NCBI RefSeq assembly: GCF_000336555.1
Contig: NZ_KB375281.1
Span: 1,220,713 to 1,284,712 of the forward strand
Reading direction: 5' to 3'
DNA from: Afipia clevelandensis ATCC 49720
GTDB lineage: Bacteria; Pseudomonadota; Alphaproteobacteria; Rhizobiales; Xanthobacteraceae
DNA: 64,000 bases
The position numbers and the translations under genes were made by a program. The notes under the pieces were generated by a model. It worked only from the letters and a program-made list of their open reading frames with translations, was not told where the DNA came from and did not search any database. Positions 1-64,000 of the stretch are shown here, in pieces; within the stretch, counting starts at the first letter, position 1, and each line of letters begins with the position of its first letter.

Positions 1-1
1 T

Positions 2-427
2 GGAGGCCGTCGCCGCCGTGGCGGTGGCGAAGCAGGCTTAAACGAAGCCGCGGAGCCGGGCGAAGGGATCGTTGCGACGATCGCCGACGACCTCGATACG
101 CCGGTGGAATCCGAGTCGACCGAGGCGGTGGCTGATCTGTCCGCGCCTGCGGAGCCCGTTCACATGGACGCGCCTGCTCCGGCTCCTCGGGAAACAGAGC
201 CGGTTGCGCAGAACACAGCAAGCCCCGACGACACGGAAGGCGCGCCCCGCAAGCGTTCGACCGTGCGCGAAAAGGTCAGCTTCTTCTTTGGAGAGGCACC
301 CAAGCCAGAGCCCGCTGCGGCGCCAGTCGAAACGCCGGTCGCGTCGAACGAGCCCGCGCCCTCCGAACAGCCCAGCGAACCGGCCGCGCCGCGCCGTGCG
401 GGCTGGTGGTCGCGCCGAGGCGAGTAG
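2..427 (+). CDS. rne: Ribonuclease E, C-terminal tail (partial, 5' end outside window)
   Basis: The reading frame is open to the left edge, so this is only the end of a longer protein. The visible part starts Gly/Arg-rich, continues with a long acidic Pro/Ala/Glu-rich segment, then a basic KRSTVREK patch, and ends in an Arg-rich GWWSRRGE tail. This low-complexity, alternating basic and acidic composition is typical of the unstructured C-terminal scaffold of alphaproteobacterial RNase E, the RNA-decay endonuclease. No catalytic domain is in view, so the name rests on composition and on the terminal Trp-Trp/Arg motif. Another Arg-rich RNA-binding protein is possible. Confidence 0.6.
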   Translation, partial: GGRRRRGGGEAGLNEAAEPGEGIVATIADDLDTPVESESTEAVADLSAPAEPVHMDAPAPAPRETEPVAQNTASPDDTEGAPRKRSTVREKVSFFFGEAPKPEPAAAPVETPVASNEPAPSEQPSEPAAPRRAGWWSRRGE

Positions 428-450
428 TTTTGCGAACCGACATTTGAAAC

Positions 451-478
451 AAAACGCCCGCTTCACAGCGGGCGTTTT
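451..478. terminator. Bidirectional hairpin terminator
   Basis: An 8-bp stem (ACGCCCGC / GCGGGCGT) with a 6-nt loop is flanked by an A-run on the left and a T-run on the right. It can therefore end transcription from both sides. It sits between the convergent RNase E and aminotransferase genes. Confidence 0.8.
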
Positions 479-501
479 CGTATGGCGAATGCGTGTTGAA
501 A

Positions 502-1689
502 TCAGCCTTTGGCGAGCCAGCGGGTAATCCGCGCCACCGCTTCGGTGATATCCTGCGTCGAGCGCGAATACGAGAACCGCACGAATGATTTTCCGTGAAA
601 CGGATCGAAGTCCACGCCCGGCGTCGCGGCGACATGCGCCTGCTGCAACATCGTCTTGGCGAATTCAAAACTGTCGGAATTGAACTTCGAGACATCCGCG
701 TAAAGATAGAACGCGCCGTCCACAGGCAGGAATTCCGTCAGCCCGCCCTTCGGAAGGCCTTCGATCAGGATCCGCCGGTTCTCCACATAGCCGTGCTTGA
801 TCACGTCCATCTCGGCGCAGCCGTCGAACGCGGCCTCCGCCGCGATCTGCGACAGCGTCGGCACCGAGATCGACAGGTTCTGCTGCAGCGTCTCGACGGA
901 CCGCACCAGTTGCTCCGGCACGACAATCCAGCCGACGCGCCAGCCGGTCATGCAGAAGTACTTTGAAAACGAATTGATGATGATCGCTTCAGACGAAAGC
1001 TGCGCCGCCGTCACCGCGGGGAACGCGTAGTCGAGACCGTGATAAATCTCGTCCGAAATAAAGCGGATGCCTGCGCTGTCGGCTGCAGCCATCAGATCGG
1101 CCATCGCCTCGCGCGTCATCATCGTGCCGGTGGGGTTGGCGGGGCTCGCCACCAGAACACCCTTCAGCGGCGTCTTGCGGTGAGCCTCGAGCAGCATCTC
1201 GCCGGTCAGCGCATGACGTGTCGCACTGGTGGTTTCGATCAGGACCGGCTCGCAGCCGAGCGCGCGCAGGATGTGACGATATGGCGGATAACCCGGTGAG
1301 GTGATCGCCACCCTGTCGCCCGGCTCGAAGGCCGAAAGAAATGCAAGCACGAACGCCCCGGACGATCCGGTGGTGATCACGATGCGGGACGGATCGACCT
1401 CCTGTCCGTAGGTTTCAAGGTAGTGGCGCGAAATCCGCTTGCGCAACGACGGAATACCGATCGCGGCGGTATAGTCGATCTTGCCGATATCGAGCGCCCG
1501 CCGGGCGGCGGCAATGGCGGTCTGCGGCGCCGGTGCGGCAGGCTGTCCCACCTCCATGTGGATCACATGACCGCCCTCCGCTTCGATTCTGGCGGCGGCA
1601 GCCATCACGTCCATCACCATGAAGGGCGGAACATTGCCCCGGCTGGAGGGCGTCAAGAGGCTCTTTGCCTTATCTCTCACATCAAGCAT
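502..1689 (-). CDS. Pyridoxal-phosphate-dependent aminotransferase (class I/II)
   Basis: A fold-type I aminotransferase of about 395 residues. The PLP lysine lies in the SFSKYFCMTGWRVGW segment, preceded by the cofactor-binding SDEIYHGL motif and by the SPANPTGT motif. The C-terminal FVRFSYSR motif supplies the arginine that binds the substrate carboxylate. It probably transaminates aspartate or an aromatic amino acid; the exact substrate cannot be read from sequence. I chose the ATG at 1689 because the protein then begins just before the conserved RGNVPPFMVMDV segment. An ATG at 1719 would add ten residues and has no clear ribosome-binding site. It converges on the RNase E gene. Confidence 0.85.
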   Translation of the reverse strand: MLDVRDKAKSLLTPSSRGNVPPFMVMDVMAAAARIEAEGGHVIHMEVGQPAAPAPQTAIAAARRALDIGKIDYTAAIGIPSLRKRISRHYLETYGQEVDPSRIVITTGSSGAFVLAFLSAFEPGDRVAITSPGYPPYRHILRALGCEPVLIETTSATRHALTGEMLLEAHRKTPLKGVLVASPANPTGTMMTREAMADLMAAADSAGIRFISDEIYHGLDYAFPAVTAAQLSSEAIIINSFSKYFCMTGWRVGWIVVPEQLVRSVETLQQNLSISVPTLSQIAAEAAFDGCAEMDVIKHGYVENRRILIEGLPKGGLTEFLPVDGAFYLYADVSKFNSDSFEFAKTMLQQAHVAATPGVDFDPFHGKSFVRFSYSRSTQDITEAVARITRWLAKG

Positions 1690-1831
1690 GAAATCTGCTA
1701 TTCCCGGGAACAGGGGCATGCGAAGAACACGCCGCCCCGTGCCGTTCTACTGCCGCATTCGGCGTCTTGTTAGATCGTGGTTTTAGCACTCTACAGGCCG
1801 CTGCTCCATCGCCAAGCTCGCTGACCAAGCC

Positions 1832-3256
1832 ATGACCGAAGCCCTCTTGACCATGCCAGATCAAAGCCCGGCGATCCGGACTCGCGGACAGCATCGCGGC
1901 CTGTCGCTTGCACGGCGCGCAACGGCCGTTGTGACCGCAGCAGCGCTGCTTGCCGGCTCGTGGCCGGTCCATGCCCAACAGGGCGGTCCTCCCCTGTTGC
2001 GCGATGCCGAAACAGAACAACTGCTGCGCGATTACACCCGGCCGATCCTGCGCGCCGCCGGTCTCGAGAAGCAGAACATCCAGGTCGTCATCATCAACGA
2101 TCCGACCTTCAACGCTTTCGTCGCCGACGGCCGCCGGATTTTCGTGAACTACGGCGCGCTGCGCGAGTCAGAAACACCAAACCAGATCATCGGCGTGCTT
2201 GCCCACGAAACCGGGCATCTGGCCGGCGGCCATCTCTCGAAACTGCGCGAACAGGTCTCCCGCGCCCAAACCCAGTTGATCATCGCGATGCTGCTCGGGC
2301 TCGGTGCGGCGGTTGCCGGCGCGCGCGCAGGCGCCGGAAGCGCCGGAGCGGCAGCGGTGGCCGCGCCGCAGGCCGCGATCATGCGCACCATGCTGTCCTA
2401 TCAGCGTCAGCAGGAAGAAAACGCCGACAAGGCTGCCGTGAAGTTTCTCAATGCCACCGGCCAGTCGGCGCGCGGCATGTACGAAACCTTCAAGCGCTTC
2501 TCCGAGCAGAGCCTCTATGCCGCAGCCGGCGCCGATCCGTACAACATGTCCCATCCGATGCCGGCCGAGCGTGTCCGCGCTCTGGAAGAGCTGGCCAAAT
2601 CGAGCCCCTACTGGAACAAGAAGGATGATCCGGCGCTGCAGCTTCGTCACGACATGATGCGCGCGAAGGTTTCGGGCTTCATGGAGCGCGCGGACACCGT
2701 GCTCCGCCGCTATCCACCCTCGAACACCAGCCTGCCCGCGCGCTATGCCCGCGCCATCGCCGCCTATCGTCACGGCGATCTGCGCAACGCTATGGCCCAG
2801 ATTGATGCGCTGATCGCCGTGCAGCCTAACAATCCCTATTTCCAGGAATTGAAGGGACAGGCCTATCTCGAAGGAGGCAAGCCCAATGAGGCCATCGCGC
2901 CGCTGCGCAAGGCGGTGCAACTGTCGCAGAACGCGCCGCTCATCGAGATGTTACTTGGCCAGGCTTACGTGGCATCCGAAAATAAGGCCTATGCCGAAGA
3001 AGCCATCAAGATTCTCCGTGCGGCCCTGAGCCGCGAACCGGAAGCCGCGCTTGGATACACCCAGCTCGCGATGGCCTATGGCCGCAAGGGCGACTATGCG
3101 GAGGCCGATCTGGCATCGGCCCAGGCGGCGTTCCTGCGCGGCGACCAGAAAACAGCGCGCGATCTCGCCTCGCGCGCGAAGACGAGATTTGCCATCGGCA
3201 CCCCCGGCTGGGTCAAGGCCGACGACATTGTTAATACGAAACCGATAAAGAATTGA
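1832..3256 (+). CDS. Secreted M48-family zinc metalloprotease with TPR repeats (BepA-like)
   Basis: 474 residues. A basic N-terminus and hydrophobic segment (about 28-48) ending in VHAQ look like a signal peptide, so the protein is probably periplasmic. The M48 zinc site HETGH is at residues 125-129, and the downstream EENADKAAVKF segment carries the third metal ligand. The C-terminal half (about 290-460) is rich in TPR-like helices. Together this matches BepA-type proteases that check outer-membrane protein assembly. It is followed 41 nt later by a DsbA-like oxidoreductase, suggesting a joint periplasmic protein-quality role (inference). The ATG at 1853 is an alternative start. Confidence 0.85.
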   Translation: MTEALLTMPDQSPAIRTRGQHRGLSLARRATAVVTAAALLAGSWPVHAQQGGPPLLRDAETEQLLRDYTRPILRAAGLEKQNIQVVIINDPTFNAFVADGRRIFVNYGALRESETPNQIIGVLAHETGHLAGGHLSKLREQVSRAQTQLIIAMLLGLGAAVAGARAGAGSAGAAAVAAPQAAIMRTMLSYQRQQEENADKAAVKFLNATGQSARGMYETFKRFSEQSLYAAAGADPYNMSHPMPAERVRALEELAKSSPYWNKKDDPALQLRHDMMRAKVSGFMERADTVLRRYPPSNTSLPARYARAIAAYRHGDLRNAMAQIDALIAVQPNNPYFQELKGQAYLEGGKPNEAIAPLRKAVQLSQNAPLIEMLLGQAYVASENKAYAEEAIKILRAALSREPEAALGYTQLAMAYGRKGDYAEADLASAQAAFLRGDQKTARDLASRAKTRFAIGTPGWVKADDIVNTKPIKN

Positions 3257-3297
3257 AACCCGGCACAGCCCCGGCCAGCAGCTCCGAAGGAACATCC

Positions 3298-4062
3298 ATG
3301 ATTTCGCTCCGCACTTTTGCTCCCCTCGCCTTCGCGCTGGTGCTGGGCATGCCTGCCGTTTCGCATGCGCAGTCGTTCAACGATGCGCAGAAGAGCGAGC
3401 TTCAGAAGATCATCAAGGATTACCTCGTCGCCAATCCTGAATTGCTCGAGGAAATGTCAGCGGAACTGCAGAAGCGGCAGGCTGCTGCGGAAGCGGAGAA
3501 ACATCGCGCCGCAGTCCAGAAGAACGCGGAGGTCATTTTCAACTCGCCACGCGGTGTCGTGATCGGCAACCGCGATGGCGATGTGAACTTCGTCGAGTTC
3601 TTCGATTACAACTGCGGCTACTGCAAGCACGCGATGGCCGATATGCTGTCGCTGATGAAATCGGACTCCAAGCTGCGTGTCGTGCTGAAGGAATTCCCGG
3701 TGCTCGGCCCGAGTTCGGTTGAGGCCGCGCAGGTCGCGGTCGCGGTCCGCATGCAGGATCCGAGCGGCAAGAAGTATCTCGACTTCCATCAGAAGCTGCT
3801 GAGTGGCCGCGGACAGGCCGACAAGGCACGCGCGATGGCCGCCGCCAAGGAGGCTGGTCTGGACATGGCCCGGCTCGAAAAGGACATGGCGAGCCCCGAG
3901 GTCAACGCCACCCTCAACGAGAACTTCAAGCTCGCCGAAGAAATGGGCCTCAACGGCACCCCGAGCTATGTGATCGGCAAGGACGTCGTGGTCGGCGCGG
4001 TCGGCGCGGCGGGTCTCGCCAAGAAGATTTCCGAGGCTCGTTGCGGAAAGGCGACCTGTTAG
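3298..4062 (+). CDS. DsbA-family thiol:disulfide oxidoreductase (Com1-like)
   Basis: 254 residues, with a signal peptide ending near SHAQ at residue 22. A thioredoxin fold follows, with the active-site CGYC in FFDYNCGYCKHAM and the cis-proline loop in NGTPSYVIG. An N-terminal helical extension (EELQKRQAAAEAEK) is typical of the Com1/ScsC/BdbD-like DsbA group. It probably oxidises or isomerises disulfides in periplasmic proteins. I chose the ATG at 3298 because it is preceded by GAAGGA and begins the signal peptide directly. It lies 41 nt behind the M48 protease and is probably co-transcribed with it. Confidence 0.88.
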   Translation: MISLRTFAPLAFALVLGMPAVSHAQSFNDAQKSELQKIIKDYLVANPELLEEMSAELQKRQAAAEAEKHRAAVQKNAEVIFNSPRGVVIGNRDGDVNFVEFFDYNCGYCKHAMADMLSLMKSDSKLRVVLKEFPVLGPSSVEAAQVAVAVRMQDPSGKKYLDFHQKLLSGRGQADKARAMAAAKEAGLDMARLEKDMASPEVNATLNENFKLAEEMGLNGTPSYVIGKDVVVGAVGAAGLAKKISEARCGKATC

Positions 4063-4293
4063 TCCGCCTGACGGCCCGGGACAACTCCGGAGCGGGTCCG
4101 CTATCGGGCTTAGTTATTGATTTCAATTGCCTTTATCAGGTTTTTGATCTGATTTCAGAGGCATTTGGCGGGGGACGGAGAAGCCGATCAGGCTTCCCTC
4201 CCGGCCTCAGGTTGCCTATAAACCGCCCGAAGCCGCGCGCCCACACATCGCTGATACTCGCCAGCGGACCACGACAATCAGGTTAGTTTTCGG

Positions 4294-4749
4294 ATGGCAA
4301 ACACGATCTACGTGCTCAACGGGCCGAACCTCAATCTGCTCGGCACCCGCGAGCCGCAGACTTATGGCCATCACACGCTCGCCGATGTTGAGAAGCTCTG
4401 CCATGACACTGCGGCTCACTACGGCCTGAAGGCCGATTGCCGCCAGTCCAACCGCGAGGGCGAACTGATCGACTTCGTGCACGAGGCAGGGGCCAAGAAA
4501 GCCGCCGGCATCATCATCAACGCGGGCGGCTACTCGCACACCTCGATTGCGCTCCACGACGCGGTGATCGCGGTCAAACTTCCGACGATCGAGGTTCACG
4601 TCTCGAACATTTTCGCCCGTGAGCCGTTTCGTCATCACTCCTTTGTCGCATCCGCTGCCGTGGCAACGCTGTGCGGCTTCGGTATCGACGGCTATCGCCT
4701 TGCCATTAGCGGCCTCGCCGCGAAGATCGGCGCGACGGCAAAAGCCTGA
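4294..4749 (+). CDS. aroQ: 3-dehydroquinate dehydratase, type II
   Basis: 151 residues, the usual length for a type II dehydroquinase (shikimate pathway, dehydroquinate to dehydroshikimate). The N-terminal [19 protein letters not shown] motif contains the flexible-loop arginine and the catalytic tyrosine. NAGGYSHTS and EVHVSN supply substrate-binding residues, and REPFRHHSF contains the catalytic histidine region. The 231-nt gap upstream holds no gene I can support. accB follows 38 nt downstream, a grouping common in Rhizobiales, so aroQ-accB-accC may share a transcript. Confidence 0.95.
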
Positions 4750-4787
4750 GCGCCTCTCTTATCAGTCAAGAAAGACCCGGATTTCAC

Positions 4788-5285
4788 ATGGCCTCCTCGC
4801 CGAAAGAACCATCTGCTCCGAAAGACAAGCCAGCCGACGAGCGCGAGCTCATTCGCGATCTGGCGATGCTGCTGGATGAAACCAACCTGACCGAAATCGA
4901 GATCGAGCGCGCGGGATTGCGCCTGCGGGTCGCGCGCAACATCAGCGTCACCGCCGCTGCGCCGGTGGCCTATCAGCCCGCGCCGGCGATGGCTGCACCG
5001 GCTGCAGCGCCCGTGGCCACCGCCACAGCAGCAACCGATGCCTCCAAGCATCCCGGCATGGTGCCTTCGCCGATGGTGGGCACCGCCTATCTCGCCTCCG
5101 AACCCGGCGCCAAACCGTTCATCGACGTCGGCAGCAAGGTCAAGGTCGGTGACACGCTGATCATCATCGAAGCGATGAAGACGATGAACCAGATTCCCTC
5201 GACACGCGCGGGCACGGTCACGCAAATCCTTGTCGAAGACGGCCAGCCGGTCGAGTTCGGCGAACCGCTCGTTATCATTGAATAA
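4788..5285 (+). CDS. accB: Biotin carboxyl carrier protein of acetyl-CoA carboxylase
   Basis: 165 residues. The C-terminal biotinyl domain contains EAMKTMNQI, whose lysine is the biotin attachment site. It is preceded by the usual Ala/Pro-rich linker (about 52-85) and an N-terminal segment that binds its partners. It carries the carboxyl group between AccC and the carboxyltransferase at the first committed step of fatty acid synthesis. It is followed 24 nt later by accC, the classic accBC operon. Confidence 0.96.
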
Positions 5286-5309
5286 TCGTTCCTAACGTCA
5301 GGCGCTGCG

Positions 5310-6668
5310 ATGTTCGACAAGATCCTGATTGCCAATCGCGGCGAGATTGCCTTGCGCGTGCTGCGCGCCTGCAAGGAGCTCGGCATTGCGACCGTCGCGG
5401 TGCATTCCACCGCCGACGCCAATGCCATGCATGTCCGTCTCGCTGACGAGAGCGTCTGCATCGGGCCGCCGCCCGCGAAGGACAGTTATCTAAACGTGCC
5501 CGCGCTGCTGGCTGCGTGCGAAATCACCGGCGCGGATGCGGTGCATCCGGGCTACGGCTTCCTGTCGGAAAACGCCCGCTTCGCTGAAATCCTCGCCGAC
5601 CACAACCTGCATTTCATCGGCCCGAAGGCCGAGCACATCCGCCTGATGGGCGACAAGATCGAAGCCAAGAAGACCGCCAAGCGCCTCGGCATTCCGGTGG
5701 TCCCTGGTTCGGACGGTGGCATCGGTCCCGGCGACGACGCCATGGCGATCGCCAAAAAGATCGGCTTTCCGGTTCTGGTGAAGGCAGCCGCCGGTGGCGG
5801 CGGACGCGGCATGAAGGTCGCGCAGACCGAAGCCGATCTTCAGCTTGCGCTCTCGACTGCGAGCAACGAGGCCAAGGCCGCATTCGGCGACGGCTCGGTC
5901 TATCTTGAAAAGTATCTGACCAAGCCGCGCCACATCGAGATCCAGATTCTCGGCGACGGACGCGGTGGCGCCATCCATCTCGGCGAACGCGATTGTTCGC
6001 TGCAGCGCCGGCACCAGAAGGTGTGGGAAGAAGGCCCCTCCCCAATCCTGAACGCCGCCGCGCGTGCCAAGATCGGCGAGACCTGCGCCAAGGCGATGCG
6101 CGAGATGCAGTATCTCGGCGTCGGCACCATCGAATTCCTCTACGAGGACGGCGAGTTCTATTTCATCGAAATGAACACCCGCATCCAGGTCGAGCATCCG
6201 GTGACCGAGATGATCACCGGCATCGACCTCGTCATCGAGCAGATCCGCGTCGCGGCCGGTGGCGACCTGCCCTGCGCGCAGGAAGATATCGTTATCAACG
6301 GCCATGCCATCGAGTGCCGTGTGAACGCCGAGAACCCGGTGTCCTTCCGTCCATCGCCGGGCAAGATCCTGCAATACCATCCGCCCGGCGGCCTTGGTGT
6401 GCGGATAGATTCTGCCGTGTATCAGGGCTACGTCATTCCGCCCTATTACGACTCGCTGGTGGGCAAGCTCATCGTCCACGGCAAGACCCGCGGCGAGTGC
6501 CTGATGCGGCTGCGCCGTGCGCTGGACGAAATGGTGGTGGACGGTGTCGAGACGACCCTGCCGCTGTTCCGCGGGCTGGTCCGCGAGCCCAGCATCATCG
6601 ACGGCGACTATCACATCCACTGGCTGGAGCATTATCTCGCGGCCGGGGACGCCAAGACGTCTTCCTAA
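5310..6668 (+). CDS. accC: Acetyl-CoA carboxylase, biotin carboxylase subunit
   Basis: 452 residues, full length for AccC. The N-terminal FDKILIANRGEIALRV start is diagnostic. The ATP-grasp domain has the glycine-rich loop AAAGGGGRGMK, followed by the metal-binding FIEMNTRIQVEHPVTE segment and a C-terminal biotin-carboxylase domain with ECRVNAENP. It carboxylates the biotin on AccB using ATP and bicarbonate. It is the last gene of the aroQ-accBC group and is followed by a hairpin. Confidence 0.97.
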   Translation: MFDKILIANRGEIALRVLRACKELGIATVAVHSTADANAMHVRLADESVCIGPPPAKDSYLNVPALLAACEITGADAVHPGYGFLSENARFAEILADHNLHFIGPKAEHIRLMGDKIEAKKTAKRLGIPVVPGSDGGIGPGDDAMAIAKKIGFPVLVKAAAGGGGRGMKVAQTEADLQLALSTASNEAKAAFGDGSVYLEKYLTKPRHIEIQILGDGRGGAIHLGERDCSLQRRHQKVWEEGPSPILNAAARAKIGETCAKAMREMQYLGVGTIEFLYEDGEFYFIEMNTRIQVEHPVTEMITGIDLVIEQIRVAAGGDLPCAQEDIVINGHAIECRVNAENPVSFRPSPGKILQYHPPGGLGVRIDSAVYQGYVIPPYYDSLVGKLIVHGKTRGECLMRLRRALDEMVVDGVETTLPLFRGLVREPSIIDGDYHIHWLEHYLAAGDAKTSS

Positions 6669-6688
6669 CCATAACTGTCTGAAATATA

Positions 6689-6710
6689 TGGGTTCCTTTT
6701 GTGGAACCCA
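6689..6710 (+). terminator. Hairpin after accC
   Basis: A perfect 8-bp inverted repeat (TGGGTTCC / GGAACCCA) with a TTTTGT loop lies 20 nt after the accC stop. There is only a weak T-run after it, so it may attenuate rather than stop. Its right arm supplies the GGAAC of the promoter that follows. Confidence 0.5.
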
Positions 6711-6728
6711 TTATGCCATTTGCGCGTT
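6703..6728 (+). promoter_or_regulatory. Candidate EcfG (general stress response) promoter of the sensor operon
   Basis: GGAAC at 6703-6707 and CGTT at 6725-6728 are separated by 17 nt, which fits the GGAAC-N16/17-CGTT consensus of alphaproteobacterial EcfG sigma factors. It points at the histidine-kinase operon, whose start lies about 90 nt downstream. The overlap with the accC hairpin means the GGAAC could be coincidental. Confidence 0.55.
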
Positions 6729-6816
6729 ACCCCGAACCTGAGCTAGGTATCGGTTTCAGGGGTACGAATTTGATTTTCAAGCACTTTTGGACACACCAAC
6801 CGTTCACAGGGCGAAC

Positions 6817-8355
6817 GTGACCCGGGAAGCAGCCCGCAAACGCACGCTCTGGCAAATCGCCCTGCTGTCAGCAGGGTTTTTTGTGCTGGTCGCCATCAGC
6901 GTCATTTCCATCGCGCTGGTCAACAAGGCCCGCGACGACAACCGCTGGGTGGTTCACACCATCGAGGTCGAAAACCAGATCTCAACGGTGCTGCTCGACA
7001 TCCGCCGGGCCGAAAGCGCTGTGCGCGGTTATCTGCTCACCACGCAGGACAAATTCCTGACCGAGCACGAAGAGGCGATCCGCCGCATTCCGTCCGGCAT
7101 CGACAAGCTCGCCGCACTGACGATGGACAGTCCGGTCCAGGTGGAAAACAGCAAGCAGTTGCGCGAAGCCATCAATGTGCGCCTCGAAGAATTCGAGAAG
7201 GCTGTTGAGTTCGTCAAGCGCAGGGATCTTGAGGGTGGCGTCGATATGTTGCGCAATGGCAGCGGCGCGGCAGTCCAGCAGATCGGACAAATCGGCACCG
7301 CAATGCGCATGGAGGAAGAGCGACTCTTCCGGATGCGTTCGCTGGCAGCGGATCAAAGTCAGACCCTTGCAGCGGTCGTGACCGCAGCGGGTTCGGGACT
7401 CGTACTATTGCTCGCAGGCGCATCGCTGTTTCTGCTGCGCAGGTCGACGCGCGCGCGCGACGAAGCCGAACAAAAGCTACGCGATTCCAATCTCAATCTC
7501 GAGGCCACGGTCGAAACGCGAACCGCGGATCTGCGCGAGGCCAACGAGGAAATCCAGCGCTTCGCCTACATTGTCAGCCACGACCTGCGCTCGCCGCTGG
7601 TCAACATCATGGGCTTCACCAGCGAACTGGAGGAGTTGCGCACCGATATCTTCACGCGCATCGCCAGGTACAGCAAAGCTGCCGCAGCAATGCCCGCAGT
7701 CCCCGATCCGATCGGCGATGCAGATCCGGCCGAGGCGCCGGAGCTTCAGGCCGAAGACAAGCAGCTCTCGCAGGATTTTTCCGAAGCGCTGGGCTTCATC
7801 AAATCGTCGATCGGCAAGATGGACCGGCTGATCTCCGCCATTCTCAACCTGACCCGCGAAGGACGTCGCGACTTCAATCCCGTCCACATCAACACGCGAG
7901 AACTGCTCGAGAACATCATCTCGTCGATGGCCCATCAAGCCTCTGAAGCCAATGCGGAAATCCGTCTTGAGCACCTTCCGGATATCCAGAGCGACCGCCT
8001 CGCGCTGGAACAAATCTTCTCCAATCTCGTTGATAATGCCCTCAAGTATCTCAAGCCCGGCGTGCCGGGAGAGATCGTCGTCCGCGGCAGAAGCAAGCTG
8101 GGCTTCCTGGTCTTCGATTTCGCCGACAACGGCCGCGGCATTGATCCGAAAGATCATTCCCGGATCTTTGATCTGTTTCGCCGTGCCGGCCTGCAGGATC
8201 GTCAGGGCCAAGGCATCGGGCTTGCCCATGTGCGAACATTGGTCCGGCGCATGGGCGGCACGATCAGCGTCTCCTCAGAACTGAACAAGGGCAGTACCTT
8301 TACAGTCACCCTGCCCGCACGATGGAATTACGGAATTCAAGGAAAGCAAATATGA
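6817..8355 (+). CDS. Membrane sensor histidine kinase with CHASE3 domain
   Basis: About 512 residues from GTG 6817. Order: TM1 (about 12-36), an extracytoplasmic helical CHASE3-type domain with ESAVRGYLLT, TM2 (about 184-207), a coiled coil, then a HisKA box YIVSHDLRSPL with the phospho-acceptor histidine near residue 255. The ATP-binding domain follows, with N (LVDNALKY), DNGRGID and GQGIGLAHVRTL motifs. About 45 residues rich in Ala/Pro/Asp are inserted between the H-box helix and the second dimerisation helix. The start is uncertain: a TTG at 6787 is also possible, but GTG 6817 has CAGGG upstream. The stop overlaps the next ATG (ATGA), so translation is coupled to the receiver protein. Confidence 0.88.
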   Translation: MTREAARKRTLWQIALLSAGFFVLVAISVISIALVNKARDDNRWVVHTIEVENQISTVLLDIRRAESAVRGYLLTTQDKFLTEHEEAIRRIPSGIDKLAALTMDSPVQVENSKQLREAINVRLEEFEKAVEFVKRRDLEGGVDMLRNGSGAAVQQIGQIGTAMRMEEERLFRMRSLAADQSQTLAAVVTAAGSGLVLLLAGASLFLLRRSTRARDEAEQKLRDSNLNLEATVETRTADLREANEEIQRFAYIVSHDLRSPLVNIMGFTSELEELRTDIFTRIARYSKAAAAMPAVPDPIGDADPAEAPELQAEDKQLSQDFSEALGFIKSSIGKMDRLISAILNLTREGRRDFNPVHINTRELLENIISSMAHQASEANAEIRLEHLPDIQSDRLALEQIFSNLVDNALKYLKPGVPGEIVVRGRSKLGFLVFDFADNGRGIDPKDHSRIFDLFRRAGLQDRQGQGIGLAHVRTLVRRMGGTISVSSELNKGSTFTVTLPARWNYGIQGKQI

Positions 8356-8792
8356 GCCTGCCGGTTAAAATCGTTATGATCGAGGATGACGAAGGTCATG
8401 CCCGATTGATCGAGCGCAACATCCGCCGCTCGGGCGTCAACAACGAGATCGTGCCGTTCACCAACGGGACGGACGCGATCAAGTATCTGTTCGGATCGGA
8501 CGGATCGGGCGCCGATCACAAGGATCAGGCGCTGCTCATCCTGCTCGACCTCAATCTCCCCGATATGACCGGCATCGATATTTTGAAACGGATCAAGGAG
8601 AACAGTCATATCAAGGCGACGCCCGTCGTCGTGCTCACGACCACCGATGACGAACAGGAAATAAAGCGCTGCTACGAGCTTGGCTGCAACGTCTACATCA
8701 CCAAGCCGGTCAACTACGAGAATTTCGCCAACGCCATCAGGCAGCTCGGTCTGTTCTTTTCGGTCATCAAGGTCCCCCCGATCAAGCCATGA
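8352..8792 (+). CDS. Single-domain response regulator (CheY/Rcp1-like)
   Basis: 146 residues, a receiver domain only. The acidic pocket is EDDE at 11-14, the phospho-acceptor Asp is near 66 in LLDLNLPDMTG, the conserved Thr is in VVLTTTDD and the Lys in YITKPVN. There is no output domain, so it acts as a shuttle or by protein contact. The ATG overlaps the kinase stop, and its own stop overlaps the next ATG at 8789. This suggests fixed stoichiometry with both kinases. It is probably phosphorylated by the upstream CHASE3 kinase (inference from coupling). Confidence 0.92.
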   Translation: MSLPVKIVMIEDDEGHARLIERNIRRSGVNNEIVPFTNGTDAIKYLFGSDGSGADHKDQALLILLDLNLPDMTGIDILKRIKENSHIKATPVVVLTTTDDEQEIKRCYELGCNVYITKPVNYENFANAIRQLGLFFSVIKVPPIKP

Positions 8793-9877
8793 AACCCGCA
8801 ACGCCCCTTCTTCTGTACATTGACGACGATGCCGATCTTGCGCGGCTGGTCGAGCGCGGATTGAAGCGGCAGGGATTCGCCGTGGAACATGCGCCCGACG
8901 GGGCGAGTGGTCTGGCGCGTATCAAGCAGGGTGGCGTCGATGTCGTGGCGCTCGACCAGCATATGCCCGGTCTCGATGGATTGGAAACGCTCGCCGAGAT
9001 CCAGAAAATTCCGGATGCGCCGCCGGTGATTTTCGTCACCGCCTCGCAGGATAGCAAGATTGCCGTCACCGCACTGAAGGCGGGCTCCGCGGATTATCTG
9101 GTCAAGGATACGCAGGGTGAATTTCTGGCCCTGCTCGACGTCGCCGCCAAGGGCGCGATCGAGCAGGCGCTGGTGCGCAAGGCCCGCGACGACGCCGAGG
9201 CGGAAGTCCACGCATCCCGCGACCGCTACGCCGCGCTGGCTGCGGAACGCGAGGTCCTGCTGCGCGAGGTCAATCACCGCGTCGGCAACAGCTTGCAGAT
9301 CATCGCATCGCTGCTGCATCTGCAGGCGAGTTCGAGCACGGACGAAGATGTGAAAGCAGCGCTCACCAACGCCATGGGCCGGGTCGCGGCTGTCGCGCAG
9401 GTGCATCGCCGGCTCTATACATCGCAGGACCTCAAGACGGTCATGCTCAATCAGTATCTCGAAGCGCTGCTGGAAGATCTGCGCCGCTCCGCGGAAGGCA
9501 ACCGGATGTCGCGCCTGACGCTGACCGCGGAACCCGTTGAAATTGATCCGGATCGCGCGGTCGCGATCGGCATCATCGTCAACGAGCTGGTGATGAATGC
9601 CGTCAAGTACGCCTATCCGGATGGCGCCGGCCCGATTCATGTCGATCTGCGGTCATGCGCAGACGGTCTTGAACTGTCGATTTCCGACGACGGCGTCGGC
9701 TTGCAGGTCAAGCAAAACCCGCAATCCACCGGCATGGGCCAGCGCATCGTGAGCGCGATGGCGACCAAGCTGGAAACCAAAGCCGAGCGCGATCCATCGC
9801 ATAGCGGCACGCGCGTTGTCCTGCGGCTGAAACAGGCGATCGGAACTTCGGCAAGGCAACCCGCCGGAGCCGCTTGA
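8789..9877 (+). CDS. Receiver-HisKA_2 hybrid histidine kinase
   Basis: 362 residues. The N-terminal receiver has acidic residues DDD at 12-14, Asp near 56 in VVALDQHMPGLDG, and a VTASQD and YLVKD core. A coiled coil (about 125-158) leads to a HisKA_2 dimerisation domain with REVNHRVGNSLQI, whose histidine is near 163. A short HATPase domain follows with NELVMNAVKYAYP and SDDGVGL. The domain order (receiver first, then kinase) lets an upstream phosphorylation event control a second kinase. HisKA_2 and HWE kinases often feed the PhyR-NepR-EcfG stress cascade. The target regulator is not in the window. Confidence 0.9.
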   Translation: MKPATPLLLYIDDDADLARLVERGLKRQGFAVEHAPDGASGLARIKQGGVDVVALDQHMPGLDGLETLAEIQKIPDAPPVIFVTASQDSKIAVTALKAGSADYLVKDTQGEFLALLDVAAKGAIEQALVRKARDDAEAEVHASRDRYAALAAEREVLLREVNHRVGNSLQIIASLLHLQASSSTDEDVKAALTNAMGRVAAVAQVHRRLYTSQDLKTVMLNQYLEALLEDLRRSAEGNRMSRLTLTAEPVEIDPDRAVAIGIIVNELVMNAVKYAYPDGAGPIHVDLRSCADGLELSISDDGVGLQVKQNPQSTGMGQRIVSAMATKLETKAERDPSHSGTRVVLRLKQAIGTSARQPAGAA

Positions 9878-9914
9878 CGGTCGCGGAAGCCATCGCGGTT
9901 TGCTATGATTGCGC

Positions 9915-10589
9915 ATGAGTTCGCGCGACGCCGCATCGTCCGAGATCACCCCCAGTGTCCTGCTGCGTGCCTATGCCTGCGGCATTTTTCCGATGTCGGA
10001 GAGCGCGGACGATCCGACCATCTTCTGGGTCGAGCCTGAGCAGCGCGGCATCATTCCTCTGGACGGGTTTCGCGTCTCATCGCGCCTTGCACGAACTGTC
10101 CGCGCCGACAGTTTCCGGGTGACCGTCAATTCGGCCTTCAAGCAAACTCTTGCCGGCTGTGCCGCGCCACAGCCCGGCCGCGACGAAACATGGATCAACG
10201 GCCGTATCCGCGACCTCTACACGGCCCTGCACCAGATCGGTCATTGCCACAGCGTCGAGGCGTGGCACGGCGATCAACTCGTCGGTGGGCTCTATGGCGT
10301 AAGTCTTGGCCGCGCCTTTTTCGGCGAGAGCATGTTTCACACCGAGCGCGACGCCTCGAAAGTCGCCCTCGTTCATCTCGTGGCGCGCCTGATCGCGGGC
10401 CGCTTTGTGCTGCTGGATACGCAGTTTGTGACCGACCATCTGCGCACCTTCGGCGCGGTTGAGGTCTCGCGGCGGCGTTATCGGACCATGCTGGATGAGG
10501 CGGTGACCGGAGACGGCGACTTCTTCGCCCTCCCGGCGGAAAGGCCGGTATCCGGCGCGGAGGCACTGGCCTGCCTGAAGCAGGCCTAG
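9915..10589 (+). CDS. aat: Leucyl/phenylalanyl-tRNA-protein transferase
   Basis: 224 residues. It transfers Leu or Phe from aminoacyl-tRNA to proteins with N-terminal Arg or Lys, marking them for ClpAP (N-end rule). Family motifs are YACGIFPM near the N-terminus, [36 protein letters not shown], and [18 protein letters not shown] in the catalytic core. The ATG at 9915 gives the usual N-terminus; a TTG six bases upstream is in frame but less likely. It converges on the DUF2155 gene with only 12 nt between stops. Confidence 0.95.
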
Positions 10590-10601
10590 CTATCAGGTCA
10601 G

Positions 10602-11474
10602 CTAGCGCTGGAAAGGCGGAAACGGATTCGGCGGCGGCAAGGGCCGCTGTGCCGGCGGCCGCGCCGGACGCTTTGGCTGTTGTGGCGGCGGAGGCGGAGG
10701 CGGCGCTGCTTTCGGCTTTTCCTGTTGTGCAACGGTCGAAGACGGTCCCTTGCAGTCGGTCAGCCAGATGTCATAGATCGGATGCTCGACGCCGTGCAGG
10801 CCGGGGCTGGCTGCGAACATCCAGCCGGAGAAAATCCGTTTCACTTCACCCTGCAAGGTGATCTCGTCGACCTCGACGAACGCATCGGTGTTGGCAGCTT
10901 CAGTCGTCGGCCGGGTGTAACATGCCTGCGGCTTGATCCGCAGCGCGCCGAACTGAACGGTCTCACCCATTTCGGCATCGAACTTGATGATACGTCCGGT
11001 GATCTTGTCGAGACCTGCGAAAACCGCCTGCTTGTTGACGATCTTCTGTGACGGCGGCTCGGTCACCACCTCGTCGCCGGGCTGCAGGGTCGCCGGCGAC
11101 GGAGGCGCCCCGCGCGGCTGCTTCTGACCGGGCGGCAAGCCGGGAAGCGGATTTGCGGTGGCGGCATTCGGCGCAGGCTGCGCCGATCCAGGCGGAGGCG
11201 GCAGCGGCTGGCTCTGGACATTGCCGGGCGGCGGCGCTCCCTGCCCCGGCGGCAACTGGCGGTTTGGCGTCGGAAGGATACGACCCTGCGGCGGCAGGTC
11301 CGGCACTTCTTCTTCCTCCGGCTCCTGCATCGGCTCGCCGCGCTGGATATTCGCAGGCGGACGCGGCCGGTCGGAGAAGATGTTGCCGATCTGCGCATTC
11401 ACCGGAGTCGCAAGCGCGATCAGCGATGTCGCGATCAGGGCTGCACAAAAACTGGCGGCGGCGATCCGGAGCAT
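10602..11474 (-). CDS. Secreted DUF2155-domain protein
   Basis: About 290 residues from ATG 11474, which starts a clear signal peptide ending in VNAQ. A long Pro/Gln-rich linker (about 30-150) precedes the DUF2155 core. That core has KITGRIIKFDAEMGETVQFGAL, a conserved Cys-Tyr pair (ACYTRP), the FSGWMFAASPGL motif and a WLTDC end. The C-terminal 40 residues are again Pro-rich. The family is restricted to Alphaproteobacteria and has no settled function. An ATG at 11567 would add 31 residues ahead of the signal peptide. It neighbours an NDUFA12 gene, an arrangement common in this order. Confidence 0.85.
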   Translation of the reverse strand: MLRIAAASFCAALIATSLIALATPVNAQIGNIFSDRPRPPANIQRGEPMQEPEEEEVPDLPPQGRILPTPNRQLPPGQGAPPPGNVQSQPLPPPPGSAQPAPNAATANPLPGLPPGQKQPRGAPPSPATLQPGDEVVTEPPSQKIVNKQAVFAGLDKITGRIIKFDAEMGETVQFGALRIKPQACYTRPTTEAANTDAFVEVDEITLQGEVKRIFSGWMFAASPGLHGVEHPIYDIWLTDCKGPSSTVAQQEKPKAAPPPPPPPQQPKRPARPPAQRPLPPPNPFPPFQR

Positions 11475-11710
11475 CGGTTGCGGCGTCACGGGAGCACGAT
11501 GCGATGACGTGCGAAGCAGCTTCCGGACACCCTCGTGCTCCACACCTGTCGGAACGATCACGTTCATGATCTCAAAATGATCCGGCCTTACCTGCGATTC
11601 AACCGAATCGGCTGCGCGTTATTTTACAGACAATGAGCGTCGCGCATCTGTGGGTTAACACGCCGAATACGGCGGGGAAAGGGCGCGCCCTTGCCGTCGC
11701 CGTGGCGCGA

Positions 11711-12121
11711 TTACTGTCCGGGAGTCCAGGCCTGATAGTCGCCGGTCGCCTTGGGACGCCGACCGCTGGCAAGCGTCGAGCCTGACGGGCGATAGGCTGC
11801 GGGCGTGCCGGTCATGTTCGGACGGTGCGGCTTTTCCCACTCGCGCGGCTTGTAGTCGATCTCGGTCGGCGGCGTATCGACCGTGTGATGCAGCCAGCCG
11901 TGCCAGGCGGGCGGCACCCGCGTCGCTTCCGCATAACCGTTGTAGACAACCCAGCGGCGCTCGAAACCCAGCGTCGGGTCGATCTTGCCGCCGCGTGTCC
12001 GGTAGTAGGTGTTTCCGCTCTCGTCCTGCCCGACCACTTCGCCAAACCGGCGGGTCCAAAGCTGCGTGCCGAACGTCGTTCCGTTCCACCACGTAAAAAA
12101 GCGCAGGAAAAACAGCTTCAT
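11711..12121 (-). CDS. NADH:ubiquinone oxidoreductase accessory subunit, NDUFA12 (B17.2) family
   Basis: 136 residues starting MKLFFLRFFTWWNGTTFGTQLWTRRFGEVVGQDE. The family hallmarks are the GNTYYRTR segment, a RRWVVYNG motif and PPAWHGWLHHTVDTPP. This is the bacterial counterpart of a mitochondrial complex I accessory subunit, found in Alphaproteobacteria and located at the peripheral arm. The reading frame continues upstream of the ATG at 12121, but only this part matches the family. It lies upstream of DUF2155 on the same strand, with a 236-nt gap. Confidence 0.93.
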   Translation of the reverse strand: MKLFFLRFFTWWNGTTFGTQLWTRRFGEVVGQDESGNTYYRTRGGKIDPTLGFERRWVVYNGYAEATRVPPAWHGWLHHTVDTPPTEIDYKPREWEKPHRPNMTGTPAAYRPSGSTLASGRRPKATGDYQAWTPGQ

Positions 12122-12283
12122 GGGCGCGAATCCGAACTTGGGCAAAGGGGCCGCAGGAGGGCTTTTTGATGCCACTGTGCGGCCCGATTGTCCAGCGCCA
12201 ACAGCAACTTGGTGCGATGCATGAACCTCCATGGTGCCTGTGCGTTGATCCCGTCCGCGCACAGTTCCACCGGATTTTCCGCG

Positions 12284-13426
12284 ATGCTTGAGACCGTCAA
12301 ATACAGCTATGCAGACATTCTGCATACAATCCTGCGTTTGCCCGGCTGGCTGGCGACATTGGCGCTCGTCGCCGGTGGCATTGTTGTCGCGCTGATCGCC
12401 AATGCGCTGATCGTGCATACGATGCGCAGCACGCTCGGTGTTCGCCATCCCAAGACCCGCTCGCTGCTGACTCGCAGCAAGGGTCCGCTCCGGCTGGCCC
12501 TGATCGTGCTGATGCTTAAATTCGTCATCGGCGTCGCGCCGATTGACGAAGCGGCCGCAGCCGTATTCGACAACATCCTCAACGTGGCGTTCATTGCGTT
12601 GCTCGGCTGGACCGCGCTCATCGCCGTTCAGATCGGATCGCAGATCTATCTGCGGCGCTTCAGTCTCGACGCCGAGGACAACCTGCTGGCGCGCAAGCAT
12701 GTGACCCAGGTGGGTATTCTCAAGCGCGCGGCCGATACGCTGATCGTGATCATGACGGTCGCCACCGCGCTGATGAGCTTCGAGCAGGTCCGGCAATATG
12801 GCGTCAGCCTGTTCGCGTCGGCCGGCGTCGCCGGTCTGGCTATCGGTCTGGCCGCGCGCCCCCTGCTTTCAAATCTGATCGCCGGCGTGCAGATCGCCGT
12901 CGCGCAGCCGATCCGGCTCGATGATGTGGTTTTTCTGGAAGGTGAGTACGGCACCATCGAGGAAATCACGACCACCTATGTCGTCATCAAGTTGTGGGAC
13001 TGGCGGCGCATGGTGGTTCCTCTGAGTTACTTCATCGAGAAGCCATTCCAAAACTGGACGCGGGAAACATCAGCGCTGATCGGCTCGGTGTTTCTCTATG
13101 TCGATTACACCGTGCCGGTGGAAAAGCTGCGCGAGAAGCTGATGGAGATCGCGCGTGCCTCGCCGCTCTGGGACGGCCGCGTGGTTGTGCTTCAGGTCAG
13201 CGATGCCAAGGACCGCACCGTTGAACTGCGCGCGCTCCTCAGCGCACGAAGCGCTCCGGCCGCCTGGGATCTGCGCTGCGAGGTGCGCGAGAAGCTGATC
13301 GCGCATCTGCAGGAGGAATATCCGGATGCGCTGCCGCGTACCCGGCAGGAAGTCGTCGCATTCGGACAGCATCGTCACGGCGACACGCCATCCATGGTCC
13401 CCGATCACCATTCCGTGTCGCGATGA
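12284..13426 (+). CDS. Small-conductance mechanosensitive channel family protein (MscS)
   Basis: 380 residues with about four predicted transmembrane segments. The pore-lining helix is rich in Gly and Ala (FASAGVAGLAIGLAARPLLSNLIAGVQIA), which is the MscS signature. It is followed by a beta domain (DDVVFLEGEYGTIEEITTTYVVIKLWDWRRMVVPLSYF). It probably opens under membrane tension to release osmolytes. ATG 12284 is preferred because it begins just ahead of the first hydrophobic stretch; upstream in-frame starts would add up to 32 residues. It is divergent from the NDUFA12 gene. Confidence 0.9.
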   Translation: MLETVKYSYADILHTILRLPGWLATLALVAGGIVVALIANALIVHTMRSTLGVRHPKTRSLLTRSKGPLRLALIVLMLKFVIGVAPIDEAAAAVFDNILNVAFIALLGWTALIAVQIGSQIYLRRFSLDAEDNLLARKHVTQVGILKRAADTLIVIMTVATALMSFEQVRQYGVSLFASAGVAGLAIGLAARPLLSNLIAGVQIAVAQPIRLDDVVFLEGEYGTIEEITTTYVVIKLWDWRRMVVPLSYFIEKPFQNWTRETSALIGSVFLYVDYTVPVEKLREKLMEIARASPLWDGRVVVLQVSDAKDRTVELRALLSARSAPAAWDLRCEVREKLIAHLQEEYPDALPRTRQEVVAFGQHRHGDTPSMVPDHHSVSR

Positions 13427-13503
13427 CACTGTTTGGACGCAATCCATTCATGCTGCATTGGGTTAGCTTGTGCGAGCCTCCAATGTGAAACTTTGGAAAG
13501 CAC

Positions 13504-13528
13504 GGAACATCCCGTTTTTTCTTCCGTT
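13504..13528 (+). promoter_or_regulatory. Candidate EcfG promoter of the first BA14K gene
   Basis: GGAAC at 13504-13508 and CGTT at 13525-13528 are separated by 16 nt, an exact fit to the EcfG consensus. The ATG of the BA14K gene lies 31 nt further on. Confidence 0.65.
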
Positions 13529-13559
13529 GTTTGATGAAGTCCATCCGGAGTTCAGACAC

Positions 13560-14177
13560 ATGATCAATCTCAAGGTTCTTGGCGCGGCTGCCCTTCTCGC
13601 AGTTGTTCCTGCGCTCGCTTCATCGGTCGCAGATGCCCGTCCCGGCGGGGGCTTCTCGCGCGGCGGCGGTGGCGGAGGTGCAGCTTTCCGCGGTGGCGGT
13701 GGCGGAGGATTCCGTGGCGGAGGCTTTGCTGCACGCCCGAGCTTTGGCGGCGGCCATCGCATGGGCGGTTTTGCCGGACGCGCGGCTATTGGCGGCGCTG
13801 CAGCGGGTGCCCTTGCGTCACGCCCCGCTTTCGCCGGGCGTCCTGTCGCGCAACTCGGTGGGGGCCGTCCGGTCGCCCAGCTCAATCGCGGGTGGAATGG
13901 CCACCGGCATTGGCGTGGCCGCCACTGGCGCGGGCCCGGCTATGGTTTCGGAGCGGGCCTTGCGCTCGGCGCGCTCGGTTCGTCCTACTACTATAGCGAT
14001 CCGTACTACTACGACACCTATGCCTACTCGCCTGACGCCTATGTTTACGGGGATGACTATGCTGCCGCTCCTGTTTCCGACAGCGACGTGGCCTATTGCT
14101 CTCAGCGCTACAAGTCTTACGACCCCGCGTCAGGCACCTATCTGGGTTATGACGGCCAGCGCCATCCCTGCCCGTGA
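13560..14177 (+). CDS. BA14K-family secreted protein, Gly-rich
   Basis: 205 residues. A signal peptide (about 1-24, ending in VADA) is followed by a very Gly/Arg/Phe-rich segment (RGGGGGG repeats), a stretch rich in Trp/His/Arg, and a Tyr/Asp-rich segment. It ends in the BA14K module YCSQRYKSYDPASGTYLGYDG-RHPCP, which has a conserved Cys pair. BA14K was described as a lectin-like immunoreactive Brucella protein; members are cell-surface or periplasmic. A paralogue starts 162 nt downstream. The upstream EcfG-type promoter suggests induction by general stress. Confidence 0.85.
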   Translation: MINLKVLGAAALLAVVPALASSVADARPGGGFSRGGGGGGAAFRGGGGGGFRGGGFAARPSFGGGHRMGGFAGRAAIGGAAAGALASRPAFAGRPVAQLGGGRPVAQLNRGWNGHRHWRGRHWRGPGYGFGAGLALGALGSSYYYSDPYYYDTYAYSPDAYVYGDDYAAAPVSDSDVAYCSQRYKSYDPASGTYLGYDGQRHPCP

Positions 14178-14200
14178 TCCGCTGCGGGCAATCTGACACC

Positions 14201-14237
14201 TTCCGGGGCGTGTTCCGGGTGTGGAACCGCCCCGGAA
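14201..14237 (+). terminator. Long hairpin after the first BA14K gene
   Basis: TTCCGGGGCG-T-GTTCC and GGAAC-CGCCCCGGAA pair over 15 bp with one bulge around a GGGTGT loop, 24 nt after the stop. No T-run follows, so it may stabilise the mRNA end rather than terminate by itself. Confidence 0.5.
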
Positions 14238-14339
14238 ACGCCTGAATCCACACGAACATTATCGTTCTCTGGACGGCCATCGCGCATTCCGCGCGGCGGC
14301 TGATGCAGAAGTATTGATGCGGGCTTCAATGAGGAAATC

Positions 14340-14768
14340 ATGATCACCTTGAAGAATGGATTTGCGGCCGCGGCAATTGCACTGGCGCTTCCGATGGCGA
14401 TGGTCTCGTCAAGTCAAGCCGCTCCGCTGGCGAGCCAGGCTGTCGTTGCGGCTCACGCCAGCACGAACAATTCGCTCGTGACCGAGGTGCAATGGCGGCG
14501 GCGCGGATACTATCGTGGCGGTGGCGCTGCGGGTCTCGGCATCGGCCTCGCCGCCGGTGCGCTGATCGGCGGCGCAATCGCTGCGGGCTCGAGCCCCTAC
14601 TACTACGGCCCGGGTTACTACGCTCCTCCACCTCCAGTTTATTATGCCAGACCGGCTCCGGTTTACGGCGGTGACGCCGTTGCGTACTGCATGCAGCGGT
14701 ACCGGTCCTATGATCCGGCGTCGGGCACCTATCTGAATTACGACGGCAACCGCTATCCCTGCCCATAA
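14340..14768 (+). CDS. BA14K-family secreted protein, paralogue of the preceding gene
   Basis: 142 residues. A signal peptide ends near SSSQAA (about residue 28). A short Arg/Gly/Tyr segment follows, then a hydrophobic Gly/Ala helix (GLGIGLAAGALIGGAIAAG) that may be membrane-associated, a Tyr/Pro-rich stretch, and the C-terminal BA14K module AYCMQRYRSYDPASGTYLNYDG-RYPCP. The last 30 residues are almost the same as in the upstream protein, while the middle differs. This indicates duplication with rapid divergence of the linker. I found no EcfG motif before this copy. Confidence 0.85.
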   Translation: MITLKNGFAAAAIALALPMAMVSSSQAAPLASQAVVAAHASTNNSLVTEVQWRRRGYYRGGGAAGLGIGLAAGALIGGAIAAGSSPYYYGPGYYAPPPPVYYARPAPVYGGDAVAYCMQRYRSYDPASGTYLNYDGNRYPCP

Positions 14769-14792
14769 AGCCGGAGAGGTTCAATTTTCGAG

Positions 14793-14824
14793 ACGGCGGT
14801 GCATGCGGATGCGCCGCCGTTTTT
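14793..14824 (+). terminator. Terminator after the BA14K pair
   Basis: A 10-bp stem (ACGGCGGTGC / GCGCCGCCGT, one G-T pair) with an 8-nt loop is followed by TTTTC. The convergent autotransporter gene ends at 14835. Confidence 0.75.
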
Positions 14825-14834
14825 CTTTGGAGCT

Positions 14835-17486
14835 TCAGAACGCGACTTTTACGCCACCTCGGCCTGTGATGGTCTGGCTCTGGTCCGACATCGCGGTGAA
14901 CTCGGTCGCGCCAAAAACGGAGACGCCGGAAGCGTTGCGCCAGTCGAAGCCTGCACCAGCATAGAACCCGACGATACTTCCGCGGCCAGGCGTCGCGAAG
15001 GCAAGGCTTTGTCCGAGCAGAACGGTGTTGACGTTGCTGTCGCTGGCGCGCTGCAAAGCCACCAGGCCGACAGTGCCGCTCACCTGAAGTTGCTCCGAGG
15101 GCGTCGCCTGTGTTGTGTGGGTCAGCTTGAGCTCACCGCGCTCCTCGAAGTTGTGCGAGACGCGCGAGGCGACCGTGAGGTTCGCCGACGAGCCGCTCTC
15201 CTGATATCCGCCGAAACCAGCCGCGAGATAACGCACGCGCGCCGATGGCGTCAGGGTCAGGTTATAACCGAGCGCCCGTTGAAAGCCGTAGGCAACTTCG
15301 GGACTGACGAACCAGCCATCGTATTTGCCGCTGGCGTATTCATAGCCGCCTGGAGCGAGGTTGTTGGTGAGCGTCCGCTTCACATCGTTGCTGCTGTATC
15401 CGCCGAGCAGGGAGAAATCCAAGAACGCACGGCCCATGGCGTAGCGGCCGTAGACACCGCCGAATCCGATGTCGCTCGATGTGCTGCCTGAGTTCAGATC
15501 GATGGACGACTTGATCGCACCGCCACCGATGAACCCGCCGAGACGCAGGCCCGGCTGCACGGTCTTGTCGATACCAAGCACGCCGCCGTAGAAATTATTG
15601 ACCGAGCGAAGCGTCGGCGCACTCGCTTGCTGAATGCGTTGGCCGCCAAAACCCTGCGCCCAGATGCTGGTGCCATCGGCTGCGGTGAAACTCGGATTGC
15701 TCAACAGCACGCGGTCGTTACTAGCATAAGCCAGCGCCGGAATGCCCGAGAAGACATCATTGGCCATATCGCGTGCGACATTGCCGGACGGTGCGAAGCC
15801 CATCACCGCCGATCCGTTGCCATTGATCGGCGCCGGATTGGTCAGACGGCTCGTCACCAACGATGTGATCGTGCGCGTAACATCGACAACATTGCGCTCT
15901 GCATTGGCGAATGATGTCGGATCGAGGAGCGCGACAGTATCCCCCTTGATAACGTAAGGCGCGCCACCGGTGACATTGACGACGGAACCGGTATCCAGAA
16001 GACCGCCGCCGCAAACGCAGCCTCCCCCGAATGTCAGAACCGACGAGATGTCATGACCGCCGAGGATGTTGATTTGCGTGCCGGTACCGGCAAAAAACGA
16101 CGACCCGTTGAGATCGATCATTCCCAAGATTCGTGAGCCCGGCAGAATGTTGAGCGTGGTCGGCGTGGCGATACTGAATTGGGAAAGAGAGATCGCAATG
16201 CCGCCAGACGCATTTCGCCCATCAACCAACCCTGCGTTGGTGACGGTCGCACTGCCAAAACCGTAAGCTTGCGCGGTCACGCCGCCAATGGAACTGCCGG
16301 CGTTGTAGACACTCGCGTTGCCGTCGCCTGCTGCGATGGCCGCGATGCCCGTTGTAACTGTGCCGTAGTTGACAATCGAAGCGTCGCCAGATCCGCCGTT
16401 GTAGCCGCTGATCGTATAGATGCCGCCGGTCGTGCCGTAGTTGGTCGTGCTGGCGTTGCCGGTATCCGAGATGGTCAGGATGCTCGGATTGTTGGCGTTG
16501 TCAGCGATGGTGCCGCGGTTGATCGCTATGGCATCACCCGTTGTGCCTATCGCAAAAGTCAACATCGCAGATTCATATCCCGGACCCAAAAACGATGGAT
16601 AGGGATTTCCTGTTGGGTTGATGAGCGTACCGGTATTGATGCTAACGGCGTTGCCGCCAACAACAGTGTACGTCTGGAGAAAATCGGCGGTCCCCGCGTT
16701 GATGGTCGTCGCGTTTCCGATACCGAAGCTAACAAAGCCGGTCGCCGTTGTTATTCCGCCCGTAATGTTTCCCGTGCTGGTATTGACGCTGAGTGCATCG
16801 CCACCGAGCGCATCGGTGTATGTTTGAATGCCTCCGGCAACGGCGCCCGAATTTATAGTGGATGCGTTTCCGCCAAGGTTAGTGCTCGTGACGATGCCGG
16901 CGGTTGGGCCAAACAAATTCTGAATATTGCCGGAGTTGATCGTCGTCGCATCGCCGCCCAAAGAACTCGTTGAAATATTGTTCAGTATCTGACCCGAGTT
17001 CTGCGTGAGCGCCTTGCCATTCTGGGCATTGTTTGTGATGGCAAAAATCAGAGCACTGTTCGCGATCGTCGAATTGCCATTGCTTGCGGTGGAATCAAGA
17101 GCGAATGCAGATCCGGAGTTGTTGAGGACAGCGTTGCCGTTGCCGCTAACGAACAGGCTGATGCCGCTGTTGCCGGTGCCCGAGTTATTGACAAGGTTAT
17201 TGCCATCAACCGTTGTCGCGGTGATACCGTTGCTGACGCCGGAACTATTGATCGTGAGGTTGAACACGCCCGTTTGATTCAGCATGTACGGCACTGCCGT
17301 TTCAGTACCTGTATTGGTGCAGGTGACGTCGCTTGCCCCGATTGCCCCCACACACCCAAACTGCGCGCGTGCGTTAGTTATCGCAGCGAAACTGACGAAG
17401 GAGAAGATAGCCAGCGCGAACAGGAATCGCGGCGCGCGCGCTTTCCGCACGCAAAAAAACGCCACTTGTGTCCACAACGACGCCAC
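14835..17486 (-). CDS. Autotransporter (type V secretion) outer-membrane protein
   Basis: 883 residues. It starts with an extended, basic signal sequence (MASLWTQVAFFCVRKARAPRF, then a hydrophobic stretch ending NARAQ near 41). The passenger (about 45-560) is rich in Asn, Thr, Gly and Ser. It has irregular repeats of the type GNA-x-x-IN-x-G-T/A at roughly 20-30 residue spacing, typical of a beta-helix. The C-terminal 270 residues form the beta-barrel, beginning around SIWAQGFGG and ending in GVKVAF with the terminal Phe recognised by the Bam complex. It is probably an adhesin or biofilm factor exposed on the cell surface; the substrate is unknown. Base composition looks slightly less GC-rich than its neighbours. 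Confidence 0.88.
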   Translation of the reverse strand: MASLWTQVAFFCVRKARAPRFLFALAIFSFVSFAAITNARAQFGCVGAIGASDVTCTNTGTETAVPYMLNQTGVFNLTINSSGVSNGITATTVDGNNLVNNSGTGNSGISLFVSGNGNAVLNNSGSAFALDSTASNGNSTIANSALIFAITNNAQNGKALTQNSGQILNNISTSSLGGDATTINSGNIQNLFGPTAGIVTSTNLGGNASTINSGAVAGGIQTYTDALGGDALSVNTSTGNITGGITTATGFVSFGIGNATTINAGTADFLQTYTVVGGNAVSINTGTLINPTGNPYPSFLGPGYESAMLTFAIGTTGDAIAINRGTIADNANNPSILTISDTGNASTTNYGTTGGIYTISGYNGGSGDASIVNYGTVTTGIAAIAAGDGNASVYNAGSSIGGVTAQAYGFGSATVTNAGLVDGRNASGGIAISLSQFSIATPTTLNILPGSRILGMIDLNGSSFFAGTGTQINILGGHDISSVLTFGGGCVCGGGLLDTGSVVNVTGGAPYVIKGDTVALLDPTSFANAERNVVDVTRTITSLVTSRLTNPAPINGNGSAVMGFAPSGNVARDMANDVFSGIPALAYASNDRVLLSNPSFTAADGTSIWAQGFGGQRIQQASAPTLRSVNNFYGGVLGIDKTVQPGLRLGGFIGGGAIKSSIDLNSGSTSSDIGFGGVYGRYAMGRAFLDFSLLGGYSSNDVKRTLTNNLAPGGYEYASGKYDGWFVSPEVAYGFQRALGYNLTLTPSARVRYLAAGFGGYQESGSSANLTVASRVSHNFEERGELKLTHTTQATPSEQLQVSGTVGLVALQRASDSNVNTVLLGQSLAFATPGRGSIVGFYAGAGFDWRNASGVSVFGATEFTAMSDQSQTITGRGGVKVAF

Positions 17487-17585
17487 GCCCCGCCCCCGTC
17501 AACCGCAGACGTTGGCTGTCTGTCGGAAACCAGACGGAACCTATCAGGCGGCAGGTTCCACTGCTGTGACATCTGAGATACATCG

Positions 17586-17620
17586 GCGCGGAATGGGCCT
17601 TTGAAAGGCCCATTCTGCGC
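17586..17620. terminator. Strong 16-bp hairpin between the autotransporter and EamA genes
   Basis: GCGCGGAATGGGCCTT and AAGGCCCATTCTGCGC pair over 16 bp with one mismatch and a 3-nt loop. It lies 16 nt after the EamA stop, in that gene's direction. No T-run follows, so it could be a weak terminator or a processed mRNA end. Confidence 0.45.
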
Positions 17621-17636
17621 GGATTGAGAACTCAAT

Positions 17637-18572
17637 TCAGGAGCGCGATGCCAGCATAACGCCGACAATCGTGAATGCCAGAGCAGCGATCTTTGCGGCT
17701 CCCAGCGGCTCGCCTAGCGCTACGGCGGACGCCAGCACGCCGATCACCGGCACGAGCAACGTGCCGATCGCCGCGACCGAAGCCGGGAGCCGCTGAAGCG
17801 CTGCGAACCAGCACGCATAGGCGACACAGAACTGGATCACGATGGAATAGGCGAACAACGTCCAGCCGAGCGATGACAACGCTTCAAAGTGCGGCTGTTC
17901 GATCAAAAGCCCCAAGGCTGCCACCGGCAAACAGCCGATCAGGATCTGCCAGACCGCCGAGGTCAGCGGCGGCAGCGTCAGCGGCCACCGCTTTCCGAAC
18001 ACCGTACCGACTGCAAAGAGAAACGCTCCGGCCAGCGCGAGCAGAATGCCCGGCAGCTTGGCGTAGCTGGCGGCAATGCCTCCCCCGCCCATCAGTGCGA
18101 CAAGACCGGCAATCGCCATCGCCATCGCAACCACGCGCAATGCCGAAATGCGTTCGCCGAGAAACGGCCAGGCCAGCACCGATGCCCAGACCGGCATCGA
18201 ATACGCCATCACCGCCGCTTCGCTGGCCGGAAGATAGACCAGCGCAAGACCCATCAGCGCCATCCACGCCGTGACGTTGAGACCCGACAGCAGCACAAGC
18301 CGTGGCCATTGCGCACGCGGCACCTTCAGCGACTGGCGGAATACGAGCGCCAGCAACGCAAGCAATGCCGCGCCGACAATGCCCGAGATTCCACGGACCG
18401 ACAGCGGCGGCAATTCGGTCAGCAGATGCTTGGTGACCGGCCAGTTCAGTCCCCAGCCGACGGAGGTCGCGGTCAGCAACAGATAGCCAATGGTGCGGGT
18501 GCGGCGCTGCGCAGCGGCACTGTCACCGGACGGCAGATCCTTCAGGGCATCTTGAGGTGTACGGCTATCCAC
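17637..18572 (-). CDS. EamA/DMT-family membrane transporter
   Basis: About 311 residues from GTG 18572, with ten hydrophobic segments arranged as two five-helix EamA repeats. The first repeat begins GYLLLTATSVGWGLNWPVTK and the second near LLALAGAFLFAVGTVFGKRW. This drug/metabolite transporter family exports or imports small metabolites, and the substrate cannot be predicted. The frame stays open to 18788, but the extra 72 residues are not membrane-like and do not fit the family, so I prefer the GTG with GGAAATCG upstream. A neighbouring transcription start is likely because the next gene upstream is divergent nrdJ. Confidence 0.82.
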   Translation of the reverse strand: MDSRTPQDALKDLPSGDSAAAQRRTRTIGYLLLTATSVGWGLNWPVTKHLLTELPPLSVRGISGIVGAALLALLALVFRQSLKVPRAQWPRLVLLSGLNVTAWMALMGLALVYLPASEAAVMAYSMPVWASVLAWPFLGERISALRVVAMAMAIAGLVALMGGGGIAASYAKLPGILLALAGAFLFAVGTVFGKRWPLTLPPLTSAVWQILIGCLPVAALGLLIEQPHFEALSSLGWTLFAYSIVIQFCVAYACWFAALQRLPASVAAIGTLLVPVIGVLASAVALGEPLGAAKIAALAFTIVGVMLASRS

Positions 18573-18825
18573 AGGTTCGATTTCCAACTCGTATGTCCAC
18601 ACCGTGTGGATGACGGGGAGAAAGACCACGCGCGCGTCACGCAATCCACCCGAAAACCGCAGAATGAGCGCATAGCAAAGGCGCGATTTTGGAGGCCCGC
18701 GACAAGCTCTGGAGGAACTCACAAGGCGGTGAGATTTCGGCTTCCGAATCCGCAAGGACTCACCGATACTTCCCGCATTGCGAGGCAAACCAGCGTTGAG
18801 CTATTCCGCTGGAAATCCGCATTTT

Positions 18826-18872
18826 CCACCATATTTAGTGTTTGATTCAGATTTCGACACTAATCCTTGACG
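18826..18872 (+). promoter_or_regulatory. Pair of NrdR boxes upstream of nrdJ
   Basis: Box 1 is CCACCATATTTAGTGT (18826-18841), close to the consensus ACACWATATCTWGTGT. Box 2 is ACACTAATCCTTGACG (18857-18872), a weaker match with its left half intact. Their starts are exactly 31 nt apart, the three-helical-turn spacing expected of NrdR operators. NrdR is the ATP/dATP-sensing repressor of ribonucleotide reductase genes. The boxes lie about 470 nt before the nrdJ start, so they probably overlap a distal promoter. Confidence 0.65.
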
Positions 18873-19090
18873 TGCTGGATGGAGTCGGCCTAGCTTTGGG
18901 ATTGTTCGGCGCGCAGGTTTTCAGTCTTGCCGGGCACCTCCCGAAAAGGGTCGAGAAGACAGCTCCGTCAGGCCGGTCGAGGTCACGGGCCGGGGATTTG
19001 TCTGCTCTTTTCCCGGAGCTGGACGGGCGGGTGGATGACCACTTGCACGGCCTGCGGGGTCGCCGCCGGAGGCGGCAAGACGAAATGGCG

Positions 19091-19110
19091 AAACCGCGGC
19101 AAACCGCGGC
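19091..19110 (+). repeat. Tandem 10-bp duplication
   Basis: AAACCGCGGC occurs twice in direct succession in the nrdJ leader. Each copy contains the palindrome CCGCGG. Confidence 0.8.
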
Positions 19111-19198
19111 TTAAAAGGCGAGTTTGGGGCGTTCGGGCAAGGCCGGTTTGGGGACCGGTTGACGCCCGCCAGAGTTAACAGGCCGAAGCCCTCGGCCC

Positions 19199-19232
19199 GG
19201 AAAAGTCTTGGGACCGGAAAAGTCTTGGGACC
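19199..19232 (+). repeat. Tandem 17-bp duplication
   Basis: GGAAAAGTCTTGGGACC is present twice head to tail, about 110 nt before the nrdJ start. Perfect copies suggest recent slippage or a functional double site. Confidence 0.85.
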
Positions 19233-19343
19233 CGAACCGGGACGACGTGAACGGCAAGCACAAGCGAACGAACCGGTTCGCAAATTGAAATCTCCGGCTT
19301 ACCGTCAAGGGACGGGAGCGCCGGCAAAGGACGGGGCACTACC

Positions 19344-22300
19344 ATGCGCATCGAACGCCGCTACACCAAAGCCGATCAGTCACCCTACGCCGCGATTGAT
19401 TTCAGGCTGACGACAAGTGAGATCCGCAATCCTGATGGCTCGGTGGTGTTCCGCCTTGAGAACGTGGAGGTGCCGGAGTTCTGGTCGCAGGTCGCCTCCG
19501 ACGTTCTGGCGCAGAAGTATTTCCGCAAGGCCGGTGTCGCCGCGCGCCTGAAGAAGGTCGAGGAAGAAACCGTCCCCTCATGGCTGTGGCGCTCGGTGCC
19601 GGACACCGAGGCTCTCGCTTCTCTCCCCGAGTCCGAGCGCTTCACGGGCGAACATTCCTCCAAGCAGGTGTTCGACCGTCTCGCCGGCTGCTGGACCTAC
19701 TGGGGCTGGAAGGGCGGCTACTTCTCCTCGGAAGAAGACGCCCGCGCCTTCCACGACGAACTGCGCTTCATGCTGGCCCGGCAGATGGTCGCGCCGAACT
19801 CGCCGCAGTGGTTCAACACCGGACTGCACTGGGCTTACGGCGTCGACGGTCCCGGCCAGGGCCACTACTATGTCGATCCGTTCACCGGCAAGCTGGTGAA
19901 ATCCAAATCGTCTTACGAGCATCCGCAGCCGCATGCCTGCTTCATTCAGGGCGTCAATGACGACCTCGTCAACGAGGGCGGCATCATGGACCTGTGGGTG
20001 CGTGAAGCGCGCCTGTTCAAATACGGCTCGGGCACCGGCTCCAACTTCTCGCGCCTGCGCGGCGAAGGCGAAAAGCTCTCCGGCGGCGGCCGCTCATCCG
20101 GCCTGATGTCCTTCCTCAAGATCGGCGACCGCGCGGCGGGCGCGATCAAAAGCGGCGGCACCACACGCCGCGCGGCCAAGATGGTTGTCGTCGACGCCGA
20201 CCATCCGGATATCGAGACCTATATCGACTGGAAGGTGAAGGAAGAGCAGAAGGTTGCCGCCCTCGTCACCGGCTCCAAGATCAACCAGAAGCATCTCAAG
20301 GCCGTGATGAAGGCCTGCGTGAACTGCGAGGGTTCGGGCGATGACTGCTTCGATCCCGAGAAGAACCCGGCGCTGCGCCGTGAGATCAAGTTCGCGCGCC
20401 GCGCAATGGTGCAGGACAATCTCATCAAGCGCGTCATCCAGTTCGCCAAGCAGGGCTACACCGACATCTCGTTCGACACCTACGACACCGACTGGGATTC
20501 GGAAGCGTATCTCACCGTCGCAGGCCAGAACTCGAACAACTCGGTCTCGCTCAAGGACGACTTCCTGCGCGCGGTGGAAACCGACGGCGACTGGAATCTG
20601 ATCGGCCGCACCAACAAGAAGGTGACCAAGACGCTCAAGGCCCGCGACCTGTGGGAGAAGATCGGTTACGCCGCATGGGCGAGCGCCGATCCCGGCCTGC
20701 ACTTCAACACCACCATGAACGACTGGCACACCTGCAAGGCCAGCGGCGACATCCGCGCGTCCAACCCGTGCTCGGAATACATGTTCCTGGACGACACGGC
20801 GTGCAACCTCGCCTCCGCGAACCTGCTGACCTTCTACGACACGCAGACCCGCCGCTTCGACGTTGAGGCCTATGAGCACCTCTGCCGTCTCTGGACCGTC
20901 GTGCTCGAAATCTCGGTGATGATGGCGCAGTTCCCGTCCAGGGCGATTGCCGAACTCTCCTATGAGTTCCGCACCCTCGGCCTCGGCTATGCCAACATCG
21001 GCGGCCTCCTGATGACCATGGGCCTGTCCTACGACTCCAAGGAAGGCCGCGCGCTCTGCGGCGCCCTCACCGCGGTGATGACCGGCACCAGCTACGCGAC
21101 CTCCGCCGAAATGGCGAGGGAGCTTGGCCCCTTCCCCGGCTACAAGAAGAACGCCGCGCACATGCTGCGCGTGATCCGCAACCACCGCCGCGCCGCGCAT
21201 GGCGAGGCCACCGGCTATGAAGCGCTCGCCGTCAATCCGGTGCCGCTCGATCACGCAAGCTGCCCGCAGGGCGACATCGTGACCCGCGCCAGGTTCGTCT
21301 GGGATCAGGCGCTCGAGCTTGGCCAGCAGCATGGCTACCGCAACGCGCAGACCACGGTCGTCGCGCCGACCGGCACCATCGGCCTTGTGATGGACTGCGA
21401 CACCACCGGCATCGAGCCGGACTTCGCGCTGGTGAAGTTCAAGAAGCTCGCCGGCGGCGGCTACTGGAAGATCATCAACCGCGCAGTTCCCGAGGCGCTC
21501 CGCGCGCTGGGCTATCCCGAAAGCGAGATTGCCGAGATCGAAGCTTACGCCGTCGGCCACGGCTCGCTCGGCCAGGCGCCTGGCATCAACCGCTCGACGC
21601 TGAAGGCCAAGGGCTTCACCGATGAAGCCCTCGACAAGATCGAAAAGCAGTTGCCGACCGCCTTCGACATCAAGTTCGCCTTCAACAAGTGGACGCTGGG
21701 CGAGGACTTCCTGCGCGACACGCTCAAGATCGACCCGGAAGTGAGCAACGCGCCGGGCTTCGACCTGCTCGCAGCCCTCGGCTTCACCAAGCGCGAGATC
21801 GAAGCCGCCAACGTGCACATCTGCGGCGCGATGACCGTGGAAGGCGCGCCGCACCTGAAGGCCGAGCACTACAGCGTGTTCGACTGCGCCAATCCCTGCG
21901 GCAAGATCGGCAAGCGTTACCTGTCGGTGGAAAGCCACATCCGCATGATGGCGGCCTCGCAGCCCTTCATCTCGGGTGCGATCTCCAAGACCATCAACAT
22001 GCCGAACGACGCCACGGTGGAGGACTGCAAGTCCGCCTACCTGCTGTCCTGGAAGCTCGCGCTGAAGGCCAACGCGCTCTATCGCGACGGCTCCAAGCTG
22101 TCGCAGCCGCTGAACTCGCAGCTCATCAGCGACGATGATGACGAGGACGACGCAATCGAGGCGTTCCACGACAAGCCGATGGCGGCGCGCACCGCGCAGG
22201 TCTCGGAGAAGATCGTCGAGAAGCTGGTCGAGCGCATCGTCGTCATGCGCGAGCGCGAGAAGATGCCGGATCGCCGCAAGGGCTACACGCAAAAAGCAGT

Positions 22301-23096
22301 CGTCGGCGGACACAAGGTCTATCTGCGCACCGGCGAATACGATGACGGCCGCATCGGTGAAATCTTCATCGACATGCACAAGGAGGGCGCGGCGCTGCGC
22401 TCCTTCGTCAACAACTTCGCCATCTCCGTCTCGCTCGGCCTCCAGTACGGCGTGCCGCTGGAAGAATATGTCGACGCCTTCACCTTCACCCGCTTCGAGC
22501 CTGCTGGCCCGGTGCAGGGCAACGACTCGATCAAGTTCGCGACCTCGATCCTCGACTATGTGTTCCGCGAACTCGCGGTGAGCTACATGGGCCGGTTCGA
22601 TCTCGGCCATGTCGATCCAAGCGACATGGGCTTCGATGCGCTCGGCAAGGGCGTCGAGGAAGGCAAGGCGCCGGAAGCGCATGGCGCGACCAAGTATCTG
22701 TCGAAGGGCCTCACCCGCTCGCGCACGGACAACCTGGTTGTGATGCGCGGCGGGGCTGCGGCGATCTCCGCCAACGACGACAGCGCCCCCGCGGGCGGAT
22801 CGAAGGTGACGGCGCTCGCAGGCACCCATGTGGGCGACAGCGTCGAGGGCGCCGTCGCGCTCAAGGTAGCGGAGCCGGAGCGCGATCTCTCGCCGACGGA
22901 AAAGCTGGAAGCGCAACAGTGGAGCAAGGCAGGCTCTGCGGCTCAGGCTGCGCCAAGCAAGGCCGAGCGCCGTGCGGAAGCGAAAGCCCGCGGCTATGAA
23001 GGCGACATGTGTACGGAGTGCAGCAACTTCACGCTGGTGCGGAACGGCACGTGCATGAAGTGCGACACGTGCGGCAGCACGACGGGATGTTCGTGA
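19344..23096 (+). CDS. nrdJ: Adenosylcobalamin-dependent (class II) ribonucleotide reductase
   Basis: 1250 residues, the long alphaproteobacterial form. It reduces ribonucleotides to deoxyribonucleotides using a radical made from vitamin B12, with or without oxygen. Visible motifs are [12 protein letters not shown] near the N-terminus, [21 protein letters not shown] (active-site cysteine and glutamate region), and [21 protein letters not shown] in the barrel. The C-terminal [22 protein letters not shown] tail carries the redox cysteines that are re-reduced by thioredoxin. It is monocistronic, behind NrdR boxes and before a strong terminator. Confidence 0.97.
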
Positions 23097-23110
23097 ACGT
23101 TATGCTAATG

Positions 23111-23140
23111 AGGGGCGACCGTTTCGGTCGCCCCTTTTTC
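23111..23140 (+). terminator. nrdJ terminator
   Basis: An 11-bp perfect stem (AGGGGCGACCG / CGGTCGCCCCT) with a TTT loop is followed by TTTTC, 14 nt after the nrdJ stop. Confidence 0.9.
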
Positions 23141-23153
23141 TTGGGACCCTTAA

Positions 23154-24032
23154 ATGATAAGGTACGTTGAGAAGGACGCATACCTATTTCGATTTCTAGA
23201 TCATCGCACACAATATTTTTGGACAACGATTGGCGACCTTCTAAGCAATCAGGAAATTTTTTTAAACTCGAGACGCAACTTCAACGACCCATTTGACAGT
23301 CAGCCAGTGGTCGTGTCCGATCTGAAGGCGTCGGCGATACGAAAATACTTTGCTCACATACTTCAAAATCCTTTTAGCGGGGCCCGAAGCGCCAAAAGCA
23401 TCGAAAAATTATTGCGCCTACAGGAACAGGGCCGAACTAGACTGACGAAAAAAAATATTGAAAGCCTAAAATCGAAATCAAAACAAAATGCTTTTGATTA
23501 TTTAGATCGATGCGGCCTGTCATCTTTTTCACGAACCGTAGATAATCCCCTGCTTTGGGGGCATTACGCTGCGTCGTTTTCTGGCATATGTGCTGTATTC
23601 AAGAATAGCGGATCTCGGACCAGCGCCTTCTCAATATGCGCTGATGTACTATATGTTGACCAACGCCCAGAGCTTCCACTCAGCCTAATCTTTGATCTTG
23701 GCACCAGTGCGATGACTGGAAGATCAGAATCTGATATTAATGATTTTGCAGATAGAGCGTTCTTTCTTTCGTTTTTACACAAGGATGCGCGCTGGGCATA
23801 CGAACGCGAGGCTCGAATATTTTTTCCATTTCGTGCCCAGCAGAAAGTGAAATTTGAGAGCGATGAATTGGTAGGAATTATCTTGGGCCCCAACTCCACG
23901 GCAGAGCTAAAGAGTGAACTACTGCATGAATTGAAACTCCGGAGGTCTTCTGTGCCTCTCTTTCAAGCCACTCTTTCAGAAACTGAATTTAGAATTGAGA
24001 TACCCACCTCAATTTCTCGGTGGCTCCGTTAG
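23154..24032 (+). CDS. DUF2971-domain protein, AT-rich (probably acquired)
   Basis: 292 residues. DUF2971 features are a start of the YLFRFLDHRT kind, FNDPFDS at 43-49, SFSRTVDNPLLWGHYAASFSGICAVF at 124-149, and KDARWAYEREARIFFP at 210-225. The biochemical function of the family is not established; members are often scattered among accessory and defence-associated genes. Codon use is strikingly AT-rich (many AAA, ATA and TTT codons) compared with everything around it. It sits directly after the nrdJ terminator and before a run of palindromic repeats. Together these indicate recent horizontal transfer. No helicase, nuclease or other partner gene is adjacent, so a role in defence is only a possibility. 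Confidence 0.8.
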   Translation: MIRYVEKDAYLFRFLDHRTQYFWTTIGDLLSNQEIFLNSRRNFNDPFDSQPVVVSDLKASAIRKYFAHILQNPFSGARSAKSIEKLLRLQEQGRTRLTKKNIESLKSKSKQNAFDYLDRCGLSSFSRTVDNPLLWGHYAASFSGICAVFKNSGSRTSAFSICADVLYVDQRPELPLSLIFDLGTSAMTGRSESDINDFADRAFFLSFLHKDARWAYEREARIFFPFRAQQKVKFESDELVGIILGPNSTAELKSELLHELKLRRSSVPLFQATLSETEFRIEIPTSISRWLR

Positions 24033-24059
24033 CCTAACGCTTGACTATTCCGCGTTTAC

Positions 24060-24300
24060 CCATCGATGCCTCCCGAACTGGTTGGAGCGCAGCGAAATCG
24101 CGCCATCAGCGAACACCCTTCCCGCATTGCGCTTCGCTTCATGCGGGCTACCAACCCAACAAATTCCCGACACGCGCGACCGTCATCACCGGTCTTGTCC
24201 CAGTGATCCACGTCTTCCTTTTCGGATACATCCAAACTCGTGGATGGCCGGGTCATCCCCGATCAGGTCGGGGACCGGCGCCTGGCCATGACAAGGCGAG
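24060..24300. repeat. Cluster of REP-like palindromic sequences
   Basis: No gene is visible between the DUF2971 stop and about 24390. The stretch contains the GC-rich palindromic fragments that are scattered through Bradyrhizobium-type genomes: a CCCGCATT-GCGCTTCGCTTC-ATGCGGG unit near 24122-24148, a GTCATCACCGGTCTTGTCCC unit near 24182, and GTGGATGGCCGGG...GGCCATGAC near 24240-24292. The last one encloses a small CCCCGA / TCGGGG hairpin. Such elements often mark insertion points. Confidence 0.6.
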
Positions 24301-24394
24301 CTAACACCGCCCCTCATTTTGTAGTGGCGGCGTCATGCCGCACGGGTACAGTCCTCCCATTGCGCCAAAAACAATTCGTGTCCGGGAGACCATT

Positions 24395-24646
24395 GTGATC
24401 AAAATCATGTCCGCAACCGCCCTCGCCTTTGCACTTGCCCTGACGCTGGTCGCGCCTGCCGATGCTGCGACCTGCAGCGGCTCGTTCAACACCTGTGTGT
24501 CGCGCTGCAAGACCAAATATGCCGCCGACAAGAACTGCGTCTCCGATCATTGCTCGCCGAAGCTGGCGACCTGCAAGACCACGGGCTGCTGGCAGCAGGG
24601 CGGCGATTTCGGCAATGTGCTGACCTGCAATCTCGACAAGCGTTGA
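24395..24646 (+). CDS. Small secreted cysteine-rich protein
   Basis: 83 residues from GTG 24395, preceded by GGGAGA at the right distance. An ATG at 24407 would also keep the signal peptide. The signal sequence (SATALAFALALTLVAPADA) is followed by a mature part of about 58 residues with eight cysteines, starting CSGSFNTCVSRCKTKY. The even number of cysteines suggests disulfides in the periplasm. I do not recognise a named family. A six-cysteine protein of similar layout is encoded at 26578-26772. Confidence 0.7.
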   Translation: MIKIMSATALAFALALTLVAPADAATCSGSFNTCVSRCKTKYAADKNCVSDHCSPKLATCKTTGCWQQGGDFGNVLTCNLDKR

Positions 24647-24671
24647 GCTTGCGCTTCTAGCGATCCGTAAT

Positions 24672-24685
24672 TTGATCCTGATCAA
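24672..24685 (+). promoter_or_regulatory. Perfect FNR/FixK box
   Basis: TTGATCCTGATCAA matches TTGAT-N4-ATCAA exactly. Its centre is about 72 nt before the ATG at 24751. An activator site at -41.5 would place the transcript start near 24720, ahead of the GGAGG at 24741. Confidence 0.7.
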
Positions 24686-24750
24686 CCAACCTCCCGTTGC
24701 GCCTGCGTAGCCTTCGATTCTGCGGTTTTCGCAGTGATCCGGAGGATGCC

Positions 24751-24912
24751 ATGTCTGTCGCCCTTCAAGCTGCCCTGTCGAGCGGCGCGATTTTTGTTCT
24801 CGCCTTTGTCGCGATCTGGGCGTTCTGGTTCGTTGAACGGTTGCGGGGCAACTCCGCGCCGAAAGCCCGTGATCTCACCGGCGATATCGTCGGGCGCAGA
24901 TCCCGCGCCTGA
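24751..24912 (+). CDS. Small single-span membrane protein (53 aa) behind an FNR/FixK box
   Basis: 53 residues starting MSVALQAALSSGAIF. GGAGG lies five bases before the ATG, a near-ideal ribosome-binding site. One transmembrane helix (about residues 9-27, with Trp/Phe at its end) is followed by a basic cytoplasmic tail. No family recognised. The perfect TTGAT-N4-ATCAA box upstream suggests expression at low oxygen. Small membrane proteins of this sort often attach to respiratory complexes, but nothing here shows a partner. Confidence 0.65.
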   Translation: MSVALQAALSSGAIFVLAFVAIWAFWFVERLRGNSAPKARDLTGDIVGRRSRA

Positions 24913-24917
24913 GACGG

Positions 24918-24984
24918 ATGAAGCGAAGCGGAATCCGGGGTCGCGCTTTTCCCCCCACGCAGTCCGTATTGTGCTTCGCTTCAT
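24918..24984. repeat. REP-like imperfect palindrome
   Basis: ATGAAGCGAAGC-GG-AAT-C-CGG and the reverse complement ATGAAGCGAAGC-AC-AAT-A-CGG flank a 22-nt centre. This can form a long hairpin and shares the GAAGCGAAGC core with the element at 24122-24148. It starts six bases after the stop of the small membrane protein. Confidence 0.7.
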
Positions 24985-25109
24985 GCCGCCAATGCATCGT
25001 GCGGCCGTGCAGCAATTCCCCGCACCGCACATAACCTTCCGCGATAGGTCAGCCCTGCTGCTGGAACGCTTCCGCGCGCGGCGTATTGTTATTCCCGGAG
25101 GCGAGCGGA

Positions 25110-25280
25110 GTGACGCGCATGCGGCTTCATCTCGACAGCGAGAAACATGAAACGCAGATGTGTCTGGCGCTGGTGATCGCGATCATGATCCTCACGGGGT
25201 CCGCGATCCTGTACATGGGTACACACTATCAAGTGGCAGCGCAGACCGTGAAGCGAACCCCGCTCGCCTCGCCGCTCTGA
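25110..25280 (+). CDS. Possible small membrane protein (about 56 aa)
   Basis: From GTG 25110 (or ATG 25119) a frame encodes a charged N-terminus, one hydrophobic helix (MCLALVIAIMILTGSAILYMG) and a short basic tail. CCCGGAGG lies upstream at a workable distance. No family recognised. It lies in the same accessory stretch as other small proteins, and coding potential is moderate only. The rest of 24985-25352 holds nothing I can support. Confidence 0.35.
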   Translation: MTRMRLHLDSEKHETQMCLALVIAIMILTGSAILYMGTHYQVAAQTVKRTPLASPL

Positions 25281-25352
25281 CAGGATGACGCGCCGTCCGG
25301 CTGCGCCGCGGGCGTATTGTGTGCTCAAATCCTTCTAAGTGCGCAAGTCTTC

Positions 25353-26036
25353 TTATGTGAGCAAGTCCTGAGGCGTCATCGCGTATTTCAGCCGGAACAG
25401 CCCCGGCAAGGCGCCGGGCGCGGCGCCTTCCGCTTCCAGTTCCTTCGGCGCCAGCAGGCCATGCGCGATCTCCTGCAGCGCGTCGCTGCTGGAGCCCGAC
25501 ACCAGCACGATCCAGTCCGCCGCCGCATCGCCGCCGCGGATGCGCTGCTCCTCGGTCTGGCCCGCCTGCGGCGTGTCGGTGTGAAGCAGATGCGCGCCGG
25601 TGAAGCTCCCCTTTTCCGGCAGCCTTGCCACCACGTCGCGCAGATGCGCGGACAGCGCCGAGGCCTGTGCCGGCTGCGGCGACAGGCGCAGCGTCAGCAT
25701 CGCGCCGCCGATCCCGCCGCCGTGGCTGGCGATCACCCGGCACTGGCTGCGCACCATGTTGCGGTGATGCGGCATCATCTTTTTCGACCAGGGCGTGGGA
25801 TCGTTCAGCCGCGCCAGATAGTCCGGTGAGGTCAGCGTCTCCCAGGCGTCGAGTTCATAGAAGACAAAAAAGCCCACGCCGCCGTCGGCCGCCGCCCAGC
25901 GCGAGCCGCGCAGGAACCCGGGAAGGTGCAGGCGCTCCGGGAAATGCTCGTGGGAATGCCAGTCCTCGAACTCGGCCCGCTGCTCGCGCGCCATGTCCCA
26001 CCACATCGCTACCGCCGCTTTGCCGAGCAAGGCCAT
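25353..26036 (-). CDS. Conserved hypothetical protein with two alpha/beta-barrel-like halves
   Basis: 227 residues from ATG 26036, which has AAGGGGA upstream. The N-terminal half contains EDWHSHEHFPERLHLPGFLRGSRW, a pattern common in dimeric alpha/beta-barrel (ferredoxin-like) proteins such as the EthD and DUF4286 types. The second half (about 105-225) looks like a diverged repeat. No catalytic residues can be assigned. It follows the truncated haemoglobin gene on the same strand with a 21-nt gap, so the two are probably co-transcribed. Confidence 0.65.
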   Translation of the reverse strand: MALLGKAAVAMWWDMAREQRAEFEDWHSHEHFPERLHLPGFLRGSRWAAADGGVGFFVFYELDAWETLTSPDYLARLNDPTPWSKKMMPHHRNMVRSQCRVIASHGGGIGGAMLTLRLSPQPAQASALSAHLRDVVARLPEKGSFTGAHLLHTDTPQAGQTEEQRIRGGDAAADWIVLVSGSSSDALQEIAHGLLAPKELEAEGAAPGALPGLFRLKYAMTPQDLLT

Positions 26037-26057
26037 CCGCAATCCCCTTCGCGGGGA

Positions 26058-26492
26058 CTATACACCATCGCTTACACTATGCCTTGGCCTTGCGATCTCG
26101 CCGCGCGTGGTGGCGAGGCCCATCTCGAAGCTGTCGGCGATCCGCCGGGCGCGGACAATCAACGCCTCGGCCACGTCGCTCTGGAAAATCTCCCGCGCGG
26201 TGGTCTCGAACAGGGCCAGCCAGCGGTCGAAATGTTCGCCTTTCAGCGGCAGCATCAGGTGCGGACGCATCGGGCGGCCGTTGTAGCGGCCGGTTTTGAG
26301 CATCATCGACGACCAGAAATCGCTGATCTGCGCGATGTGATGGTCCCAGTCCTTCACCTGCGCATTGAAAATCGGCCCGATCAGGCTGTCCTCGCGGGCG
26401 CGGCCATAGAAGGTCGCCACAAGACGGGCGATCTTTTCCTCGGTGAGGTCGGAATGAAAGGTGTGCAGGGCGGAACTGGCCGGTTCGGTCAT
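26058..26492 (-). CDS. Group III truncated haemoglobin
   Basis: 144 residues from ATG 26492. The haem-binding proximal histidine is H78 in MRPHLML; Tyr B10 is Y29 in VATFYGRA. The short length and the FWSSMMLKTGRYNGRPMRPH block are typical of group III (trHbP) globins, known in Campylobacter and Rhizobiales and linked to oxygen or nitric oxide handling. It probably forms an operon with the hypothetical gene downstream. I looked for an FNR box in its promoter and found only a half-site. Confidence 0.9.
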   Translation of the reverse strand: MTEPASSALHTFHSDLTEEKIARLVATFYGRAREDSLIGPIFNAQVKDWDHHIAQISDFWSSMMLKTGRYNGRPMRPHLMLPLKGEHFDRWLALFETTAREIFQSDVAEALIVRARRIADSFEMGLATTRGEIARPRHSVSDGV

Positions 26493-26577
26493 GGCCCTGA
26501 TGTAGGCCGCCCGCCCCGCGCGGGCAACCCGCGCAGCGCATGGCCGCGCTGCCATCATGTCTTGATTCAGGTCGTTG

Positions 26578-26772
26578 CTATTTGCAGGTCTTGTCGCGGC
26601 GCTTGTCCGCCAGCCGGCGTTCGCAATAGGTGATGCAGTACTTCCCGCCAGCCTTGGCGCAAGCGGCGGTGCATTTGTCGTAGCTGCAACCCCATGAGTC
26701 GGCGCGGGCGGTGTCCGGCACGGACGCGAACGCCATCACCACCGCAACTGCAATCAATCCCTTGATAAGCAT
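26578..26772 (-). CDS. Small secreted six-cysteine protein
   Basis: 64 residues. The signal peptide (LIKGLIAVAVVMAFASVPDTARA) is followed by a basic mature part of about 40 residues with six cysteines, WGCSYDKCTAACAKAGGKYC and onwards. It resembles a small disulfide-stabilised protein in the periplasm or outside the cell. No family recognised. Together with the eight-cysteine protein at 24395 it forms a dispersed pair. Confidence 0.65.
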   Translation of the reverse strand: MLIKGLIAVAVVMAFASVPDTARADSWGCSYDKCTAACAKAGGKYCITYCERRLADKRRDKTCK

Positions 26773-26949
26773 GCCGGCCTCCCGCGCGGAATTGCGAACG
26801 GGACCGAGCTTACATCAGGCGGAGGCGTTGCAAACTACCCAAACAGACAGCGCCTCCGCTGACCGCACTTTCCGTTTGACCGGCAAGCGTTCGCGGCCGA
26901 AGCTGATCCTTGATCTTTGCCGTGCAGACCCGCCCACGTGAGGATATGC

Positions 26950-27843
26950 ATGCCCGCGTCCATGGATCACCCGCCGGCACCGGGACGAAGGCCAGCCGCG
27001 CTTGCAGCGATGGCCGCCGCCATAACCCTGATGCTGTTCGCTGCACCTGCCGCCGCGCGCGGAAAGTCCAACCAGATTCAATACGAATATGTGCCGCCGA
27101 AGGACCCGGCGCATCAGGCCATTTACGAGCAGATGAAACAAGGCCGCGCGCTTGAGCACCTGCAGGAATTGCTCAGTCCGCTCCGCCTGCCCTATCCGCT
27201 GAAGCTGACGGTCGCGGGCTGCGACGGCGTCCCGAACGCCTGGTACAGCAACGAGGTGGTCAAGGTCTGTTACGAATTGCTGGCGGAGTTTCTGAAGCAC
27301 GCATCGAAGCAGGAACTTCCCATGGGGATTACCCGCGCCGATACCATTCTCGGCCCGGTTCTCGATGTCTTCCTGCATGAGACCGGCCATGCCGTGTATG
27401 ACATGCTGCAGATCCCCATCCTCGGCCGTCAGGAAGACGCCGCCGACCAGTTCGCCGCCTATGTGATGCTTCGGCTGCCGAAGCAGGAGGCCCGCAAGCT
27501 GATCCTCGGCGCGGCCTACGGGTACAATATCCAGATGCCGCAAGGCGAGCGGGTCACCATGGAGGTGGATGCATTCTCAAACGAGCACTCGCTGCCCGCA
27601 CAGCGCGCCTACAACGTCCTGTGCATTGCCTATGGCGCGGACAGCAAGCTGTTTGCCGATGTGGTCGAACTGGAATTCCTGCCGAAGAAACGCGCGGAGA
27701 TCTGCCCTTACGAATACGAAGACCTGACCTTCGCGATGGACAAGCTGATCCGCCCGCATATCGACATGAAGCGCGCCGCGAAGTTTCATGAGGTCTGGGC
27801 GCGAACGGTCACCGCGCGGCGCGAGCGTCTGGCGCGACCCTGA
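26950..27843 (+). CDS. Secreted DUF4344 metallopeptidase-like protein
   Basis: 297 residues from ATG 26950, preceded by GTGAGGA. A signal peptide ends in AAPAAARG near 37. HETGH at 143-147 and the following GRQEDAADQFAAY give the HExxH and downstream acidic zinc-ligand arrangement of a gluzincin-type peptidase. Conserved cysteines (near 91, 107, 222 and 252) suggest disulfides. The family is named for its conserved domain; substrates are unknown. It is probably a periplasmic or secreted peptidase. Confidence 0.83.
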   Translation: MPASMDHPPAPGRRPAALAAMAAAITLMLFAAPAAARGKSNQIQYEYVPPKDPAHQAIYEQMKQGRALEHLQELLSPLRLPYPLKLTVAGCDGVPNAWYSNEVVKVCYELLAEFLKHASKQELPMGITRADTILGPVLDVFLHETGHAVYDMLQIPILGRQEDAADQFAAYVMLRLPKQEARKLILGAAYGYNIQMPQGERVTMEVDAFSNEHSLPAQRAYNVLCIAYGADSKLFADVVELEFLPKKRAEICPYEYEDLTFAMDKLIRPHIDMKRAAKFHEVWARTVTARRERLARP

Positions 27844-27873
27844 GCCGATCGCCGTCTCCTGCGCGGCGCTGTA

Positions 27874-28170
27874 TCACGCTGTCTTGTCGGTGATCTGGCC
27901 GGGGTCCTTGCTGCCGCCGGCCTTGGCCTGCTGCTCGATCAGCTTCTGGATCTTCTCCATCACCGCGCGCTGCGCGTCCGGGTCCATCGCCGCGAACTGT
28001 TCCGGAGTGATACCGAGCTGGCCGAGCATCGCGTCGAACATCTTTTCGGCGGGTGTCTTCTTTGCGTATTCGAGGAATTTCTCCTCAACGCTCTGTGCGC
28101 CGAGCGGCTTGTCCAGCTTGCCCGACGTCATGTTGGCGACGAGCGGTGTTGTTGTGATCGAAATCGACAT
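27874..28170 (-). CDS. Conserved hypothetical protein, C-terminal helical
   Basis: 98 residues from ATG 28170. A short Ser/Thr-rich start is followed by EEKFLEYAKKTPAEKMFDAMLGQLGITPEQFAAMDPDAQ and an amphipathic helix rich in Lys/Glu/Gln. No signal peptide or membrane segment. This looks like a conserved small protein of the Bradyrhizobium group; its role is unknown. It lies 30 nt after the end of the DUF4344 gene, convergently. Confidence 0.7.
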   Translation of the reverse strand: MSISITTTPLVANMTSGKLDKPLGAQSVEEKFLEYAKKTPAEKMFDAMLGQLGITPEQFAAMDPDAQRAVMEKIQKLIEQQAKAGGSKDPGQITDKTA

Positions 28171-28362
28171 GCCTAGCCCCGTTTGAACCCGCCATGGTTC
28201 AGCAAGCCGCATGCCAGACAGCGACAGTCAGAAAGCCGCTATTTTACTGATGAATCCGCACATCCGCGGTGCGCAAAAAATTCCGCGTGCCGCGCGAGAG
28301 AAAAATTTGCCGGGCGGAATTTTCCGCCCGCTGTTTGAAACAGCATGGCGCAGTTTCGGCGT

Positions 28363-28376
28363 TTGATCCGGATCAA
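28363..28376 (+). promoter_or_regulatory. Perfect FNR/FixK box
   Basis: TTGATCCGGATCAA is an exact, fully palindromic TTGAT-N4-ATCAA. Its centre is 61 nt before the ATG at 28431, so an activator at -41.5 would give a leader of about 20 nt containing AGGAGA. Confidence 0.75.
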
Positions 28377-28430
28377 GGGGCGCGTATGGTCTGGCGTGCA
28401 CAAGACAGGATCACATCAGGAGACCCCAAG

Positions 28431-28646
28431 ATGTCCGCATCCGACATCGCCAACCGTCATTTCGCGGCGGCCATCGCCGAAGCCACGGCGTCCGGACAGG
28501 ACGGCGACGGCGTCTGCCGCGCCCTGCTCGGCCTTGTGGTGAACAAGTATCTGGAGACGCGCGGCGTGGCCGATGTCCAGTCCGAGTTGCGCTTTCTGGC
28601 TGACAACTGCGATCCGGACACCGACTTCGCGTTTATGAGGCCTTAA
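28431..28646 (+). CDS. Conserved 71-residue protein behind an FNR/FixK box
   Basis: 71 residues starting MSASDIANRHFAAAIAEA, with AGGAGA ten bases ahead of the ATG. It is soluble and predicted helical, with two cysteines (CRALLGLVVNKYLETRG and DNCDPDTDF). I do not recognise a characterised family. Its promoter carries a perfect FNR/FixK site, so it is probably made under low oxygen. Its stop codon overlaps the stop of the convergent hydroxyacyl-CoA dehydrogenase gene through a shared TTAA. Confidence 0.75.
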   Translation: MSASDIANRHFAAAIAEATASGQDGDGVCRALLGLVVNKYLETRGVADVQSELRFLADNCDPDTDFAFMRP

Positions 28647-29497
28647 GCCTTCGCGTAGTTATAGAAGCCTTGTCCGGTCTTGCGGCCGAGATGACCTGCG
28701 TCGACCATTTCCTTGAGCAGCGGCGCGGGGCGATACTTCGGATCGTTGAAGCCGGTGTAGAACACCTCCATCACCGACAGCATGGTGTCGAGGCCGATCA
28801 TGTCGGCCAGCGCCAGCGGGCCGATCGGGTGGTTGCAGCCGAGCTTCATGCCGGCGTCGATCTCCTCCGCCGAGGCGATGCCTTCCGAGAGCGCGAAGAT
28901 CGCCTCGTTGATCATCGGGCACAGGATGCGGTTGACCGCGAAGCCCGGACTGTTCTTGGCGGTGACCGCGACCTTGCCGACGCGCTGGGCGAAGGCGAGC
29001 GCCTTGGCATGCGTATCGTCGGAGGTCTGCAGACCGCGGATCAGTTCGAGAAGCTGCATCACCGGCACCGGATTGAAGAAGTGCATGCCGATGAAACGGT
29101 CCGGACGGTCGGTCGCCGCCGCAAGGCGCGTCACCGAGATCGACGAGGTGTTGGTGGCGACCAGCGCGCGCGGCTGAAGGTTGGCGCAGAGGTCCTTCAG
29201 GATCTTGATCTTGAGGTCTTCGTTCTCGGTGGCGGCCTCGATCACGAGATCGCAGGAGGACAGCTTGGATTTGTCGGTGGTGCCGTTGATGCGCTTCAGC
29301 GCAGCGTCTCGGTCGCCCGCGCTCATCTTCTCCTTCTTGACAAGACGGTCGAGGCTGCCGCCGATGGTCGCAACACCGCGCGAAACGGCGGCGTCGGAAA
29401 TGTCCACCATCACGACCTGGAGGCCCGCCGCAGCGCAAATCTGCGCAATGCCGTTGCCCATGGTGCCGGCGCCGATAATGCCAACCGTTTCAATCAT
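28643..29497 (-). CDS. 3-hydroxybutyryl-CoA dehydrogenase
   Basis: 284 residues, typical length. The N-terminal NAD-binding loop is GIIGAGTMGNGIAQI. Catalytic-domain motifs include ATNTSSISVTRLA, GMHFFNPVPVMQLLE with the catalytic His, NSPGFAVNRIL, and a C-terminal LGRKTGQGFYNY. It interconverts acetoacetyl-CoA and 3-hydroxybutyryl-CoA (beta-oxidation, polyhydroxybutyrate or butanoate metabolism). hbd or paaH could be used as the name, but the physiological pathway is not clear from the neighbours. Confidence 0.93.
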   Translation of the reverse strand: MIETVGIIGAGTMGNGIAQICAAAGLQVVMVDISDAAVSRGVATIGGSLDRLVKKEKMSAGDRDAALKRINGTTDKSKLSSCDLVIEAATENEDLKIKILKDLCANLQPRALVATNTSSISVTRLAAATDRPDRFIGMHFFNPVPVMQLLELIRGLQTSDDTHAKALAFAQRVGKVAVTAKNSPGFAVNRILCPMINEAIFALSEGIASAEEIDAGMKLGCNHPIGPLALADMIGLDTMLSVMEVFYTGFNDPKYRPAPLLKEMVDAGHLGRKTGQGFYNYAKA

Positions 29498-29673
29498 GTC
29501 CCGCGTCCTTTCAATGCTTCAATTCAGGGGCGAATGGCCCTCATGGGCCTGCCCGCGTCTTCCATGGACCGGGTATCTACTCCGCCCCGACCGGCGGCGC
29601 TACAGCTAACAGGCCTCCGAAGGGTCCCCGTCCCGGCGTCGAACCGGCCCGCCCGTCGTGCCCACCAACCGGT

Positions 29674-30150
29674 ATGATGATTATCCCACCCGATCCATTG
29701 CCCCTGACACCAACGACCGCGCGGCTGATCGCCGAGGCCGCCACGCTGCCGCTGCGGGATGCGGCGTTTGCGCTGTGGTGGCAGCGATCGACGTTCATCC
29801 GCGAGGGAGAAGCAGCGAGCCCGCAAGACCTCAGTAACCGGGCGGACGCCATCGTCTACGGACAGATGCTTGCGGACGCTCTGGCACAGGATCGCATCGC
29901 GGCACCGGGCAGCGGCGCTATCCTGCGCCTGCGGCGCGCGCATCCGCTCGCGAATGATGCAGAACTGCGCGATGTCATCCTGGCCGTCGTCAAGTTCGAC
30001 GACGACTGCAACAGGTTCTTCGCCAACGACAGCACCGACTACTGGCAACAGGTGGAGCGCGCCGTTGACCGCGCGAGCCGGTTGTCGCCGGGCTATCTCG
30101 GGACGACGCTGCGCCATACGCGGTATCAGTTGGCGAAAAGCATGCGCTAG
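29674..30150 (+). CDS. Hypothetical protein
   Basis: 158 residues from ATG 29674 (a second ATG follows at 29677). No signal peptide or membrane segment. It is mostly helical and rich in Ala, Arg and Asp, with RDVILAVVKFDDDCNRFF and LSPGYLGTTLRHTRYQLAKSM as the most conserved-looking parts. I do not recognise a family. It converges on the VOC-family gene with 12 nt between stops. The 176-nt gap before it holds no feature I can support. Confidence 0.6.
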   Translation: MMIIPPDPLPLTPTTARLIAEAATLPLRDAAFALWWQRSTFIREGEAASPQDLSNRADAIVYGQMLADALAQDRIAAPGSGAILRLRRAHPLANDAELRDVILAVVKFDDDCNRFFANDSTDYWQQVERAVDRASRLSPGYLGTTLRHTRYQLAKSMR

Positions 30151-30162
30151 CCGCTTCGCAAC

Positions 30163-30825
30163 TTATATCGGCAGTGTCGTCCCTGCCTGCTCCGCAACAA
30201 TGTAAGAAGCATACCAGTCCGGCCAGTTATCATCGTGCTTGCCGCCGTTGCGCTTTTCGTGTTCGCCATGCGCCGCCGCGGCGCGCCGGAGCGCGGCCGC
30301 AAGGTCGGCAGAGGACGCAAACGTGGTGTCGCCTTCAACACGGCCGGGAAGCCGTCCGGTGATTTCCTGAAACAGCCAGCCGTTGCCGTCCGGATCGTTG
30401 AACGATGCGAACGAGCGATAGCTGCTGCGATCAGGGTCCGGACCCGCAACGCGAACCCGCCCGAACAGGTAAGGTTCATCCGCGCCGACATAGGCATTGC
30501 CGGCTCCGTGAAATAGCTCGCTGACCTTGACACCGCGCCCGAGCAGATCGTTACGGGCAGACTCGATGTCGGAAACGATGAGATAGAGTCCCTTGGCAGA
30601 CCCCGGGGCCGCGGCGGTGACGTTCTTGCCGAAGATGACCGAGCATCCGGAGCTCGGCGGCGTGAATTGAATCACCCGAAAGTCGTCGCCGGAAGCGAAA
30701 TCGGCATCCAGCCGCCATCCGAGCGAACTGTAAAAGCTCTTGGCGCGGTCAACGTCCGATACGGGGATCACGACAATTTCGAGTTTCATGTCAGTTCCGC
30801 GCGTGGCGGCTTCCGGACTGCTCAT
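30163..30825 (-). CDS. VOC-family (glyoxalase/bleomycin-resistance-like) protein
   Basis: 220 residues from ATG 30825, which has GAGGGA upstream. The first 140 residues form the VOC fold: IVVIPVSDVDRAKSFYSSLGWRLD, then DDFRVIQFTPPSSGCSVIFG, and SFNDPDGNGWLFQEI with the metal-ligand glutamate. The C-terminal part after about 160 is hydrophilic (EHEKRNGGKHDDNWPDWYASYI). Substrate unknown. Members range from isomerases to antibiotic-binding proteins. Confidence 0.82.
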   Translation of the reverse strand: MSSPEAATRGTDMKLEIVVIPVSDVDRAKSFYSSLGWRLDADFASGDDFRVIQFTPPSSGCSVIFGKNVTAAAPGSAKGLYLIVSDIESARNDLLGRGVKVSELFHGAGNAYVGADEPYLFGRVRVAGPDPDRSSYRSFASFNDPDGNGWLFQEITGRLPGRVEGDTTFASSADLAAALRRAAAAHGEHEKRNGGKHDDNWPDWYASYIVAEQAGTTLPI

Positions 30826-30928
30826 GCTGGACTCCCTCGGTTGCGGACTATGAGAAGCACATCTGAGAGTACGGAGAACTTATCCTACGTCGGTGTGATA
30901 TCGCACGTTCAATATGGCGGCGTATACC

Positions 30929-32428
30929 TCAATACGCGATGCCGAGTTCATCGTAGAGATTGCGCAGCACCGCAGGCAGCGCCTCGGGCAAATCTTCCGC
31001 GATCAAACCGGGGCCAACCTCCTGCCCCGCCTCGCCATGCATCCAGGCGCCGATGCAGGCCGCCTCGAACGCCGGCACGCGCTGCGCCAGCATGCCGCCG
31101 GCGATCCCCGCCAGCACATCGCCAGATCCCGCCGTCGCCAGCCATGGCGGCGCGTTGGCCGTGATCGCCGCGCGGCCATCGGGAGCGGCGATCACGGTGT
31201 CGGCCCCTTTCAGCAGCACCACCGCGCCGGACTGAACCGCGGCTAGCCGCGCCCGTTCAAGTTTCGAGGCATGTGGATGGCTGGATGCCAACGCGCTGAA
31301 CAGCCGCGCGAATTCGCCGTCATGCGGGGTGAGGACAACCTGTGGATCGCTCCGGTTTTTGATCGCCGTAAAAAGTGCCTGCGGATCGTCCGTGAAACTC
31401 GTGAGCGCATCCGCATCGAGCACCACACTTCGCTGCGCGTGGAGCGCCGCAAGCACCATCTCCCGTGTCCGTTCGCCGACGCCGGATGCCGGTCCGATCA
31501 CGCAGGCGTTGAGCCGCTTGTCCGCGAGCAGCTCCGCAAACTGCCGCGCGCTGTCCGTCTCGCGCACCATCACCGCCGTCAGCGCGGCGGCATTCACCGC
31601 CAGCGCGTCGCGCGGCGACGCCACAGTGACAAGGCCCGCGCCGGCGCGCAGAGCCGCACGCGCGGAGAGACGCGCGGCTCCGGTTGAGGTCAGATCGCCG
31701 GACACGACCACCGCATGGCCGCGGGCGTACTTGTGTCCGTCCGCCTGCGGCGACGGGAAAATGTCGGCCCACAGTTCCGGCACATTCTCGAAGGTCTTCG
31801 GCGCGATGGTGTCCAGCACATCCGCGTCGATGCCGATGTCGGCCACCTCGACCTCGCCGCAATGAATCCGTCCCGGCAGCAACAGGTGTCCCGGCTTGCG
31901 TCGGAAGAAGGTGACAGTGGCGGACGCCTCCACCGCGATGCCCATCACCTCGCCGGTGTCGCCATTGATGCCGCTCGGCAGATCGACGGCGAGGATCGGC
32001 GCGCCGCTGGCGTTCATTGCCGCGATCATTGCAAAAGGATCGCCCTTCACCGGACGATTCAGCCCCGCCCCGAACAGCGCATCAATGATCAGGTTGGGCC
32101 TCACCAGCGCTGCCGGATCGCATGGCAGGACCTCGCCGGTCCATTGCGCGGATGCCAGCGCCGCGTCGCCCGTCAGCGTGGCGCGGTCACACAGCAGGAT
32201 CACGGATACCTCGCGCCCCCGCGCCGCCAGGTCCGCCCCAGCCACGAACCCCTCGCCCCCATTGGTGCCGCGTCCGGCCACGACGACGATGCGGCCGCGC
32301 CCGGCCATCGCCCCCGCGACCTCCGCCACCGCCCGTCCGGCGCTGCGCATCAGCGCAAACCCGGGGGTGCCACCCGCGATCGCGGCCTGGTCCGCTGCCG
32401 TCATCTCCGAGACCGTCAGGATTTCCAT
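30929..32428 (-). CDS. nnrD: Bifunctional NAD(P)H-hydrate epimerase / ADP-dependent dehydratase
   Basis: About 499 residues. The N-terminal epimerase domain (YjeF_N) has MEILTVSEM, GRGTNGGEGFVAGADLA and DALFGAGL. The C-terminal ribokinase-like dehydratase domain has VLTPHDGEFARLF and the TAGSGDVLAGIAGG phosphate-binding loop. It repairs hydrated NAD(P)H, first epimerising R-NAD(P)HX and then dehydrating the S form with ADP. ATG 32428 starts the conserved part; an ATG at 32467 would add 13 residues. It is divergent from glnB, an arrangement common in this family. Confidence 0.93.
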   Translation of the reverse strand: MEILTVSEMTAADQAAIAGGTPGFALMRSAGRAVAEVAGAMAGRGRIVVVAGRGTNGGEGFVAGADLAARGREVSVILLCDRATLTGDAALASAQWTGEVLPCDPAALVRPNLIIDALFGAGLNRPVKGDPFAMIAAMNASGAPILAVDLPSGINGDTGEVMGIAVEASATVTFFRRKPGHLLLPGRIHCGEVEVADIGIDADVLDTIAPKTFENVPELWADIFPSPQADGHKYARGHAVVVSGDLTSTGAARLSARAALRAGAGLVTVASPRDALAVNAAALTAVMVRETDSARQFAELLADKRLNACVIGPASGVGERTREMVLAALHAQRSVVLDADALTSFTDDPQALFTAIKNRSDPQVVLTPHDGEFARLFSALASSHPHASKLERARLAAVQSGAVVLLKGADTVIAAPDGRAAITANAPPWLATAGSGDVLAGIAGGMLAQRVPAFEAACIGAWMHGEAGQEVGPGLIAEDLPEALPAVLRNLYDELGIAY

Positions 32429-32613
32429 GCGCCGTTTGTCCGTTTGCTTCGCCTCATCCAGAGGCAATGTGATGGGGGAGAAAGCCGATCGTCAGTCTAT
32501 TTATTGTGCAATTGCCTAATTCATGGACTTTCACTCTGATGGCATTCGCCGCACAAAGAGGCAAAGTCACCGCTAACGGAATGATATCGTTGTTCAATTC
32601 CATGTCTTAATAA

Positions 32614-33153
<540 letters not shown>

Positions 33154-33325
33154 GCCCTTCCGGCATTCTTGCCCGGTATTGCGGCACGGCCGGGCTTGAC
33201 CGGCAGCCATTTTATGCCACGAACTTAGCCCGCCACGACACGGGGCCTCCTTGGGCGGCCCCATCACCAGAATTAACGTCCCAAACCACGACGACCATCA
33301 CGACACCAAGCCATAAGGGGTATTC

Positions 33326-34735
33326 ATGAAGACCGCCAAAGACGTCCTCAAGTCGATCAAGGACAACGACGTCAAGTACGTCGATCTGCGTTTCACCGAT
33401 CCGCGCGGCAAGTGGCAGCATGTCACCTTCGATGTCTCGATGATCGACGAAGACATCTTCGCCGAAGGCACGATGTTCGACGGCTCCTCGATCGCCGGCT
33501 GGAAGGCGATCAACGAGTCCGACATGACCCTGATGCCGGACCCCACCACCGCGTCCATCGACCCGTTCTTCGCCGAGACCACCATGGTCATCGTCTGCGA
33601 CATTCTCGAGCCGTCGACCGGCGAGCCCTACAACCGCGACCCGCGCGGCATCGCCAAGAAGGCGGAAGCCCAGGTCAAGGCGATGGGCGTGGGTGATACC
33701 GTGTTCGTCGGCCCGGAAGCCGAATTCTTCGTGTTCGACGACGTGCGCTACTCGGCAACGCCTTACAACACCGGCTTCAGGCTGGACTCGTCCGAACTGC
33801 CGACCAACTCGGACACCGAGTATGAAGGCGGAAACCTCGGCCACCGCATCCGCACCAAGGGCGGCTACTTCCCGGTTCCGCCGCAGGACTCGGTGCAGGA
33901 CATGCGCTCGGAAATGCTCGGCTCGATGGCCAAGATGGGCGTCAAGGTCGAGAAGCATCACCACGAAGTGGCGTCGGCCCAGCACGAACTCGGCATGAAG
34001 TTCGACACGCTGACCCACATGGCCGACCAGATGCAGGTCTACAAGTACTGCATCCATCAGGTCGCCCACATCTACGGCAAGACCGCCACCTTCATGCCGA
34101 AGCCCGTCTATGGCGACAACGGCTCGGGCATGCACGTCCACCAGTCGATCTGGAAGGACGGCAAGCCGACCTTCGCCGGCAACAAGTATGCCGACCTCTC
34201 CGAGACCTGCCTCCACTATATCGGCGGCATTATCAAGCACGCCAAGGCCATCAACGCCTTCACCAACCCGTCGACCAACTCCTACAAGCGTCTGGTCCCG
34301 GGCTATGAAGCGCCGGTGCTGCTCGCCTACTCGGCGCGCAACCGCTCGGCCTCCTGCCGCATCCCCTACACGACCTCGCCGAAGGCGAAGCGCGTTGAGG
34401 TGCGTTTCCCGGATCCGATGGCGAACCCGTATCTCGCCTTCGCGGCGATGCTGATGGCCGGCCTCGACGGCATCAAGAACAAGATCGACCCGGGTCCGGC
34501 GATGGACAAGGATCTGTATGATCTGCCGAAGGAAGAACTGAAGACCATTCCGACGGTGTGCGGCAGCTTGCGCGAAGCCCTCGAAAGCCTCGACAAGGAC
34601 CGCGCATTCCTCAAGGCCGGCGGCGTGTTCGACGACGACTTCATCGACAGCTTCATCGAGTTGAAGATGACCGAAGTCGAGCGCTTCGAGATGACCCCGC
34701 ATCCGGTCGAGTTCGACATGTACTATTCGCAGTAA
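33326..34735 (+). CDS. glnA: Glutamine synthetase type I
   Basis: 469 residues, full length for GSI-beta. [17 protein letters not shown], the metal-binding [19 protein letters not shown] and [13 protein letters not shown] are all present. Tyr398 in MDKDLYDLP is the adenylylation site, so activity is controlled by GlnE together with P-II. It makes glutamine from glutamate, ammonia and ATP. The gap to glnB contains GC-rich hairpins (for example GGGGCC / GGCCCC at 33242-33262) but no gene, so a glnBA transcript plus a separate glnA promoter are both possible. Confidence 0.97.
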
Positions 34736-34760
34736 GCTGATTTCAGCTCATGCAAATGAA

Positions 34761-34788
34761 AGCCGCTCCGAAAGGGGCGGCTTTTTTT
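34761..34788 (+). terminator. glnA terminator
   Basis: AGCCGCTCC / GGGGCGGCT stem (one G-T pair), GAAA loop and a run of seven T, 25 nt after the stop. Confidence 0.9.
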
Positions 34789-34807
34789 GTTTGAGATTTT
34801 GCTGTGG

Positions 34808-35689
34808 TCAGAAAACCAGTGAGCGATGAAGCGTTGCGCCGGCCCATGCCCCATCAGCAACCGCGAGCGATACCGAATGTGGCACCCGCGCCGTGTCACC
34901 ACAGGCAAAAGCACCGGCAACACTTGTTTCCTTCATGTCATCGGTTTGCACCTGCGTGCCAAACGGTGTTTCGGCGAGCGCGCAGCCAAGCCCCGCTGCG
35001 ATCGGCGTCGAAGGTGCATTGCGCGATGCTGTAAACAAGCCCGCGAATGCAAGTCGCCGCCCATCGGCAAGAATGACATCAGCATGGCCATCAAGCCGGC
35101 GGATGGGCGCTTCCTCGATCGTGACTTTGCGCGCAACCAGATCGGCACGCACAGCACCATCGAGCGTAACAAGTCCGTTAGTCAGGAATGTCGTAACACC
35201 CCATTCCGGTATTAGTTGCGCCTGATGCACGGACATCGGCCCGGTCGCGATCACGCCGATGTGGCCCTGATCAAGCTCATAGCCGTGACAATAAGGGCAA
35301 TGAAAGACGCTTTTACCCCAGCGTTCCGCCAGTCCTTCAATCTCGGGAAGCGAGTCGCTCACGCCAGTTGCAAACAGAACTCTTCGGCCTTCGTGTCGGG
35401 AGCCCTTTGCTGTCATGACAGCGAAAGCATCTTTTTGCCCTATGACCTGCTCGGCTTCGTCTTCGATCCACGTTAACGTCGGATAGGCCTGAAGCTGCGC
35501 GCGTGCGGTGCGGGCAATCTCGGCCGGATCCACGCCATCCTGACCGAGAAAGCCATGAGCATGCCGCGCAAACCGGTTACGGCGAAGTCCAGCGTCAACG
35601 ACCAGAACACTTCTCCGGGCACGAAGAAGCTGAAGGGAAGCAGCCATCCCGGCGTAGCTACCGCCGACGACGATGACATCGTGTTGCAT
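34808..35689 (-). CDS. Thioredoxin-reductase-like FAD/NAD(P) oxidoreductase
   Basis: 293 residues from ATG 35689, starting MQHDVIVVGGSYAGMAASLQL with the FAD-binding GxGxxG-type loop (here VGGSYAG). The redox motif CPYC sits in FHCPYCHGYE, as in thioredoxin reductases. The C-terminal GAFACGDTARVPHSVSLAVADG binds FAD. The NADP loop is degenerate (GVIATGPMSV), which is common in this short family, so the electron donor is uncertain. It starts two bases after the stop of an Rrf2-type regulator and is probably controlled by it. Confidence 0.85.
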   Translation of the reverse strand: MQHDVIVVGGSYAGMAASLQLLRARRSVLVVDAGLRRNRFARHAHGFLGQDGVDPAEIARTARAQLQAYPTLTWIEDEAEQVIGQKDAFAVMTAKGSRHEGRRVLFATGVSDSLPEIEGLAERWGKSVFHCPYCHGYELDQGHIGVIATGPMSVHQAQLIPEWGVTTFLTNGLVTLDGAVRADLVARKVTIEEAPIRRLDGHADVILADGRRLAFAGLFTASRNAPSTPIAAGLGCALAETPFGTQVQTDDMKETSVAGAFACGDTARVPHSVSLAVADGAWAGATLHRSLVF

Positions 35690-35691
35690 TG

Positions 35692-36135
35692 TTATCCTTT
35701 CTGAGGCCGCCGCGCCGCGTGACGTCGGCTGAAGTCCGCCGCAAGGCTTGCCAGTGTGACATGAGCAAAACGTTCGAGTAACAACGCTTCGGCATCGGTG
35801 AAGGCCTGATCCAGCGCCGCGTTGACGACCTGCTCCACGAGGCAATCCGGCGTCTCATTGCGGTTACCGATCGCGAACACAGCAGGCTCGCCCAGCACCT
35901 GATGCAGATCGCGCAGAGTCACCGCATGCAAATCGGTACTGATGCGCCAGCCGCCTGCATGACCGCGCGCCGACGCCACTATTCCCGCTTCGCGCAACAG
36001 CCCCATCGTGCGCCTCACCACGACGGGGTTGGTGCACATGCATTCGGCGAGTTTTTCCGATGTCATCGGCTCTTCGCCCTCGGCCATGTGCAGAAGCACA
36101 TGTAAAACGGAGGAAAGGCGGCTATCTCTTCTCAT
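35692..36135 (-). CDS. Rrf2-family transcriptional regulator
   Basis: 147 residues from ATG 36135. A winged-helix N-terminus ([61 protein letters not shown]) is followed by a helical dimerisation segment. Iron-sulfur Rrf2 proteins such as IscR and NsrR carry three clustered cysteines; here only one cysteine (ETPDCLVEQ) is in that region. It is therefore more like YwnA/CymR-type members without a cluster. It is the first gene of a two-gene operon with the oxidoreductase and probably represses it. The candidate operator overlaps its start codon. Confidence 0.88.
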   Translation of the reverse strand: [147 protein letters not shown]

Positions 36136-36154
36136 GTAACTTCTATTATTACAT
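36134..36154 (-). promoter_or_regulatory. Palindromic operator overlapping the Rrf2 start codon
   Basis: ATGTAA-N9-TTACAT is a perfect 6-bp inverted repeat covering the ATG. A wider pair, AACTTC (36138) and GAAGTT (36163), surrounds it. The AT-rich stretch TACATATATA also provides a likely -10 region. The placement fits autorepression. Confidence 0.55.
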
Positions 36155-36207
36155 ATATAGCGGAAGTTCAAGCCGCGATTGCAGGTCTTGAGACAGACAC
36201 TGTTTTG

Positions 36208-36630
36208 TCAGCTCTTTTTTCTCGCCTTACCGGCATTGGTGCGCGACGCCACCGCCTTCTTCTTCGCCGCCTTCTCCCGATTGAACTCAATCGCCGCCTG
36301 CACCAGTTTCTTCAGCGCGGGCGCGTTGACCTTGTCACCCTCAAGAAAATCAATCGCGCGCCAGACCTTGCCGTTAAAGCCCGCGTTGAAAAGCCCGTCG
36401 GGATCGGCGAGCGACGCGCCGTGCGCGAAGGTCAGCTTCACCTTGTCCTTGTGTGCGTTGCCGACCGCGATGATGCCGCCGCATTCCCACACCGGGCTTC
36501 CCATCCATTTCCATTCCTCAACAATGTTCTTGTCGGCGCTGAGGACGGCCTTGCGCACGGCGGCGAGCGTCTTGCCGCGCCAGTCGGTGGTCTTCGCGAT
36601 CAGCCGGTCGATCTTTTCGGATGGAGTCAT
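36208..36630 (-). CDS. DUF1801-domain protein
   Basis: 140 residues. The DUF1801 core reads EEWKWMGSPVWECGGIIAVGNAHKDKVKLTFAHGASL, followed by the WRAIDFLEGDKVN segment. The C-terminus is a Lys/Ala-rich tail (REKAAKKKAVASRTNAGKARKKS). Related small proteins share an iron-chaperone-like (YdhG) fold, but the function here is unknown. It is the last gene of the ArsR-SRPBCC operon with a 36-nt gap. Confidence 0.82.
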   Translation of the reverse strand: MTPSEKIDRLIAKTTDWRGKTLAAVRKAVLSADKNIVEEWKWMGSPVWECGGIIAVGNAHKDKVKLTFAHGASLADPDGLFNAGFNGKVWRAIDFLEGDKVNAPALKKLVQAAIEFNREKAAKKKAVASRTNAGKARKKS

Positions 36631-36666
36631 GGGATCATCATTCCGTTGATTGAGCCGCCACGCGTC

Positions 36667-36879
36667 TCAAACCTGTCTGCCTGCACGCCGCATACTCGCA
36701 ACATACGGCAACGCGAACATGTACAAACCGCTGAACAGCAGCAAGAACAGCGGCGGCAGCGGCGAATAGACGATCCATGCGGGCGGCTCGCCCAGCGCCA
36801 TCGCCGCGAAGTTGGCAGCGACTGTCAGGGTGAAGATGATCGACAGCCAGCGATGGACCTGACGGATGGTGTTGCTCAT
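36667..36879 (-). CDS. Small two-span membrane protein
   Basis: 70 residues starting MSNTIRQVHRWLSIIFTLTVAANFAAMALG. Two transmembrane helices (about 12-30 and 41-60) flank a Pro-rich turn, ending in a basic MRRAGRQV tail. No catalytic motif. It lies between the SRPBCC and DUF1801 genes with 36-nt gaps on both sides, so it belongs to their operon. Confidence 0.7.
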   Translation of the reverse strand: MSNTIRQVHRWLSIIFTLTVAANFAAMALGEPPAWIVYSPLPPLFLLLFSGLYMFALPYVASMRRAGRQV

Positions 36880-36915
36880 TGAAATCTCCGTTGTTGATCG
36901 AGCGTGCAACGTGCC

Positions 36916-37347
36916 TCACGCGGCCCGCGCCAGCACCTGCTCCAGATTTCCGAAAAACTGCTCCCAGCCATGCCGCGCGCCGCCGAAGGCCTGCTTCTGA
37001 TCGGGCCGGAAGCCGGACTGCTCCATGCGCAGATGGGTCCCCGCGCCTGTCGGCGTCAGCGTGAACGTCACGGTGCTTTGCAGATTGAATGCCGGATCGT
37101 CATGCGCGAAATTCCAGGTGTAGGAGAGCGATTTGTTGGCTTCGAGCGTGAGCACCTCGCAATCCAGCACGCCGCCCCACTCGCCGCGCAGGTTGAAGCG
37201 GTGGCCCACCGCCGGCACGAAATCGTTCTTCATCAGCCACTCCTCGATCAGATGCGGCTGCGTCAGCGCGCGCCAGAGCTTTTCCGGCGGATGAGAAAAT
37301 TCACGCTCGACAACGACGGAGCGGAGTTCGGTTGCGCTGTCGTTCAT
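36916..37347 (-). CDS. SRPBCC (AHSA1-type) protein
   Basis: 143 residues starting MNDSATELRSVVVEREFSHPPEKLWRALT. AHSA1 features are EEWLMKNDF, GGVLDCEVLTLEANKSLSYTW and the C-terminal HGWEQFFGNLEQVL helix. The fold forms a hydrophobic cavity for a lipid-like or aromatic ligand. Its ATG overlaps the ArsR stop by four bases (ATGA), so the two are translated together. ArsR-SRPBCC pairs of this kind are common in Rhizobiales, but the ligand is unknown. Confidence 0.88.
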   Translation of the reverse strand: MNDSATELRSVVVEREFSHPPEKLWRALTQPHLIEEWLMKNDFVPAVGHRFNLRGEWGGVLDCEVLTLEANKSLSYTWNFAHDDPAFNLQSTVTFTLTPTGAGTHLRMEQSGFRPDQKQAFGGARHGWEQFFGNLEQVLARAA

Positions 37348-37667
37348 TGGTCCATCCTTTTGAGCAAGTTTTCGAGATCGTCGAACCGCTTCTCCCAGAA
37401 GCCGGCCATGCGGCCGGTCCAGTCGAGCAGCGGCGCCAGCGCGCGCGGCTGCGCGCTGTAGTGGGTCTGCCGCCCCTCGTGGCGATCGCGCACAAGTCCG
37501 GCCTGTTTCAGAACGCCGAGATGTTTGGAGACCGCCGGTTGCGAGATTCCGGCCTGCGCGGTCAGCGCGCCGACGGTTTGCTCCCCGCTGCGGCACAGCC
37601 GCTCGAAGATCGCCCGGCGCGTCGGATCGGCCAGTGTCTTGAAAAGAACGTCCTGCGCGTTTGACAT
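37344..37667 (-). CDS. ArsR-family transcriptional regulator
   Basis: 107 residues. Winged helix: FKTLADPTRRAIFERLCRSGEQTVGALTAQAGISQPAVSKHLGVLKQAGLVRDRHEGRQTHYS. The CxC metal-binding box of true metal sensors (ELCVCDL) is absent; there is a single Cys in RLCRSG. It is therefore a non-metal ArsR regulator, as usual for SRPBCC partners. It heads a four-gene operon and has a double palindromic operator just upstream of its start. Confidence 0.92.
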   Translation of the reverse strand: MSNAQDVLFKTLADPTRRAIFERLCRSGEQTVGALTAQAGISQPAVSKHLGVLKQAGLVRDRHEGRQTHYSAQPRALAPLLDWTGRMAGFWEKRFDDLENLLKRMDQ

Positions 37668-37674
37668 GAGATCA

Positions 37675-37716
37675 ATAACCCATTGGCTATGGATTTATAC
37701 ATAGCCAGCGGGTTAT
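37675..37716 (-). promoter_or_regulatory. Double operator and promoter of the ArsR operon
   Basis: Two ATARCC-N4-GGYTAT palindromes (37675-37690 and 37701-37716) form a larger, nearly symmetric palindrome with a 10-bp centre. Their centres are 26 bp apart. On the minus strand TTGACC (37722-37727) and TATGTA 18 bp later give a -35/-10 pair inside the sites. The first operator begins 8 bp before the ATG. This strongly suggests autorepression. Confidence 0.75.
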
Positions 37717-37743
37717 GAGTTGGTCAAGCGGGAAATCGCGCCG

Positions 37744-38460
37744 CTAGTCGCGCCGGAAGGCCTGCACCGGGACGAAACCCGCATCTGGCGGCGGCACGGC
37801 GACAATCCCCGCCGCCGTCAGGGCCGTGGCCGCCTTCGCCGGATCGCCCGCCCAAGGCAACCGCGACCGAATATCCCGCGTCACCGGCTCCCCCCCCCCC
37901 CCGCCGTAGTCGAGCGGCCAGAGCCCGGACGGCACGATCTCCAGCGACACCCGGCGCAATGCGAATCCGTCCCCAAGGGCAGCCGCGAGTTTCGAGGGCT
38001 CGGCCACGCGCGCCGAGGCCGGGTTCGCCGGATCGGAGAATGTCACCAGCGTCGGGATCAGTTCGCCCGTCACCGCGATGCTGCCGGTTTGCTTTTTCAC
38101 CTCGCGAAAATCCAGCCGCCTCCCTGCCGCGGCGAACGCGCGCAACGGCAGGTAGTTCAGGCCGTCGGTCTCGGCCGGGTTCTTTCCGTGCAGGAGCAGC
38201 GCGACCAGATTCCGCCCGTTGCCGAGATCGACGAACAGCGCGTCGCCCTTGATCCGTGGCCCGGCGGGTCCGCTGCCCGAGCCGCCATAGGCGCGGTTGG
38301 GATGCACCGAGATCACACCGGACGCCGAGCGGAGACCGGCGGGCGTCTCCACCTCAAGGGTAAGCCGGTATTTGTGGTCAGGCCGGTAAAGATAAATCCG
38401 CTCGCCGATCACCAGCGCGGCGAACAGCACCGCAAGGCCGATCCATCTCTTCCAGTTCAT
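37744..38460 (-). CDS. Membrane-anchored hypothetical protein with a poly-G tract
   Basis: 238 residues from ATG 38460. One N-terminal transmembrane helix (WKRWIGLAVLFAALVIGERIYLY) is followed by a periplasmic domain of beta-rich composition, with RLTLEVETPAGLRSASGVISV and a GPRIKGDALFVDLGNGRNLVALL segment. No family recognised. A run of 13 G in the coding strand encodes the DYGGGGGEPV segment about 60 residues before the end. A slip by one base would change or truncate the C-terminus. Confidence 0.7.
   Translation of the reverse strand: MNWKRWIGLAVLFAALVIGERIYLYRPDHKYRLTLEVETPAGLRSASGVISVHPNRAYGGSGSGPAGPRIKGDALFVDLGNGRNLVALLLHGKNPAETDGLNYLPLRAFAAAGRRLDFREVKKQTGSIAVTGELIPTLVTFSDPANPASARVAEPSKLAAALGDGFALRRVSLEIVPSGLWPLDYGGGGGEPVTRDIRSRLPWAGDPAKAATALTAAGIVAVPPPDAGFVPVQAFRRD
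37890..37902. repeat. 13-nt C/G homopolymer inside a gene
   Basis: Thirteen consecutive C on the + strand (G in the coding strand). Such tracts mutate easily by slippage and are also prone to sequencing error. Confidence 0.95.
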
Positions 38461-38591
38461 CCCGCGTGACCTTCGATTCTGTATCAAGCTGCTTGAATTA
38501 GGCGCGGTCCGCGCCGCTGTCACGCCATCTTCTCTTGATCCGGCACAGCCTTTCAGGAAAGACTGATACGGCAATAACGAAAGGACCGCCC

Positions 38592-39743
38592 GTGTCAGCC
38601 CCCCTCGAGACCCGCGTTCAGACCCGCAGCGACCTCGCCTGGTCAATCGCGGTGGGCGGCATCGGCATCATCGCTTTCGCGGCCTTCCTGCTGTTCGCCT
38701 GGTATTATGCAGCCACGCTGTTTCTGGTGTTCGCGGGCATCCTGCTCGGGGTGGCCCTCACCGCCATGACCAATCTGTTGAAGAAAGTGATGGGCGGGCC
38801 GCACGCGCTGCGCCTCGCACTGGTTTGTGTGGTGCTGGCTGGAATGCTGTCGGGCGTGGTGTTTCTCGGCGGCGCGACCATCGCGCGGCAGGCCGCGGTT
38901 TTGAGCAATACCCTCAAGTCGCAGCTTGTCACCGTCAAAACCTTTCTCGAACAGCACGGCGTCGATACCAGCTATCTCGAGCTTGGCGCGGTGACAGCGA
39001 CACCGGCAAGCACCACCGACACGCCGACGGCCGCACCGCCGGCGACGCTCCCCAAGAATCTCCCAAGCGCGGGCGCCCTCGCCTCCGGCGGCGGCGCCAT
39101 CGTCAGCCAGACGCTGAAGCTGCTTTTGGGAACAGTCAGCGCCGTCGGCAACTTCTTCATCGTGCTGTTCCTCGGCCTGTCCTTCGCGGCCCAGCCGGGC
39201 GTGTACCGCAAGGGCCTGCTGGCGCTGTCACCGAAGAAGCATCGCCATAGCGTGACGGTGGTGGTTGATCGCATCAGCGACACGCTGGAGCGCTGGCTGA
39301 TCGCCCAGATGATCACAATGGCGGCGGTGTTTATGGTGACATGGATCGGCCTGTCGATCATCGGCATCGACAGTTCGTTCATCCTTGGCATTCAGGCCGG
39401 TCTGCTGGCCTTCATCCCCACCGTCGGCGCGCTGGTCGGCGGCCTGATTATCGTGCTGGCGAGCCTTGCTTCGGGGTGGGTCGCCGCTTTCAGCGCGTTC
39501 CTGCTGTTCCTCGGCGTGCATGCGCTGGAAAGCTACATCCTGACACCGATCATCCAGCGTCAGGCACTCGACATCCCGCCGGCGACGCTGTTCGCATTCC
39601 AGATTCTGCTCGGCGTGGTGTTCGGGCTGTGGGGACTGGCGTTGGCGCTGCCGCTGATGGCCATTGTGAAGGTCATCATCACCTATCTGCGTGAAGAGGA
39701 CGAGCCGCGCGAGCCGGAATTCGTGATCGCGGCGAAAACCTGA
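38592..39743 (+). CDS. AI-2E/PerM-family permease
   Basis: 383 residues from GTG 38592 with GAAAGGAC upstream. It has about eight transmembrane helices with a soluble insert (about 95-160, Ala/Pro/Thr-rich) after the first three. The C-terminal half has the family pattern SDTLERWLIAQMITMAAVF, FIPTVGALVGGLIIVLASL and HALESYILTPIIQRQALDIPPA. The family includes TqsA (autoinducer-2 export) and sodium/proton-linked members. The substrate here is unknown; quorum-sensing transport should not be assumed. Confidence 0.88.
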   Translation: MSAPLETRVQTRSDLAWSIAVGGIGIIAFAAFLLFAWYYAATLFLVFAGILLGVALTAMTNLLKKVMGGPHALRLALVCVVLAGMLSGVVFLGGATIARQAAVLSNTLKSQLVTVKTFLEQHGVDTSYLELGAVTATPASTTDTPTAAPPATLPKNLPSAGALASGGGAIVSQTLKLLLGTVSAVGNFFIVLFLGLSFAAQPGVYRKGLLALSPKKHRHSVTVVVDRISDTLERWLIAQMITMAAVFMVTWIGLSIIGIDSSFILGIQAGLLAFIPTVGALVGGLIIVLASLASGWVAAFSAFLLFLGVHALESYILTPIIQRQALDIPPATLFAFQILLGVVFGLWGLALALPLMAIVKVIITYLREEDEPREPEFVIAAKT

Positions 39744-39746
39744 AAA

Positions 39747-39776
39747 TAAAAAAAGGCGCCTCTTCGGCGCCTTTTC
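39747..39776. terminator. Bidirectional terminator
   Basis: AAAAGGCGCC / GGCGCCTTTT stem with a TCTTC loop, A-run on the left and T-run on the right. It serves the permease gene (+) and the ABM gene (-), which converge here. Confidence 0.88.
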
Positions 39777-39794
39777 CAGTCGCGGATGGTGCTG

Positions 39795-40091
39795 TCAGAA
39801 ACTCACCACCGTGTTGGTGTGCTCGACCTCCGGGGGCGACGCGAAATGCGGGCCGACCAGCGCGCGCCACTCGGTGAAATCGGCGGACTCGCGGAAATCG
39901 ACCGTGTGGTTTTCCAGCGTTTCCCACTTGATGTGCAGCCGGTATCGCGACGGCTTTTCGATCGAGCGGTGCAGCTCAAAGCTCTTCCAGCCCTTGCAGC
40001 GCTTGAAAATGGTCTGCGCCATGGCGACAGCCGCCTCAAAATCCTTTTCGCTGCCCGGCTTGACTTCAATCTGTGCGATTTCGGTAATCAT
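39795..40091 (-). CDS. Antibiotic biosynthesis monooxygenase (ABM) family protein
   Basis: 98 residues, a single ferredoxin-like ABM domain. It starts ITEIAQIEVKPGSEKDFEAAVAMAQ and has WKSFELHRSIEKPSRYRLHIKWETLENHTVDFRES. ABM proteins dimerise and either oxygenate small aromatic compounds without a cofactor or cleave haem. The haem-degrading IsdG/HmuQ signature is not evident. Monocistronic, with the bidirectional terminator behind it. Confidence 0.85.
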   Translation of the reverse strand: MITEIAQIEVKPGSEKDFEAAVAMAQTIFKRCKGWKSFELHRSIEKPSRYRLHIKWETLENHTVDFRESADFTEWRALVGPHFASPPEVEHTNTVVSF

Positions 40092-40154
40092 TGTTCTCCG
40101 CCCTTCTGATCTTGTCAGGCGGCTCTAGCGCAAAACCGGACGGCAGAAAAGACA

Positions 40155-40176
40155 AAGGGCACCAAAGGGTGCCCTT
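40155..40176. terminator. Hairpin between the ABM gene and a small membrane protein gene
   Basis: AAGGGCACC / GGTGCCCTT forms a 9-bp stem with a 4-nt loop, placed 27 nt after the stop of the small minus-strand gene that begins at 40436. The T-run on that strand (TTTGTC) is short. Confidence 0.65.
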
Positions 40177-40202
40177 CCCAAGCCGTGAAACGAACATTGA
40201 TG

Positions 40203-40436
40203 CTAGAAAAACGTGACCAGGATGCCGAGCAGCACCAGCGTGCAGCCGCCAAGCGCCACCGGCTGCCAGTCGAACGCCGAGCCATAGCGGCCTTCGGCGC
40301 GCCGCGCCGCGATCAGGGCATTCTCGTATTCGTCGGACGTCGAGAACATGCAGGCAAAGCCGGCGCGGGCGGACGCCACGCTCGCTTCAAGCGCGGAAAT
40401 ATCTGACTGGGAACGGTGACTTTGTGCAGTGGCCAT
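40203..40436 (-). CDS. Small tail-anchored membrane protein
   Basis: 77 residues starting MATAQSHRSQSDISALEASVASARAGF. The first 55 residues are hydrophilic and helical, with a Tyr-Glu-Asn-Ala patch. One C-terminal helix (PVALGGCTLVLLGILVTFF) ends the protein. No family recognised. It lies 42 nt downstream of the diguanylate cyclase on the same strand and may share its transcript. Confidence 0.65.
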   Translation of the reverse strand: MATAQSHRSQSDISALEASVASARAGFACMFSTSDEYENALIAARRAEGRYGSAFDWQPVALGGCTLVLLGILVTFF

Positions 40437-40478
40437 GCCGTATCGTAGGACGCACATGGTAAACAGAGTGTTAGCAGA

Positions 40479-41729
40479 TTAGGCCAGCGCCTCGGCGGGG
40501 CGCACGGTCGCCTTCTCCACGGGCGCGGCGGCCGTTCTGATCATCTTGCGCCGCGCATCTTCCAGCGACAGCGGCTGTTCGGTGGCCGCTTCCACGCGAT
40601 TGCGGCCGCCGCGCTTGGCCTGATACAGCGCGGTATCGGCGGAGGCCATCAGCACTTCGAGTTCGGTATTCGCCGGACCGCCCGCGACACCGATGCTGAC
40701 CGTGGTTTCCAGCGGAACGTCATCGATGGCGACTCCGGACGACTCGAAGGCTTCACGGACCCGCTCCGCCGCGACCAGCGCTTCATCCATCGCGCATGGC
40801 AGGAGCGCTGCGAATTCCTCGCCGCCGACCCGGCCCACAAGGTCCGTGATGCGGAGCGAGGCGACCACGACATTTGAGAAGACCTGAAGCACCTCGTCGC
40901 CGGTGGCGTGGCCGAAGCGGTCGTTGACCGACTTGAAGTGGTCGATATCGAAAATCATCACGGTCACCGGACGCCCGGCTTTCGCCTCGCGCTCGATCAT
41001 GCGGGATGTCGCTTCGCTGAATCCGCGCCGGTTCAGCAGGCCGGTGAGCGGATCGACCGAGGCTGCGGTCTTGTGCGCGGTCACCGTGCGCTCGGAGACC
41101 AGCATGAAAATAATGAACACCGTGCCGACCGCGTAGATCACCAGTTCGGCGGCGAAGGCGGCGACCCAGACCTGGCTCATGCCGGCGTTGCCGGGCCGGA
41201 ACATGTCGCCCATGACGATCGGCAGCATGAGAACAGCGCCGTGCATCACAGGAACGGCAATCGCCGGCCAGCGCGCGCGCAAACTCTTGCGCCGCTCGCG
41301 CCACAGCTCGGCCGCGGTCAGCGACGCGTAGATCGCGACAATGCCCGCGCCGAGCATCATCCGGATTTCGGGATCCATCGGATCGAGCAGGACCACCGCG
41401 GCGACCCACAGCGCCGGTCCGGCGAGGACGCCGATCCAGTTGGCCGGGCGGCCATGAAATGCCCGCGCCGCGTCCCACATCAGCCCGCAGGCGATAAAGC
41501 CAACGGCATTGACCGCCAGCGACAGTTCAAAGCCGAGTTCAGTTCCGCCGATCGTCCACAACGCGACGGAGGCCGCACCGAGAACATAGGCTGCACCCCA
41601 CCAGCCGAGCGCCGCGATCTTTTCCTGACGCCAGAAGAACAGCAGCAACACGCCCAGCATCGCTGCCGCCAGTGTCGCCACGAGGTAAAGCGTCGAAATG
41701 TCGAGAGACAAATGTGTGCCAGCCGGCAT
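40479..41729 (-). CDS. Membrane-bound diguanylate cyclase (GGDEF)
   Basis: 416 residues. About six transmembrane helices in the first 210 residues form a membrane sensor domain. The GGDEF domain follows, starting DPLTGLLNRRGFSEATSRM, with the FDIDHFKSVNDRFGHATGDEVL metal site. The catalytic motif is VGGEEF (GGEEF, an active variant). The product-inhibition I-site RITD lies five residues ahead of it, so the enzyme can be feedback-limited by c-di-GMP. It makes c-di-GMP from GTP, which in this group promotes surface attachment. Confidence 0.93.
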   Translation of the reverse strand: MPAGTHLSLDISTLYLVATLAAAMLGVLLLFFWRQEKIAALGWWGAAYVLGAASVALWTIGGTELGFELSLAVNAVGFIACGLMWDAARAFHGRPANWIGVLAGPALWVAAVVLLDPMDPEIRMMLGAGIVAIYASLTAAELWRERRKSLRARWPAIAVPVMHGAVLMLPIVMGDMFRPGNAGMSQVWVAAFAAELVIYAVGTVFIIFMLVSERTVTAHKTAASVDPLTGLLNRRGFSEATSRMIEREAKAGRPVTVMIFDIDHFKSVNDRFGHATGDEVLQVFSNVVVASLRITDLVGRVGGEEFAALLPCAMDEALVAAERVREAFESSGVAIDDVPLETTVSIGVAGGPANTELEVLMASADTALYQAKRGGRNRVEAATEQPLSLEDARRKMIRTAAAPVEKATVRPAEALA

Positions 41730-41874
41730 GTTCTATGCAGCGCTTAAAAATTCGACGGAGCCGGAATAGCTCCCTCAGCCATTGACGAATCTAGCAACGG
41801 TCTCTTCGCACTCCGTTTGCAGCGGTCACACAATTTTCAGGAAAAATCGCTGCAATTCGGCGGTATCGGGAACA

Positions 41875-41904
41875 GCAAAAAGGGCGCCCGAAGGCGCCCT
41901 TTTG
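41875..41904 (-). terminator. rplM-rpsI terminator
   Basis: AAAGGGCGCC / GGCGCCCTTT 10-bp stem with a CGAA loop; on the minus strand it is followed by TTTTGCTG. It lies about 65 nt after the rpsI stop. Nothing else is supported in 41730-41968. Confidence 0.85.
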
Positions 41905-41968
41905 TCCCGCGATTTGCGGAAAACTTGAATCGAAACGATGACCGCTTCGAGAACTGGCGAAGCGCGTC

Positions 41969-42445
41969 TTAGCGCTTCGAGAACTGGAAGGACCGGCGGG
42001 CCTTGGCCTTGCCGTACTTCTTGCGTTCGACAACGCGCGAGTCGCGGGTCAGGAAGCCGCCCTTCTTGAGGACGCTGCGCAGATCCGGCTCGAAGTTGGT
42101 CAGAGCCTTGGAGATGCCGTGACGCACGGCACCGGCCTGACCCGACAGGCCGCCGCCAGCGACGGTGCAGATCACGTCGTACTGGCCCTGACGTGCGGCA
42201 GCGACGATCGGCTGCTGGATCATCATGCGCAGCACCGGACGGGCGAAGTAAACCTCGACCTCACGGGTGTTGACCACGATCTTGCCGGAGCCTGGCTTGA
42301 TCCAGACGCGTGCAACCGCGTCCTTGCGCTTGCCGGTGGCATAGGCGCGGCCCTGCTTGTCGACCTTCTTTTCGTACTTCGGAGCGTCGGGCGCGGACGT
42401 CTTCAGCGCCGAGAGCTGATCAAGGGACTGCATGGTATCGGACAT
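41969..42445 (-). CDS. rpsI: 30S ribosomal protein S9
   Basis: 158 residues. The C-terminal S9 core is complete: [25 protein letters not shown], the [19 protein letters not shown] motif and the basic [17 protein letters not shown] tail that reaches the decoding site. The N-terminal extension of about 30 residues ([14 protein letters not shown]) is usual in Rhizobiales. The ATG overlaps the rplM stop by one base, the standard L13-S9 operon. Confidence 0.98.
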
Positions 42446-42909
42446 TATGCGGCCCTCGTGTTCTTGCGGTTCAACGATGCGATATCGACGGTCTCGGGCT
42501 GCTGGGCCTCGTGCGGATGGTCAGCGCCTGCATAAACACGCAGGTTGCCCATCTGCACACGGCCGAGCGGGCCGCGCGGAATCATGCGTTCAATGGCCTT
42601 CTCGACCACGCGCTCCGGGAAACGGCCTTCGAGGATCGACTTCGCCGAGCGTTCCTTGATGCCACCGATGAAACCGGTGTGGTTGTAGTACATCTTGTTG
42701 TCACGCTTGCGCCCGGTGAGGACGACGTGAGCCGCGTTGATGATGATGACGTTGTCACCGCAATCGACGTGGGGGGTGTAGGTCGGGAGGTGCTTGCCGC
42801 GCAGGCGCATGGCAACCAAGGTGGCGAGACGGCCGACGACCAGACCCTTGGCGTCGATCAGCACCCACTTCTTGTTGACCTCGGCTGGCTTTGCCGAAAA
42901 CGACTTCAT
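42445..42909 (-). CDS. rplM: 50S ribosomal protein L13
   Basis: 154 residues from ATG 42909. It starts [30 protein letters not shown] and contains [18 protein letters not shown] and [20 protein letters not shown]. An upstream in-frame start at 42951 would add 14 residues not typical of L13. It is first in the rplM-rpsI operon; the 150 nt upstream are AT-rich and probably carry the promoter, but I cannot assign -35/-10 boxes with confidence. Confidence 0.98.
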
Positions 42910-43061
42910 GATGAGTTGTCCGTGAAATTGCTTGTTCGGCCGGATCGCCAAACTGGCGCGTTTCTAGATAACCCGCCGCGCAGCGTCAATGCCGTGCGGT
43001 GAAAAATACATCATAGAAAACAATGGCTTGTAAATATGGTGCAATAATACCTGTCAAATCG

Positions 43062-43490
43062 TCAAGTATTCGGAATGGAGTATGTGGAAGTCACATGCGC
43101 AATCGGATCGGGCGAAGTCCCTGATAACAGGCTGACTTCCCCCACCGCGAGGCGCTTGCCGAGCTTCATCAGCTTGGCCGCGGCCAGCACGTCCTGGCCC
43201 GGCTGCCCCTTGCGCAGGAAATTGATGTTGAGGCTGGTGGTCACCGCCAGCCCGACCGGCCCGATGGCAGACAGCAGGACGACGTACATCGCGAAATCCG
43301 CCAGCGCCATCAGCGTCGGCCCCGACACCGTGCCGCCCGGGCGCAACATCCGCTCGCTGTAGGGCTGACGCAGCAGGCAGGTCTCGCCATCTGCGCTCTC
43401 GATCAGAATTTCGCCGCTGGCAAAGGCTTGCGGAAACTCCTTGTGGAGAAACGCCTCGAGTTCTGCCACGGTCATCTTCGGCTTGTTCAT
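43062..43490 (-). CDS. PaaI-family hotdog thioesterase
   Basis: 142 residues from ATG 43490. A single hotdog domain with GGTVSGPTLMALADFAMYVVLLSAIG (the long central helix) and AVTTSLNINFLRKGQPGQDV on the strand following it. It probably hydrolyses an acyl- or aryl-CoA. It is divergent from an enoyl-CoA hydratase gene, which supports a CoA-linked role. Confidence 0.88.
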   Translation of the reverse strand: MNKPKMTVAELEAFLHKEFPQAFASGEILIESADGETCLLRQPYSERMLRPGGTVSGPTLMALADFAMYVVLLSAIGPVGLAVTTSLNINFLRKGQPGQDVLAAAKLMKLGKRLAVGEVSLLSGTSPDPIAHVTSTYSIPNT

Positions 43491-43597
43491 GGAACGTATG
43501 TCCTGCACTGCACTCGTATGTGACGGTTTTGTATCTTAGGGTGAGCCCGATAGCGAGCCTGACGGAACCGAAAAGCGAATCCGGATTGAGTGAGACC

Positions 43598-44422
43598 ATG
43601 ACGCCACAAGCCTCCCGCGCCGTATCGCAAGCACCCTCGCCGCTCCTGCGCGAAACCGTCGGCAGCATTGCCGTGCTGACGCTCGATTCACCGGCGACGC
43701 GGAACGCGCTCTCCGAAGCCATGATCGCGGCGCTTCAGGACGCGCTGGATTCCATCCGCGACGACAAAAACATCCGCGCGGTGGTGATCGCGGCCAACGG
43801 CCCGGCCTACTCGTCCGGGCACAATCTCAAGGAACTCACCGCACGCCGCTCCGATGCGGACAAGGGCCGCGCCTACTTCGCGCAGATGATGAAATCCTGC
43901 AGCGACATGATGCAGACAATTGTCCGCCTGCCCAAGCCCGTGGTCGCAGCCGTGCAAGGTGTCGCCACCGCCGCGGGATGCCAGATGGTGGCGACATGCG
44001 ATCTCGCGGTCGCCTCCGATCAGGCGACATTCGGCACGCCGGGCATCGACATCGGCCTGTTTTGCTCGACGCCGATGGTGGCGCTGACGCGCAATGTTCC
44101 GCGCAAGCACGCGATGCACATGCTGCTGACCGGCGAGCACATCTCCGCGCAGCGCGCGCTTGAACTCGGCCTCGTCAACAGCGTGGTGCCGGCCGGCACC
44201 GAGCGTGAGGCGGCCATCGCGCTTGCCGAACGGATCGCGGTGAAATCGGCCTACACGCTGAAGGTGGGCAAGGAAGCCTTCTACCGGCAGGCCGAAATGA
44301 GTCTCGCGGACGCCTACACCTACGCCGCGCAGGTGATGACCGAGAACATGATGGCGCGTGACGCGCAGGAAGGCATCGGCGCCTTCATCGAAAAACGCGA
44401 TCCCAAGTGGGAAGACCGCTGA
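43598..44422 (+). CDS. Enoyl-CoA hydratase/isomerase family protein
   Basis: 274 residues from ATG 43598. The crotonase fold has GSIAVLTLDSPATRNALSEAM, the oxyanion-hole segments AYSSGHNLKELTARR and VQGVATAAGCQMVATCDLAVA, and FGTPGIDIGLFCSTP. In place of the two catalytic glutamates of classical hydratases, the segment reads GVATAAGCQMVATCDLA, with none at the first position. It may therefore be an ECHDC3-like crotonase of another specificity. It is probably involved in acyl-CoA metabolism with the divergent thioesterase. Confidence 0.87.
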   Translation: MTPQASRAVSQAPSPLLRETVGSIAVLTLDSPATRNALSEAMIAALQDALDSIRDDKNIRAVVIAANGPAYSSGHNLKELTARRSDADKGRAYFAQMMKSCSDMMQTIVRLPKPVVAAVQGVATAAGCQMVATCDLAVASDQATFGTPGIDIGLFCSTPMVALTRNVPRKHAMHMLLTGEHISAQRALELGLVNSVVPAGTEREAAIALAERIAVKSAYTLKVGKEAFYRQAEMSLADAYTYAAQVMTENMMARDAQEGIGAFIEKRDPKWEDR

Positions 44423-44433
44423 ACCGCGCTGCT

Positions 44434-44509
44434 CGTCATTGCGAGCGCAGCGAAGCAATCCATCCGCTAAAGAATGGATTCCTTCGTCGCTCCGCTCCTC
44501 GCAATGACG
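44434..44509. repeat. REP-like palindrome between two genes
   Basis: CGTCATTGCGAGCGCAGCGA-AGCAATCCA pairs with TGGATT-CCTTCGTCGCT...GCAATGACG across a short centre, forming a long imperfect hairpin. This GC-rich palindrome type is scattered in Bradyrhizobium-type genomes. It fills almost the whole gap between the two genes. Confidence 0.75.
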
Positions 44510-44516
44510 AAAATAG

Positions 44517-45113
44517 ATGGAAGTTAAAGTGAACCACGACGTTTACGACGACAATTATATCCGCGCGATCCTCACCAACGTGAAGTCCATCGCCATGGTC
44601 GGCGCATCGCCGGTCAACGTGCGGCCGAGCTATTTCGCATTCAAGTATCTGGTCGAGCGCGGCTACGACATGATCCCGATCAATCCGGGCCAGGTCGGAA
44701 AGAGCCTGATCGGAAAGCCGTTTGTCGGATCGCTGAAGGACATCGGCCGCCCCGTGGACATGATCGACATCTTCCGCAACTCGGATGCCGCTTCGGCTGT
44801 CGTCGATGAAGCGCTCGCGCTGCCTGCTTTGCCGAAGGTGATCTGGATGCAACTCGGCGTCGTCAACGAAGCAGCCGCCGCGAAGGCGGAAGCCGCCGGC
44901 GTGAAGGTTGTGATGAACCGCTGCCCGAAGATCGAATATGCGCGACTGACGTCCGAGATTCAGTGGGTCGGCGTCAACTCGCGCACCATCAGCGCCAAAC
45001 GCGCACCGATCCCGACCAGCAACATGCGCCTGTCGCTGAATCGCAGCAGCGTGAGCGGCGGTGCGACCATGGCAGCCGACCGCGCCGCAAAGGACAAGAA
45101 CGACCTGCCGTAA
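44517..45113 (+). CDS. CoA-binding (YccU-like) protein
   Basis: 198 residues. The Rossmann-like CoA-binding domain (residues 10-140) has VKSIAMVGASPVNVRPSYFAFKYLVERGYDMIPINPG, DMIDIFRN and VIWMQLGVVNEAAAAKAEAAGVKVVMNRCPKIEYARL. The C-terminal 50 residues are basic and unstructured. Members bind CoA, but the reaction is unknown. It lies directly before metY and may be part of the same unit; the two are adjacent in several related genomes. Confidence 0.87.
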   Translation: MEVKVNHDVYDDNYIRAILTNVKSIAMVGASPVNVRPSYFAFKYLVERGYDMIPINPGQVGKSLIGKPFVGSLKDIGRPVDMIDIFRNSDAASAVVDEALALPALPKVIWMQLGVVNEAAAAKAEAAGVKVVMNRCPKIEYARLTSEIQWVGVNSRTISAKRAPIPTSNMRLSLNRSSVSGGATMAADRAAKDKNDLP

Positions 45114-45270
45114 AACGCGCACATTGCAGAACAGCGTTCCGGTCCCGGCATGTATTGTGTCAGCTTTATTGCCAGTTATCACCGGTCGCGGCTGACGGCT
45201 TGACGCGGGCCGCGTCCGCCCGCAGCATATTCTTCTCCATGCCCGTTCGCGGCACCCAGAAGGACACCTC

Positions 45271-46551
45271 ATGACCGAAAGATTGCCGGGTTTCTCCACG
45301 CTCTCCATTCACGCCGGCGCGCAGCCGGACCCGACCACGGGCGCGCGCGCAACGCCGATCTATCAGACCACATCATTCGTCTTCAACGACGCCGACCACG
45401 CCGCCTCGCTGTTCGGCCTGCAGGCGTTCGGCAACATCTATACCCGCATCGGCAATCCGACCAACGCCGTGCTTGAAGAGCGCGTCGCGGCACTGGAAGG
45501 CGGTACCGCCGCCCTCGCCGTCGCCTCGGGACACGCCGCGCAACTGGTGACGTTCCACGCGCTGTTGCAGCCCGGCGATGAATTCATCGCGGCGCGGCGG
45601 CTCTATGGCGGCTCGATCAACCAGTTCAACCACTCGTTCAAGAACTTCGGCTGGAACGTCGTGTGGGCCGACACTGACGATGTCTCGACCTTCGAGAAGG
45701 CACTGTCGCCGAAGACCAAGGCGATCTTCATCGAGTCGATCGCCAATCCCGGCGGCACCGTGACCGACATCGAGGCCATCGCGGCCATTGCCCGCAAGGC
45801 CGGTGTGCCGCTGATCGTCGATAACACGCTCGCCTCGCCCTATCTCATCAAGCCGATCGACCACGGCGCGGACATCGTGCTGCATTCGGCGACGAAATTC
45901 CTCGGCGGCCATGGCAATTCCATCGGCGGCATCATCGTCGATGCCGGGACGTTCGACTGGTCGCGCGATGGCCGCTATCCGGTTCTGAGCGAACCGCGCC
46001 CGGAATATCACGGCATCAAGCTGCAGGAGACGTTCGGAAACTTCGCCTTCGCGATTGCCGCACGGGTGATCGGCCTGCGCGATCTCGGCCCGGCCCTCTC
46101 GCCGTTCAACGCCTTTCTGATCCTGACCGGCATCGAGACACTCAGCCTGCGCGTTCAGCGGCACTGCGATAACGCCAAGGCCGTCGCGGAGTGGCTGTCG
46201 GCGCATCCCGCGGTGGCGTGGGTGAGTTACGCGGGCCTGCCAGGCGACCGCTATCACAACCTCGCGCGCAAATACTCGCCGAAGGGCGCCGGCGCGGTGT
46301 TCACATTCGGCCTCAAGGGCGGGTACGACGCGGGCATCAGCCTCGTTTCCAACGTCAAGCTGTTCTCGCATCTGGCCAATGTCGGCGACACCCGCTCGCT
46401 GATCATCCATCCGGCCTCCACCACGCACAGCCAGCTCAGTGATGCGCAGAAGGCGCTGGCCGGAGCCGGTGTCGATGTGGTGCGTCTGTCGGTCGGCCTC
46501 GAAGACAAGGAAGACCTGATTGCCGATCTCGATCAGGCGCTGAAGGCCTGA
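45271..46551 (+). CDS. metY: O-acetylhomoserine sulfhydrylase
   Basis: 426 residues, the usual length. It is a Cys/Met-metabolism PLP enzyme: the N-terminal TLSIHAGAQPDPTTGARATPIYQTTSFVF, the cofactor-binding SGHAAQL, VDNTLASPYLIKPIDHGADIV and the PLP lysine in HSATKFLGGHGNSIGG. It makes homocysteine from O-acetylhomoserine and sulfide. I looked for a SAM-II riboswitch in the 157 nt upstream and did not see its conserved core. Confidence 0.94.
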   Translation: MTERLPGFSTLSIHAGAQPDPTTGARATPIYQTTSFVFNDADHAASLFGLQAFGNIYTRIGNPTNAVLEERVAALEGGTAALAVASGHAAQLVTFHALLQPGDEFIAARRLYGGSINQFNHSFKNFGWNVVWADTDDVSTFEKALSPKTKAIFIESIANPGGTVTDIEAIAAIARKAGVPLIVDNTLASPYLIKPIDHGADIVLHSATKFLGGHGNSIGGIIVDAGTFDWSRDGRYPVLSEPRPEYHGIKLQETFGNFAFAIAARVIGLRDLGPALSPFNAFLILTGIETLSLRVQRHCDNAKAVAEWLSAHPAVAWVSYAGLPGDRYHNLARKYSPKGAGAVFTFGLKGGYDAGISLVSNVKLFSHLANVGDTRSLIIHPASTTHSQLSDAQKALAGAGVDVVRLSVGLEDKEDLIADLDQALKA

Positions 46552-46574
46552 CCAGTATCATTGACCTCAAAAGC

Positions 46575-46605
46575 AAAAGCGCGGCGCCGGGCATGGCGTC
46601 GCGTT
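46575..46605 (+). terminator. metY terminator
   Basis: AAAGCGCGGCGCC / GGCGTCGCGTTTT, 13 paired bases with two G-T pairs, followed by T. It lies about 24 nt after the stop, ahead of the convergent FTR1 gene. Confidence 0.8.
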
Positions 46606-46639
46606 TTTCAATGTGAGGAGAGCAAAACGATCTAAAAAA

Positions 46640-47458
46640 TCAGGTCTTCGCCGCTTCCACGGCCTTGGCCTTGTCCTGACGCACCAGCCGGGCATTGCGC
46701 TGGACGATCGAAAACGTCGCCAGCGCGAAAAGAATGACAAGGAGCTGCAGCGACACCGCTTCCAGCGTGGCGTTGAGCCCCAGCGACTGCAGCCAGCCGA
46801 AGTTCTTCAACTCCGTCACAGGAATGATGGCCTGCTCCTGGAATTCCTGAATGGCTTCGCCGATGAACTTGATACCCATCGCGAACAGGAATGCCGATGT
46901 GACGACGAACAACGGGCGAAGCGGAATCCTCTTTGCGATCATGTTGATGAAGTAGAACAGCACGGCCAGAGCAACCGTCGCGGCGGCAAGTCCGCCGAAC
47001 AGGCCGGCACTCCAGCCGCCCTCGGTGGCCGCGAGCGCGTAGACAAACAGCACCGTCTCGGCGCCTTCACGGAACACCGCAAAGAACGCGAGCGCACCGA
47101 CAGCCCAAGCTGTATCCTGCTCAAGCGCGCTGTTGGCTTTCGAGGCCAGATAGTCTTGCCAGCCGCGCGGGTCCTGTTTTGTCATCAGCCAGCCGCTGAC
47201 GTAGAGCATCAAGGCCGCGGCAAAGAGAATGACGACACCCTCGAGAACATCGTTGTGATCGCCCGAGTTGAACACCGCAAAGAGCCAGGCCGCCACAAGG
47301 CTGGCGCCGATGGCTGCGAGCGCTCCGCCATACAGCGCCGTCACGCGATGTCCGCCTCCAACCTTGCGGAGGTAGGCCGCGAGCGCGGCGATCACGAGCA
47401 TGGCCTCAAGGCCCTCGCGCAGCAAGATGACGGCGGCCTGAATGAATGCGTTTGACAT
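46640..47458 (-). CDS. FTR1-family iron permease
   Basis: 272 residues from ATG 47458, with seven transmembrane helices. Both iron-conducting motifs are present: REGLEAMLV near residue 14 and REGAETVLF near 140. It imports ferric iron across the inner membrane, in bacteria usually with EfeO and EfeB. Neither partner is adjacent here, so it may work with unlinked partners or alone. A candidate Irr box lies about 142 nt upstream. Confidence 0.92.
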   Translation of the reverse strand: MSNAFIQAAVILLREGLEAMLVIAALAAYLRKVGGGHRVTALYGGALAAIGASLVAAWLFAVFNSGDHNDVLEGVVILFAAALMLYVSGWLMTKQDPRGWQDYLASKANSALEQDTAWAVGALAFFAVFREGAETVLFVYALAATEGGWSAGLFGGLAAATVALAVLFYFINMIAKRIPLRPLFVVTSAFLFAMGIKFIGEAIQEFQEQAIIPVTELKNFGWLQSLGLNATLEAVSLQLLVILFALATFSIVQRNARLVRQDKAKAVEAAKT

Positions 47459-47599
47459 GGAAGACCTTGGATCCTGTGAGTGGCCCGTTCTATCGCGCCG
47501 CACTTCGAAGTTAAAGTGCGGGCGGCGGCACCAGATCGTGAACGGCGCGCGGGATGAAAGAAGTGACCGAGAATCGGCCATTTCTCGCATGATCTGCTT

Positions 47600-47616
47600 T
47601 TTAGAATAGTTCGATT
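47600..47616 (-). promoter_or_regulatory. Candidate Irr box (iron control element) upstream of the FTR1 gene
   Basis: TTTAGAA-TAG-TTCGATT matches TTTAGAA-N3-TTCTAAA at 11 of 14 fixed positions, with one half-site perfect. It sits between the ctaA stop and the permease gene. Irr is the haem-responsive iron regulator of Rhizobiales. Confidence 0.45.
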
Positions 47617-48717
47617 TCAGCCGCCCTCGCCGGTGACAAGGCGCAGCTTGGCGGGCGTCCTGTTGGGCAGCGCCCCACCGAGCCGCTCGGCGTGAAACAG
47701 CGCGAGCGTGAGAACGAAAATCGCGATGGCCTGGTGCGCGAGGCCAAGATCAATCGGCACCTGATTGAGCAGCGTCAGAACTCCGACGGCGGCCTGGAAA
47801 ATCATCGCCGTCATGATCCATAACGCACGGGACACGATCGCCGGGCTTGCCTTCGAGCGGATCGCGTCGATCGCATGCAGGATCGCCAGCACGACAAGCG
47901 TGTAGGCAATCATCCGGTGCGTAAACTGAACCGTCAGCGTGTTGTCGAAGAAATTGCGCCACCATGGCTGCTCGAAGAACAGCCGCGCGGCGGTGGGAAT
48001 GAACGCGCCGTCGATCTGCGGCCAGGTGTTGAACACGCGGCCCGCGCGCAATCCTGCGACCAGCGCGCCGAAATAGAACTGCAGGAAGATCAGCGCCAGC
48101 AGAACCCGGCCCGTGATCCTGACGCGCGCCGGCGCAGCCAGCGGCACAGCCCCCTGAAGCCGGCGCAGGGTCCAGACGATGGCCGAGAAGATAAACACCG
48201 CGAGCATGAAATGCACCGCGAGCCGATACTGCGACACCGAAACGCGCTCGGTAAGGCCCGATGACACCATCCACCAGCCCACGGCGCCCTGCAGGCCCCC
48301 GAGCGCGAAAATCACCCACAGCTTGCGCTTGAGCGGACCTGGCAAGACTCCGCGCCACAGAAACCAGAGAAACGGCAGCAGGAATACGGCACCGATCAGG
48401 CGGCCCAGCAGGCGATGGCCCCACTCCCACCAGAAGATGGTCTTGAACTCCGACAGGCTCATGCCGCGATTCATCTCGCGGTACTGGGGAATGGTCTTGT
48501 ACGCCTCAAACTGCCGCGTCCATTCCGCATCGGTCAGCGGCGGGATGGTGCCGGTCACCGGCTTCCATTCCACGATCGACAGGCCGGATTCGGTCAGCCG
48601 CGTTGCGCCGCCGACCATCAGCGTGCAGACAATCAGCGCGGCCACCACGATGAGCCAGGCGCGGACGCTCCGCATGCCCGTGGCCTTGTTTTGTGTATCC
48701 ATCGCGAGGGTTGTCAT
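47617..48717 (-). CDS. ctaA: Haem A synthase (COX15/CtaA type)
   Basis: 366 residues from ATG 48717. Eight transmembrane helices, with the family motifs [25 protein letters not shown] near the N-terminus, [11 protein letters not shown] (haem-ligand His), HFMLAVFIF and [11 protein letters not shown], and LAHQAIA near the C-terminus. It oxidises haem O to haem A for cytochrome aa3 oxidase. The frame stays open far upstream of this ATG, but only this part is homologous. It is divergent from the DUF2842 gene. Confidence 0.95.
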
Positions 48718-48816
48718 GATCCGAAAATGCAGCCTTGAATGAATGCGCGCGGTCCTTATAGTCGCCGCACTTTCCCGCGCAAGGCGCGTATTTACGGCCA
48801 CCAGCACAATCCTGTT

Positions 48817-49029
48817 ATGAAAATCCGCACCCGAAAACTGATCGGAACCTTCGGCCTCCTCGTGCTGGTGATTGTCTGGTCGCTGGCCGGCATGGTGATC
48901 GCGCAGACGCCGTGGCTCGCCAGTTCCAAGCTGTATCAGGCCATCTTCTATGTGGTGGCCGGTCTCGGCTGGGTGTTGCCTGCCATGCCGCTGATCGCCT
49001 GGATGTCGCGGCCCGACCCTCAGCCGTAG
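48817..49029 (+). CDS. DUF2842 small membrane protein
   Basis: 70 residues from ATG 48817: a basic start ([10 protein letters not shown]) and two transmembrane helices (about 10-30 and 42-62), ending [16 protein letters not shown]2842 is a small alphaproteobacterial family of unknown function, often next to ctaA as here. Its 3' end overlaps the end of the convergent NodB-fold gene by ten bases. Confidence 0.87.
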
Positions 49030-50084
49030 TTTTTGGCCAGTTCGGCCTTGGGCGCTTTTGGCGTCCGCACAGTGAGTCCCGAAACAACCACACGCAGCGA
49101 ACGCAGCGAACGCCGACGGCCGTCCCATGAAATCCGGGGCAGCGCCATCGGATCTGAGCGGCCGTCGGCGCGGATCACCCCCGGCACGGCGGACACCGCG
49201 CTGGCAAACCCGGCCTCCTGCACCAGCATCATTTCGCGTGGACCGAAGGAGTCCCGTGCTCCGAACGGATAGGCGAAATGACGGCATGGAGCGTTGAGCG
49301 CGGTCTCGATCACCGTCCGGCCCATGGTCATTTCCCGGAGCGCGGTGGTGCCCTTGGTGCGCGCGAGGTTTGGATAGTTGACGGTCGCGCTTCCAATGGT
49401 GGCCTGCGGATCGCGCGCCAGCTTGGCGAGATCCTGCCACGACATGGCGGCATCGCGCGATGCACTCTCGATGTCCACGCCGTAGCGGCCGCAGAGATCG
49501 CCGATGGCAGCGGCAACATCGTCCGGCGAGAGCGTCATCATCCAGGCGTGCAGCATCTCGTAAAGCTGATATTTCTCGGCGAGGCTCGGGGCGAAGAAAT
49601 GCTGCTCGGTCCGGTTCATCACCAGCCCGATGCGCGCGTTGCGTGCGATCACCTGCTCCAGCGCAAGCCACCACGCCTTGCCGATACCATCGACAAAGCC
49701 GGTAGGAACATACAGCGCAAACGGCACGCGGTGACGCGACAGGACCGGATAGGCGAATGTCATGAAATCGCGATGGCCGCCATCGAAGGTCAGGCACACA
49801 AAACGTCGCGCGAGCGCAGACTGCCGGGAGCGCTCCACGGCATCGTCAATGGACAAGACGTCGAAACCCCAGCGCTTCAGCGCCGAAACCGCACGGTCGA
49901 GGAATTCAGGAGTGACTTCGCTTTCCTGCAGCGGCTGGAACGGATCGCTGCCCCTCGGCCTGACATGCTGGAACCGGAGAATGACGCCCGCCCCGCCGGT
50001 CCGGCGTTCAAGGAGATGTGGCAGGCCGCTGAAATAAGCCAATTCCAGCCCGAGATCCGCCAGCAGCCCTTTCGCAAACAACAC
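49020..50084 (-). CDS. NodB-fold protein with a dead active site (pseudo-deacetylase)
   Basis: 354 residues from GTG 50084, with AAGGA upstream. The fold follows polysaccharide deacetylases: motif 1 is [11 protein letters not shown] (residues 96-106), motif 2 is [13 protein letters not shown] (230-242), motif 3 is RHFAYPFG (268-275). The metal triad of the active family is Asp-His-His (TFDD and HTxxH). Here the second Asp is Gly102 and the two His are Ala233 and Tyr237. The catalytic-base Asp101 remains. It is therefore unlikely to be a zinc deacetylase and may bind or position polysaccharide. It begins the polysaccharide locus, divergent from the acyltransferase gene. Confidence 0.85.
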
Positions 50085-50239
50085 CCTGATCGTTCCTTAT
50101 CGCCGGCCCATGCCGGCCAAGTGTGACTGCCAAGTCTCTATTGTCATTACTCTTTGTTGACATTTCTTTGAATAAGGTCGGCCAAAGCCGCAAATCCCGA
50201 AACGCCCAAGAACCAGTGCGCAAGAACTCAGGTCGTCCG

Positions 50240-51427
50240 ATGGCCATGGCTGCAGAACTTCACGGCTCATCCTCCCCGGCCCGTCCGTCGAGCCGCATCG
50301 CGCGGATCGACGTCCTGCGCGACATGGCTGCGGCCGAGCCGATCTGGCGCGCATGTGAAACGACAGAATTTCTGTTCACACCCTATCAGCGTTTTGAACT
50401 CCTCCACGCCTGGCAGACGACAATCGGCAGGCATGAAGGCGCCGCGCCGTTTATCGTTGTTGCTTACGATGCCGACAACCGGCCACTTGCGCTTCTGCCG
50501 CTTGCCACCGGGCGGGAGAACGGCGCAAACACCGCGCGGTTCATGGGCGGCAAACATCCGACTTTCAATATGGGGCTGTGGCGCCGCGATTTCGCGGACA
50601 CATTCACTGCGGCGGATGCCGATGCCCTGATCGCGGGAATCCGCATGCAGCCCGACCGTATCGACGTGCTCGCGTTCTCGCAGCAGCCGAAACAATGGCT
50701 TGGCATCGCAAATCCGCTGATGTTGCTCGGCGCGCAGCCCTCGACAAATCCCTGCCCGATGATGACCATGGTCCCCGGCTGCAAGCCCGAGGAGCGTGTC
50801 AGCACCTCGACACGGCGCCGGCTTCGCAACAAGGAACGCAAGCTGCAGGCCCTTCCGGGCTATCGCTACTTCGTCGCCACCACCGACGAGGACATCAACC
50901 GTCTGCTCGACAGCTTCTTCATCATCAAGCCACAGCGCATGGCGCTGTCGAAACTGCCGGATGTGTTTTCCGATCCGGCGACCAAGGTTTTCGTCCGCGA
51001 CGCATGCCTGGCGAAGCTGCCGAACGGCCAGCGCGCCATCGAAATTCACGCGCTGGAATGCGACGACGAACTGATCTCGATCTTCTCGTGCGTGGCGGAT
51101 GGCGAGCGGTTCTCGACCATGTTCAACACCTACACGATCTCGGAAAATGCGCGGTACAGTCCGGGCCTGATACTGCTGCGCTACATGATCGACCATTTCG
51201 GCGATCTCGGCTACCGCTCGCTCGACTTCGGGGTGGGTTCCGACGACTACAAGATGACATTCTGCAAGGACGACGAGCCGCTGCTCGACGCCTTTATTCC
51301 CCTTACCGCGCGCGGCAAGTTCGCAGCTCTTGGCATGTCGTCATTGACTCACGCCAAGCGGCTGGTGAAACACAATCCGGCGCTGATGCATATGGCTCAG
51401 CTTCTGCGCAACGCCATTTCCCGCTGA
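50240..51427 (+). CDS. GNAT/FemAB-like acyltransferase (CelD/HfsK type)
   Basis: About 395 residues from ATG 50240 (an in-frame ATG at 50246 and longer starts are possible). The C-terminal half is a GNAT-like fold: RRRLRNKERKLQALPGYRYFVATT, VFVRDACLAKLPNG, ISIFSCVADGERFSTMFNTY and GLILLRYMIDHFGDLGYRSLDFGVGSDDYKMTF. Proteins of this kind modify exopolysaccharides or peptidoglycan; in Caulobacter the related HfsK acts on the holdfast. It is six bases away from the convergent co-polymerase gene. Donor and acceptor are not known. Confidence 0.82.
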   Translation: MAMAAELHGSSSPARPSSRIARIDVLRDMAAAEPIWRACETTEFLFTPYQRFELLHAWQTTIGRHEGAAPFIVVAYDADNRPLALLPLATGRENGANTARFMGGKHPTFNMGLWRRDFADTFTAADADALIAGIRMQPDRIDVLAFSQQPKQWLGIANPLMLLGAQPSTNPCPMMTMVPGCKPEERVSTSTRRRLRNKERKLQALPGYRYFVATTDEDINRLLDSFFIIKPQRMALSKLPDVFSDPATKVFVRDACLAKLPNGQRAIEIHALECDDELISIFSCVADGERFSTMFNTYTISENARYSPGLILLRYMIDHFGDLGYRSLDFGVGSDDYKMTFCKDDEPLLDAFIPLTARGKFAALGMSSLTHAKRLVKHNPALMHMAQLLRNAISR

Positions 51428-51432
51428 CCGCT

Positions 51433-53628
51433 TCAGGCTGCCGCGACCCGCTCTCCGGGCGCGCCGAGGTCCATGGCCCTCAAGGGAGTGTCGAGGATCG
51501 TCACGCCCACGAAGCCCGATGCCAGCAACTGCGCCTTCATCACATCGCGCGCCGTCGCCGTAATCGCCGGGTCGGGGATAATCACGGCATGCGCGTCGGT
51601 CGCGATGACATTGGCCGGCAGGTCCGAGGCGGTGCCGGCATCCAGCACCACGTAATCGTAGGCCCGCGAGAGCGCATCGACGGCCAGATTGATCCGGGGC
51701 AATTGCAGAAGCTGGCGCTGCGACGGCTCACGCCCCGCGCCCACGATGTGAACGCCCGACAGGCGGTCCTTGGTGATGATTTCGCCGAATGAGGCCGCCC
51801 CTTGCATCAGATCGGTCAGCCCCGGCGACGACGGGTCGCTCGAGACGGCGGCCAGTGTCGGCGATAACATCGCAAGATCGACCAGCACGACTTTCGCGCC
51901 CCGCGACAGCAGCCGCGCGAGCGTCAGGGCCACGAGCGTGACGCCCTCCTCCTGATGCGCACCGATCACCGTCACCTTCTTCGTGCCTCCGTGACCCAGC
52001 ACCGCAGCGAGACGTTCGATTTCGAGAATTCCCGCGGGCAGTTGCGGATGCGTATCGCGCAGCGGCGCCATCGGCGCGCGCGGCGACACCAGCGAGCGCG
52101 GCACGGTCATCCGCAGCAATTCGCCCGTGGCGATATAACCGCCCGTCAGCATCAGCGTCGCCAGCGTGGCGATCAGCACGGTCGGGAGCTTCTTCGGGAA
52201 CGCAGGCGTGTTCGAGACGATGCCCCGGGAAATGATCCGTCCGTCCGCCGGAACCGCGTCGATATTCTCGCGGGTGGTCGCCTCGCGATACTTGGCCAGA
52301 TACGACTCCAGCAGATCGCGCTGCGCCTTGGCTTCACGCTCTAGCGCCCGCAATTGCACGTCCTGACCGTTGGTGGAGGACGCCTGGCGCTTCAACTGGT
52401 CGAGGCTGCCGTTGAGTCCATCGGCCCGCGCGCTGGCGATCCGCGCGTCATTTTCCAGCGAGCGGGAAATCTTGCTCGCTTCCTCACGGATTTGGCGGTC
52501 GATGTCAGCGATCTGCGCCTTCAATTCCTTAATGCGCGGATGCCCGCCGAGCAGCGTGGAGGACTGTTCCGCCAGTTGCGCGCGCAGCGTTACGCGCTGC
52601 TCCGACAGGCGGCGCACCAGCTCGGAGTTGAGCACCTCGGACGCCTCGATGGGCTTGCCGCTCTGAAGCATTTCGCGGATCAGGCGCGCCTTGGACTCCG
52701 CGTCCGATTTCAGGGCCCGCGCATTGTTGAGTTGGGTGTTCATCTCGCCGAGCTGCTGGTTGGACAGCGTCGCGTTGTTGGTGCCGACGAACAGGTTCGA
52801 CTTCGAGCGAAACTCCTCAACCCGCGCTTCGGCGTCCGCGACCTTCTTGCGAAGACCCTCGATCTCGACAAGCAGCCATTGCGAGGCAGACTTGGCCTGA
52901 TTCTGCCGTGCCGCCTGTTGCAGCACGAGGTATCCGTCGGCAATCGAGTTGGTGACGCGCGCCGCGAGCTCCGGATCGCGCGACTGGAATTCGACCACCA
53001 TGACGCGCGACTTGTCGACGGCATATGCCGTCAGCCGCTCGTAATAGGCTTCCAGCACCCGCTCCTCGGGGGTCATCTTGAACGGATCGCGGCCGATGCC
53101 GAACAACGCCAGCAGCGTCTTGAGCGGCGAGATGCCGCGCAGCACCGGATCAAACTCCGGCAGCTCCGCCAGCTTGTTCGCCTTGATGACTTCGCGGGCA
53201 AGATCGCGCGACAGCAGCAACTGCACCTGGCTGGTGACAGCCTCGGCATCGAGACTGCCACGCTCTTCCGAGCGCTCACCGTTCGGCCGCAGGAAATAGT
53301 TTTCGCGCCCGTCAATCAGAATGCGCGCCTCGGACTTGTAGCGCGGCGTGATCATGTTCACGGCGACCATCGACAGCACGAAGGCCAGCGCGGTCGGCAC
53401 GATCACCCACATCCGCTTGCGGACAAGCGTGTCCCAGATGGCGCGAAGGTCGAGATCGCCGAGTTCGGGAGCAACCCCATGCGCGGCAGGAGTGATGGCC
53501 GGCGCCGGAACGACGGGCGCAGAAACGATGGGCGCAGCCGCCGGGGTCGGCGCGGCCGCGGCTTTCGTCTTGGCTTTGGCGCGGAAAGAAATCTTGTCCA
53601 TCCAGTCGCGCCAGAACGACAAACGCAT
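51433..53628 (-). CDS. Wzz/BY-kinase-type polysaccharide co-polymerase with degenerate kinase domain
   Basis: 731 residues from ATG 53628. Order: Pro/Ala-rich N-terminus, TM1 (about 73-92), a large periplasmic coiled-coil Wzz region (about 110-470), TM2 (about 481-503), then a cytosolic kinase-like domain. In active BY-kinases the Walker A reads GxxxGxGKS/T. Here the corresponding segment is VIGAHQEEGVTLVALTLAR, without Lys. Walker A' is VVLVDLAML rather than the usual DxDxR, and no C-terminal Tyr cluster is present. It probably sets chain length and export, without kinase activity. It is divergent from the Wza-type gene. Confidence 0.88.
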   Translation of the reverse strand: MRLSFWRDWMDKISFRAKAKTKAAAAPTPAAAPIVSAPVVPAPAITPAAHGVAPELGDLDLRAIWDTLVRKRMWVIVPTALAFVLSMVAVNMITPRYKSEARILIDGRENYFLRPNGERSEERGSLDAEAVTSQVQLLLSRDLAREVIKANKLAELPEFDPVLRGISPLKTLLALFGIGRDPFKMTPEERVLEAYYERLTAYAVDKSRVMVVEFQSRDPELAARVTNSIADGYLVLQQAARQNQAKSASQWLLVEIEGLRKKVADAEARVEEFRSKSNLFVGTNNATLSNQQLGEMNTQLNNARALKSDAESKARLIREMLQSGKPIEASEVLNSELVRRLSEQRVTLRAQLAEQSSTLLGGHPRIKELKAQIADIDRQIREEASKISRSLENDARIASARADGLNGSLDQLKRQASSTNGQDVQLRALEREAKAQRDLLESYLAKYREATTRENIDAVPADGRIISRGIVSNTPAFPKKLPTVLIATLATLMLTGGYIATGELLRMTVPRSLVSPRAPMAPLRDTHPQLPAGILEIERLAAVLGHGGTKKVTVIGAHQEEGVTLVALTLARLLSRGAKVVLVDLAMLSPTLAAVSSDPSSPGLTDLMQGAASFGEIITKDRLSGVHIVGAGREPSQRQLLQLPRINLAVDALSRAYDYVVLDAGTASDLPANVIATDAHAVIIPDPAITATARDVMKAQLLASGFVGVTILDTPLRAMDLGAPGERVAAA

Positions 53629-53817
53629 CGAAACTCTCCACCCGAACGCCACTACACTCGCTGCCCTGAGCGCCCCGATTACAGTCTATTAAGGTTGCTG
53701 CCCGGTTAATCGCGACACTATCGCCGCTCATTTCCCTTGCGGCGCAGCAGCTTCGTTACCGCTTTGTTAACCATAAAAGCCCTTAATCAGACTCGGTATT
53801 TAACCGGATTCCCCTTC

Positions 53818-54474
53818 ATGCCGCGCAGCCGCATGCGCCTCGCCGGTCTTCTCCTCGCGCTCGTTGTATCGGGCTGCATGAAGACGGCCGCGCCAGTCGC
53901 CGTCATCGACAACGGCAGCCTCGATGCGATCGCCTATGGTACGGTTCAGCCCGTGCGCGCCATGAGCGTCGAGACGGCGCCGGTCCCCACCGCCTCCAGC
54001 TACGCTGCTCATGACGAGCCTTACCGGCTCGATGCGGGAGACCGGTTGCGCATTGTCGTTTACGGTCAGGAAGGCCTCACCAACACCTATGCCGTCGATG
54101 CGGGCGGCGCGATCACAATGCCGCTGATCGGCGCAGTGCGGGCGCGCGGCCTGACACCGAATGGTCTCGCGGCGGCGATCACGGCGCGGCTCAAGAACGG
54201 CTACATTCGCGAGCCCTATGTCGCGGCGGAGGTCGAGACCTACCGGCCCTTCTTCATCCTCGGCGAAGTCGCCGCGCCCGGCCAGTATCCCTACGTGCCC
54301 AACATGACTGTCGAGAGCGCGGTCGCGATCGCCGGCGGCTTCACACCGAGGGCGCTGCGCAGCAGCATCAAATTAACCCGGATGGGCGAAGGTGGAACCG
54401 CTCAGGCTGTCGTGCCGCCTGGCACCCTCCTGAAACCCGGGGACACGGTCGTTGTCGCCGAACGCTGGTTCTGA
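53818..54474 (+). CDS. Polysaccharide export lipoprotein, short Wza/GumB type
   Basis: 218 residues from ATG 53818. A lipoprotein signal ends in the lipobox VSGC near residue 20, so it is anchored to a membrane by lipid. A Poly_export domain (YRLDAGDRLRIVVYGQEGLTNTYAVDAGGAITMPLIGAVRARGLT) is followed by an SLBB domain (FFILGEVAAPGQYPYVPNMTVESAVAIAGGF). The C-terminal helical part that lets E. coli Wza span the outer membrane is absent, as in GumB and HfsD-type proteins. It is followed by the glycosyltransferase with a two-base gap. Confidence 0.93.
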   Translation: MPRSRMRLAGLLLALVVSGCMKTAAPVAVIDNGSLDAIAYGTVQPVRAMSVETAPVPTASSYAAHDEPYRLDAGDRLRIVVYGQEGLTNTYAVDAGGAITMPLIGAVRARGLTPNGLAAAITARLKNGYIREPYVAAEVETYRPFFILGEVAAPGQYPYVPNMTVESAVAIAGGFTPRALRSSIKLTRMGEGGTAQAVVPPGTLLKPGDTVVVAERWF

Positions 54475-54476
54475 CA

Positions 54477-55610
54477 ATGCCCGAGACGCCCGACTCTCCC
54501 TTGCGCATCCTGCACGCTGTCCGCGCGCCGGTCGGCGGCATTTTCCGGCATATCCTCGATCTCGCCGCGGGCCAGGCCGAGCGTGGACATGCGGTCGGCA
54601 TTCTTGCTGACAGCCTGACAGGCGGAGAGCGCGCCGAAGCTGCGCTGAAGGAGATCGCCCCCAAACTCAAACTCGGTGTGTATCGCCTCGCCATTCGCCG
54701 CGAGCCGCATCCGGTGGACAGCATCACGTCGCTGCATTTTCTTCGCCTCGTCCGCTCGCTGAAACTCGATGTGCTGCACGGGCATGGCGCCAAGGCTGGC
54801 GCCTTCGTGCGCATGAAACGCAAGTCGAAGAAGGCGATCCGGGTCTACACGCCTCACGGCGGCTCTCTGCACTACCCGCCGGGCACGCTGAAGGGCAACG
54901 TCTACGCGCGCATGGAGCGCGCGCTGATGAACCGCACCGAACTGTTCCTGTTCGAGAGCGGATTCGCCCGCGACACCTATCAGCGCGTGATCGGCAAGCC
55001 CGCCGGACTGGTCCGCTGCGTCTTCAACGGCGTGACCGCAACCGAATTCGATCCCGTCCCGCTCGCGGAGGACGCCACCGACATCGTCTATGTCGGCGAA
55101 TTCCGAGAGATCAAGGGCGCCGACCTGCTGATCCAGGCCGTCGCCCGGCTGCGCGCCGACGGCAAGCCCGTGACATTGACGCTCGCGGGCGATGGCGAGG
55201 AAACCGAGAACCTGAAAGCGCTCATCGCCAAATTGAATGTTGGCGATGCGGTCCGCTTTATCGGCCATGTCAAAGCCCGCTACGGCTTTTCCAAGGGCAA
55301 GGTACTGGTCGTCCCCTCCCGCGGCGACTCGATGCCCTATGTCGTGATCGAGGCCGCAGCCGCCGGTATCCCGATGGTCGCCGCCAATGTCGGCGGTATT
55401 CCGGAAATCTTCGGTCCCTATACCGACGGTCTTTTCGTCGCCAACAGCATTGGCGCGATGGCGGATGCCATCGAGACCGCACTCGGCGACATGGACAAGA
55501 CGCGCGAGCGCGCCCGCGATCTGCGCGAACGTGTCTTCGTCCATTTCTCCCAGAAGGCGATGGTCGACGGCGTGCTCGCCGGATATCGCGACGCGTTTAA
55601 CGCGCGTTAA
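54477..55610 (+). CDS. Family 4 glycosyltransferase
   Basis: 377 residues, GT-B fold. N-terminal ILHAVRAPVGGIFRHILDLAAGQAERGHAVGIL is typical of GT4. The donor-binding C-terminal domain has DIVYVGEFREIKGADLLIQAV, LAGDGEETENLKAL, and VVPSRGDSMPYVVIEAAAAGIPMVAANVGGIPEIF containing the EX7E-like motif. It adds a sugar from a nucleotide-sugar donor to a lipid-linked precursor. Its ATG lies two bases after the export gene's stop, so the two are co-translated. Confidence 0.93.
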   Translation: MPETPDSPLRILHAVRAPVGGIFRHILDLAAGQAERGHAVGILADSLTGGERAEAALKEIAPKLKLGVYRLAIRREPHPVDSITSLHFLRLVRSLKLDVLHGHGAKAGAFVRMKRKSKKAIRVYTPHGGSLHYPPGTLKGNVYARMERALMNRTELFLFESGFARDTYQRVIGKPAGLVRCVFNGVTATEFDPVPLAEDATDIVYVGEFREIKGADLLIQAVARLRADGKPVTLTLAGDGEETENLKALIAKLNVGDAVRFIGHVKARYGFSKGKVLVVPSRGDSMPYVVIEAAAAGIPMVAANVGGIPEIFGPYTDGLFVANSIGAMADAIETALGDMDKTRERARDLRERVFVHFSQKAMVDGVLAGYRDAFNAR

Positions 55611-55725
55611 CCCTGCTGGATCGAGATAACCAATTCTTCCGATTTGTTGGCTACGCAAGAGGCTGGGAACCCTTGGGTTTCTCCGGCCTGTCGCTACATG
55701 ACGGCCCAACAACGGAAAATCAGCC

Positions 55726-57276
55726 GTGGAACCGATCGACGTCAGAACCATGATGAACGCGGCCGCGGGAGCCGCAGCGATCAGCAATGCCGACAGCGTG
55801 CCCCGGCTTGAACGCCGCAAGAGGTTGTCGCCGGCCGCGCTTGCGGTCGCCAACGAAAAGGTCCGCAAGGCCTATTCGACGGTCGTGATCAGCGGCGTTG
55901 TCCGCATCGTTGATTTTCTTGTCCTCAGCGCCGTCGGGCTCGGGCTTTATCTCTGGTACGTGATGCCGGGCGGCGGCTTTTCCTGGCAATACGCCGCGGC
56001 GGTGTTCGGCGTGGCCGCCTGTGCTGTCATCAGCTTTCAGGCCGCCGAAATCTACGACGTGCAGATCTTCCGCGGACAGCTTCGGCAAATGACGCGCATG
56101 GTGTCGTCTTGGGCGTTCGTCTTCCTGCTGTTTATCGGCGCATCTTTCTTCGCAAAACTTGGCGACAACATTTCCCGCGTCTGGCTCTCGGCATTCTTCT
56201 TCGTCGGACTGCTGGCGCTGTTCGTTGAGCGCTTCATCCTGCGCACGATGGTCCGGCGCTGGGCGCGCGAGGGACGGCTTGATCGGCGGACGATCATCGT
56301 CGGCTCCGACCAGAACGGCGAAAACCTGATCCGCGCGCTCAAGGCGCAGGACGATTCCGATATCCAGATTCTCGGCGTATTCGACGACCGCAACGATGCC
56401 CGCGCGCTGGACACCTGCGCCGGCCAGCCCAAGCTCGGCAAGATCGACGATATCGTCGAGTTCGCGCGACGCACCCGGATCGATCTGGTGCTGTTCGCGC
56501 TGCCGATCTCGGCTGAAACGCGCATTCTCGAAATGCTCAAGAAGCTGTGGGTGCTGCCGGTCGATATCCGGCTGTCGGCCCACACCAACAAGCTGCGCTT
56601 CCGCCCGCGCTCCTATTCGTATCTGGGCAAGGTGCCGACCCTCGACGTGTTCGAGCAGCCGATCACCGACTGGGACATGGTTCTCAAATCGGCGTTCGAC
56701 CGCATCGTCGGCGCGATCATCCTCATCCTGCTGTCGCCGGTGATGGCGCTGGTCGCGCTTGCGGTGAAGCTCGACAGCCCCGGCCCCGTGCTGTTCCTGC
56801 AGAAGCGCTATGGCTTCAACAACGAGCGCATCGACGTTTTCAAGTTCCGCTCGCTGTTTCACGATCAGGCCGACCCGCTGGCCGCGAAGGTCGTCACCAA
56901 GGGCGACAAGCGCGTGACCCGCGTCGGCCGCTTCATCCGAAAGACCAGCCTCGACGAGCTGCCGCAGCTCTTCAATGTGGTCTTCAAGGGCAACCTTTCG
57001 CTGGTCGGGCCGCGTCCGCATGCGGTGCAAGGCAAGCTGCAGAACCGTCTGTTCGATGACGCGGTGGATGGTTACTTCGCGCGTCACCGCGTCAAGCCGG
57101 GCATTACCGGCTGGGCGCAGATCAACGGCTGGCGCGGCGAAGTCGACACCGACGAAAAGATTCAGAAGCGCGTCGAGTTCGACCTTTATTACATCGAGAA
57201 TTGGTCGGTCCTGTTCGACCTCTACATCCTCTTCAAGACACCGTTCGCCCTGATCAAGGGCGAGAACGCTTACTAG
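55726..57276 (+). CDS. Undecaprenyl-phosphate sugar-1-phosphate transferase (WcaJ/UppE type)
   Basis: 516 residues from GTG 55726 (an ATG at 55750 is possible). Four N-terminal transmembrane helices, a Rossmann-like middle ([13 protein letters not shown]), a further helix (about 318-340), and the conserved bacterial sugar transferase domain. That domain has [52 protein letters not shown] and [15 protein letters not shown]. It transfers a hexose phosphate from UDP-sugar to undecaprenyl phosphate, starting the repeat unit. The related Agrobacterium UppE is required for the unipolar polysaccharide. Confidence 0.94.
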
Positions 57277-57362
57277 GCGCAGGATGGATCGCGAAACGCG
57301 ATCCGCTGGTCCTGTGCGCTGACTAACCCCGCGCGACGCGCGCGAAGAGGATTCCGGTTCGC

Positions 57363-58619
57363 ATGGCGTCATTTGCCGCGACAGACTACACCCTGCCCGC
57401 TGCCACGACGCCGCCCGGCATCGCGGCGGTCCAGCGGGCATTGATGTGGGCCGTCGGCGCCGGCGGAGCCATCGTCTTCATCGAACCCAGCCCGTACGAG
57501 CTGATGACGCTGGCGTCGGTGATCTTCTTCTTCGCCACCGGCCTGCGGATGCGGCCGGTGTTCATTCCGCTTTTGATCCTGCTGTTCCTGCTCAACATCG
57601 GCTACACGATCTGCGCCGCCTACCTGATGGACAAGAAGGAAATCCTGAACTGGATTCTCACGTCCTGGTACATGGCCATCACGGCGCTGTTCTTTGCGAT
57701 GGTTCTGTCCGAGAACACCGCCGAGCGGCTGGAGTTTCTCCGGCGCGGGCTGATTTTCGGCGCGCTCATTGCGTCGCTGGCGGGCATTGCCGGCTATTTC
57801 CGGCTGGTGCCGGGCGCAGGCTACGACCTCTTCACGCTCTACAGCCGTGCGCGCGGCACCTTCAAGGACCCCAATGTCCTTGGCGCGTATCTGATCCTGC
57901 CTGCGATGTTCCTGTTGCAGAGCGTCGTCACCCAGTCGCTCCGGAGATCGTTCTGGAGCGCGGTGGGCCTCGGCATTCTCAGCCTCGCTGTGTTGCTTGC
58001 CTTTTCGCGCGCATCATGGGGCCAGTTGATCGGCTGCTCGGCCTTCATGCTGGCCTTGATGTATCTCACCTCACCCTCACGGGCCCAAAGACAGCGGATC
58101 GTCACGGTGGCCATCGCCGCGGCCGTATTCGCAGCGTTGCTGCTGCTTGTGCTGCTGTCGTTCGATTCCATCAGCGGGTTGTTCAAGGAGCGTGCGAGCC
58201 TGCATCAAAGCTATGACAGCGGCCGCTTCGGACGTTTCGGCCGCCATATCCTCGGCTTCCAGATGGCGCTCGAACTGCCGCTCGGCATCGGCCCGCTTCA
58301 GTTCACGAAATTCTTTCCGGAAGACACCCACAACTCGTTCCTGAATGCATTCATGTCCGGCGGCTGGATCTCGGGAATCTGTTTTCCCGCGCTGGTGTTC
58401 ATTACCGTCATCATGGGCTTCAAGCTGATCTTCGTGCGCGTGCCATGGCAGCGAACCTATCTCGCGGTCTTCGCGGCGTTCTTCGGCACGGTTTGCGAAG
58501 CGTTCATCATCGACGTCGATCACTGGCGTCACTTCTGGATGATGCTGGGCATCATGTGGGCGATGATCGCGGCGGCCCATGTCTACGCCTATCGCGGCTC
58601 GGCGGCCAAGGCCCTCTGA
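57363..58619 (+). CDS. O-antigen ligase/polymerase family protein (Wzy_C)
   Basis: 418 residues with about ten to eleven transmembrane helices. The long periplasmic loop near 280-330 contains DSGRFGRFGRHILGFQMALELPLGIGPLQFTKFFPEDTHNSFLNAFMSGGWI. The Arg- and His-containing DTHNSFLNAF motif is typical of Wzy and WaaL. It joins repeat units into a polymer or ligates them. It is the last gene of the locus and follows the initiating transferase on the same strand. Confidence 0.9.
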   Translation: MASFAATDYTLPAATTPPGIAAVQRALMWAVGAGGAIVFIEPSPYELMTLASVIFFFATGLRMRPVFIPLLILLFLLNIGYTICAAYLMDKKEILNWILTSWYMAITALFFAMVLSENTAERLEFLRRGLIFGALIASLAGIAGYFRLVPGAGYDLFTLYSRARGTFKDPNVLGAYLILPAMFLLQSVVTQSLRRSFWSAVGLGILSLAVLLAFSRASWGQLIGCSAFMLALMYLTSPSRAQRQRIVTVAIAAAVFAALLLLVLLSFDSISGLFKERASLHQSYDSGRFGRFGRHILGFQMALELPLGIGPLQFTKFFPEDTHNSFLNAFMSGGWISGICFPALVFITVIMGFKLIFVRVPWQRTYLAVFAAFFGTVCEAFIIDVDHWRHFWMMLGIMWAMIAAAHVYAYRGSAAKAL

Positions 58620-58694
58620 TCCGAAAATAATCCGCGTTCGCCGTTTGAATGTTCCGCATGAACGGGTGTTCACGCAAACATCCCGCTTCCGCAC

Positions 58695-58719
58695 GGAACA
58701 GACCTCGCCGCTTCCCGTT
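58695..58719 (+). promoter_or_regulatory. Candidate EcfG promoter of the DUF1236 gene
   Basis: GGAAC at 58695-58699 and CGTT at 58716-58719, separated by 16 nt, match the EcfG consensus. The ATG lies 32 nt after the CGTT. Confidence 0.65.
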
Positions 58720-58750
58720 GAACAGCGGGCAGACAACGAGGAGGATTATC

Positions 58751-59401
58751 ATGACAAACAGGTTTTTGATTGGCGTCGCGGCGGCTGCCCTGATCGGCAC
58801 CGCGGGCCTCGCTTCCGCGCAGACACCTAACAACGCTCCGAATGCTCCTGCGGCAGCGCAGGGAGCAGGCGGCGCGGCTGAACGGGCCGCTCCGATGGAG
58901 CGCGGCGACAGCATGAAGGGCGGTGGCCAGGCCCAGATGCCGCGCGAAGGCGGCAATGCGCAACGCGCGCAGGACGACATGAAGCCGAAGGGCGGCAAGG
59001 CTGCGTCCGATACAAGCATGGACAAGTCCAAGGGCGGCATGAAGGCGGACCAGAAGAACGCCGCCGACCGCGACGGCATGAAGTCCGATCAGAAGAATGC
59101 GTCGGACAGCAAGGCCGGCACGACGACCGGTCAGGCCGCGGCGGGCGCCAAGCTCTCGACCGAGCAGCGCACCACCATCCGCACCTCGATCACCAAGCAA
59201 AAGGTGAAGCCGGTCACCAACATCAACTTCTCGATTTCGATCGGCACGCGCGTTCCCCGCACGGTGGCTTTCCATCCGCTTCCGGCGGAAGTCATCACGG
59301 TCTATCCCGGCTGGCGCGGATACGAGTTCTTCCTCGTCAACGACGAGATCGTGGTCGTGAACCCGCGCACTCTCGAGATCATCGCGGTGATCGACGCCTG
59401 A
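58751..59401 (+). CDS. Secreted DUF1236-domain protein
   Basis: 216 residues from ATG 58751, with GAGGAG upstream. A signal peptide ends in ASAQ near 24. A long Gly/Lys/Asp/Ala-rich linker has repeated KSDQKNAxD-like units (about 60-130). DUF1236 follows, with TKQKVKPVTNINFSISIGTRVPRTVAFHPLPAEVITVYPGWRGYEFFLVNDEIVVVNPRTLEIIAVI. The family is abundant in Rhizobiales, appears periplasmic and has no known function. The EcfG-type promoter suggests expression in stress. Confidence 0.87.
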   Translation: MTNRFLIGVAAAALIGTAGLASAQTPNNAPNAPAAAQGAGGAAERAAPMERGDSMKGGGQAQMPREGGNAQRAQDDMKPKGGKAASDTSMDKSKGGMKADQKNAADRDGMKSDQKNASDSKAGTTTGQAAAGAKLSTEQRTTIRTSITKQKVKPVTNINFSISIGTRVPRTVAFHPLPAEVITVYPGWRGYEFFLVNDEIVVVNPRTLEIIAVIDA

Positions 59402-59423
59402 TCGGCGCCCCCGAGGACAAAGG

Positions 59424-59453
59424 AAGGGCCGGTCTTGTGACCGGCCCTTTTTC
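59424..59453 (+). terminator. Terminator after the DUF1236 gene
   Basis: AAGGGCCGGTC / GACCGGCCCTT 11-bp stem, TTGT loop, followed by TTTT; 22 nt after the stop. Confidence 0.88.
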
Positions 59454-59496
59454 ATATATTCCGCTCGTGAATTGTTTGCGGATCGTCGCACCAGTT

Positions 59497-60231
59497 CTAG
59501 CGCAGCCTGTTCCGCCTCACGTCATAGGTCCATGACCGCCGGCCATTGCCGAACACGACGCGCTGAAACTGCAGGGCTTTCGCCTTCTCCGGAATCTTCG
59601 CCGATTCCGAAAGCTGCATTGCCATCTGCCGCGTCATGTGCGGCGACACGAAACGAACCGCGCTGTTTCGAGCACCTGATACCATGACTTTCGTGCCGTC
59701 ATCCCGCATCCGCTCCGCCATCGCATGAGCAAAAAGCAGGCGGTTCGCGCTGGCCGCGATCTCGACAGACGGCTGAAGGATTTCGTACTGCCGCATCTTC
59801 ATCATGCCCGCCATGTCCCGCGCCTGCGTGTTGGAGGGGTCGGCATCGGCGATCATGTCCAGACGCAGTTCAAGACTGCGAAACGCGGACAGGGAAACAG
59901 GCTTCTTGCTCCTGCCGCGCTTGAAATTTTCGTACTCGGCATTCAGCGCGGCTGCATCCGCCATCGCCTTGTCGAACACCTGCTTGGCCGCCGCGGCCTT
60001 CTGTTCTTCAGGCGTCAGCACCCGCTCGGCTTCCGGCGCAGCGCCGGCGTCGGGCTCAGGCTTCGTCTCGGTTGTTGGAATCGCGGCGGTCGTTTCCGGA
60101 GCCGTCGTCGCCTGCGTCTTGATGACAGGCGCGTCCGCCTCGGCGGTGAGAATGGGAGCCGCGGTAAATCCGCCCGCGACCAACGCTGCAAAGCCTAAAC
60201 CGGACAGAAAAATCGTCTTGCGTCGCAACAT
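59497..60231 (-). CDS. Secreted hypothetical protein, Ala/Pro/Thr-rich
   Basis: 244 residues. A basic start and hydrophobic segment (LRRKTIFLSGLGFAALVAGGFTAAPILT) suggest a signal peptide or N-terminal anchor. A Pro/Thr/Ala-rich linker (about 30-80) follows, then a helical region and a C-terminal domain with RNSAVRFVSPHMTRQMAMQLSE and a basic FGNGRRSWTYDVRRNRLR end. I do not recognise a family. Confidence 0.65.
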   Translation of the reverse strand: MLRRKTIFLSGLGFAALVAGGFTAAPILTAEADAPVIKTQATTAPETTAAIPTTETKPEPDAGAAPEAERVLTPEEQKAAAAKQVFDKAMADAAALNAEYENFKRGRSKKPVSLSAFRSLELRLDMIADADPSNTQARDMAGMMKMRQYEILQPSVEIAASANRLLFAHAMAERMRDDGTKVMVSGARNSAVRFVSPHMTRQMAMQLSESAKIPEKAKALQFQRVVFGNGRRSWTYDVRRNRLR

Positions 60232-60333
60232 AATAGCACCCGATCTGGTCAGAACGGCTGACGCTAATATTCTAACGCTGCATCAACGCATCAAGAGGAG
60301 GTTTGTTTCTATCCCGTTATAAATTTTGAGCCC

Positions 60334-60365
60334 AAAAAAGAACCGGCCACGTTGCCGTGGCCGGT
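60334..60365 (-). terminator. Thiolase-gene terminator
   Basis: ACCGGCCACG / CGTGGCCGGT 10-bp stem with a TTGC loop. On the minus strand the hairpin is followed by TTCTTTTTTGGG, directly after the thiolase stop at 60393. Confidence 0.85.
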
Positions 60366-60392
60366 ATCAGGCTCGGGAGAAACTCGCGTCGT

Positions 60393-61577
60393 TCAGTGAA
60401 GGATCTCAAACAGACCGGCTGCGCCCATTCCGCCGCCGATGCACATGGTCACCACGCCGTACTTTGCCTTGCGGCGGCGTCCTTCGATCAGCACATGACC
60501 TGCCAGGCGCGCGCCGGTCATGCCGTAAGGATGACCCATCGCGATCGAACCGCCGTTGACATTCAGCTTCTCGGGGTCGATCCCGAGTTTGTCGCGGCAA
60601 TAGATCACCTGCACCGCGTAAGCCTCGTTCAGTTCCCAGAGGTCGATGTCGTCAATCTTCAGTCCATGACGCTTCAGCAGGCGCGGAATGGCGGCGACAG
60701 GCCCGACACCCATTTCGTCCGGCTCGACACCCGCTGCGACAAAGCCACGAAAAATGCCGAGCGGCTTCAGCCCCTTCTTCGCGGCAAGCGTGTCGCTCAT
60801 GAGCACGCTGGCCGACGCACCGTCCGAGAGCTGGCTCGCATTGCCCGCGCTGATGGTCTTGCCCTCGAACACCGGCTTGATGCTGGCGATACCCTCAGCC
60901 GTCGAATCCGGACGCGGGCCTTCATCCTTGGCGAGGGTGATGTCCTTGAAGGAGACCTGCTTGGTCTCCTTATCGACTACCGCCATTTTGGTCTTGAACG
61001 GCACGATCTCGTCGTTGAACCGTCCGCCCTGCATGGCAGCACCGGTGCGGCGCTGGGACTCAAGGCCGTATTCGTTTTGCTTCTCGCGAGAGATGTTGTA
61101 GCGCGCCGCGACCACTTCGGCAGTCTCCAGCATCGACATGTACATGTCGGGCTTCATCGCCATCAACTCGTCATCGACCGCATGAAACTTGTTCATGTGC
61201 TCGTTCTGCACGAGGCTGATCGACTCGATTCCGCCGCCGATGGCGACCTCGACGCCATCCAGCATGATCGAACGCGCGGCAACCGCAATCGCCTGCAGCC
61301 CGGACGCGCACTGCCGGTCAATGGTGGTTCCGGCGACCGTCACCGGAAGACCTGCACGGATCGCGCCCTTGCGGGCGACGTTCATCACCATGGTGCCCTG
61401 CTGCATGGCGCAGCCCATCACCACATCTTCCACCTCGCCCGGCTCGATGCCGGCGCGCCTGACGGCTTCGGCCATCACATGACCGGCCATCGTCGGGCCT
61501 TCGGTGTTGTTCAGCGCGCCGCGATAGGCCTTGCCGATGCCCGTGCGCGCGGTGGAAACGATAACTGCATCTACCAT
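60393..61577 (-). CDS. Acetyl-CoA C-acyltransferase (thiolase)
   Basis: 394 residues. Thiolase motifs are the nucleophilic cysteine in [14 protein letters not shown], the histidine in [16 protein letters not shown], and the second cysteine in [13 protein letters not shown]. It catalyses the last step of beta-oxidation, or the reverse condensation. Two acyl-CoA dehydrogenase genes lie upstream on the same strand, reminiscent of the pim (dicarboxylate degradation) operon of Rhodopseudomonas palustris, where PimB is the thiolase. Confidence 0.93.
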
Positions 61578-61629
61578 CCGGTGACCTCCATAGCGTGATC
61601 CCGTCTCAACACGGGCTGATATAATCTCA

Positions 61630-61651
61630 TTATATTACTATCATCATATAA
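61630..61651 (-). promoter_or_regulatory. AT-rich palindrome upstream of the thiolase gene
   Basis: TTATAT-N10-ATATAA lies in an unusually AT-rich patch (61620-61656) between the thiolase and acyl-CoA dehydrogenase genes. It may contain the thiolase promoter or a TetR-type operator. I cannot assign boxes securely. Confidence 0.35.
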
Positions 61652-61709
61652 TAAGAAGTGCGGAGGCTCCGGGCAATGCTGCCATGCACCCAGCCTCCCG
61701 GGCCGGCGG

Positions 61710-62840
61710 TCAGCTCGCCCGGGCGTATCGCAGCAGGTGATAGGTCGGATCGCCGAACTGGATATTGATCGACGCGATGCGCTTGAAATAGTGACCGACG
61801 TTCAGTTCGTCGCTCATGCCCATGCCGCCATGGAGCTGGATCGCCTGCTCGCCGACAAACCGCGCGGCTTCGCCGATCTTGGATTTCGCCCCGGACGCCA
61901 GTTTCGATCCCTGCGGATCGCCCCCGGCCATCGTCAGGTTGAGGTGCTGCGACAGTGAGGTCGCTTCCTCAAGCGCGATGAACATGTCCACCATCCGGTG
62001 CTGCAGCACCTGGAAAGTTCCAAGCGTCACACCGAACTGCTTGCGCGTCTTGGTGTATTCGAGCGTCGCCGCATTGAGTTCACCCATCGCCCCGGTGGCC
62101 TCGGCGCACTGTGCGGCGATGGCGCGATCCCGGCACGCTTCAAGCGCTGCAACGCCCTTGCCTTCCGTCCCCAGCAGATGCCCGGCCGGAACGACCACAT
62201 CCTTGAGGGTGATTTCAGCCGCGCGCCGCCCGTCGATGGTCTTGAAGCTCTGCAGATGAAGCCCCGCGGATTGGCGATCGACGATGAACAGGCTGACACC
62301 GGCATGATCGCGCGGCCCGCCCAGCGTGCGCGCGGAGACGATCAGCTTGTCCGCCCATGGCGCGCCGATGACGGCGGCTTTCGCGCCGTTCAGGACATAG
62401 GTGTCGCCGCTGCGCTTTGCGGTGGTTGCGACATTGTTGAGATCGTAGCGGGAATGCCCCTCGGTCCAGGCCAGCGCCCAGATCGCTTCGCCCGCCATGA
62501 TCGGGGCCAGAAACTCTTCGCGCTGCGCGTCGGTGCCCTCCTGCTCGATCAGGCCGCCAGCCAGCACCACCGTTTCAAAGAACGGTTCGACCACGAGGTG
62601 ACGGCCGAATTCCTGCATCACAATCATGGTGGCGAGGCTGCCGCCCCCGAGACCGCCGGCTTCTTCGGAAAACGGCGCGGCGAGCAATCCAAGCTCGGCG
62701 AACGTTGCCCAGTGCTTCTTGCTCCAGCCCTCCTCGCTCGCGACAATCTTGCGGCGCGTGTCGAAATCGTACTGGTCACGCAGCAGCTTCTGAACGCTGC
62801 TGCGCAGGAGTTCCTGTTCTTCCGTAAACTGAATATCCAC
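61710..62840 (-). CDS. Acyl-CoA dehydrogenase (PimD-like small subunit)
   Basis: 376 residues. Starts MDIQFTEEQELLRSSVQKLLRDQYDFDTRRKIVASEEGWSKKHWATFAELGLLAAPFSEEAGGLG, close to the PimD group. FAD-binding elements include ALAWTEGHSRYDLNNV and TRKQFGVTLGTFQVLQHRMVDM, and the C-terminal QLHGGMGMSDELNVGHYFKRI. It oxidises an acyl-CoA to the enoyl-CoA, probably as the small partner of the upstream dehydrogenase. It follows that gene by 20 nt. Confidence 0.9.
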   Translation of the reverse strand: MDIQFTEEQELLRSSVQKLLRDQYDFDTRRKIVASEEGWSKKHWATFAELGLLAAPFSEEAGGLGGGSLATMIVMQEFGRHLVVEPFFETVVLAGGLIEQEGTDAQREEFLAPIMAGEAIWALAWTEGHSRYDLNNVATTAKRSGDTYVLNGAKAAVIGAPWADKLIVSARTLGGPRDHAGVSLFIVDRQSAGLHLQSFKTIDGRRAAEITLKDVVVPAGHLLGTEGKGVAALEACRDRAIAAQCAEATGAMGELNAATLEYTKTRKQFGVTLGTFQVLQHRMVDMFIALEEATSLSQHLNLTMAGGDPQGSKLASGAKSKIGEAARFVGEQAIQLHGGMGMSDELNVGHYFKRIASINIQFGDPTYHLLRYARAS

Positions 62841-62860
62841 CGGATATCTCCTGAAACGCC

Positions 62861-64000
62861 CTAAAGGCCGAGAACCGCCTTGGCGATGATGTTGCGCTGG
62901 ATTTCGTTGGACCCGCCGTAAATGCTCAACTTGCGCGCGTTGAGATACTTCTCCGGCGCCGTATGGCCGTCCGCCGGTCCCGGCATGAAGATGTTCGGGC
63001 TGGCCGGGTGCTCACGCAGCGCAAGGCCGTAGTTGCCGATGGCCCTGTGCGTCAGATCGGTGATGCGCTGGAAGATTTCGGTGCCCCTGATCTTGAACAG
63101 CGATGCCGCAGGACCGGGATCAATTCCCCGCGCCATCTGCGCAACCACACGCAGTTCGGTCGCCTCCAGCGCAAGCACATCGAGTTCGACGCGGGCGATG
63201 TCCTTGGTAAACTCGTCGTAAGCTGGATCGTCTTCGCCGATCTCGGTCTTCACGATTTTCTTGAGCTTGCCGAGATAGCGCATCGAGCGGCCGATGCCGG
63301 CCATGCTGGTGCGCTCGTTGCCGAGCAGGAATTTCGCGTAGGTCCAGCCCTTGTTCTCCTCGCCGATCAGGTTCTCGACCGGAACGCGGACGTTCTCGAG
63401 GAAGACGTCGTTGACCTCGTGCGATCCGTCGATGGTGATGATCGGACGGACGGTCACGCCCGGCGACTTCATGTCGATCAGCAGGAAAGAAATGCCCGAC
63501 TGCGGCTTTGCCGTCGGGTTGGTCCGGACCAGACAGAAAATCCAGTCCGCATGCTGCGCGAGCGTGGTCCATGTCTTGTGGCCGTTGACGATGTAATGAT
63601 CGCCGTCGCGCACCGCCTTGGTACGAACCGAGGCAAGATCGGACCCGGAGCCCGGCTCCGAATAGCCCTGACACCACCAATCCTCACCCGACAGGATACG
63701 CGGCAGGTATTTCTTCTTCTGCGCGTCATTGCCGAACGTGTAGATCACCGGGCCCACCATGGTGACGCTGAACGCCAGCGGCGGCAGCGTGCCTGCGCGC
63801 GTCGTCTCCTGCTCCCAGATAAAGCGCTGCGTGATCGACCAGCCGGGCCCGCCATATTCCTTCGGCCACAACGGAGCGATCCAGCCCTTCTTATGCAGTA
63901 TCTTGTGCCAGAGCATCGACTGCTCCTTGGTCAGATCCGTTTCCGGATTGGGCACGCGCATTTCTTGCGGATAGTTGTCCGCAATGAAAGCTCTCACCTC
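62861..64000 (-). CDS. Acyl-CoA dehydrogenase (PimC-like large subunit), N-terminus cut by window edge
   Basis: At least 379 residues; the frame is open at the right edge. The visible start reads EVRAFIADNYPQEMR, an internal part of the usual N-terminal helix, so perhaps 15-20 residues are missing. Features: LHKKGWIAPLWPKEYGGPGWS, QGYSEPGSGSDLASVRTKAV (substrate and FAD contacts), VNGHKTWTTLAQHADWIFCLVRT and a C-terminal SIYGGSNEIQRNIIAKAVLGL. In R. palustris PimC and PimD form the pimeloyl-CoA dehydrogenase, which makes a dicarboxylic or medium-chain acyl-CoA a plausible substrate. Confidence 0.92.
   Translation of the reverse strand, partial: EVRAFIADNYPQEMRVPNPETDLTKEQSMLWHKILHKKGWIAPLWPKEYGGPGWSITQRFIWEQETTRAGTLPPLAFSVTMVGPVIYTFGNDAQKKKYLPRILSGEDWWCQGYSEPGSGSDLASVRTKAVRDGDHYIVNGHKTWTTLAQHADWIFCLVRTNPTAKPQSGISFLLIDMKSPGVTVRPIITIDGSHEVNDVFLENVRVPVENLIGEENKGWTYAKFLLGNERTSMAGIGRSMRYLGKLKKIVKTEIGEDDPAYDEFTKDIARVELDVLALEATELRVVAQMARGIDPGPAASLFKIRGTEIFQRITDLTHRAIGNYGLALREHPASPNIFMPGPADGHTAPEKYLNARKLSIYGGSNEIQRNIIAKAVLGL

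Follow-up and report, generated by a model that had tools for sequence, protein, structure and literature searches.

A predicted pseudo-deacetylase of the NodB fold in a polysaccharide locus of Afipia and its relatives

The streptococcal de-N-acetylase PplD (6dq3), PgaB/BpsB and IcaB belong, by sequence, to the same family as the protein described here. In PplD the zinc ligands are D168, H223 and H227, the proposed acid/base is H105, the N-terminal His, and D167 is held by R302, with H105A and D167N treated as inactive versions (PMC8807736). Members of the fold that depart from this scheme have been described: Ba0150 (4M1B) and EcCDA (2VYO) are CE4 proteins reported as inert or probably inactive, which are grouped with NodB1 proteins, and PuuE allantoinase (3CL6), a NodB barrel without the usual metal site, is described as non-metal-dependent with motifs 1 and 2 altered (PMC10967932). 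As for polysaccharide loci, deacetylation by HfsH, which needs its active-site Asp, matters in the Caulobacterales holdfast (PMC8449245), and in B. ottawaense an upp cluster is reported with uppC lying apart (PMC12727192).

The window analyzed here is a stretch of 64,000 nucleotides (G000:C1:1220713-1284712) from the Afipia clevelandensis ATCC 49720 genome, a single contig of 4.4 Mb. At positions 49020..50084 on its minus strand it carries a gene with a GTG start for a protein of 354 aa, which scores 45.3 bits on PF01522 (Polysacc_deac_1 / NodB fold; cut-off 23.1) and, judging by its relatives, is a CE4 protein of the NodB2 type. Both this match and a phmmer alignment with PplD agree with the original prediction that the NodB fold is kept. 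Like PplD, the window protein has an Asp and an Arg (D101 and R317) that line up with D167 and R302; unlike PplD, PgaB/BpsB and IcaB, it has other residues in place of the three zinc ligands and of the catalytic His. It resembles Ba0150 and EcCDA in being a NodB-fold protein of a kind reported as inert or without metal or catalytic residues (PMC10967932), and differs from them in that its relatives are NodB2-type, that the loss is clade-wide, and that the gene belongs to a Wzy-type polysaccharide locus, an intact paralogue being located elsewhere. Going by published descriptions, it is like HfsH in that a deacetylase-family gene lies within a polysaccharide locus, an adhesin locus in the case of HfsH, and the HfsH/HfsK modifying pair resembles the deacetylase and acyltransferase pair of the window; unlike HfsH, the window protein has lost its site (PMC8449245). 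It shares with PuuE a barrel without the usual metal site and differs in class and context. Pseudo-deacetylases are already known elsewhere, and the clade of the window protein is, on its sequences, a real conserved pseudoenzyme. Searching open-licence literature, judged by titles and the beginnings of abstracts, we found no description of this clade. The closest named records, among the matches listed, are from Bradyrhizobiaceae bacterium SG-6C (98%) and several Afipia, and most listed homologues that carry a name in their source are called 'polysaccharide deacetylase' or 'PgdA/CDA1 family deacetylase'. A plasmid search with the window protein returned 28 records, all below 60% identity (25-32% in the 15 rows listed), and added nothing.

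Active-site residues of the window protein and its homologues

Residues were mapped through the phmmer alignment to PplD, in which the chain number plus 90 gives the published numbering and which equates D101 with D167, G102 with D168, A233 with H223, and Y237 with H227. Residues 99-102 of the window protein read TFDG and residues 232-238 read SATVNYP; the Asp-His-His metal triad of active CE4 deacetylases is absent. All codons concerned lie on the minus strand: D101 is kept and the metal-ligand Asp beside it has become Gly (D101-G102 at 49779..49784, the G102 codon being 49781-49779), the first metal-ligand His is Ala233 (49386..49388) and the second is Tyr237 (49374..49376). These three replacements had been proposed from the sequence alone, and the mapping onto the PplD zinc site bears them out. 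A fourth lost catalytic residue, missing from the original prediction, is the motif-5 His of the NodB2 class, where the window protein has Gln39 (49968..49970). In a profile built from both copies of the deacetylase (A2), position 39 falls on the histidine of the N-terminal VLxxH motif of BpsB, and R317 (49134..49136) on PplD R302, the Arg that pairs with the motif-1 Asp. Since position 39 is His in 85 of the 86 family proteins outside the pseudoenzyme clade (and in 0/31 inside), and position 40 varies, we take position 39, not the adjacent His40, as the catalytic site. R317 is retained in 31/31 clade members and in all 86 others, and D101 in 31/31 clade members. By sequence, then, the zinc site and the acid/base are both gone and the Asp-Arg pair stays. 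Asp101 had been described as the remaining catalytic base; the residue is indeed kept, but the label is weaker here because the proposed acid/base of PplD is the N-terminal His, which is lost. We conclude that the window protein is very probably a catalytically dead pseudoenzyme.

Among the best 120 of 2698 homologues (58-98% identity), Asp102 is kept in 0/120, His233 in 0/120 and His237 in 1/120, and position 101 is Asp in 113 and Glu in 7. We also took 117 family proteins from the fetched loci and read the pattern at positions 39, 101, 102, 233 and 237: 83 proteins were HDDHH, one was RDDHH (G037), 31 belonged to the pseudoenzyme clade and two were stray cases, HDGHF (G014) and HDGHH (G035, a second copy). 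Within the clade (n = 31), position 102 is Gly in 30 and Cys in 1; position 233 is Ala in 27 and Ser in 4; position 237 is Tyr in 26, Gly in 3, Asn in 1 and His in 1; and position 39 is Glu in 20, Gln in 7, Ala in 2, Arg in 1 and Asp in 1. All 31 members have a full-length reading frame (337-418 aa); a loose genome scan placed one stop inside the match for G095, G016 and G050, yet these have open frames of 337-403 aa.

A single decayed copy or a sequencing error was considered and is ruled out by the homologues, which include a 98%-identical protein from a separately named record (P0001). An error had been judged very unlikely from the start, in keeping with a triad loss common to the 120 listed homologues (one with His237), and the close orthologues lack the triad, so this is not one decayed copy. 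More distant syntenic counterparts keep the triad; this assigns the loss to a single clade and does not speak against it. Across 297 genomes of the order, matches at 53-58% identity occurred in the window's family only, with the next best at ≤42%; 20 loci were read, of 68 genomes of other families matching at E <= 1e-60, and all were HDDHH.

The polysaccharide locus, the intact second copy and gene loss

On one side the pseudo-deacetylase gene is followed by a DUF2842 gene for 70 aa (48817-49029, plus strand), which overlaps its 3' end by 10 bp on the opposite strand, and by CtaA (PF02628; 47617..48717, minus strand), a conserved flank outside the polysaccharide machinery. On the other side, a GNAT-fold acyltransferase (PF13480; 50123..51427, plus strand; start codon uncertain) is divergent from it, followed by a Wzz/Wzc-like co-polymerase (51433..53652, minus strand) and then, on the plus strand, a Wza-type export protein (PF02563; 53737..54474), a GT4 glycosyltransferase (54477..55610), a WcaJ/HfsE-type initiating sugar phosphotransferase (PF02397; 55726..57276) and a Wzy/O-antigen ligase-like membrane protein (57363..58619; 29.4 bits, slightly below the 31.7 cut-off). 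The initiating transferase scored 496.9 against the WcaJ profile TIGR03023 (cut-off 410.75) and 334.3 against HfsE (cut-off 750). The genome has no other PF02397 match, and just one PF02563 match besides the Wza protein, so that we probably have here its main locus for a Wzy-type surface polysaccharide; it could be the unipolar polysaccharide (UPP) locus. In the sister genera, the slot METZ-CtaA-[deacetylase]-(GNAT)-Wzz-GT4-transferase holds an intact enzyme, the GNAT gene not always being adjacent, and by this gene order the window gene is the positional counterpart of the intact deacetylase in the same locus.

The terminal P-loop domain of the Wzz/Wzc-like protein reads GAHQEEGVTL and has no Walker A Lys. 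That Lys is present in 0/81 aligned locus homologues of the protein, beside intact or dead deacetylases, and 75/81 lack a Tyr within their final 45 residues. From its sequence this protein is a second degenerate enzyme, a pseudo-kinase, in the same locus. Elsewhere in the window, an undefined tRNA with a four-base anticodon called by ARAGORN (9654-9747, minus strand) had no Rfam match at gathering level and is probably a false positive.

The window genome holds a paralogue at G000:C1:3488206-3489192 with all five positions intact (HDDHH), a pattern found in 120/120 listed homologues of this second copy (best 120 of 7923). The neighborhood of the second copy is fixed: an OmpA/BON-domain gene flanks it, most genomes have an SDR gene on the opposite side, and several such neighborhoods hold homologues of the Fer4/NAD-binding and PaaA/PaaC-domain genes that the window genome has there. 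A table of the 91 genomes with a match, of 119 searched, leaving out four weaker matches (G079:C22, G088:C23, G026:C3 and G107:C26), gave the following pattern. A degenerate resident occurs with an intact second copy in 23 genomes; a resident with intact DDHH and no second copy in 45 (including G037, with Arg39); a second copy without a resident deacetylase, the rest of the locus being present, in 10; and a degenerate resident without the second copy in four (G014, G039, G052 and G090), of which G014 and G039 have another intact family member and G052 and G090 are represented by fragments only. In the remaining nine genomes the flanks did not place the gene at the locus: in G002, G017 and G117 an intact copy, probably a resident, lies next to Wzz or GNAT; G043 has the locus and lacks the deacetylase gene; and in G027, G030, G044, G074 and G096 the copy is intact and none of the locus genes was seen. 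Counting the resident of G039, clade members occur in 24 of the sampled genomes. All 24 also hold an intact family member, at one fixed second site in 23 and as another relative in G039. A Fisher test on hand-entered counts was dropped, as it ignores kinship between genomes and the four weaker matches.

Two observations fall outside this pattern. The resident of G014 (L123:8925-9983), from another genus, reads HDGHF and is accompanied by an intact HDDHH copy (L180) elsewhere in the genome; the same kind of loss may have occurred here independently or at an early stage. G035 (L156) shows the reverse arrangement, with an off-locus second family copy in which Asp102 is Gly and both His are kept, and an intact resident.

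In a tree built with the motif columns removed (104 of 117 rows, after 13 near-duplicates or outliers were dropped), the pseudoenzyme clade (26 of 31 rows kept) forms one side of a branch supported at 100/98; for the second-copy clade (26 of 29 rows) the support is 100/100. A quick tree of all 117 rows gave them support of 99 and 79, respectively. Both in the quick tree and in a tree with the second-copy clade as outgroup, the pseudoenzyme clade groups with the resident copies, the branching among residents being weak (67/17 at the node joining the pseudoenzyme group to 33 further rows). As the loss of the zinc ligands and the catalytic His is common to one clade, it most simply happened once. 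G037 (R39, triad intact) and G014 (HDGHF) adjoin the clade at nodes 96/29 and 95/96; they may be stepwise intermediates, but they sit on long branches, so that attraction is possible. A recent duplication of the resident as the source of the second copy is unsupported, the second copy being a clade of its own and the pseudoenzyme clade lying with the residents; given this separation, the second copy may be either an old duplicate or an import.

In the 11 loci without the gene (L104-L114; the 10 genomes above and G043), the spacing between the CtaA and GNAT ORFs is -15 to 553 bp, with no remnant of a deacetylase gene better than E 0.13. In six gene-bearing controls the spacing is 1302-1539 bp in five and 520 bp in one, the latter probably reflecting an over-long ORF call. 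Short gaps without a remnant indicate that the gene was cleanly lost, perhaps more than once. Since 10 genomes with the second copy lack it in an otherwise present locus, the gene is not essential to the locus.

Selection on the gene and rival explanations

Nei-Gojobori dN/dS was computed for 19 pseudoenzyme pairs and 8 active-copy pairs. The pseudoenzyme gene gave 0.075-0.218 when the window gene was paired with 8 relatives and 0.093-0.283 in 11 other pairs, and the active copy gave 0.124-0.230 (3 pairs) and 0.101-0.227 (5 pairs); synonymous sites were fairly diverged in the window comparisons (dS 0.78-1.16). These ratios indicate that the pseudoenzyme gene is under purifying selection. We then compared conservation within the protein (151 clade sequences, effective number 48; old active-site loops chosen by hand). 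Mean entropy in the pseudoenzyme clade was 0.63 in the motif loops and 1.36 in the rest (p 1.6e-8), compared with 0.37 and 1.16 in the second copy and 0.56 and 1.26 in the intact residents. As the active copies share this contrast, part of the conservation may be an inherited constraint of the fold. Six clade-specific residues (Leu52, Trp72, Trp320, Asp321, Arg323 and Ser326) are nonetheless 95-99% fixed and are variable or different in active copies; Leu52 and Asp321 are both Asn there. On these sequences, the old active site looks rebuilt rather than left to drift.

The gene could instead be in slow decay, a resident made redundant by the intact second copy, on its way out and kept by chance or for a minor structural role. 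The 10 genomes in which the locus persists with a second copy and no resident fit this account, as do the faster divergence of the protein relative to the active copy (136/136 genome pairs, with a median of 1.36 for the ratio) and motif loops that are less tight than those of either the second copy or the intact residents. The rate of divergence is about that of the neighboring GNAT (medians 0.464 and 0.438). A dN/dS of about 0.1-0.2 in most pairs, like that of the active copy and the GNAT, the new and nearly fixed residues in pocket loops more conserved than the rest of the protein, and the full-length frame in every clade member argue against decay, which we consider unlikely. Absence from 10 genomes weighs for an accessory role or decay, and conservation of the pocket weighs against decay.

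Two further accounts would give the protein a function of another kind. As a regulatory subunit, the dead copy would form a heteromer with the intact paralogue and control its activity or place. The second copy does accompany the clade in 23/24 carrying genomes, with another intact family member in G039, but 10 genomes hold the intact second copy without the dead one, and the extracellular domain of PplD is reported to be a monomer in solution (PMC8807736); we regard this account as improbable. It is likewise improbable that the NodB barrel has been re-tooled as a metal-independent enzyme for another reaction. Here PuuE, NodB-fold and non-metal-dependent by description (PMC10967932), is a precedent, and D101 and R317 are kept in 31/31 clade members with D321, W320 and R323 nearly fixed. 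A structural salt bridge would account for D101 and R317, though, and the motif-5 residue varies among Glu, Gln, Ala, Arg and Asp, leaving no conserved acid/base replacement; this variability counts against a tightly specified new chemistry.

A pseudo-deacetylase that may still bind glycan

Our preferred reading, to which we give a probability of roughly 0.6 on the sequence evidence, is that the window protein is a pseudo-deacetylase whose chemistry is done by the paralogue and which still binds glycan. It agrees with the original prediction of a pseudo-deacetylase in polysaccharide assembly, given the clade-wide loss of the triad and the His, the purifying selection and the fixed locus of Wzz, Wza, WcaJ and Wzy type; retention for binding or scaffolding, as proposed there, is plausible. 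That the deacetylase function has passed to the second copy is likely, this handing over being read from presence and absence across genomes. For the dead copy itself, we lean slightly toward a glycan-binding or control role over slow decay. In such a scheme the intact paralogue would carry out de-N-acetylation, and the dead copy would bind the N-acetylated, probably lipid-linked, glycan of the WcaJ/Wzy-type polymer without cutting it. It could in this way limit or steer modification, for example by shielding acetyl groups, or alternatively by presenting the glycan to the neighboring GNAT-type acyltransferase.

More speculatively, the whole clade may have been converted, in a single event of origin, into a glycan sensor or acetyl-group protector, an idea we hold to be doubtful. 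If it were true, the dead copy and its living paralogue would be competitors for one lipid-linked repeat unit, and this competition would set the degree of acetylation, and hence the stickiness, of the cell-surface polymer. Nature provides three states of the system, namely an intact resident, a dead resident with an intact second copy, and the second copy alone, and the role is therefore directly testable. Because the listed homologues, where named, mostly bear deacetylase names, the wrong gene may be given the credit in models of polymer modification in Afipia, Bradyrhizobium and their kin; the intact second copy, away from the locus, can easily be missed.
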